A DNA stretch of 27,021 nt from a virus. A model generated the notes under the pieces. It made no database searches and was not told where the DNA came from. It worked only from the letters and a program-made list of their open reading frames with translations. Below are positions 1 through 27,021 of the stretch, piece after piece. Position 1 is the first letter of the stretch, and each line of letters begins with the position of its first letter. Both the position numbers and the translations under genes were made by a program. The DNA lies in IMG/VR virus record IMGVR_UViG_3300011115_000393, positions 1 to 27,021 of that record; one strand, written 5' to 3'.

Positions 1-83
1 TCTAGATTGACAGATGAGTCTTGTAGGTTCAAGCCCATGAAGCCCGGAGCTTGTACAGTTGTAGTGAGTAGTTGCTCAGCCAT
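1..83 (-). CDS. tail nozzle/tubular-type structural protein, N-terminus only
   Basis: Only the first 27 codons are inside the window; the gene runs off the left edge. The start ATG (81-83) shares one base with the TAA of the adaptor gene upstream (TAATG), so translation is probably coupled. The peptide begins MAEQLLTTTVQAPGFMGLN. From memory this opening (…LLT…APGF.GLN.Q.S…) resembles the N-terminus of large podovirus tail-tube or nozzle proteins, which follow the adaptor gene in many phages. With so little sequence the call rests mainly on that resemblance and on position. Confidence 0.55.
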   Translation of the reverse strand, partial: MAEQLLTTTVQAPGFMGLNLQDSSVNL

Positions 84-733
84 TAGACAGCATTCCAAAC
101 TGTAGTATCTTCATAACGATTCTTCTCAATGGCAATAGCATCTGCCAGAGCTAATCTGTACATCAGATAAGCCTCTGAAGAGGTAACACCAGAGTCTTCG
201 CCTCTCTCAGCGATGGCTCTGGAGTAGGCCAACAGAGATGGCAAGTGAGAGGGAACTAAGATAGTATCTGAGTCATTCACTAGATCCACTGTAGGTATTA
301 CCAGTTCAAACCTCAATGAATAGATACCATCAGGCAGTGGATATACATCTACCTTATTATCACCACCAGCAGTTACACCATTGTAGCAATAGTATGTTGG
401 AGCACCACCATTGGCATTACCTAAGTAATACATACGGTTAATCCAGTCACGATTAGCTGGTTGTAGAGCATAATCACTGGTATCATTCAATACATCACTT
501 GTGGTGAATCTTTGACCTGAACCTGTAAGAGTATAGTTACGAGTCCCAGCCACTGTAGATACTACAATGGTAGAACTTAGAGCATTCCAATCGAAGGCAT
601 CCTCAATCTCTCTCTTAGAATCATTAACCCATACACCTACAAGGCTTGAGTAGTCAGTATCAGTTACAGAGGTAACAGTAGGCTCACGCAAGCGTCTGAG
701 CACATTGTTCACAACGTCTAAATACGTAGCCAT
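83..733 (-). CDS. head-to-tail adaptor protein (SU10/gp4-like)
   Basis: A 216-aa protein that opens with a helical segment (MATYLDVVNNVLRRLREP), continues with a beta-rich middle (residues about 50-150) and ends in a helix-rich C-terminus. This resembles the adaptor proteins of the SU10-adaptor family, which form the ring between portal and tail tube and often open with a YLDVVN-type helix. An AAGGA ribosome site lies about 9 bases before the ATG. It is coupled by TAATG to the tail-nozzle-like gene downstream, the usual order for these connector proteins. No catalytic motif is expected or seen. The family call is from recognition, not from a search. Confidence 0.65.
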   Translation of the reverse strand: MATYLDVVNNVLRRLREPTVTSVTDTDYSSLVGVWVNDSKREIEDAFDWNALSSTIVVSTVAGTRNYTLTGSGQRFTTSDVLNDTSDYALQPANRDWINRMYYLGNANGGAPTYYCYNGVTAGGDNKVDVYPLPDGIYSLRFELVIPTVDLVNDSDTILVPSHLPSLLAYSRAIAERGEDSGVTSSEAYLMYRLALADAIAIEKNRYEDTTVWNAV

Positions 734-745
734 TTGTTATGTCCT

Positions 746-934
746 TTACTTCTTATTTCTACCAGTTTTTCTCTTAGCTCTATCAGCTTCACTCAAAGCA
801 ATCGCAACTGCTTGAGTTCTAGACTTCACCACAGGGCCACCCTTACCACTGTGGAGAGTACCTTCTTTGTACTCACCCATAACCTTCTTCATCTTGTTCT
901 TAGCTGTTCTCTGACCACGTGTAGGCATAACCAT
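746..934 (-). CDS. small basic DUF6496-like protein
   Basis: A 62-aa, lysine- and arginine-rich protein. Its core MKKVMGEYKEGTLHSGKGG followed by PVVKSRTQAVAIALSEA is a pattern I recognise from short phage and bacterial proteins grouped as DUF6496; no function is established. There is no signal peptide or membrane segment. GGAG lies about 13 bases before the first ATG, and a second in-frame ATG two codons on is an alternative start. It sits between the holin-like gene and the tail adaptor within the late operon. High positive charge would suit nucleic-acid or virion binding, but that is inference. Confidence 0.7.
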   Translation of the reverse strand: MVMPTRGQRTAKNKMKKVMGEYKEGTLHSGKGGPVVKSRTQAVAIALSEADRAKRKTGRNKK

Positions 935-938
935 GATA

Positions 939-1175
939 TTATTTTACTCCATGAAATCTGTTGTCGATAGCTAACCAAATAGCTCCAAAGAAAGCACCTA
1001 TGATAATGATAGGTTTAACAGCTTTAGCAATCCACTCAAGTACTATAAAAGCACCTGCAGCAGCGTTAAAGGCTTTGATTACATCTTGTGTATTCTTCTC
1101 TATGTTGTCTACCTTAGCCTCTACAGCCAGTAAACGCTCATAGATGTGTTCATGAGTGACTGTCTCATCAACCAT
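939..1175 (-). CDS. holin-like small membrane protein
   Basis: A 78-aa protein starting at the ATG that overlaps the upstream stop as TAATG; the only longer start is a TTG four codons earlier. Residues about 1-35 are polar and heptad-like (…ERLLAVEAKVDNIEKNTQDV…), suggesting a short coiled coil. Residues about 38-72 are strongly hydrophobic, enough for one long or two short membrane helices, and the tail ends in charged residues. Coiled coil plus C-terminal membrane anchor is the layout of XhlA/holin-like phage proteins that sit in the inner membrane and help release endolysin. No endolysin gene is present in the window, so a lysis role is likely but not proven by context. Confidence 0.55.
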   Translation of the reverse strand: MVDETVTHEHIYERLLAVEAKVDNIEKNTQDVIKAFNAAAGAFIVLEWIAKAVKPIIIIGAFFGAIWLAIDNRFHGVK

Positions 1176-1468
1176 TATGCTGACCAAGGAGTTCCAGTAG
1201 CAGTAACAGGATTCTTCTGCAAAGCAATGTTAGCTGCTAGTGCATCTTCTGTGACTTGCTTGTCAATAGATTCCCAAACCCAATTCAATACTTCTGCTTC
1301 AGTAACCGAGGAATAAGGGATTGTGGGTGTACCAGAAGCCCATGAAGCTGTTGAGTAGATAGAGGCTGTGTGTTCGCCATCTACTGCTGTAGCTTGCCAA
1401 TGTGCAGTTTTAACAAAGCCTGTTGCAACATCTCTGTCGAGGGTGCTGATTGTCCATGTAGTGTTCAT
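1175..1468 (-). CDS. DUF7936-like small phage protein
   Basis: A 97-aa protein with a clear ribosome site (AAAGGA about 8 bases before the ATG). The opening TTWTISTLDRDVATGFVKTA, the central AHWQATAVDGEH and the tail with VLNWVWESIDK and NP…TGTPW are features I recognise from a small phage family (DUF7936) found beside tail-fibre genes. Its function is unknown. It is coupled by TAATG to the holin-like gene and follows the tail fibre, so a tail-associated or fibre-assembly role is possible. No metal-binding or catalytic motif is visible. Confidence 0.6.
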   Translation of the reverse strand: MNTTWTISTLDRDVATGFVKTAHWQATAVDGEHTASIYSTASWASGTPTIPYSSVTEAEVLNWVWESIDKQVTEDALAANIALQKNPVTATGTPWSA

Positions 1469-1487
1469 GTTAGTTTCCTTTTAAAAA

Positions 1488-3743
1488 TTAGCAAGCCATT
1501 AAGACGCAAGGCACACAATATGAGCCATCTGCGTAAGTGCAAGTAACATGGTTTGAAGTTACTTTAGCAACAGTTTTAGAACGAATGATGTCATCACCTT
1601 GTGGCTTGGCAGTTCCATCACCCGCAGACATAAGCAAGTCACCACGAACAACAGTTACGCCTTGTGCAATGCGGATAATCATATCGCCTGTCATAGCCAT
1701 ATTGATTTCGTCAACATTGTGAGCATCATCATGTGACCAATTAACAAACACACCTGCAACATTTACATCGCCTTCTGTGTCAGACACTTTGACTTTGTTT
1801 AACTGTTCGTTGTCAACAGGTTGTCCATCTTTGGTGTAAACATTCATTTCATCAAGGTTAGACAAGACTGTACCTTTGACCAATGAATTGTCTTTGGCTG
1901 TTGTTGTTTGTGCGTATCGTGATAAGTGACCGCCATTGTATGAAACTGTTGTTCCTGAAACAGTAATGTTTCCTTCTTGTGTTCCAGCCTGAAGAAACGC
2001 AACTAATTCACCATCATCTGTTCTTCTGTTTACTTTTAAACCAGCCGCACCATCCCTAGAAAGTTGCATACCGCCTGTACTTACTATTGATGCGCCAGAA
2101 ACATTACTTTCAGCAGGGGTGCTGTTCGTACCTCCCACAAGAAAATTGCCTGACGAATCAATTCTGGCTCGTTCTGTGCCGTTAGTTGCAAACAATAAAT
2201 TGTTGTTTGTTTGAACATTAATGGCAGGGTCAACTCCAGCCCAATTAGACCGTATTTGAATTACCTTTGTCCCTGCGCCGTCTTCGTTAACACGAATACC
2301 ATTACTACCAACAACATCCAACTTAGCCGCAGGCGAACTCGTCCCAATACCCAGACCTGTCGAGGTTAGGCGCATTTGTTCTGCGCCATTGGTGTAAAAG
2401 GCTAATGGTTGAGTTGCACCACCACCTTGTTTTCCAGCAATTAAAATACTTGTGGCTGTATTTGTATAAAGTTGAGTGTAAAAACCAGTGCCGTTTTCTT
2501 GGGCTGTTATTGCCGATTCTGTAGTATTTTTATTTTTAAACTCTACACTACCATCAAAAGTAAGCGCAGAGCCAGTAGCCAATGCACTTGTACTTGAGGC
2601 GTAAACCACACCGCCTGATGTGAATGATGTTAGGTTAGTACCGCCATTGGCAGTGGGTAGTGTTCCTGTCACACCAGTAGTTAATGGAAGTCCTGTCGCA
2701 TTGGTCAGGGTTGCACTTGTAGGTGTGCCTAATACTGGAGTCACCAAAGTAGGTGAAGTTGATAAGACATTGTTACCGGAACCTGTGGAGGTTGTAACTC
2801 CTGTACCACCATTTAGAACAGGAAGCGTACCAGTTACACCTGTTGACAAAGGCAAGCCTGTCAAGTTAGTAGCTGTACCACTAGAAGGAGTACCAAGAGC
2901 ACCACCGTTAACCACTGGAGCACCAGCAGAGCCAACATTAACAGCTAACGCTGTAGCTACTCCAGTGCCTAAGCCTGAGACACCTGTACTAATTGGTAAG
3001 CCTGTAGCGTTAGTCAAAGTAGCACTTGCTGGTGTACCTAAAGCAGGAGTCACCAAAGTAGGACTTGTAGCAAACACCAGAGAACCTGTACCAGTTTCAT
3101 CTGTGACAGCTGCAAGCAAGTTAGCACTGGATGGAGTACCTAAGAAGGTTGCAACACCAGTACCTAATGATGTAATACCTGTACCACCATTGGCAACTGG
3201 TAGAGTACCTGTAACACCAGTAGTTAGTGGAAGACCTGTCAAGTTAGTAGCCACACCTGACGCTGGAGTACCTAGTGCTGGAGTTACCAGAGTAGGTGAG
3301 GTAGACAATACGACATTACCAGTACCAGTAGAGGAGGTAACACCAGTACCACCATTCGCTACAGGCAAAGTACCTGTAATGTCACCAGTTGAGATACTAA
3401 TAGCATCCCATGTTGCATTAGTACCATCAGTTTGCAAATACTTATTAGCATTGCTTGTTTGAGATGGTAACAAGTTATTCAGAGCACCTGCAGCTGTAGA
3501 AGCACCAGTACCTCCATCGGCAACTGCTAAGTCTGTGATACCAGCTATGGAGCCACCTGTGATGGCTACAGCGTTAGCTTCCTGATTACCTAAGGAACCT
3601 ACAAGTTTAACAACAGCTGCACTGTTATCCTTGGTATAGATTTTCTTATCGGTAACATTAACAGCTAACTCACCCTTAGTTAAGTCACCTACTACAGGTA
3701 CTGCTGAGGCTGTACTGCTATTCTTTGTAATGATTGTTGTCAT
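1488..3743 (-). CDS. tail fibre protein with Gly/Thr-rich repeats
   Basis: A 751-aa fibre-type protein. Residues about 1-110 form an N-terminal part containing the …[18 protein letters not shown]… motif common in phage fibres. Residues about 115-400 hold repeats: GTLPxxNGGT occurs four times and SPTLVTPxLGTP three times, typical of trimeric beta-structured shafts. The middle (about 400-600) resembles other fibre head segments (…[19 protein letters not shown]…). The C-terminus is distinct and ends in [17 protein letters not shown], with five cysteines in the last 17 residues. It likely mediates host recognition. No peptidase/chaperone domain with an obvious catalytic triad is recognised. It lies between the repeat-bearing virion protein and the DUF7936-like gene. 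Confidence 0.8.
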
Positions 3744-3749
3744 AATGTA

Positions 3750-5534
3750 TTAAGCACCTTTAAATAGTCCATAAGCTGCACCTATTGTGTCTTGAGAGAT
3801 ACCTAGATTAGTTAAATAATCTATGGCTGCTCTTTGGTTTTCAGGAGTATCTCCACCTGAGGCAGATACAAAATCAGCATAAGCTTGAGCAATAGATTGA
3901 GGAGAACTACCAGCTCCTAAAGTTGTATAACTAGGTTCAGCGGCAGTGCCTGTCATGCTTTGTCCACCTCCTGATAACATTCCACCCCCGCCACCAGTAG
4001 TAGTTCCTGCTATGTATGTATTGTAAGCTTGACCTATCTGTTCGTCTGAAAGACCAATATCTCTTAAATAGTTAATAGCTACCTGTTGATTTTCAGGGGT
4101 ATCACCACCGCTTCCAGAAACAAAGGTTTCATAAGCCTGTGCAATATTAGTTGGAGCTGATGTTGCACTTAACCCTTGGTATGTGTTTCCAGTGTTTGTT
4201 GCCGTTGCTGTTCCTGTTGTAGCTGGTAGGCTATTTAAATAAGTAGTGTAAGCCTGACCGATAGCATCCTCTGTAATACCAATGTCTCTTAAGTAAGTAA
4301 TAGCACGTTGTCTGTTAGCTTCTGTGTCACCACCAGCATTAGCAATAAAGGATGAGTATGCTTGAGCTATATTAGAAAGATTAGCTGTTGCATTCAGTGC
4401 ATCGTATGTATTTCCTGAAGCTGGTAATGTACTTAAATAAGCATTGTAAGAAGTACCAATCTGATCTTGTGTTAAACCTAAGTTAGTTAAATAATCAGTA
4501 GCTGCTTTTCTGTTAGCTGCTGTGTTGCCACCAGACTTTGAAATAAAGTCAGCATAAGCAGTAGCTACATCTGTAGGTGAGCTTGTTTTAGTTAAAGAAG
4601 CATACAAAGGAGATGTAGTTGGAGTAGTAGTTCTTGGTATAACAACTGGAGGAGTTACAGGTTTAGGTACTGTATTGGGAATAGTTGTAGGTCTTAAGCC
4701 AGTAGTTGTTGAAGTTCCACCAACCATATCACCAAACAAACTACCTGTAATGGAAGCTCCGGGATTGAATTCAGTTGAGTACCAGTTTTGCAAAGGGCTT
4801 GCAACATCACGAGGTACGTTAGGCATTAACTGATTATAGCTACTTTGTACTTGACTGAAGTAATCAGGAGAGTAACCACCAGCACCACCTCCTGAGTATG
4901 TAATAGGAGGAGTTGTTGTAGGGGTTGTTCTAGTGCTTCCAATATTGGAGATAGCGTTACCAGCTCCTATCAAGCCAGCTACACTGATACCAGCTCTGGC
5001 TAAGTTAGCTATCTGTGCTGCTGTAAGACCTGAAGCTCCAGCAGTTCCCAAGGCTCCTGCAGCCCCTGCTGTTCCTGCCGCTGCTGCAAACTCTGAAGCT
5101 GAAAGACCTAAAGCTGATGCTTCAGCAGCTGTTAATCCTAAGCCAGCAGCTTCAGTAGCTGTTAAACCTGCAGCAGTTGCACCGCCACCACCAAGTAAAC
5201 CAGCATAACCAGCACCACCTAAAGCTGCTAATACTACTGGATCTTTAAAAGCATCTACTAAGCCACCAAAGAATGAGGGGCCACTTTGTGCTTGCTCTAC
5301 ACCTTGACTTACAAAGTTACCTGAGGGATCATAGTTATAATAAGGATTACCTGTACCTTTTCCTGTAACTGCATAGATACTCTGTAATGGGCCTTCTTGT
5401 CTAGATTCACCATCACCAATATCTGCATAGTTGCCTTGATATAGAAGTCCATTTATGGTAGCTGAAGTACCACGAGGCATTGCCATAACCTGTTGTACTT
5501 GCTCAGGTGTCAGTGCTTGAGGAGTGGTTGCCAT
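3750..5534 (-). CDS. putative virion protein with four C-terminal helical repeats
   Basis: A 594-aa protein. Residues about 1-95 are polar. Residues about 95-200 are an alanine/glycine-rich stretch (…GLTATEAAGLGLTAAEASALGL…) that could insert in or cross a membrane. A Pro/Thr-rich linker follows (about 200-310). The last 285 residues hold four copies of a 45-50 aa helical unit with consensus IAQAYxxFxxxxGGDTxxN plus a YLxxxGxxxxxIGxAY half, joined by variable linkers. I do not recognise the family. Size, amphipathic middle and position between capsid-associated and fibre genes suggest an internal or ejected virion protein. An AAAGG ribosome site lies 12 bases before the ATG. Confidence 0.6.
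   Translation of the reverse strand: MATTPQALTPEQVQQVMAMPRGTSATINGLLYQGNYADIGDGESRQEGPLQSIYAVTGKGTGNPYYNYDPSGNFVSQGVEQAQSGPSFFGGLVDAFKDPVVLAALGGAGYAGLLGGGGATAAGLTATEAAGLGLTAAEASALGLSASEFAAAAGTAGAAGALGTAGASGLTAAQIANLARAGISVAGLIGAGNAISNIGSTRTTPTTTPPITYSGGGAGGYSPDYFSQVQSSYNQLMPNVPRDVASPLQNWYSTEFNPGASITGSLFGDMVGGTSTTTGLRPTTIPNTVPKPVTPPVVIPRTTTPTTSPLYASLTKTSSPTDVATAYADFISKSGGNTAANRKAATDYLTNLGLTQDQIGTSYNAYLSTLPASGNTYDALNATANLSNIAQAYSSFIANAGGDTEANRQRAITYLRDIGITEDAIGQAYTTYLNSLPATTGTATATNTGNTYQGLSATSAPTNIAQAYETFVSGSGGDTPENQQVAINYLRDIGLSDEQIGQAYNTYIAGTTTGGGGGMLSGGGQSMTGTAAEPSYTTLGAGSSPQSIAQAYADFVSASGGDTPENQRAAIDYLTNLGISQDTIGAAYGLFKGA
3753..4572 (-). repeat. four divergent copies of a ~140-bp coding repeat
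   Basis: Within the 594-aa virion protein gene, four related units lie at about 3753-3900, 4012-4152, 4233-4374 and 4435-4572. The encoded units share AYxxFxxxxGGxTxxN and YLxxLGxxxxxIGxxY. Copies are separated by linkers of different lengths and have diverged at the DNA level, which points to old duplication rather than recent slippage. Confidence 0.75.
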
Positions 5535-5539
5535 AATTG

Positions 5540-5872
5540 TTACTCGCCTTTTCTGTATAACTCAAACGTGTTGATAATATTCATTGTAGAACCAGTCTCA
5601 GACGTTGCACGAACTTGATCGCCCTCTTCAAGAACAATATAAGCACCATCGTTAAACTTAATAAACTGAGTAGCACTTAACACATAGTTATCTAATATGT
5701 GAACCTCAGTTGTTGTACTTACGTCATACCACACAACATCAACAGTTTTATTATTACCACCAGTATTAACAACGTAACAAAGAGGCCACCTAGCATAGTA
5801 ACCAGTGGGTACTGTGAAAAGAGTAGTCTGCGTTGCTGCAGTAAGAACATTACCCGTCGATACTGGTTTCAT
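5540..5872 (-). CDS. small beta-rich putative virion protein
   Basis: A 110-aa protein with alternating hydrophobic strands (…TTLFTVPTGYYARWPLCYVVN…, …QFIKFNDGAYIVLEEGDQVRA…), consistent with a compact beta-sandwich. Phage proteins of this shape (ending in …GDQVRATS…ELYR.GE) commonly occur next to tail or fibre genes and are annotated as hypothetical; I recognise the type but not a function. The start overlaps the preceding small gene by 23 bases, so the two are probably co-translated. It sits between the capsid gene and the large repeat-bearing virion protein, which suggests a head-decoration or tail role. Confidence 0.6.
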   Translation of the reverse strand: MKPVSTGNVLTAATQTTLFTVPTGYYARWPLCYVVNTGGNNKTVDVVWYDVSTTTEVHILDNYVLSATQFIKFNDGAYIVLEEGDQVRATSETGSTMNIINTFELYRKGE

Positions 5873-6020
5873 CTTGCTTTACTGTTTTCTTAGTTGTTTT
5901 AGGAACTTCAACTACTTCTATTACCTCAGTGTATCCAGTATGTTTCTTCATCTCAGCAATCTCATGATCCTGAAAGAACTCTACTGTGTTACCTGATTGA
6001 ATGCATTTAAACTTTGCCAT
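5850..6020 (-). CDS. small post-capsid protein of 56 aa
   Basis: This short gene encodes MAKFKCIQSGNTVEFFQDHE and ends …VKQDETSIDG. It has a good ribosome site (AAAGG about 9 bases before ATG). The N-terminal half looks like a small beta-hairpin plus helix; the C-terminal half is lysine- and threonine-rich. It is the first gene after the capsid terminator and overlaps the next gene by 23 bases. Similar tiny proteins directly after the capsid gene are common in podoviruses, but I cannot assign a role. The overlap, ribosome site and lack of any other gene in this gap support it as real. Confidence 0.65.
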   Translation of the reverse strand: MAKFKCIQSGNTVEFFQDHEIAEMKKHTGYTEVIEVVEVPKTTKKTVKQDETSIDG

Positions 6021-6061
6021 TATGATTAACCTTTCTGATATGCTACTTATAGAAGCACATT

Positions 6062-6100
6062 AAAAAGGCTCCCCACCTCTTGTGAAGATAGGGAACCCTT
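6062..6100 (-). terminator. rho-independent terminator behind the capsid gene
   Basis: Read on the minus strand the RNA folds into a long hairpin: AGGGTTCCCTATCTT, a CAC loop, then AAGAGGTGGGGAGCCT. About 15 base pairs form with a two-base GG bulge and a few G-U pairs. The stem is followed immediately by TTTTT. It begins 8 bases after the capsid stop codon. It should end or attenuate most capsid transcripts before the tail genes. Confidence 0.85.
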
Positions 6101-6107
6101 AACCAAC

Positions 6108-7067
6108 TTACATTGGCACTACGAGGGCAACGCCACCATAGTTACGCAACTCAGCAGTACCGTACAAAGTATCAGCAGTGAACAATGTACCGAGGTACTC
6201 TTGTTTGTACTGAGTCTGTGAACGGACACCAACTTGCTCAACCAGAACCATAGAGTCTTTGTGAGCCATCAAGCACACACGACCCAAGCTAGTACCAGTA
6301 CCATTAGCAGCAGATTTAGCTGTGTCAGCATTTGTAGAAACATAGACTGGAACACCGTAGATGTCGCCAATCATGCCGTTACGGATGCTGTTAGCAGAAC
6401 CAGCTTCACCAACGCTGTTGAAGGTTGTGAACTCAGACAAGCCCAAGATAGTGTTACGTACATTTGGAGGAATCAAGAAGAAGCGGTTGTCCATAGGAAC
6501 ATCGCTGTCATCAAGACGCTGAATTGTACGACGAATACCAGCAGCTGTCAGAGCTGAAGCATTACCAGCACCAGCGGAAGCTGAGTAGTCAAATGCTGTA
6601 GAACCATCACCACCAATGAAAGCACCAGCGTAGCGGTATGAACCAGCACCAGCTGTTGAAACATTGAACTGTTGACCCAAGATAACCAAGTCAGTATCAA
6701 CTTGCTTACCCAAAGCATAACCAGCATCATCAGTGTAGAACTGACGGAGGCTAGACAATGCCTGAGCTTCCACGATGTCCTCAATCAAACGTGAGTACTC
6801 GTAGTGCTTGTTGATAGAGACAGTTACTTCAGACTCAGTAGCTGCGATGAGTGTAACTTGTGTAGAAGCTGACTTAGCAGAAGCGGAGCCACGTGTAGGG
6901 ACTGGAATGTGAACGGTGTCACCTTTCTTGCCCTTGAAGCTCATTTTCTTAACTAGGTTAGCTGCAACCAAGCTCTTTTTGTAGGCAGCAACAATTTCGT
7001 CACTCCATACTTCAGGGATAAACGTATTAGCGGTCGTTACCGTTACGTGATCTGTACCTAATGCCAT
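6108..7067 (-). CDS. major capsid protein (HK97-fold type)
   Basis: A 319-aa protein directly after the scaffold gene and closed by a strong terminator, the classic position of the major coat protein. The opening ALGTDHVTVTTANTFIPEVW and the segments KKGDTVHIPVPTRG, YEYSRLIEDIVEAQALSSLR, DDAGYALGKQVDTDL and NRFFLIPPNV match the pattern of podovirus coat proteins: an N-arm that positions on the shell, a spine helix and a P-domain with a conserved Pro-Pro turn. AGGAGA sits 8 bases before the ATG, one of the strongest ribosome sites in the late module, in keeping with high expression. No fused protease or scaffold domain is seen. Confidence 0.85.
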   Translation of the reverse strand: MALGTDHVTVTTANTFIPEVWSDEIVAAYKKSLVAANLVKKMSFKGKKGDTVHIPVPTRGSASAKSASTQVTLIAATESEVTVSINKHYEYSRLIEDIVEAQALSSLRQFYTDDAGYALGKQVDTDLVILGQQFNVSTAGAGSYRYAGAFIGGDGSTAFDYSASAGAGNASALTAAGIRRTIQRLDDSDVPMDNRFFLIPPNVRNTILGLSEFTTFNSVGEAGSANSIRNGMIGDIYGVPVYVSTNADTAKSAANGTGTSLGRVCLMAHKDSMVLVEQVGVRSQTQYKQEYLGTLFTADTLYGTAELRNYGGVALVVPM

Positions 7068-7089
7068 TTTAAAATTCTCCTATAATTGT

Positions 7090-7896
7090 TTATTTAACTC
7101 GACCTTCAGAGTACGCAGCCATAATTTCAGGTTGCAGTGCCTCATAACGGTCAGGATCTGTCATACGTAGCCGGATAAGGTCGGCACGACGATATACTTT
7201 CTTAGAAGACTCTCCAGTTCCTCCAACATCGACACCAGCTGCTTTAAGGTTCTGTTTGCGGACAGCGTTACCTGCATCAGTAGTTTGTTGTGTCTTAGAT
7301 GTACGAATCTGTTTGAATGTAGAGAGAAGTTCATCAGCAGCATTAAAATCATAGTTAGCATCAGCCATTGCGTAGATATTAAGTCTCATGGGAGAGGCTT
7401 TAACCCACTCAATAAACTCACCATCACGAACAACATCTGCAAAGTCAGGATGCTTCTTGTTGAGCATTGCCTGTGTCTGAATTTGCTTTAACTGCTGTGA
7501 TGCTTGTTTAGCGGCTATTACATCTGGATGATTTGCAACTGCACGATTAACGTGACTCTGCGGATCTTCAAAGAAATCAATCTCTTGTGAGGTGTTATTT
7601 ACCTCATTTGGTTGCACTTGTTGTTGATTCTTTTGAGATAAGCTTTGTTTAATAAGATCATCAGCTAAACGCCTAACTTCTCCAACTTCCTGTGCTTGCC
7701 TTCCAATAAGCTTTTCAGCCTCTTGGTGCATACGAACAATATCTTCAAGATTCTTCCCTTTATATTTTTCAGGGATCTCTGGAGCTTGTTCTGAAGGTTG
7801 TTGAGTCTGTCGTGCATTTGTCGAAGACTGTTTAAAGTCTTCAGCATCAATCTCACTAACGCTACCTAGTTCCTCATTGCTATCAATTAAAGCCAT
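7090..7896 (-). CDS. capsid scaffolding protein
   Basis: A 268-aa, charged, glutamine-rich and mostly helical protein just upstream of the capsid gene. I chose the ATG at 7896 (MALIDSNEELG) because AGGGAAAGG lies just ahead of it; a GTG seven codons earlier would place that site inside the gene. The motif PEIPEKYKGKNLEDIVRMHQ near residues 40-60 is typical of phage scaffold proteins, followed by long coiled-coil-prone helices. The C-terminal end (…RRADLIRLRMTDPDRYEALQ…) is basic and would be the coat-binding helix by analogy with P22/T7 scaffolds. It acts inside the procapsid and leaves before packaging. Confidence 0.8.
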   Translation of the reverse strand: MALIDSNEELGSVSEIDAEDFKQSSTNARQTQQPSEQAPEIPEKYKGKNLEDIVRMHQEAEKLIGRQAQEVGEVRRLADDLIKQSLSQKNQQQVQPNEVNNTSQEIDFFEDPQSHVNRAVANHPDVIAAKQASQQLKQIQTQAMLNKKHPDFADVVRDGEFIEWVKASPMRLNIYAMADANYDFNAADELLSTFKQIRTSKTQQTTDAGNAVRKQNLKAAGVDVGGTGESSKKVYRRADLIRLRMTDPDRYEALQPEIMAAYSEGRVK

Positions 7897-7959
7897 ACCT
7901 AACCTTTCCCTGTCCACGTTGATGGATTACAGGATAATTTCAAAATAAAATTGGGTTGC

Positions 7960-7975
7960 CTGAATAGCTATTCAG
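7960..7975 (-). other. perfect 16-bp palindrome over a stop codon
   Basis: CTGAATAGCTATTCAG is an exact palindrome that contains the TAG stop (7968-7970) of the zinc-ribbon gene and lies about 65 bases before the scaffold start. In RNA it can form a 6-bp stem with an AGCT loop. The following bases are only loosely T-rich, so it is a poor terminator; it may instead slow translation or mark an RNA-processing site. Confidence 0.45.
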
Positions 7976-8204
7976 ATCCTCTCTTTTGTTCCTGCTTGAG
8001 CCTGTCAGCTCTCACAGCGGCCCACTTAGCTGTTGCACCGGGGAAGTCACCAGATATGGCATCTAACCCAATGGTAGGAGCTGAAATAAGCCTGATAGCG
8101 TCCTTACTACATACTTTGCATTTTGCAGTGGTATGATCGCTATCTACCAGCGATTCAGTTGTGTGGTTGTTGGGACATAAGAAGTCATACAAATGTTTAC
8201 TCAT
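7968..8204 (-). CDS. small zinc-ribbon protein (FmdB-like)
   Basis: A 78-aa protein starting at MSKHLYDFLCPNNH; GAGGAT lies about 7 bases before this ATG, and it overlaps the previous gene by 8 bases. Cys10 and His14 with Cys29-x2-Cys32 make a probable zinc knuckle, close to the CxxGH…CxxC plan of FmdB-type ribbons with CxxxH in the first half. The C-terminal half (…ISAPTIGLDAISGDFPG…) is a segment I know from phage versions of this family found just before scaffold/capsid genes. Role unknown; a regulatory or assembly function is possible. Confidence 0.6.
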   Translation of the reverse strand: MSKHLYDFLCPNNHTTESLVDSDHTTAKCKVCSKDAIRLISAPTIGLDAISGDFPGATAKWAAVRADRLKQEQKRGSE

Positions 8205-8430
8205 CTTGTAGATCCTCATATACCTTCTCACACACAGCCTTACGCCCTAAAACCAATTCAAGAATATCTAACTGTCCTTTACGATAATATAGTGTTTGTG
8301 TATCGTCGACAGTAGAAATATCGTTCAAACTAGCCTTAATCTCTTCAAAGTCCTCTATGAGGTACTTCCAACCCTCAGTACTCATGGTATTGAAGGTTTC
8401 TTCGTAATATGTTTGTAGTTCTTTGTCCAT
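8197..8430 (-). CDS. small acidic helical phage protein
   Basis: A 77-aa, strongly acidic protein (…MSTEGWKYLIEDFEEIKASL…, ending CEKVYEDLQDE) predicted to be all helical. The pattern STEGWK.L.ED followed by LYYRKGQLDIL is one I recognise from small proteins between portal and scaffold genes of podoviruses; no function is known. It has an AAGGAGAA-type ribosome region just before the ATG and is the first gene behind the promoter at 8471-8499, so it heads the scaffold/capsid transcript. It overlaps the zinc-ribbon gene by 8 bases. Confidence 0.65.
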   Translation of the reverse strand: MDKELQTYYEETFNTMSTEGWKYLIEDFEEIKASLNDISTVDDTQTLYYRKGQLDILELVLGRKAVCEKVYEDLQDE

Positions 8431-8470
8431 TTAAGGAGAACCTTTCTGTGAATTAACTTATAATAGTGTT

Positions 8471-8499
8471 ATTGTAGCATAAAAACAACACTTTGTCAA
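8471..8499 (-). promoter_or_regulatory. sigma70 promoter for the scaffold/capsid block
   Basis: On the minus strand a perfect -35 box TTGACA (8494-8499) is followed after exactly 17 bp by TACAAT (8471-8476), a 5/6 match to the -10 consensus. Transcription would start near 8464, about 35 bases before the first ATG at 8430. It lies in the gap between portal and the downstream block, where no coding sequence is present. Confidence 0.85.
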
Positions 8500-8512
8500 G
8501 TCTTTTGTTAAC

Positions 8513-10534
8513 TTATTGCATCTTTTGTTGTTTATTAGCCATTTGAAGGCTTGCTATTCTTTCGTTACTAGCTATGTCAGCAGCTTTCAGGTTAACTTGC
8601 TTCTCTTTTAGCATCATGTCAGCCAGTTTCAGACGTTTCTCAAAGTCTCCACCATTGTCTAGGTTAGTAGCTGCAGCTTGAACAACCTTAACACGATGCT
8701 CTTCAGGAATCATCTGAGCTTCAATCATGGTTTTCTGAGCTTCAGCTGACTGTTTTTGAGCTTTAGACTGCAAATCAGCCACTTGAGCCTGTGCCAGTTG
8801 CATTGCAGCCTGTTGTTGCATCTGCTGAGCCTCAGCAGCCTGTGGGTTAGGCTGAGACATTTGAGCCAAGGCTTGCATCAATTCACCACGGTTAGACAAT
8901 GAACTGTTCTGCAGGATACCTTTTAAGATCAAAGGCAGTACTGGTGTATTAGGGCCAAGTGTCTGCAACAAACCAATCATCTGTTGTTGTTCAAACTCTC
9001 GTGCCAAGATACCCAAGGTAGCTGTAGGAACGAAAGTCATGTCAACTGAAGGGTAACGTTCACTGTCAAACTGCATATAACGGAAGGCAGCTTTGTTAAT
9101 GAATGGGATCATGAAGTCTTCTTGGAAGTTACTCAAGGTACGTTTGTACTTCTTGATAATACCAGCCATAGCCATAGACATACCACTTGCACCTACGTCA
9201 CGAGGAACATTGGAGGGCATACCTGCACTGTCAACTGTGCCTGTAGCTTGCAGGAGCATACGCTCAAAGTTCTGCGCTGCTGCGGCTGCATTGCCATCAG
9301 TCTGACCAAACTTGAAAGGATATAAGATCTCAGAAGGTGCACCATTGGTCAAGATAGCCTTACCGGGCTTAATCTCAAACTTAGCACCACGGGGAAGTCT
9401 TGTGGCATCCATAGCAATCATAGGTGCTGTAGTCAAAGCTAAGGAGTCCATGTGAGCACGTAGCTGACCATCAATAGCCTTCTGCATATTGTAGGCTTTC
9501 TCAGCTGTACCTCGACCCCAGAATCTACCGGGGACTGTATCGTCTTGGTAGGCAATAACAGGTCGATCCTTCATCATGTAAGGATTAGCTTCAGCCTTGA
9601 GCAAGATAGAGTCATTGGCAATCACAATGATAGCTTCAACCAAGTCAGAGTAGTCATCAGCTGCTGAACCTTCAGGGAACAAGTCAGCATATTCAGCTGA
9701 ATCTTCACCATCTAAGTATTCTTTAGGAACTAACCCATAATATGTGATTAACTTAACTTTATCATCTTGATAAGTCTTTAAGTCTTGGGTTACTTCCAAG
9801 TCTTCATCCTCTGCTGCAGTGGTGATGTCAACTTTCTTATAAATACCTCGCTCAATACCTTCCACCACCTTGTGAATGGATACGTACTTCTCGATAGCAA
9901 CGCCCAGAGCATCGTCAATGGAATCAGCATTAGGATCAATAAGGAAATTCTTAGGGTTAACTGGTTTAATCTTGACCGCAACTCTATCTTTTTCTTGCAC
10001 TCCAATAGCGGCTGCATTAGCAATGCCGGGGATTGCCTGAGTAGCTGGTAAGTACTCTTTCTCAGTCTTAACAATGATTTCACCAATACCTGTACCATAT
10101 ATTTCAGCCATCAACTCAATCTGGTCAATAGCTTTCTTAATCTTGTCTCTCTTAAAATCCTCATGCAGCTGATTCTTAATTTGTTCAACATCAAAGGGAT
10201 TACCATCTACATCTTTAATGTCGTCTGAAATATCAAAGAACTCACCTTGACCAAAGATGGCTTCCATGATCTCAGCGTGACGAGTCTCAATGGCTTGCTG
10301 AGTAGCTGGGGAAATAATACGTGAACGCTCTGACTCTCTACCCTTATCCTCAGCAGCCCATTGACCACGGAAGATACGCTCATACTCTTGCCATAAGTCC
10401 ATGAAGTTAGCATCACGGTGGTCACGCCATCGAGTGATGTGTTGAGTTACCCATGATGTAAGTTCCTTCTCAGACTCTGTAGGTTCTTCCCACTGAGTAT
10501 CTTTACTGTCAAATTGATCGTTAGTTAAAGCCAT
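8513..10534 (-). CDS. portal protein
   Basis: A 673-aa protein, the usual size of podovirus portals. The opening DSKDTQWEEPTESEKELTSW, then WRDHRDANFMDLWQEYERIFRGQW, ARG-rich SERSRIISPATQQAIETRHAEIMEA and the later FWGRGTAEKAYNMQKAIDGQ and NVPRDVGASGMSMAMAG are typical of dodecameric head-tail connector portals. The last 130 residues are Gln/Ala-rich coiled coil (…QQQAAMQLAQAQVADLQ…), matching the barrel domain seen in P22-like portals. It is placed between terminase and scaffold/capsid as expected. The ribosome site (AAAGGA) lies within the end of the previous gene, about 12 bases from the ATG. Confidence 0.88.
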   Translation of the reverse strand: MALTNDQFDSKDTQWEEPTESEKELTSWVTQHITRWRDHRDANFMDLWQEYERIFRGQWAAEDKGRESERSRIISPATQQAIETRHAEIMEAIFGQGEFFDISDDIKDVDGNPFDVEQIKNQLHEDFKRDKIKKAIDQIELMAEIYGTGIGEIIVKTEKEYLPATQAIPGIANAAAIGVQEKDRVAVKIKPVNPKNFLIDPNADSIDDALGVAIEKYVSIHKVVEGIERGIYKKVDITTAAEDEDLEVTQDLKTYQDDKVKLITYYGLVPKEYLDGEDSAEYADLFPEGSAADDYSDLVEAIIVIANDSILLKAEANPYMMKDRPVIAYQDDTVPGRFWGRGTAEKAYNMQKAIDGQLRAHMDSLALTTAPMIAMDATRLPRGAKFEIKPGKAILTNGAPSEILYPFKFGQTDGNAAAAAQNFERMLLQATGTVDSAGMPSNVPRDVGASGMSMAMAGIIKKYKRTLSNFQEDFMIPFINKAAFRYMQFDSERYPSVDMTFVPTATLGILAREFEQQQMIGLLQTLGPNTPVLPLILKGILQNSSLSNRGELMQALAQMSQPNPQAAEAQQMQQQAAMQLAQAQVADLQSKAQKQSAEAQKTMIEAQMIPEEHRVKVVQAAATNLDNGGDFEKRLKLADMMLKEKQVNLKAADIASNERIASLQMANKQQKMQ

Positions 10535-10539
10535 AATGT

Positions 10540-10959
10540 TTACATATCCTTTGTTGAATCGTCTAAAGAGTCGTCATCAATCTCAGTCTTGCTAGACGTT
10601 ATTGGGCCACCCACTAACCATGCACTACAAGTCCTATCAGCTGCACACTTAAAATCAAATAACTCACAGAAGCCTAGCTTAGCTGAATCTACGACATCCT
10701 TAGCAAAGCTATCCTCTTCCTTGTCAATACCTGAACGGATACACTCCATCATCTGAGGTGTCTGAATAAAGGCTGAGCAGTTACCACAGCGCATAGACTT
10801 AGCCTGTGCCATGCTAGTTTGCCATTCATTAGCCTTAGCACTCCAGAAAGCTCCATTGGAAAGTTCAGGATTAGCGGGGCCATAACCTACGTTCTTAAAA
10901 GCCCAATCCCTGTTCTTCAGGTTAGCTTTAACGTCTTGTGTTTCAATAGGGCATTGCAT
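10540..10959 (-). CDS. cysteine-rich protein beside the portal gene
   Basis: A 139-aa protein with cysteines at 3, 58, 61, 73, 98, 105 and 111. The arrangement Cys58-x2-Cys61 … Cys73 … Cys98 … Cys105 … Cys111, with the conserved-looking words NVGYGPANP, RCGNCSAF, LGFCELFDFKCAA and CSAWLVGGPIT, is a pattern I have met in hypothetical proteins of podoviruses at this position. It would suit a zinc- or iron-sulfur-binding fold similar in spacing to high-potential iron-sulfur proteins, but that is a guess. The C-terminus is acidic. Its stop is 5 bases before the portal start. Role in the virion or host not known. Confidence 0.65.
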   Translation of the reverse strand: MQCPIETQDVKANLKNRDWAFKNVGYGPANPELSNGAFWSAKANEWQTSMAQAKSMRCGNCSAFIQTPQMMECIRSGIDKEEDSFAKDVVDSAKLGFCELFDFKCAADRTCSAWLVGGPITSSKTEIDDDSLDDSTKDM

Positions 10960-10965
10960 ATATTA

Positions 10966-11223
10966 TTACCACTTTACTTTGTTAGCCCAGTAAGCCGCTG
11001 ACATCTTACCTTTGGCAATGTTTTTAGCATGACGAGCTTTAAAGGAATCATTACGAGCTGAACCTTCAGGAGATCCTTGAACACCTTGCTGACCAAACCT
11101 GATAGTCTTAACCTCATCACCCTCTTTAGCCACTACTACGTGACTCTTAGTTGGATGATTAGGTGTACGCTTAGGTTTGTTAAAACCACTGACACCAGCT
11201 CTATCAAGTCTAGAATCTTTCAT
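10966..11223 (-). CDS. small basic conserved phage protein (85 aa)
   Basis: A basic protein with the signature FNKPKRTPNHPTKSH, then KTIRFGQQGVQGS and a C-terminal SFKARHAKNIAKGKMSAAYW. I recognise this combination from many phage head modules, where it sits near terminase or portal. Its function is unknown. The Lys/Arg/His-rich tail would suit binding DNA or the procapsid. It is followed at a short distance by the cysteine-rich gene and preceded by another tiny basic gene, forming a three-gene set between TerL and portal. Confidence 0.65.
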   Translation of the reverse strand: MKDSRLDRAGVSGFNKPKRTPNHPTKSHVVVAKEGDEVKTIRFGQQGVQGSPEGSARNDSFKARHAKNIAKGKMSAAYWANKVKW

Positions 11224-11226
11224 ATG

Positions 11227-11400
11227 TTAATACATCTTCATTTTAGTAGTAGGCTTTTTCTTGGCTGTCTTAGCTGACTCAATAAAGTCCATCTTAGACG
11301 GAGCAGCTTTAGAGCCTACCTTGTTCATCTTCTCACCTGAGCCAGCAGCTATACGTTTACGTTTAGCATTGATATTTGCATACAAACCCATTTTAGCCAT
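11227..11400 (-). CDS. tiny basic protein of 57 aa
   Basis: Encodes MAKMGLYANINAKRKRIAAG followed by SGEKMNKVGSKAAPS and a lysine-rich end. The GLYANINAKRKRI…GSGEKM pattern recurs in small proteins of phage head modules and in other mobile elements; no function is known to me. AAAGGA lies about 11 bases before the ATG. It fills the gap between the terminase large subunit and the 85-aa basic gene, with 3 bases to the latter, and the strong family pattern makes it a real gene despite its length. Confidence 0.7.
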   Translation of the reverse strand: MAKMGLYANINAKRKRIAAGSGEKMNKVGSKAAPSKMDFIESAKTAKKKPTTKMKMY

Positions 11401-11418
11401 GATAATAGTATTCCTTTA

Positions 11419-12693
11419 TTAATAACCTGATATAACGTCTAAGACTTCGTAGTCATCATCTTCGTAGTCAGTGTTGTAACTTGTAATGGCTAACTGGTCA
11501 ATGTAACTTAAAGCATCTACCAAGTCATCATGTACACCAGCTGTAGGGAACATCACTAACTGATCTCTGAACTCACTCCAGTCTTCAGACTCATTGAAGG
11601 ATACCCTTCCATGTTCCATGCGACCTTGTAAGCTCCAGACAACCCTATCTATCTTCTTCTTATTACCGTGAGTTAAGTCTTGAATGTGAGAGTAGATGTT
11701 ATTCTTTCTCATCAAGTCATTCAGGTAGGGTAGGACTGCATTCTTCAATGCTCCCCTCTCAATACCTACAGATGTTGGTTGATAGTCTCTAATGACCTTT
11801 AAAATGTTCACAGCAGTCTCTCTGATGTCCCACCTACCATGCTGTATCTTATCTACCCACCAATCACCGTTATCTTCTAACTTAACTATTGCTATAGCTG
11901 TCTCATCTAATCTCTTCTTAGAGGCACTGGCATTCTTACCTACCTCCTCAAACCCAGCTAAGTCAATGGCTACAATGTATGTACCAAATTGAGGTTCCTC
12001 AGCTGTCTTAAACCATTCCTCTTTGAAGACATCAGCACCTGAGGTATCAAAGCTAGACAGGTATTCCTGCTTGAATGCAAAGGAACTCAGTGTACGCTTT
12101 GCAGCCTCAATCTCCTTAGGATCAATGGTTTCATTGTCCTGAGTGGTGAAGTGCCATGACTTCCACTCTTCGTCTTGTCTATCTTTTTCGTCCTCAAACT
12201 TACCTAAGTTGAAGACATCGTAGAACCAGTTACGTCCTGAAGGTGTAGATATGAATAAAGCTCTACCCTTCTTATCTGACAGAGAAGCCCTGATAATCTT
12301 TTGCCATACATCCTCTTTAACGAAGGCACACTCATCAAGTACTACGTAGACTAAGGAGACTCCTCGGAGACTATCTGGGTTATCAGCTCCACGTACCAAT
12401 ATCTTCTTACCATTGATTAGAGTAATCTCTAAGTTATTCACATGGCTGGACTTAATGACTGGTCTACCTAGCTCATGTAGTAAGTCCCACATAATTGTTC
12501 TAGCTTGTCCTAGGGTAGGTGCTATGTACATCACAGCTGAACCATCAGGACAATTTAAACCTTCAATCAGTAACGATACAGCTGACAACCTTGACTTACC
12601 ACAACGCCTACCAGCTGCTACTACCTTAAACCTTGTAGAGTCTTTAAAGACCTCTTGCTGCCACTTAAGCAACTGGAAGTTTAACTCAGACAT
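11419..12693 (-). CDS. terL: terminase large subunit (packaging ATPase/nuclease)
   Basis: A 424-aa motor protein. Walker A is GRRCGKS at about residues 28-34, Walker B plus catalytic carboxylate is VVLDEC at about 117-122, and the coupling motif STPSGR follows near 150. The C-terminal RNase H-like nuclease shows its acidic residues in VAIDLAGF, SVGIERG and HDDLVDALSY. It cuts the concatemer and pumps DNA through the portal. I chose the ATG at 12693, which lies inside the end of the small-subunit gene in another frame with GAGG 9 bases upstream; a TTG one codon earlier is the only longer start. Length is somewhat shorter than many TerL proteins but all motifs are present. Confidence 0.92.
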   Translation of the reverse strand: MSELNFQLLKWQQEVFKDSTRFKVVAAGRRCGKSRLSAVSLLIEGLNCPDGSAVMYIAPTLGQARTIMWDLLHELGRPVIKSSHVNNLEITLINGKKILVRGADNPDSLRGVSLVYVVLDECAFVKEDVWQKIIRASLSDKKGRALFISTPSGRNWFYDVFNLGKFEDEKDRQDEEWKSWHFTTQDNETIDPKEIEAAKRTLSSFAFKQEYLSSFDTSGADVFKEEWFKTAEEPQFGTYIVAIDLAGFEEVGKNASASKKRLDETAIAIVKLEDNGDWWVDKIQHGRWDIRETAVNILKVIRDYQPTSVGIERGALKNAVLPYLNDLMRKNNIYSHIQDLTHGNKKKIDRVVWSLQGRMEHGRVSFNESEDWSEFRDQLVMFPTAGVHDDLVDALSYIDQLAITSYNTDYEDDDYEVLDVISGY

Positions 12694-13051
12694 CAATTAC
12701 ATCCTCACTGTCACTGGTGCTTACCATTGTAGGTGATGTAAGACCTGTAATGTTGATAGACACTGTAGGTGTATTGTTCCCTGACTTTTGTGCCTCAAAG
12801 ACACTTACTGGGACAATCCTATCAACAATTAACTTCCACGCTGCTGCTTGATTCTTATGTTCATCATTCAATGCTGCATCATATATAGCTTCTAACACCT
12901 TAGCACTCTTAGGTGAGTTTAACATCCTAAGCTTGTACTCATTGATGATGGCAGCATCACCCTTAGGTCTACCTACACTACGGTTCTCACTTATAGACTT
13001 TAAAGCCTTAGTTGAGGTACGACCTACTTTATTACCCGTTGGTTTAGTCAT
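12686..13051 (-). CDS. terS: terminase small subunit
   Basis: A 121-aa protein that starts MTKPTGNKVGRTSTKALKSI; the longer frame opening upstream is hydrophobic and lacks a ribosome site, so I placed the start at 13051. The basic N-terminal part could bind DNA. The segment SAKVLEAIYDAALNDEHKNQ followed by AAAWKLIVDRIVPVS is a helical pair I recognise from phage small terminases. Its end overlaps the large-subunit start by 8 bases. It is the first gene of the leftward late operon, about 280 bases downstream of the sigma70 promoter at 13339-13367. Confidence 0.7.
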   Translation of the reverse strand: MTKPTGNKVGRTSTKALKSISENRSVGRPKGDAAIINEYKLRMLNSPKSAKVLEAIYDAALNDEHKNQAAAWKLIVDRIVPVSVFEAQKSGNNTPTVSINITGLTSPTMVSTSDSEDVIDV

Positions 13052-13140
13052 TCTAAAGTCTTTATCCTTAAATGGGAGACATATTAATACCAGACATATA
13101 AAGCACTTAAAGTACTTTAAAGTTACATACATGATTCATA

Positions 13141-13258
13141 AATGATTCACTTAAGTTAAATACAACTTAAATTATACTTATAATAGTTATTACTTATAAT
13201 ATTTAATTTAAGTGTATTTTAACTTTTAAGTTCCCTTTACAAGGTGTACGCCTTCGGC
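13141..13258. repeat. A/T-rich repeat cluster with GC hairpin (copy A)
   Basis: Contains ATGATTCA, then AAGTTAAATACA (13154-13165) inside a perfect TTAAGTT/AACTTAA stem (13151-13170). TACTTATAATA occurs twice at 16-bp spacing (13175, 13191), and an inverted near-copy TGTATTTTAACTT lies at 13213-13225. A hairpin with GCC-TTC-GGC core follows near 13246-13258. The same words in the same order recur at 17515-17595. On the minus strand this lies in the untranslated leader of the terminase transcript. Confidence 0.6.
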
Positions 13259-13338
13259 TATACATCTCAGGCTTAGAAGTCTTAACTTAGTAGTGGGGTC
13301 AGGCTACTTAGTAAACACAATTATTTGCTATGAAGAAT

Positions 13339-13367
13339 ATTGTATCATACTTTTGTCTATTTGTCAA
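13339..13367 (-). promoter_or_regulatory. sigma70 promoter for the terminase operon
   Basis: On the minus strand TTGACA (13362-13367) and TACAAT (13339-13344) are separated by exactly 17 bp, the same hexamers and spacing as the scaffold/capsid promoter. The expected start near 13332 gives a leader of about 280 nt before the small terminase gene. Shared flanks (CTTGACAAA and ATG.TACAATA) suggest both promoters derive from one another. Confidence 0.85.
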
Positions 13368-13423
13368 GCTTTTATTGTCTTCTACTCATTTATTTTTACT
13401 TTTTCCGTTGTTTTTAACAACTT

Positions 13424-13441
13424 ATGTGATTCTAGTCACAT
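13424..13441. promoter_or_regulatory. CRP-type operator palindrome
   Basis: ATGTGATTCTAGTCACAT matches TGTGA-N6-TCACA exactly at both half-sites. Its centre is about 100 bp upstream of the predicted terminase transcription start, a distance at which class I activators can act. Whether the host has a CRP-family protein that reads it is not known. Confidence 0.5.
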
Positions 13442-13565
13442 CTTTTAAGAACTTTATAGTTCCCCTTTTCTAGGGTGTCTGGTTTGTACTTCAAAGTATT
13501 ACTTTTCTTATATTTATCATACAGTTATCTTTCATAACTATGTCGACCTATATTTCCTTTTTTGT

Positions 13566-13800
13566 GTACTTTAGAGGCTCCCGCAAAAGTAACTCACAAG
13601 CCATGACCCTCCCCCCTATAAAGTTAGCACTCACTTACATTGTAGTGTCTCTAATGACTGGCAAGTCAGTAAAGTCATATGTATACTTATGAGTTTAAGT
13701 TAGTAAGTACTCACTAGCATACTTGCATGAAACGTAAATGAGAATCATTCGCATCTACAATGTTGGGGCATGAAGGGCTATGTAGGAGCCTCTGAAGTAC
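13566..13800. repeat. 16-bp inverted repeat arms around a 203-bp core
   Basis: The left arm at 13566-13581 reads GGAGCCTCTAAAGTAC on the minus strand; the right arm at 13785-13800 reads GGAGCCTCTGAAGTAC on the plus strand, 15 of 16 identical. The right arm continues into a second tandem CCTCTGAAGT. The core contains a stem TGACT-GGCA-AGTCA (13655-13668). Possible long-range hairpin or protein-bridged loop. Confidence 0.55.
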
Positions 13801-13832
13801 CTCTGAAGTTACTCAGGGTTAACCCTTACAGC

Positions 13833-13887
13833 GGCAATATTTGCCTATGAAGCGGCAAAATTTACCATAGCACCGGCAATATTTGCC
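13833..13887. promoter_or_regulatory. three 21-bp-phased palindromic operators
   Basis: GGCAATATTTGCC at 13833-13845, GGCAAAATTTACC at 13854-13866 and GGCAATATTTGCC at 13875-13887. Centres are at 13839, 13860 and 13881, exactly 21 bp (two helical turns) apart, so a dimer bound to each would sit on the same DNA face. They lie about 85-127 bp upstream of the likely start of the rightward operon, the usual place for enhancer sites of sigma54 activators. The recognising protein is unknown. Confidence 0.75.
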
Positions 13888-13939
13888 GTTAGCGAAGCGT
13901 TAAAGTAACAGTTTTGAATATAAAAGTATTACAAAAAAG

Positions 13940-13956
13940 CTGGCATAGTAGTTGCA
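13940..13956 (+). promoter_or_regulatory. sigma54-like -24/-12 promoter of the rightward operon
   Basis: CTGGCATAGTAGTTGCA matches the RpoN consensus YTGGCACG-N4-TTGCW at all positions except the C and G at the seventh and eighth. The essential GG (13942-13943) and GC (13954-13955) are separated by exactly 10 bp. The start would be near 13966, about 30 bases before the first ATG. A palindrome GATAG-AAA-CTATC (13958-13970) covers the start point. No good sigma70 pair was found for this operon. Confidence 0.6.
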
Positions 13957-13995
13957 TGATAGAAACTATCCTAACCAACCAACTAAGGAACTACC

Positions 13996-14202
13996 ATGAA
14001 AGAACAACTCATTCACATCACATACAAAGATCAATATGGCATTCATTCATATTCGCTCGAGGGCTTTGTAGACGGTGATTTTGTAGGTTTTGCAAGCGCA
14101 TCTAAGGATAGAGTACAAAACGAGCTAACATGGTATCAGGATAACTTTAAGGGCTTGCCAATAACATTCACGACAATCACAGAGGAATTAAACCATGCTT
14201 GA
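13996..14202 (+). CDS. hypothetical protein, first gene of rightward operon
   Basis: A 68-aa protein (MKEQLIHITYKDQYGIHSYS…). AAGGA lies 6 bases before the ATG. It looks like a small alpha/beta fold: two or three strands (HITYKD, SYSLEGFVDGDFVGF) followed by a helix (KDRVQNELTWYQDNF). No cysteine cluster, signal peptide or membrane segment is present. I do not recognise a family. As the first gene behind the sigma54-like promoter it could be among the earliest made, and its end overlaps the next tiny gene by 8 bases. Confidence 0.6.
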   Translation: MKEQLIHITYKDQYGIHSYSLEGFVDGDFVGFASASKDRVQNELTWYQDNFKGLPITFTTITEELNHA

Positions 14203-14290
14203 GAAAATCATTGACGTATGCTTTGCCGTATTAATTGGCCTTATGCTTGCCGTTGGCATGCTTGCCTATTTTGACGTGCTCACAAAATAA
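14195..14290 (+). CDS. 31-aa single-span membrane peptide
   Basis: Encodes MLEKIIDVCFAVLIGLMLAV and ends GMLAYFDVLTK. Residues about 6-27 form one hydrophobic helix flanked by charged ends, so it should sit in the inner membrane. The start lies inside the end of the preceding gene, with AGAGGAA about 8 bases upstream, and 17 bases separate it from the Gp88-like gene. Small size lowers certainty, but the ribosome site, overlap and clean membrane-helix pattern support it. Role unknown. Confidence 0.5.
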   Translation: MLEKIIDVCFAVLIGLMLAVGMLAYFDVLTK

Positions 14291-14307
14291 ACTAGGGGAT
14301 CATCATC

Positions 14308-15177
14308 ATGCAAATTAAATTGTTTTCAAATAGTGCTCAAAAATTCAAAGCTTTGCAAGGGCTTGCAATAGCTATTCAAGGTGGCACTAAAGATAGTGCA
14401 TTAGAAGCTTTGAAGGGCTTGCAAGCTTCGCCCATGTTCACGGGCAAGGGGTGGCAAGATAATTTTGCAAAGCTTGAGCATACGTTCAAAACCTTAGATC
14501 CTAATTATAGTGTGTTTTCTTTGAATGGTAATTCTAAGTTGCCCTTCGTATCGTTCTCAAGCTTGCCCGGTGTGACATGTCCGGGAGCGGGCGAATGCTT
14601 AGATTTTTGTTATAGCTTCCGTGCATGGCGTTATCCAGCGGCATTCATGAGACAAGCCCAAAATGCATATTTAATGCGTTATGCTCCCGATTCTATCGTC
14701 AAAGCTTTGCACAATGTAAATGCATCGTTTAAGGGTTCACAATATGATGTGCGTCTATACGTTGACGGTGATTTTAGTTCAAATAGTGACGTGAAATTCT
14801 GGTTCGACCTAATTAAAACCGTGCCCAATGCAAGGGTTTACGGTTATTCTAAAAGCTTCAATCAAATTATGTCTTATGAGGGTGAATTGCCGTCTAATTA
14901 TGTCTTAAACGTATCAGGCGGGCACAATGCACATGGTGCAATGATCACGGCCATTAAAACCTTGTCTATAACTAGGGGCGAATTTATTGCCGTACGCATA
15001 GGCAAAAAAGTACGTTCAAGTGATCACGGCAAGCCGGAAACCGTCAAAGCTTTAAGACAAGCATTCACGGGCAAAGCTTTTCCATGTCCGGGCACGTGCG
15101 GTACATGTACTGGCAAGGGCCATGCGTGCGGCATGCAAGCTTTGAAGGGCGTGCCTATTATCATCGCCATGCATTAA
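14308..15177 (+). CDS. cysteine-rich Gp88-like phage protein
   Basis: A 289-aa protein with two cysteine clusters: Cys91-x5-Cys97-x3-Cys101 (in LPGVTCPGAGECLDFCYS) and Cys260-x3-Cys264-x2-Cys267-x6-Cys274 near the end. The plan, with CPGA…C…CY early and a Cys-rich end followed by a short IIIAMH tail, resembles the mycobacteriophage gene product 88 family, whose function is unknown. The second cluster has the CxxxCxxC spacing used for iron-sulfur clusters in radical SAM enzymes, though there it is N-terminal. The middle (…DVRLYVDGDFSSNSDVKFWF…NARVYGYSKS…) looks like alternating strands and helices, as in a barrel. AGGGGATC precedes the ATG. Base composition is unlike the rest of the window. 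A terminator follows at 15224. Confidence 0.6.
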   Translation: MQIKLFSNSAQKFKALQGLAIAIQGGTKDSALEALKGLQASPMFTGKGWQDNFAKLEHTFKTLDPNYSVFSLNGNSKLPFVSFSSLPGVTCPGAGECLDFCYSFRAWRYPAAFMRQAQNAYLMRYAPDSIVKALHNVNASFKGSQYDVRLYVDGDFSSNSDVKFWFDLIKTVPNARVYGYSKSFNQIMSYEGELPSNYVLNVSGGHNAHGAMITAIKTLSITRGEFIAVRIGKKVRSSDHGKPETVKALRQAFTGKAFPCPGTCGTCTGKGHACGMQALKGVPIIIAMH

Positions 15178-15223
15178 TGATTGTAGATTTTAGACTGTAG
15201 CGCATGCGTGCCGTGCGTTATGG

Positions 15224-15244
15224 CCTACAATTTTGTAGGTTTTT
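15224..15244 (+). terminator. rho-independent terminator after the Gp88-like gene
   Basis: CCTACA (15224-15229), an ATTT loop and TGTAGG (15234-15239) form a 6-bp stem followed by TTTTT. It lies 47 bases after the stop codon and before the ribosome site of the next gene, so it probably lowers transcription of the rest of the operon. Confidence 0.7.
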
Positions 15245-15267
15245 AATCCAATTTAAGGGTAATTAAA

Positions 15268-15528
15268 ATGTTAGCTACTGACACAATCAAAACCGTCCGT
15301 CCCTTGCACGTTATCGCACGGGATATCTATCAAGCATGGCCTAAGGTCAATTATGCGGCAAAACCGTACTTAGAAGCTATGCGGGATCTATCGTCAATCA
15401 CTGACAAATACGGTTATGACGATGCAAGATCAATTGTTTTATACTTTTTGTCTAATGCCGCAAGCTTTAAGGGTGATCAAGCTAAGGTTTTAAAGCTTGA
15501 ATTGAAAACTATTGCCGGAATAAAATGA
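15268..15528 (+). CDS. conserved small phage protein (86 aa)
   Basis: Begins MLATDTIKTVRPLHVIARDI and contains AKPYLEAMRDLSSITDKYGY and ARSIVLYFLSNAASFKGD. This combination (RPLHVIAR.I … AKPYL.AM … YGYD.ARSIVLYFLSNA) is a pattern I recognise from many unrelated-host phages in early regions; its function is unknown. It is predicted to be entirely helical. AAGGG lies about 10 bases before the ATG. It is the first gene after the terminator at 15224, so its expression depends on read-through or an unseen promoter. Confidence 0.7.
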   Translation: MLATDTIKTVRPLHVIARDIYQAWPKVNYAAKPYLEAMRDLSSITDKYGYDDARSIVLYFLSNAASFKGDQAKVLKLELKTIAGIK

Positions 15529-15541
15529 AGGATCAAATAAC

Positions 15542-15856
15542 ATGTTAAAACGTTATACATCATTACAAAAAACCCGCATTGTTAACAACATTGTAAGGGC
15601 TTGCAAAGATCCCGACAAGCTAAGCAAGCAAGGGTATACGTTCTTATATCTTGCAAGTGGGTTTATAGCGCATTACAATTTGAGGGGCTTTATTGGGCAC
15701 TATTCCCAGTGGCATAGCCTTAAAAGTGATATATTGGAAAATCAACGATTCAATCAATGGCATAATTTTGGCGTAAATGACAATGATTTTGGCTATTACA
15801 TGGATAAACGTGCAATCTACAATGCAATTTGTGAACAATTAAGGGGCGAAGCATGA
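15542..15856 (+). CDS. hypothetical protein, 104 aa
   Basis: Starts MLKRYTSLQKTRIVNNIVRA, with AAGGATCA about 9 bases before the ATG, a ribosome motif also used by neighbouring genes. It is mostly helical and rich in aromatic residues (…YTFLYLASGFIAHYNLRGFIGHYSQWHS…). The run around residues 30-50 is hydrophobic but broken by His and Arg, so a membrane segment is doubtful. I do not recognise a family. It overlaps the next gene by 4 bases (ATGA), showing shared expression. Confidence 0.6.
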   Translation: MLKRYTSLQKTRIVNNIVRACKDPDKLSKQGYTFLYLASGFIAHYNLRGFIGHYSQWHSLKSDILENQRFNQWHNFGVNDNDFGYYMDKRAIYNAICEQLRGEA

Positions 15857-16053
15857 TACAGTTAAAAGTGAACGACTATAAACGCAAAACCAAAGAGGAA
15901 CTGCGTTATATCATTGACGATGCTACATTGGCGGCAATAGCTATGCAATCAATTGGCAATAGTGTTGCAGAGGGTAAGTATCGGGATCAAGTGAACGATG
16001 CATGCTCAGAACTATATAAACGGTCTATTAAAGTCTTAAGGGGAAAACGATGA
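15853..16053 (+). CDS. hypothetical protein, 66 aa
   Basis: A small, charged helical protein (MIQLKVNDYKRKTKEELRYI…). It starts in an ATGA overlap with the upstream gene and ends in another ATGA overlap with the downstream gene, so it is embedded in a translationally coupled run. AGGGGCGAA lies just ahead of the ATG. No domain is recognised. It lies at the right-hand edge of the compositionally odd block. Confidence 0.55.
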   Translation: MIQLKVNDYKRKTKEELRYIIDDATLAAIAMQSIGNSVAEGKYRDQVNDACSELYKRSIKVLRGKR

Positions 16054-16181
16054 TCAAACGTATGCGGGCAAGGTTTCAAGGGCTATGCTGCAGATCTGGC
16101 GCACGTATCAATGTAGGCGATGAGATTATGTATGATACACTGACACGGCAAGCATGGATAACAATTGACAATGACAGATAA
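16050..16181 (+). CDS. 43-aa basic protein with Cys-Cys and GDxIxYD motif
   Basis: Encodes MIKRMRARFQGLCCRSGARI then NVGDEIMYDTLTRQAWI. The pattern A.F.G.C..SG..I..GD.I.YD recalls the N-terminal half of PARP-like zinc-finger or similar small nucleic-acid-binding domains found as short phage proteins. Only two cysteines are present, so a full zinc site would need other ligands or a partner. ATGA overlap with the gene before and an AAGGGG site upstream support translation. Confidence 0.55.
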   Translation: MIKRMRARFQGLCCRSGARINVGDEIMYDTLTRQAWITIDNDR

Positions 16182-16190
16182 GGATCAATA

Positions 16191-16355
16191 ATGAATACTA
16201 AAATACTAAAACACACACGTGAACTATTCAAGTCTTATGATGTCCCTGAACACGTAAGGCGAAGTTATCGTCTAAAGTGGGTGAGGTCAATTAGACACTT
16301 AGGTGATAATTGGCTATTGGCTAACCATGTAAAACGTAAGGATGCAACACAATGA
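16191..16355 (+). CDS. 54-aa basic conserved phage protein
   Basis: Encodes MNTKILKHTRELFKSYDVPE and then …SYRLKWVRSIRHLGDNWLLA. The signature KHTR.LF … RS..LKWVRSIR.LGD.WLLA is one I have seen in short proteins of podoviruses and siphoviruses; function unknown. It is strongly basic and helical, suited to nucleic-acid contact. AAGGATCA lies 3-9 bases before the ATG. It ends in an ATGA overlap with the following gene. Confidence 0.65.
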   Translation: MNTKILKHTRELFKSYDVPEHVRRSYRLKWVRSIRHLGDNWLLANHVKRKDATQ

Positions 16356-16648
16356 CAATCGAAACAATAACCTTTCACTTTATAGGTGAATTAGAAGATT
16401 CAGGTGCTATCGTTGACGTTCAATGTCAGATTGACGAAGATGGGGATTGTAGAAGCTTAGATTCTGCAATGTATCAAGGTATCAATGTACTTGAAGTGAT
16501 CTCACACAGTCAATGGGAGAACCTTCAATGGGAGGGTTCAAAGAAGTATAAAGCTGAGCATTATGAACAGTTGACCATTGACCATGACAACAATAGCACT
16601 TTAGAGACCGTTTATGGCCTCTCTAAGCCTTCATTTAACATTAGGTAA
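16352..16648 (+). CDS. hypothetical acidic protein, 98 aa
   Basis: Starts MTIETITFHFIGELEDSGAI in an ATGA overlap with the previous gene. The first half reads as beta strands (TFHFIGELEDSG…VDVQCQIDEDGDC), the rest as mixed structure with Trp- and His-rich parts. It is clearly acidic. No family recognised. It lies in the rightward run of small genes preceding the replication operon; such genes are often host-takeover factors, which remains a guess here. Confidence 0.6.
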   Translation: MTIETITFHFIGELEDSGAIVDVQCQIDEDGDCRSLDSAMYQGINVLEVISHSQWENLQWEGSKKYKAEHYEQLTIDHDNNSTLETVYGLSKPSFNIR

Positions 16649-16661
16649 GGGGGTAGTGGCT

Positions 16662-16880
16662 ATGTTATCAGATATTGACTTAAAAGACTGGATTGAACAA
16701 CCCTCAGTGCCTCTGTATGACGTACCTAGGGAGACACCCATTAAGACACCTATGGGGATGCTTTGGTTCAAACACATTGACGGTATGTACAGTCTGAACT
16801 ATGATGCCAATGGACACCCAGTGCACATGAAAGCATGGGTGAAGGTTAATCCTTACATGAGGAGAAAAGACAATGAATGA
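16662..16880 (+). CDS. conserved hypothetical protein, 72 aa
   Basis: I chose the ATG at 16662 (MLSDIDLKDWIEQPSVPLYD) because AAGGGGG lies about 10 bases ahead; a start at 16614 would overlap the previous gene by 35 bases without a ribosome site. The words DWI.QPSVPLYD.PRETPIKT and P.G.LWF.HIDGMYS are a pattern I recognise from small phage proteins of unknown function. Probably a compact beta-rich fold. It ends in an ATGAATGA overlap with the next gene. Confidence 0.65.
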   Translation: MLSDIDLKDWIEQPSVPLYDVPRETPIKTPMGMLWFKHIDGMYSLNYDANGHPVHMKAWVKVNPYMRRKDNE

Positions 16881-17019
16881 ATACTGCTATCAGGTAAGCA
16901 AAACTAGGTCAGTATGGGTCTATGCCATTGACGAGGAGGATGCTGAGGTTATGGTCTATGAAGAACTAGGCTATGACCCTGAGGAAATGGACTTGATTGA
17001 AGTGAGGGAGGATGTATGA
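16873..17019 (+). CDS. 48-aa acidic protein
   Basis: Encodes MNEYCYQVSKTRSVWVYAID and continues EEDAEVMVYEELGYDPEE…. Residues 5-20 form two strands, followed by an acidic helix. The W-V-Y-A-x-D-E-x-A pattern recalls short phage proteins of the same kind placed in early regions, with no known function. It overlaps both neighbours (ATGAATGA at the start, ATGA at the end), and GGAGAAA lies just upstream. Confidence 0.6.
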   Translation: MNEYCYQVSKTRSVWVYAIDEEDAEVMVYEELGYDPEEMDLIEVREDV

Positions 17020-17225
17020 CATACAACGCAGAACAAATAGCCTTTATGTTGCATGAGGCAATAGACCAAAACAGTGAGTACAAGTCATGGCATTGTAGTA
17101 CTCAGCACTTGATGACTCTTGTTGAAAGGGTTGTTGCTGAAGAACGTAGGGCGTGTGCAAGGGTATGCGCTGAAGTTGGTGCATGGGAGTTAGTTCACGA
17201 AATAGAAGCAAGGGGACAAGTATGA
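17016..17225 (+). CDS. small helical protein, 69 aa
   Basis: Starts MTYNAEQIAFMLHEAIDQNS in an ATGA overlap with the preceding gene; GGGAGGATGT just ahead gives a strong ribosome site. The second half (LMTLVERVVAEERRACARVC…) is a charged helix with the ERVVAEERRACA pattern often seen at the N-terminus of phage ‘hypothetical’ proteins. Two cysteines (CARVC) could bind a metal in a dimer. No function can be given. It overlaps the zinc-ribbon gene downstream by 4 bases. Confidence 0.6.
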   Translation: MTYNAEQIAFMLHEAIDQNSEYKSWHCSTQHLMTLVERVVAEERRACARVCAEVGAWELVHEIEARGQV

Positions 17226-17461
17226 AATGCCTATGTTGTGACAGAATATTGACAGACTATGAAAGTACACGTAAACACGCAGTGACAGGGACATTCATTG
17301 ACCTATGTCAGCAGTGCTTTAAGACTGTACAGGCTGACTCTCACCTGCCTACAAAGGATCGTAAAGACCTTATATCAGCTGAGGATATAGATGACAGTGC
17401 TGAGGATGAAGATGGTGATGACTGTCACGTTGGAGACACTAACACTGAAGGAGACCATTGA
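17222..17461 (+). CDS. small zinc-ribbon protein with acidic tail
   Basis: A 79-aa protein starting MKCLCCDRILTDYESTRKHA; AGGGGACAAGT precedes this ATG, while the longer frame start at 17183 lacks support. Cys3-x2-Cys6 and Cys29-x2-Cys32 make a zinc ribbon, a family common in T7-like and other phages. The last 30 residues are very acidic (…SAEDEDGDDC…), a DNA-mimic-like tail that could bind a basic host protein. It is the last gene of this run; its stop codon overlaps the -35 box of a probable promoter (17458). Confidence 0.7.
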   Translation: MKCLCCDRILTDYESTRKHAVTGTFIDLCQQCFKTVQADSHLPTKDRKDLISAEDIDDSAEDEDGDDCHVGDTNTEGDH

Positions 17462-17486
17462 CAATCTGTACAAAGTGTGCTACCCT
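17458..17486 (+). promoter_or_regulatory. probable sigma70 promoter of the replication operon
   Basis: TTGACA (17458-17463) is followed after 17 bp by TACCCT (17481-17486), which keeps the key T, A and final T of a -10 box and has the extended TGC just before it. The start would be near 17493, giving a leader of about 150 nt before the ATG at 17641. The -10 is only a half match, so activity is uncertain. Confidence 0.45.
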
Positions 17487-17495
17487 TACTTTAAA

Positions 17496-17595
17496 GATAC
17501 TACAAAGTATCTAGGATGATTCATAGAAGTTAAATACACTATATAAGTATTATTTAAGTAATATACTTATAAAGACTTTAAAGTGCCGTAGGCAC
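17496..17595. repeat. structured leader: hairpins and repeat copy B
   Basis: GATACT-ACAA-AGTATC (17496-17511) forms a 6-bp stem. ATGATTCA and AAGTTAAATACA follow (17517-17538), then a TATAAGTAT/ATACTTATA inverted repeat (17542-17571), the palindrome ACTTTAAAGT, and a GTGCC-GTA-GGCAC hairpin (17583-17595). The same word order is seen at 13141-13258 in the divergent region. No coding sequence is visible from 17462 to 17640. Confidence 0.6.
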
Positions 17596-17640
17596 GTAAG
17601 TGTGAAAGTTGGACTATAAACCCATTGAAAGGATAATTTT

Positions 17641-17853
17641 ATGTCTATTGAAATGTATGGTATTGATGATGATGTTGACATGGACTTGGTACAGTATGAA
17701 TGCTGGTATTGGTCTGTCATTGATAGTATGGCTGAATTAGTTATGAACAATGGTCGTGATAAGGTGATGTCTCATGTATCTGAGGCTGTCTTGACTAAGG
17801 TGCACAACGGCTACGTGATAGCCAAAGAGAATGAAGACCCACTAGCATGGTAA
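17641..17853 (+). CDS. hypothetical acidic protein, 70 aa
   Basis: Starts MSIEMYGIDDDVDMDLVQYE with AAAGGAT about 8 bases before the ATG. The N-terminus is highly acidic, followed by Trp/Tyr-rich and helical segments (CWYWSVIDSMAELVMNN). No domain recognised. It is the first gene of the replication operon behind the structured leader. Its TAA overlaps a possible small ATG downstream (TAATG). Confidence 0.55.
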   Translation: MSIEMYGIDDDVDMDLVQYECWYWSVIDSMAELVMNNGRDKVMSHVSEAVLTKVHNGYVIAKENEDPLAW

Positions 17854-17906
17854 TGGCTATATTTGTCTTCATCGTAACTTTAATTAAACTGGTACTAAGT
17901 AAATGA
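17853..17906 (+). CDS. possible 17-aa hydrophobic peptide
   Basis: Encodes MAIFVFIVTLIKLVLSK, a short membrane helix ending in a positive charge. It is linked by TAATG to the gene before and by ATGA to the gene after, filling that gap exactly, which is why I list it. No separate ribosome site is visible, so it would depend on translational coupling. It may only serve to pass ribosomes along. Confidence 0.35.
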   Translation: MAIFVFIVTLIKLVLSK

Positions 17907-18127
17907 ACACTGACATTGATCCTGATAAGCCTTGGCCTTTCCCGTCTAATATCATTCAAGGTGACAATGATGCTAAGTTGATAGCTGATTGTCTAGCCTT
18001 GTTGCAGGACTTCACTGCCTTCCAGCTTCGAGGTGAAATCTATTATGGCTACCTCGATACTAAGGCACTAAAGGTCATTGAAGAACTAAGGGAGGCTAAC
18101 AACAATGAAGCTGAACCTAGTACGTAA
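17903..18127 (+). CDS. hypothetical acidic protein, 74 aa
   Basis: Starts MNTDIDPDKPWPFPSNIIQG. A proline-rich opening is followed by a helical part (DAKLIADCLALLQDF, LDTKALKVIEELREAN). No family recognised. The ATG overlaps the end of the tiny peptide frame. It overlaps the primase-helicase start by 23 bases, so it is likely co-translated with that enzyme and may be a replication accessory factor, but nothing in the sequence proves this. Confidence 0.55.
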   Translation: MNTDIDPDKPWPFPSNIIQGDNDAKLIADCLALLQDFTAFQLRGEIYYGYLDTKALKVIEELREANNNEAEPST

Positions 18128-19751
18128 ACCTAACCCACCTTCAAAGTTCATTAGGCATATAGCCTGTGAACACTGTGGTAGCTCCGATGCTTGTTCTCTG
18201 TACGATGACAACCATACACACTGTTTTGCCTGTGGTAAGACAGAACATGAAACTGATGCTGATGAATTATCAGTTATGCAAGATGCAGTAGCACCACGAG
18301 TGGCAGAGCCACGGAGAAAGCAAACAATGCTAGAAATTAAAGGTCAGATTAAATCAATACCTGATAGAGGTATTACCCAGCAAACCTGTGAGAAATATGG
18401 AGTTACACAAGACAATGGACAACACTTTTATCCTTACACTGACGATGCCGGAGGAGTGGTCGCAGCTAAAGTTAGAAGAGTGGCAGACAAAACTTTCAGC
18501 ATTCATGGAGTATTCACGAATGCTAGGTTGTTCGGTCAACAGCTCTTTCACGCTGGTGGCAAAGCAGTCACCATCACTGAAGGAGAACTTGACGCTCTAG
18601 CAGCTTTTCAGATGAATGGTAGCCTCTACCCTGTGGTGTCAGTCAGAAACGGTGCACAAGCCGCTTTAAAGGACTGCAAGGCACAATATGAGTGGCTTAA
18701 CTCCTTCGATAGCATTGTCATTTGCTTCGATGCTGATGAACCGGGTAAGAAAGCTTCTAAAGAAGTAGCTGAACTCTTCGGTAACAAGGCTAAGATTGTG
18801 AAGCACTTAAGTGGCTACAAAGATGCCTGTGACTACCTCATTGCAGGCGCTACCAAAGAGTTTGTGAATGAATGGTGGAGAGCTGAGGTGTACATCCCTG
18901 ATGGCATCATCAATGCAGCTTCACTGTGGGAGGAAGTTATTAAACCTGAGGCTAAGGCTGAGGCTATGTACCCTTGGAAGGGCTTGAATAAGCTTCTCTA
19001 TGGTATCAGACCTTCAGAGTTAGTCACAGTCACAGCTGGTTCAGGCTTGGGTAAGAGTCAATTCCTACGTGAAATATTGTTCAATATACTGAACACTACC
19101 AAGTGGAATGTTGGAGGATTATTCCTTGAAGAGTCCACTCGTAAGACAGCTAGAAGCATTATGAGCTTACACGCTAATAAGCTTCTGCACTTGCCTGACA
19201 CACCAACTACTGAGAAGGAACTTAAAGATGCTTTCGATGCAACACTTGGTACTAATCGTGTGTATCTCTTTGACCACTTCGGTAGCAGTGACGTTGACAA
19301 CATTGCCAACAGAATCCGATACATGGCTAAAGCTTGTGATTGCAGGGTTATATTCTTGGATCATATTTCCATTGTTATATCTGGTCAAGACAATGGAGAT
19401 GAGCGTAAGGCTATTGATAACATGATGACAAAGCTTCGTACACTGGTGCAGGAGCTTGAGATTACATTGATCTGTGTCAGTCACCTTCGTAGACCTCAAG
19501 GGAACCAAGGTCACGAAGATGGTGGTAGCGTATCACTGTCGCAGCTCAGAGGCTCAGGTGCTATTGCTCAACTGAGTGATGCTGTGATTACCTTGGAGCG
19601 TAACAGTATGGCTGAGAACGATGAAGAAAGACATCAGACTAAGATTGCAGTGGCTAAGAATCGTTACAATGGTTATACAGGCCCAGCTTGTGTGCTCAAG
19701 TACAACATGGAAACTGGACGCATGGTGGAGATGCTGGAGGAGACATTATGA
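18105..19751 (+). CDS. T7 gp4-like DNA primase-helicase
   Basis: A 548-aa bifunctional replication enzyme, close to T7 gp4 (566 aa). Residues 21-43 hold a zinc finger (Cys21-x2-Cys24, Cys40-x2-Cys43) that reads the priming site. The TOPRIM primase core has Glu159 in TEGELDALAA and Asp209/Asp211 in FDADEPGKKAS. The RecA-like DnaB-type helicase has Walker A GSGLGKS (312-318), Walker B ending at Asp419 in VIFLDHIS, and the SHLRRP and LRGSGAIAQLSD motifs. It unwinds the fork as a hexamer and primes the lagging strand for the polymerase encoded downstream. GGGAGG lies 10 bases before the ATG, within the preceding gene; ATGA overlap links it to the next gene. Confidence 0.93.
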   Translation: MKLNLVRKPNPPSKFIRHIACEHCGSSDACSLYDDNHTHCFACGKTEHETDADELSVMQDAVAPRVAEPRRKQTMLEIKGQIKSIPDRGITQQTCEKYGVTQDNGQHFYPYTDDAGGVVAAKVRRVADKTFSIHGVFTNARLFGQQLFHAGGKAVTITEGELDALAAFQMNGSLYPVVSVRNGAQAALKDCKAQYEWLNSFDSIVICFDADEPGKKASKEVAELFGNKAKIVKHLSGYKDACDYLIAGATKEFVNEWWRAEVYIPDGIINAASLWEEVIKPEAKAEAMYPWKGLNKLLYGIRPSELVTVTAGSGLGKSQFLREILFNILNTTKWNVGGLFLEESTRKTARSIMSLHANKLLHLPDTPTTEKELKDAFDATLGTNRVYLFDHFGSSDVDNIANRIRYMAKACDCRVIFLDHISIVISGQDNGDERKAIDNMMTKLRTLVQELEITLICVSHLRRPQGNQGHEDGGSVSLSQLRGSGAIAQLSDAVITLERNSMAENDEERHQTKIAVAKNRYNGYTGPACVLKYNMETGRMVEMLEETL

Positions 19752-19894
19752 GTGCATGGTTAATAGCTATCGTAGGTGTTGTCTATGCTGTAGTGGCTGT
19801 AGACTTGATCGTCAAAGGGAATACAGGTCTGGGTATAGCCTTTGTAGGTTATGCACTAGGGAATGTGGGACTGTACATGGAGGCTGCAAAGTGA
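19748..19894 (+). CDS. 48-aa two-span membrane protein
   Basis: Encodes MSAWLIAIVGVVYAVVAVDL then …NTGLGIAFVGYALGNVGLYM. Two hydrophobic stretches (about residues 3-20 and 27-43) are joined by a short charged loop, a small inner-membrane hairpin. I chose the ATG overlapping the helicase stop (ATGA), with GGAGGAG directly upstream; the longer frame from 19688 lies inside the helicase gene. Similar two-span peptides occur between replication genes of other phages; role unknown. Confidence 0.65.
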   Translation: MSAWLIAIVGVVYAVVAVDLIVKGNTGLGIAFVGYALGNVGLYMEAAK

Positions 19895-20148
19895 GTACTA
19901 AGGGAACTATTAAAGACGTATGGGCAGTGCATGAGAAACGTAAGGAACGTATCAGACTCAAGCAGCGTGAGTGGGTTCAACGTAATCGTGATAAAGTTAA
20001 TGCTTACAAAGCAGCCACAAAAGAACGTAAGAGAGCTGTCATGTCGCTAAATGTCAATAATGTAGTCAGGTCACGTTATAGGACTGACTTTAGGAATACA
20101 GTGTATCATTGCCCTGAATTAACATACAGAGGAAAGAGCGATGATTGA
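19891..20148 (+). CDS. basic helical protein, 85 aa, GTG start
   Basis: Starts with GTG at 19891 in a GTGA overlap with the previous gene; GGAGG lies 8 bases before it, which decides this start over the much longer frame running back into the helicase. The protein is rich in Lys and Arg (VHEKRKERIRLKQREWVQRN and YKAATKERKRAVMS), with the NRDKVNAYKAA pattern seen in small phage DNA-binding and HNH-flanking proteins. No HNH residues are present. Probably nucleic-acid binding, possibly a replication helper. Confidence 0.6.
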   Translation: MSTKGTIKDVWAVHEKRKERIRLKQREWVQRNRDKVNAYKAATKERKRAVMSLNVNNVVRSRYRTDFRNTVYHCPELTYRGKSDD

Positions 20149-20341
20149 CCTAGACACAATAGCTGGTAGAATGCTTGACTTGGAGACTAAGTACTATGAA
20201 ATGCAGGATAAGTATCAGTTACTCATTCACCACTATGAAGACTTGAAAGCAGAATATGAAGAGTACAAACTCGGAGAAGCGTATCGTATTGGACATAGAG
20301 ACAACCTTAGATCACAACACGATTTGGATGGTAGTCACTAA
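20141..20341 (+). CDS. small coiled-coil protein, 66 aa
   Basis: Starts MIDLDTIAGRMLDLETKYYE with AGAGGAAAG just ahead of the ATG. Residues 10-45 have a heptad pattern (…YEMQDKYQLLIHHYEDLKAEYEEYK…) suggesting a coiled coil. It overlaps the preceding gene by 8 bases and the DNA polymerase by 86 bases in another frame. The overlap with the polymerase is long, so the last third may be tolerated read-on rather than selected sequence. Possible role in coupling translation to the polymerase. Confidence 0.55.
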   Translation: MIDLDTIAGRMLDLETKYYEMQDKYQLLIHHYEDLKAEYEEYKLGEAYRIGHRDNLRSQHDLDGSH

Positions 20342-21989
20342 GGACATTGACACTGGAGAAGTATTTGTATGGAAAGCAGCAGACAGCCTCGTGGCGTATT
20401 TAAAGGACGTTACATTGATAATCGCACAGAACGGAATAGGCTTCGATTTCCCGACATTGAATCGGCTCTGGGGTACGAAGATTCGCTTGAACCAAGTGTA
20501 CGATACACTGATAGCCTCAAGACTGCTAGATCCCTCGATAGAGAACGGGCACAGCTTAGACGCATGGGGAACAAGGTTGGGGAAGAATAAGATTGACTAC
20601 GCAAAGGTATGGACATGGCTAATGGAACGACGAGAGGATTACAAGGGTGAGTGCTTCAACATTCCTCACATGGCTCTTCTGGAGTATTATTGCATTAGGG
20701 ACGTTGAGGTCACTTGTGATCTTTATACTCATCTTACTGATGAACTCACTAAGAAAGACTTTTCACAAGAAAGCCTTACTCTTGAGCATAAGGTAGCAGC
20801 TATCATTGAGGAACAAACACGACATGGATTCAAACTCGATCAAGTCTACACCACTTGCTTACTTGCTGACATCAAAGGAAAGATGGCTGGAATCTATGAG
20901 CAGATGCAAGAGAGATGGCCTCCAACGGTCACACCAAGGTTCCACAAGACAAGTGGAAAGCCCATCAAAGACTGCGTTGATACTTTCAATCCGGGAAGTA
21001 GAAAGCAGATTGGAGAGAAGCTGATGGAACTAGGGTGGAAACCTAAGGTGTTTACTGAGAAGGGTCAGGCTATTGTCGATGAGTCTGTACTTGCTAAGGT
21101 TCCTCTACCTGAAGCTCAGTTGATTGCCACTTACCTGATGTTACAAAAACGTGTAGCTCAGATTGAAAGTTGGTTAGAGGCTGTGGGTAAGGACGGTAGA
21201 GTGCATGGTAAGGTTATAACGAACGGAGCTGTAACTGGTAGGATGACACACAGTAGTCCTAACATGGCGCAGATTCCTAATGCTGGGAGTATTTATGGGC
21301 CGGAGTGCAGAGAGTGTTGGACTGTGGAAAGCGGTAACGTATTGGTTGGCTGTGACGCTAGTGGCCTTGAGCTGCGTATGCTTGCACATTATATGAAAGA
21401 TGATAACTATGTTAAGACAGTCACTGAAGGCTCCTCTAAAGATGGGACGGATGTTCACACGCAGAACCAGAAAGCTGCAGGCCTTGAAACGAGGGATCAA
21501 GCTAAGACCTTTATTTACGCATTCCTATACGGTGCAGGGCCAGCTAAGATTGGTTCCATTGTCGGTGGTAATGCTAAAGCGGGACAGAAACTTATCGATG
21601 CCTTTCTTAAAAATACACCCGCCTTACAACGTCTTAGAAATACGGTTAGTAGATATGCGGGTAAGGGCTTTGTACCGGGGCTTGATGGTCGTAAGATATG
21701 GGTGCGCTCCGAACACGCAGCTCTCAATTCGCTCCTTCAAGGGGCTGGGGCGATTGTGATGAAAAAGGCTTTGGTATTGTTTCACGACAAGACTAAGGCT
21801 AACAAGTGGCCTGTGAAGCTGGTAGCTAATGTCCATGATGAATTTCAGCTTGAAGTTCCTAAGATGTATGCTACAATAGTAGGTGAGGCTGCAAAGCAAA
21901 GTATCGTTGAAGCTGGTGAGCATTTCAAGCTTCGTTGTCCACTAGACGGAGAATATAAAATTGGTGCAAACTGGCGTGAAACACATTGA
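20256..21989 (+). CDS. family A (T7-type) DNA polymerase with 3'-5' exonuclease
   Basis: A 577-aa replicative polymerase. The exonuclease has Asp13 and Glu15 in VLDIETT (Exo I), AQNGIGFDFPTLN (Exo II) and YCIRDVEVTCDLY (Exo III). Polymerase motif A is CDASGLELRMLAHY with Asp367; motif B is RDQAKTFIYAFLYGAG with Lys417 and Tyr421; motif C is NVHDEFQLEV (His527-Asp528-Glu529). Tyr421 matches T7 Tyr526. It is about 127 residues shorter than T7 gp5; the region where T7 carries its thioredoxin-binding loop is nearly absent (…RFHKTSGKPIKD runs into FNPGSRKQIGEKL), so a host thioredoxin clamp is unlikely. The only suitable ATG is inside the preceding small gene, without a strong ribosome site. Confidence 0.93.
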   Translation: MKSTNSEKRIVLDIETTLDHNTIWMVVTKDIDTGEVFVWKAADSLVAYLKDVTLIIAQNGIGFDFPTLNRLWGTKIRLNQVYDTLIASRLLDPSIENGHSLDAWGTRLGKNKIDYAKVWTWLMERREDYKGECFNIPHMALLEYYCIRDVEVTCDLYTHLTDELTKKDFSQESLTLEHKVAAIIEEQTRHGFKLDQVYTTCLLADIKGKMAGIYEQMQERWPPTVTPRFHKTSGKPIKDCVDTFNPGSRKQIGEKLMELGWKPKVFTEKGQAIVDESVLAKVPLPEAQLIATYLMLQKRVAQIESWLEAVGKDGRVHGKVITNGAVTGRMTHSSPNMAQIPNAGSIYGPECRECWTVESGNVLVGCDASGLELRMLAHYMKDDNYVKTVTEGSSKDGTDVHTQNQKAAGLETRDQAKTFIYAFLYGAGPAKIGSIVGGNAKAGQKLIDAFLKNTPALQRLRNTVSRYAGKGFVPGLDGRKIWVRSEHAALNSLLQGAGAIVMKKALVLFHDKTKANKWPVKLVANVHDEFQLEVPKMYATIVGEAAKQSIVEAGEHFKLRCPLDGEYKIGANWRETH

Positions 21990-22152
21990 TAAGAATCAAA
22001 TACTATTTAGCGTTGAAGGTGAAACTTTCAAGGTTAAGATAGGAGAGAATCTAGATCTTGAAGAGGTATACACTGTGCTATTATCAGCACTTGTGTACTT
22101 AGAAGATCTGGCATCGGGTAATACAGCTCACCCGTCACAAGAGCTGCACTAA
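21961..22152 (+). CDS. hypothetical protein, ~63 aa, non-ATG start
   Basis: No ATG is available near the beginning of this frame. TTG at 21961 has GGAG 9 bases upstream; GTG at 21964 or 21976 are alternatives. The frame overlaps the last 29 bases of the polymerase gene. The protein …IDKNQILFSVEGETFKVKIG… has a beta-rich first half and a helical second half (LEEVYTVLLSALVYLEDLA). No family recognised. Its length, acidic helix and fit in the operon suggest a real gene, but the start is uncertain. Confidence 0.5.
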   Translation: MVQTGVKHIDKNQILFSVEGETFKVKIGENLDLEEVYTVLLSALVYLEDLASGNTAHPSQELH

Positions 22153-22165
22153 AGAGAGGAACGTA

Positions 22166-22339
22166 ATGGTATTCGATGTTGAAGCAAATGAAGCTGCCTT
22201 CATTGTTCGAGTGATTGGACAACTACCTACTGAGTCAGGTGCATTCCCGCTGCATCAGAAACTGGTAGCTCAATTTCAAGAGCAAGAGAAGCAACAATCA
22301 GCAACTGAACCCGTAGTAACTGATGTTACTGCTAAATAA
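22166..22339 (+). CDS. small conserved phage protein, 57 aa
   Basis: Encodes MVFDVEANEAAFIVRVIGQL and then PTESGAFPLHQKLVAQFQEQ…, ending in a Thr/Val-rich tail. The pattern FDVE.NEAAFI.RV.G.LPT.SGA.PL..KL is one I recognise from small proteins in phage early regions, often just before the ssDNA-binding protein; function unknown. AGAGAGGA lies 4-8 bases before the ATG, a strong ribosome site. It is probably a helical dimer. Confidence 0.65.
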   Translation: MVFDVEANEAAFIVRVIGQLPTESGAFPLHQKLVAQFQEQEKQQSATEPVVTDVTAK

Positions 22340-22380
22340 CTTAAACCTTAAATAGCTGCATAGCAGCGGAGGAAAATGAA

Positions 22381-22815
22381 ATGAGTATTGATACACTGAA
22401 ACCCGTTAAAGTCGCTGGTGAAATCTTCTGGAGCAACTGGATGAACACCTTTAACACCAAGTTTAACGAAGACAACAAGAAGTACGAATGTACTATTGGT
22501 AACTTGAGCGATGCAGCCTGTGAGAAGCTTAAAGAGCTGGGCATCAACATCAAGAACAAAGAGAGCATGGGTAACTTCATTGTTGCTAAATCTACTTACC
22601 TGTTCACACCTGTAGATGAGGAAGGCAATCCTGTAGACATTGCCAAGATGGGTAATGGTACTAAGTGCCACGCAGTTATCTCTTCATACCGTCACAAGAT
22701 GTCAGCTAAGTTTGGTGCTGCACCATCAATTAAGAAGTTGATTGTGACTGAACTGAAGATATATAGTCCTGAAGGTTCTGCTGAGGAAGAAGAGACAGCG
22801 GATGATGTCCTCTAA
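22381..22815 (+). CDS. single-stranded DNA-binding protein (T7 gp2.5-like)
   Basis: A 144-aa OB-fold-type protein. It has strands with aromatic and basic residues (GEIFWSNWMNTFNTKFNED, STYLFTPVDEEGNPV, HAVISSYRHKMSAKFGAAPS) and a very acidic C-terminus (SAEEEETADDVL), the hallmark by which gp2.5-like proteins contact polymerase and helicase. It lacks the terminal Phe of T7 gp2.5, ending in Leu. GGAGGAAAATGA lies ahead of the start. It coats the lagging-strand template and protects recombination intermediates. Located between the polymerase and exonuclease genes, as in other T7-type modules. Confidence 0.82.
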   Translation: MSIDTLKPVKVAGEIFWSNWMNTFNTKFNEDNKKYECTIGNLSDAACEKLKELGINIKNKESMGNFIVAKSTYLFTPVDEEGNPVDIAKMGNGTKCHAVISSYRHKMSAKFGAAPSIKKLIVTELKIYSPEGSAEEEETADDVL

Positions 22816-23524
22816 CAGGCCAACTGAGGCTATTGTGGATGCTGACTTTTTAGTTTATAAAGTTGGCTTCTCCAATGAGGAGGAAGAGGAACGGTGGGCA
22901 CTAAATCGACTCACAGAGTGGTTTACCGACATAATCTATATGCGCTTGAAGTGTGATGACTACAGAGCATGGATTACAGGTAAAACTAACTTTAGATTCG
23001 AGGTAGCTACCACTGTTCCTTACAAGGGTAATCGCAAAGATGCTCCAAAGCCTAGACACTATGAGGCTCTTCGCAAACATCTGATGAAGCTTGGTGCTAA
23101 GATGTCTGAGAACGAGGAAGCTGACGACTCTGTAGGCATAGCGTCCACTGAAGGTAACTATTGGATCGTTCACGTTGACAAGGATCTAGATCAGTTACCG
23201 GGGTGGCACTATAATCCTGTAAAGGATGAGGAGTATTATGTTACTGAGTTTGAAGGCTTGTATAGTTTCTACAAACAGATACTGACAGGTGACAGAGTTG
23301 ATAACATTGAAGGTATACGAGGTATTGGCCCTGTAAAGGCTGATAAGATCTTGAAAGACTGTACAACCGAAGAGGAATTATATGCAGCTTGTATCAAAGC
23401 TTATGACGGCAATACTGACAGGGTACTGGAGAACGGTAAGCTCCTATGGCTAAGAAGAGAAATAAACCAGATGTGGCAACCACCTTTGAACTTGCAGGAT
23501 CAAAGTGGTTCGTTAACTACGTAA
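22802..23524 (+). CDS. T7 gp6-like 5'-3' exonuclease (FEN family)
   Basis: A 240-aa enzyme. N-terminal Asp13/Asp15 (AIVDADFLVYKVGF), the central acidic cluster near ENEEADDSVGIAS and the segment IVHVDKDLDQLPG supply metal ligands of the PIN/FEN active site. A helix-three-turn-helix DNA-binding motif follows (DRVDNIEGIRGIGPVKADKI). It removes RNA primers and degrades host DNA for reuse. It starts 14 bases inside the end of the SSB gene with GAGGAAGAAGAG upstream; a second ATG directly follows the first. The family usually ends soon after a LLWLRREINQMW-like segment, so the last dozen residues past it, lying over the next gene, may be extra. Confidence 0.85.
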   Translation: MMSSNRPTEAIVDADFLVYKVGFSNEEEEERWALNRLTEWFTDIIYMRLKCDDYRAWITGKTNFRFEVATTVPYKGNRKDAPKPRHYEALRKHLMKLGAKMSENEEADDSVGIASTEGNYWIVHVDKDLDQLPGWHYNPVKDEEYYVTEFEGLYSFYKQILTGDRVDNIEGIRGIGPVKADKILKDCTTEEELYAACIKAYDGNTDRVLENGKLLWLRREINQMWQPPLNLQDQSGSLTT

Positions 23525-23748
23525 TGCACATGGATGATATGGGTAAGTGTGACCCTGAGAAGCAACTCATTACCATCCGTATGGACATGAATAAGCAGTC
23601 TACTGAGCAAACCTTCTACCATGAGTTAGTTCATGCTATTCTGTTTACAATGGGTAAGCTAAACCACGAAGAAGAGTTTGTAGATACCTTTGGAGCTTTC
23701 TTGCACCAGTATCAGATTACCAAGGCATCACATGAAACCGAAGCGTAA
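23446..23748 (+). CDS. small HExxH metallopeptidase-like protein
   Basis: A 100-aa protein with HELVH at residues 59-63 (FYHELVHAILF), the zinc and catalytic motif of gluzincin peptidases of the IrrE/ImmA-like or SprT-like kind, and a following glutamate-rich helix (HEEEFVDTFGAFL) that could give the third ligand. Two beta strands precede it (KWFVNYVMHMDD, KQLITIRMDM). It overlaps the exonuclease gene by 79 bases in another frame; the ATG is preceded by GGAGAACGGTAAGCT. Likely target is unknown: a host repressor-like protein or a phage protein. Short phage proteins of this type sit next to replication genes in several phages. Confidence 0.7.
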   Translation: MAKKRNKPDVATTFELAGSKWFVNYVMHMDDMGKCDPEKQLITIRMDMNKQSTEQTFYHELVHAILFTMGKLNHEEEFVDTFGAFLHQYQITKASHETEA

Positions 23749-24160
23749 GAAGCCACTGACAGTTAGACAAGTAGCTTTGAAGCATGGGTTTAGGTCAGGC
23801 TTAGAAGACAAGATAGCTGAGAGATTGAAAGCCTTAGAGGTTCCATTTGAGTATGAGAAGTTAATAATTGCATATACGCAGCCTGAGAAGAAACGTACAT
23901 ACACTCCTGACTTCTTACTACTTAGTAATGGCATTATCATTGAGAGCAAGGGCAGGTTCATGACTGCTGATAGACAGAAACACTTGATGGTTAAGGAACA
24001 ACACCCTGAACTTGATATTAGATTTGTCTTTAGTAACTCTAAATCTAAACTCTCAAAGGTAAGCCAAACTACATACGGAGATTGGTGCAACAAGCATGGA
24101 TTCCAGTATGCCGATAAAGATATTCCAATGTCATGGTTAAATGAAAGAAAGGGTAAATAA
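23732..24160 (+). CDS. T7 gp3-like endonuclease I (Holliday junction resolvase)
   Basis: A 142-aa protein, near the 149 aa of T7 gp3. The active-site set Glu25 (FRSGLEDKIAERL), Asp60 (YTPDFLL), Glu71 and Lys73 (IIIESKGR) is complete. The C-terminus (TYGDWCNKHGFQYADKD and MSWL) matches the family. It resolves branched DNA during packaging and breaks host DNA together with the gp6-like exonuclease. I chose the ATG at 23732 with AAGG 6 bases ahead; it overlaps the peptidase gene by 17 bases. The longer frame from 23690 has no support. Confidence 0.9.
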   Translation: MKPKRKKPLTVRQVALKHGFRSGLEDKIAERLKALEVPFEYEKLIIAYTQPEKKRTYTPDFLLLSNGIIIESKGRFMTADRQKHLMVKEQHPELDIRFVFSNSKSKLSKVSQTTYGDWCNKHGFQYADKDIPMSWLNERKGK

Positions 24161-24162
24161 TT

Positions 24163-24426
24163 ATGTTAACTAATCTTATTGAAGCTTTAGAAAAGTCTAA
24201 AGAACTTCGCAGTGTATGGGAAGATTTCACAGATGTTATTATTGTTGAAAAACTTAAAGAAACCTACTTGAATACTATCAATGGTGGTTGGAGTAGCCAT
24301 CCTGAAGACATTGCTGAGAACAAGAAAGTCAATGCAGCCATTGGTATTGTCTTAGGCTACTTTATGTACACTGGTGATGCTCAGGAGTTCTTGAAGGAGG
24401 CTGAAAATGAACGTGAATCTGATTAA
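24163..24426 (+). CDS. hypothetical protein, 87 aa
   Basis: Starts MLTNLIEALEKSKELRSVWE with AAAGGG about 9 bases before the ATG. It is a mostly helical, acidic protein (…VEKLKETYLNTINGGWSSHPED…, AAIGIVLGYFMYTGD). The N-terminal helix could pair with a partner. No family recognised. It lies 2 bases after the endonuclease gene and overlaps the next gene by 20 bases. Confidence 0.55.
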   Translation: MLTNLIEALEKSKELRSVWEDFTDVIIVEKLKETYLNTINGGWSSHPEDIAENKKVNAAIGIVLGYFMYTGDAQEFLKEAENERESD

Positions 24427-24604
24427 AGAGCATGAGAATGGTGATGCTACATACCGGTTTGACTTGACTCCTGAGGAAGCTCAAGCACTTTTAAGCTTTG
24501 GTATCCTAGAGGCCATCAAAGCTGGCTTACGTGAAGGTGAGAGACTAACAATCAGAGGAGAGGACATCAATGAAGATTCTAGTAATCCCGGATTGTCAGA
24601 TTAA
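24407..24604 (+). CDS. hypothetical protein, 65 aa
   Basis: Starts MNVNLIKEHENGDATYRFDL with a full AAGGAGG ribosome site about 7 bases before the ATG, one of the best in the window. The first 20 residues form a strand pair and the rest a helix (TPEEAQALLSFGILEAIKAG). The ENGDATY.FDLT.EE...LL..GI pattern is one I recognise from phage hypothetical proteins. It overlaps the phosphoesterase gene by 35 bases. Function unknown. Confidence 0.65.
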   Translation: MNVNLIKEHENGDATYRFDLTPEEAQALLSFGILEAIKAGLREGERLTIRGEDINEDSSNPGLSD

Positions 24605-25334
24605 AGAGGGTGTACCTTTAGAGCACCTGACATGGGCTGGTAAAGCTATTGTCGATTACAAACCTGATGTGGTGGTTAACATAGGTGACTTTGCAGATAT
24701 GCCAAGCCTTAGTAGCCATGACATCAAGGGGAGTAAGTACTTTGAAGGTCTACGCTACAAGAAGGACGTTGAAGCTGCTAAGGAGGCCATGAAGTTGTTA
24801 TTGGCTCCTTTGAAGGAAGCTCAGAAGGCTCAGAAGGAATCTAAGCACAAGGTGTATAAGCCTCGTATGGTGATGACTTTAGGTAATCATGAGAACCGTA
24901 TTGATAGAGCTGTTAACAACAATCCTACCTTAGAAGGTTTAATATCTACAAAGGACTTGGAGTATGAAAAAGATTGGGAAGTACACAGTTTCCTACATCC
25001 TGTATTTATTAACGGGGTGGGCTTTAATCATTACTGGCCTGTGGGGGCTATGGGAAGACCCGCAGGGGCTGCTAGTGCTATCATTAACAAGCTTCATATG
25101 TCTTGTATTGCTGGACACCAACAAGGTAAACAAATTGCATACGGAAAACGTGCTGATGGAAAGCCTATATGTGCTATCATCGTTGGCTCTTATTATCTAC
25201 ATGATGAGAGTTACATGGATCAACTTAGTAACCGTCATTGGAGGGGCTTACTGATGATGAATGAAGTACATGATGGACACTTTGACGAGATGTTCTTAAG
25301 TGTTGAATACCTAGGGAGGAAGTATGGTGACTAA
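24570..25334 (+). CDS. calcineurin-type metallophosphoesterase
   Basis: A 254-aa enzyme with the metal-binding motifs in order: PDCQIKEG (Asp8, with Gln in place of the usual His), NIGDFAD (Asp40), LGNHENR (Asn106, His107) and AGHQQG later. The fold cleaves phosphoester bonds using two metal ions; the substrate cannot be told from sequence and could be nucleotides, RNA ends or a small signal molecule. It is found in other T7-like and marine podovirus modules beside DUF3310 genes. The ATG lies inside the end of the previous gene with GAGGAGAGGA just upstream; it overlaps the next gene by 11 bases. Confidence 0.82.
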   Translation: MKILVIPDCQIKEGVPLEHLTWAGKAIVDYKPDVVVNIGDFADMPSLSSHDIKGSKYFEGLRYKKDVEAAKEAMKLLLAPLKEAQKAQKESKHKVYKPRMVMTLGNHENRIDRAVNNNPTLEGLISTKDLEYEKDWEVHSFLHPVFINGVGFNHYWPVGAMGRPAGAASAIINKLHMSCIAGHQQGKQIAYGKRADGKPICAIIVGSYYLHDESYMDQLSNRHWRGLLMMNEVHDGHFDEMFLSVEYLGRKYGD

Positions 25335-25710
25335 TCGAGAATGTACAACTTGCTTTTATAGTGAACTAGATGGTAAAATACATCCCTGCAATGACTGTGA
25401 AGGTTATGACAAGTGGGTTAACCGTAGTATTTTCATTAGAGAATCAGCTAAACCATTGAGTGAAGCAATCAAGGAGTGGGTAGACTGCAAAGAGGAAGAA
25501 GTGGATGTAGTTAACCAGCCTCCTCACTACACTGAACATCCCTCAGGTATTGAATGTATCCAAGTTACAGAACACATGGGCTTTAACTTAGGTAATGCAA
25601 TCAAGTACATCTGGCGTTGTGACTTGAAGAAGGATGCCATTGAAGACTTGAAGAAAGCTAAGTGGTACATTGACAGAGAGATTGATCGTCGTGTTAAACA
25701 TAACCTTTGA
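25324..25710 (+). CDS. DUF3310 (T7 gp1.7-like) protein with N-terminal zinc knuckle
   Basis: A 128-aa protein. Residues 7-25 form a zinc knuckle (Cys7-x2-Cys10, Cys22-x2-Cys25). Residues about 62-122 are a DUF3310 domain (NQPPHYTEHPSGIECIQVTE, IKYIWRCDLKKDAIEDLKKA, YIDREI). DUF3310 occurs in T7 gp1.7, a nucleotide kinase acting on dGMP and dTMP, so a role in dNTP supply is plausible; the extra Cys4 part is not in T7. AGGGAGGAAGT gives a strong ribosome site. It lies just before the ribonucleotide reductase, in keeping with a nucleotide metabolism block. Confidence 0.8.
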   Translation: MVTNRECTTCFYSELDGKIHPCNDCEGYDKWVNRSIFIRESAKPLSEAIKEWVDCKEEEVDVVNQPPHYTEHPSGIECIQVTEHMGFNLGNAIKYIWRCDLKKDAIEDLKKAKWYIDREIDRRVKHNL

Positions 25711-25849
25711 AGAACTGAAAGAGGCTCTCAAGCGTTTGGATGAGGTCACACTATTGGAACTGTTAGGACTCCAGAGTGATGACCTTGTTGAAAGATTTGA
25801 TGATGTGATTGAGAAGAAACAAGAATATTTAATAAAGGAACTAGACTAA
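25691..25849 (+). CDS. 52-aa acidic helical protein, GTG start
   Basis: Encodes MLNITFEELKEALKRLDEVT followed by LLELLGLQSDDLVERF…; the GTG at 25691 overlaps the preceding gene by 20 bases, with GAGAG about 10 bases ahead. The pattern ITFEELKE.L.RLDEVTLLELL is one I recognise from small phage proteins of unknown function. It is helical and acidic. It ends directly before the ribonucleotide reductase ATG (TAA-ATG). Confidence 0.65.
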   Translation: MLNITFEELKEALKRLDEVTLLELLGLQSDDLVERFDDVIEKKQEYLIKELD

Positions 25850-27021
25850 ATGACAACAACAACTATGACACCATACCAAGAATACATCGGAAAAAGTCGT
25901 TATTCTCGCTACTTGGATGATAAAGGTCGGAGAGAGCACTGGCCTGAGACTGTAGACCGTTACTTTAACTTCATGACCAAGCACTTGCAAGAGAAGCATG
26001 AGTACTCGCTAAGTAACGAATTGCGTAACCAACTGCAGAGTGCTGTAACTAACTTAGAAGTGATGCCATCAATGCGTAGCATCATGACAGCTGGTGATGC
26101 CTTAGAGCGACAGAATGTAGCTGGTTATAACTGCTCATACCTTCCCATTGATGATCCTAAAGCCTTTGACGAGGCCATGTATATTCTGTTATGCGGAACT
26201 GGTGTAGGCTTTAGTGTGGAGCAAAAGTATGTATCTAAGTTACCTGAGATTCCAGTTGATTTGTACAATAGTGGCACTGTCATTAATGTTAAGGACTCCA
26301 AAGAAGGATGGGCTAAAGCCTTACGACAAGTCATTGCCTTGCTATATGCAGGTGAGATTCCAAAGTGGGATGTCTCAGGTGTACGTCCAGCAGGTGCAAG
26401 ACTTAAGACTTTTGGTGGAAGAGCATCAGGGCCAGAACCTCTTGTATCCTTATTCCACTACGTCACTGCTAAATTCAAAGGGGCAACGGGCCGTAAGCTC
26501 ACTTCGCTTGAAGCGCATGACATCCTCTGCAAGGTGGGCGAAGTAGTTGTCGTAGGTGGGGTTCGTAGATCTGCAATGATCTCTCTGTCAGACTTAGGTG
26601 ATGACCGTATGGCTCACGCTAAAGCTGGTAACTGGTGGGATGGTAATGGTCAACGTGCTTTGGCTAACAACAGTGCCATCTACGAAGTGAAGCCTGAGGT
26701 AGGCAAGTTCATGCGTGAGTGGTCAAGCATTTATGAATCACATTCTGGAGAGCGAGGAATCTTTAACCGTTATGCAAGTGAACTTCAAGCAGCTAAGAGT
26801 GGACGTAGGGAATTGGGTAAAGAGTGGGGCACAAACCCTTGCAGTGAGATTATCCTTAGACCTTATCAATTTTGTAATCTGTCTTCTGTTATTGTTCGGA
26901 GCGATGATAGTGTGGATACTCTACGGAATAAAGTGCGCTTGGCTACTATTCTGGGGACTTTTCAATCGACGATGACTCACTTCCCGTACCTGCGTAAGGT
27001 GTGGCAGACAAACACTGAAGA
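25850..27021 (+). CDS. nrdJ: class II ribonucleotide reductase, 3' end cut by window edge
   Basis: The frame is open from the ATG at 25850 to the right edge (390 codons), so the gene is incomplete. It has Cys95 in NVAGYNCSYLPI, CGTGVGFSVE, and NPCSEI with Asn329, Cys331 and Glu333; Cys342 follows in QFCNLSS. The spacing of Cys331 and Cys342 (11 residues) equals that of Cys408 and Cys419 in the adenosylcobalamin-dependent Lactobacillus leichmannii enzyme, with Cys95 standing for Cys119. It would reduce ribonucleotides to 2'-deoxyribonucleotides with vitamin B12, without oxygen or a second subunit. It feeds the polymerase and DUF3310 protein made from the same operon. Confidence 0.85.
   Translation, partial: MTTTTMTPYQEYIGKSRYSRYLDDKGRREHWPETVDRYFNFMTKHLQEKHEYSLSNELRNQLQSAVTNLEVMPSMRSIMTAGDALERQNVAGYNCSYLPIDDPKAFDEAMYILLCGTGVGFSVEQKYVSKLPEIPVDLYNSGTVINVKDSKEGWAKALRQVIALLYAGEIPKWDVSGVRPAGARLKTFGGRASGPEPLVSLFHYVTAKFKGATGRKLTSLEAHDILCKVGEVVVVGGVRRSAMISLSDLGDDRMAHAKAGNWWDGNGQRALANNSAIYEVKPEVGKFMREWSSIYESHSGERGIFNRYASELQAAKSGRRELGKEWGTNPCSEIILRPYQFCNLSSVIVRSDDSVDTLRNKVRLATILGTFQSTMTHFPYLRKVWQTNTE

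Follow-up and report, generated by a model that had tools for sequence, protein, structure and literature searches.

A predicted sigma54 promoter with an exchangeable enhancer before the replication operon of an uncultured tailed phage

Which promoter drives the replication genes of this phage, and which host regulator would it answer to? The window, i.e. the whole stretch of 27,021 nucleotides analysed here, is a 27-kb fragment of an uncultured tailed phage with 42% G+C. Packaging and head genes (terminase, portal) run leftward from about 13130 and replication genes (family A DNA polymerase, primase-helicase) rightward from 13996, the two sets being separated by a gene-free stretch of about 860 bp. 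A first-pass annotation, made from the letters of the sequence, had placed a sigma54 (RpoN)-type promoter before the rightward operon. The rightward genes referred to below are:

13996..14202, + strand: g68, the first gene of the operon, restricted to loci with a sigma54 cassette
14195..14290, + strand: a membrane-like ORF of 31 amino acids (MLEKIIDVCFAVLIGLMLAVGMLAYFDVLTK), which sister phages also have downstream
14308..15177, + strand: a GP88-like gene (PF17338)
18105..19751, + strand: primase/helicase, later in the same rightward gene set
20256..21989, + strand: family A DNA polymerase, likewise rightward

Nucleotide and protein searches among isolated phages yielded neither a close relative nor a host. 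Megablast gave no match to the window, and the intergenic region, the GP88-like protein and g68 were also without a match among isolated phages; the best identities in the protein search were 30-34% for the MCP, about 27-31% for the terminase and 50% for the primase, the last to a Pelagibacter phage. No match to g68 was present in PHROG, Pfam or INPHARED, and its predicted fold (mean pLDDT 64) was too poor for a structure search. Neither tRNA genes nor matches to Rfam families were found in the window.

Other elements were noted in the gene-free stretch and its surroundings. A strong leftward sigma70-like promoter, TTGACA-17-TACAAT (11/12, with TG preceding the second hexamer), lies at 13339-13367 (-), a position suited to driving the packaging genes, and relatives (loci with L numbers) conserve the window stretch 13165-13402. 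A Fur-box-like palindrome, AATGAGAATCATTCGCAT, at 13737-13754 also occurs in L019, L043 (as AATGAGAATCATTCTC), L110, L124 and L157, and a palindrome of the type AGTNAGTRCTYACT, repeated at 13622-13640 and 13702-13720, is also seen in the divergent region of L019, L055 and L124.

The candidate promoter is as follows, its RNA start being placed 12 bp from the -12 GC, as is usual for such promoters:

13940..13956, + strand: predicted sigma54 -24/-12 promoter CTGGCATAGTAGTTGCA, RNA start predicted near 13966-13967

The box CTGGCATAGTAGTTGCA agrees fully with the sigma54 -24/-12 consensus, GG-N10-GC being intact, and lies exactly at the position and on the strand claimed earlier; the ATG at 13996 follows 40 bp past it, which agrees with the distance of about 40 bp given in the first-pass annotation. 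TGGCAYR-N4-TTGC has a single exact occurrence in the whole window, and the expectation for YTGGCAYR-N4-TTGCW is 0.035 per window on both strands (400 dinucleotide shuffles), bearing out the claim that such a match is rare by chance. The annotation had also suggested looking for the motif at the same place in related phages. Relatives were retrieved via the terminase and via g68, and loci for the conservation count were picked by g68 alone and not by the motif. A sigma54 box was found upstream of g68 in 20 of the 20 distinct relatives carrying this gene, within 900 bp and with at most one mismatch in 19 of them and at about 1 kb in the twentieth (L100). The small downstream genes differ among relatives, and g68 recurs. 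Across 27 distinct sigma54 sites compared, TGGCA and TGC are invariant and the spacer and flanks vary, an invariance that is not independent proof by itself since part of the set was picked by pattern. A second sigma54-like motif, present in L004, L056 and L080, falls within apparently coding sequence and was discounted.

The earlier statement that the operon has no good sigma70 pair needs qualification, as a pair matching at 9/12 (CTGGCA-18-TATACT) is present upstream of the operon at 13658-13687 (+); it holds in so far as pairs of this grade number five in the region against 5.2 expected. Weak sigma70-like pairs also occur within the operon (e.g. at 16165), and thus sigma54 need not be its sole promoter. 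The sigma54 reading itself draws strong support from the conservation of the box, from the phased sites upstream and from the replacement of the enhancer only, both described below, and judged from sequence 13940-13956 is very likely a real sigma54 promoter.

Candidate activator sites upstream, also anticipated in the first-pass annotation, are predicted as three copies of GGCAA-N3-TTRCC:

13833..13845, + strand: candidate activator site 1, GGCAATATTTGCC, a GGCAA-N3-TTRCC copy
13854..13866, + strand: candidate activator site 2, GGCAAAATTTACC, 21 bp from site 1
13875..13887, + strand: candidate activator site 3, GGCAATATTTGCC, 21 bp from site 2 and 53 bp before TGG

The 21-bp steps place the copies two helical turns apart, and a single site of this kind is expected 0.1 times per window. 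Sister phages carry the same three sites, the last one 42 bp before TGG versus 53 bp in the window, a difference of 11 bp or one helical turn. Bacterial and archaeal genomes were scanned for one GGCAA-N3-TTRCC site located 31-61 bp before a sigma54 box, and at least 120 site-plus-box matches were obtained, many of them in Alphaproteobacteria, with about 16 chance matches by our rough estimate. Among the 126 genome matches listed, 89 have gaps of 40-45 or 50-56 bp, ranges picked after inspection of the data, versus 53 matches expected if gaps were uniform, and the gaps in the same 126 show a periodicity at 10.5-11 bp (p about 1e-7). The 53- and 42-bp gaps of the phages both fall within the gap peaks of the bacterial genomes, which would put the activator on the right face of the helix.

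The spacing bears on the possibility that the tandem sites are a decoy, titrating the host flagellar activator (or sigma54) so as to switch off motility or make resources available, with the drive of the operon being secondary. The presence of several site copies is consistent with this, as are like tandem GGCAA-N3-TTRCC arrays before a sigma54 box in phage contigs without a detectable protein match to this phage (e.g. L142/L325, L146/L346, L159, L314, L317, L332, L340, L341, L344 and L351). However, the sites keep a fixed distance and phase to the box and always face the same operon, which activation requires and a decoy does not, and titration as the main role is improbable.

The genes that follow such pairs in bacteria indicate the kind of activator. 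In the 80 loci scanned among the matches listed, flagellar and GGDEF domains abound in the ORFs after site-plus-box pairs (Flg_bb_rod 12, Flg_bbr_C 10, GGDEF 9), and FlgK, FlgI, FlhB and flagellin were also found there. When genomes were drawn evenly from two classes, six matches were obtained outside the query genomes versus none for the reversed pattern, and genes resembling those of FlgE, flagellin or FlgB follow three of these six. Sigma54 promoters with ftr sites are activated by FlbD (PMC3930126). As the phased site-plus-box pair precedes flagellar and GGDEF genes in bacteria, the likely activator is of the flagellar type and not one of nitrogen control; by the gene context of like sites it is probably a flagellar enhancer-binding protein of the FlbD/FlrC type, this putative link coming mostly from Alphaproteobacteria.

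The first-pass annotation had linked infection to the nitrogen or stress state of the host, which is not borne out for this phage, with its sites of the flagellar kind, and fits its sisters with NtrC-like sites. In 14 terminase relatives three NtrC-like sites and then a sigma54 box come before the same operon start; the sites, ATCACCAACATGGTGCA plus two weaker ones, lie at about -182, -151 and -130 from TGG, three and two helical turns apart. ATCACCAACATGGTGCA is close to the published NtrC consensus TGCACCAnnnTGGTGCA, reported along with the RpoN motif TGGCACnnTTnTTGC (PMC8743547), and by this likeness nitrogen control is plausible for the NtrC-class sisters. These 14 sisters, with the same box and overlapping downstream gene sets, would favour NtrC as the activator in the window as well, so that its operon would answer nitrogen starvation. 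But the window has no NtrC-like (TGCACC-N5-GGTGCA-like) site in its intergenic region, near matches occurring in coding sequence only, and its enhancer is unrelated in sequence to that of the NtrC class (43-51% identity); NtrC control of the window is quite improbable. NtrC-like sites also precede sigma54 boxes in the distant relatives L106 and L135 and in other phages such as L110, L124 and L132. Facing sigma54-like boxes (TGGCACG-N4-TTGC and, close by, its reverse complement) were observed in L110, L114 and L124, phage contigs without a match to this phage. Several DnaA-box-like repeats, TGTGGATAA, occupy the interval from the NtrC sites to the sigma54 box in L003, L010, L014, L057, L063 and other NtrC-class loci and are absent in the cassette of the window. 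Searches of the NtrC-class cassette against isolated phages gave short matches (E about 1e-3 to 1e-1), taken as chance.

In a further 28 relatives, which have neither sigma54 cassette, the promoter and g68 are replaced by a different, direct-repeat array ending in TGTAAG-N5-YGTAA; in several of them a -10-like GATAAT or GATACT comes next. The direct repeat TTTGTAAG-N5-YGTAAG, about 10 bp before GATAAT/GATACT and upstream of the first rightward gene (L006, L019, L030, L034, L055, L062 and others), resembles a promoter of the OmpR/PhoB family of response regulators, and GTCTTATATAAGAC repeats occur in several loci of this class. No readable locus was found to carry two cassettes together, and L065 and L079, in which the full region is readable, match none of the three classes.

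The limits of the exchanged segment were located by comparison with these sisters:

13829..13936, + strand: predicted swappable enhancer cassette, homology with sisters breaking on both sides

On the left, the homology of the window with the NtrC-class L057 and with L019 and L055 stops at 13800-13828, and on the right it resumes at 13937/13938 with the NtrC-class L057 and L010 and at 14240 with the direct-repeat class, the junctions between the two sigma54 classes being at the -24/-12 box. L020, of the flagellar type, and L014, L018 and L025, of the NtrC type, share 46-49% identity upstream of the box, about the level of unrelated sequence in this alignment, versus 95-98% in the leader and 94-95% in the first 400 bp downstream. 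The three classes require 18 changes on the terminase tree versus 17.6 for random labels; L027 and L028 have identical terminases and different cassettes, and the nearest relative of the window (L001) belongs to the direct-repeat class. Exchange on the terminase side would give the same picture, and the transfer may have gone in either direction. The main finding of the present analysis is that the enhancer appears, with high probability, to be a swappable cassette exchanged among sister phages. We lean, with less assurance, towards a three-way cassette before the replication operon within one lytic phage population, comprising a flagellar activator with sigma54, NtrC with sigma54, and two-component-type direct repeats with a sigma70-like -10, with the -24/-12 box as the recombination joint of the sigma54 enhancers. 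Close relatives would then respond to different sensors of the host, and it appears that these viruses switch from one such sensor to another.

The exchange also weighs on the view that the palindromes are operators of a host or phage repressor, the true promoter being of the sigma70 type and the sigma54 box coincidental. The sites are indeed palindromic, operators are frequent in phage intergenic regions and sigma70-like pairs lie nearby. However, all g68 loci retain the box, whichever of two unrelated enhancers precedes it, each of these enhancers matches sites of sigma54 activators, known or inferred, and the same site-plus-box pair marks bacterial flagellar promoters, which makes the operator view very improbable.

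A further question is the source of the activator. Twelve relatives of 30-41 kb, which like the window are fragments, gave no Sigma54_activat match over the cut-off, two AAA-like matches below it and no integrase; a T7-type RNA polymerase was also without a match, a weak negative from a search without a positive control. The result for these 12 relatives is most simply explained by an activator from the host and a lytic life cycle, and the phage is apparently lytic. An activator encoded by the phage itself would require it to lie among the genes missing from the 27-kb window, whose relatives reach 41 kb, and is the least probable of the alternatives in view of the 12 long relatives with only two sub-cut-off AAA-like matches.

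The model of a host-activated sigma54 promoter builds on the observed box and its conservation, the upstream sites and their spacing, the link of like pairs to bacterial flagellar genes, and the exchange. Host RNA polymerase with RpoN would wait at 13940-13956 as an inactive closed complex; a host FlbD/FlrC-like protein would occupy the three GGCAA-N3-TTRCC copies as adjacent dimers aligned along one side of the helix, form a hexamer and open the complex via ATP hydrolysis. The box would thus serve the rightward (replication) operon as an enhancer-dependent sigma54 promoter, and the need for a flagellar-type activator would tie the operon to conditions under which the host expresses its flagellar genes. 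Relatives would retain the operon and exchange the front piece for an NtrC-type enhancer or an array independent of sigma54. We infer the binding, the protein that binds, the activation, its timing, the benefit to the phage and the reach of the transcript along the rightward genes. Caution is suggested by the available text of PMC10976474, in which Pho boxes predicted in a cyanophage are called unreliable. Taken as a whole, the account of an enhancer-dependent sigma54 promoter with a flagellar-type host activator and an exchangeable front piece is probably correct.

If so, these would be lytic phages with an operon under enhancer-dependent sigma54 transcription, silent until a host sensor protein fires, and a natural set of sister phages differing in the sensor used. 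Such a set would make it testable whether infection is gated by the motility or the nitrogen state of the host, and why several wirings coexist. As tandem arrays recur in unrelated phages, the strategy may be widespread among phages in the environment and simply have gone unseen in laboratory models. Our literature search turned up no lytic phage with a promoter of the sigma54 or NtrC kind, an absence that is not proof.

The nearest published cases in the available texts are the CtrA (PMC9437464) and PhoB (PMC10976474) phages, both without sigma54. Virulent phages of Alphaproteobacteria have CtrA-controlled promoters associated with lytic deferment and share with the present phage the sites for a host motility/cell-cycle regulator before a few phage genes, an arrangement that arose more than once (PMC9437464). 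CtrA is, however, not a sigma54 activator, and RpoN is unmentioned in the main text of that paper, whereas here the promoter would be enhancer-dependent and the enhancer exchanged among sisters. In the PhoB cyanophages a host two-component nutrient sensor likewise regulates phage genes; the Pho boxes act in Prochlorococcus and Synechococcus phages without sigma54, and a swap of the sensor between sister phages is not described in the available text (PMC10976474). Among bacterial systems, NtrC-sigma54 promoters of the glnAp2 type (PMC8743547) share with the sisters the ATCACCAACATGGTGCA array before a sigma54 box, whereas NtrC sites are missing from the window and in the sisters stand before phage genes. 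Flagellar sigma54 promoters of the FlbD (ftr)/FlrC type (PMC3930126) share with the window the upstream sites and the -24/-12 box; the likeness to ftr is one of gene context, and the genes driven here would be those of a phage and not of a flagellum.
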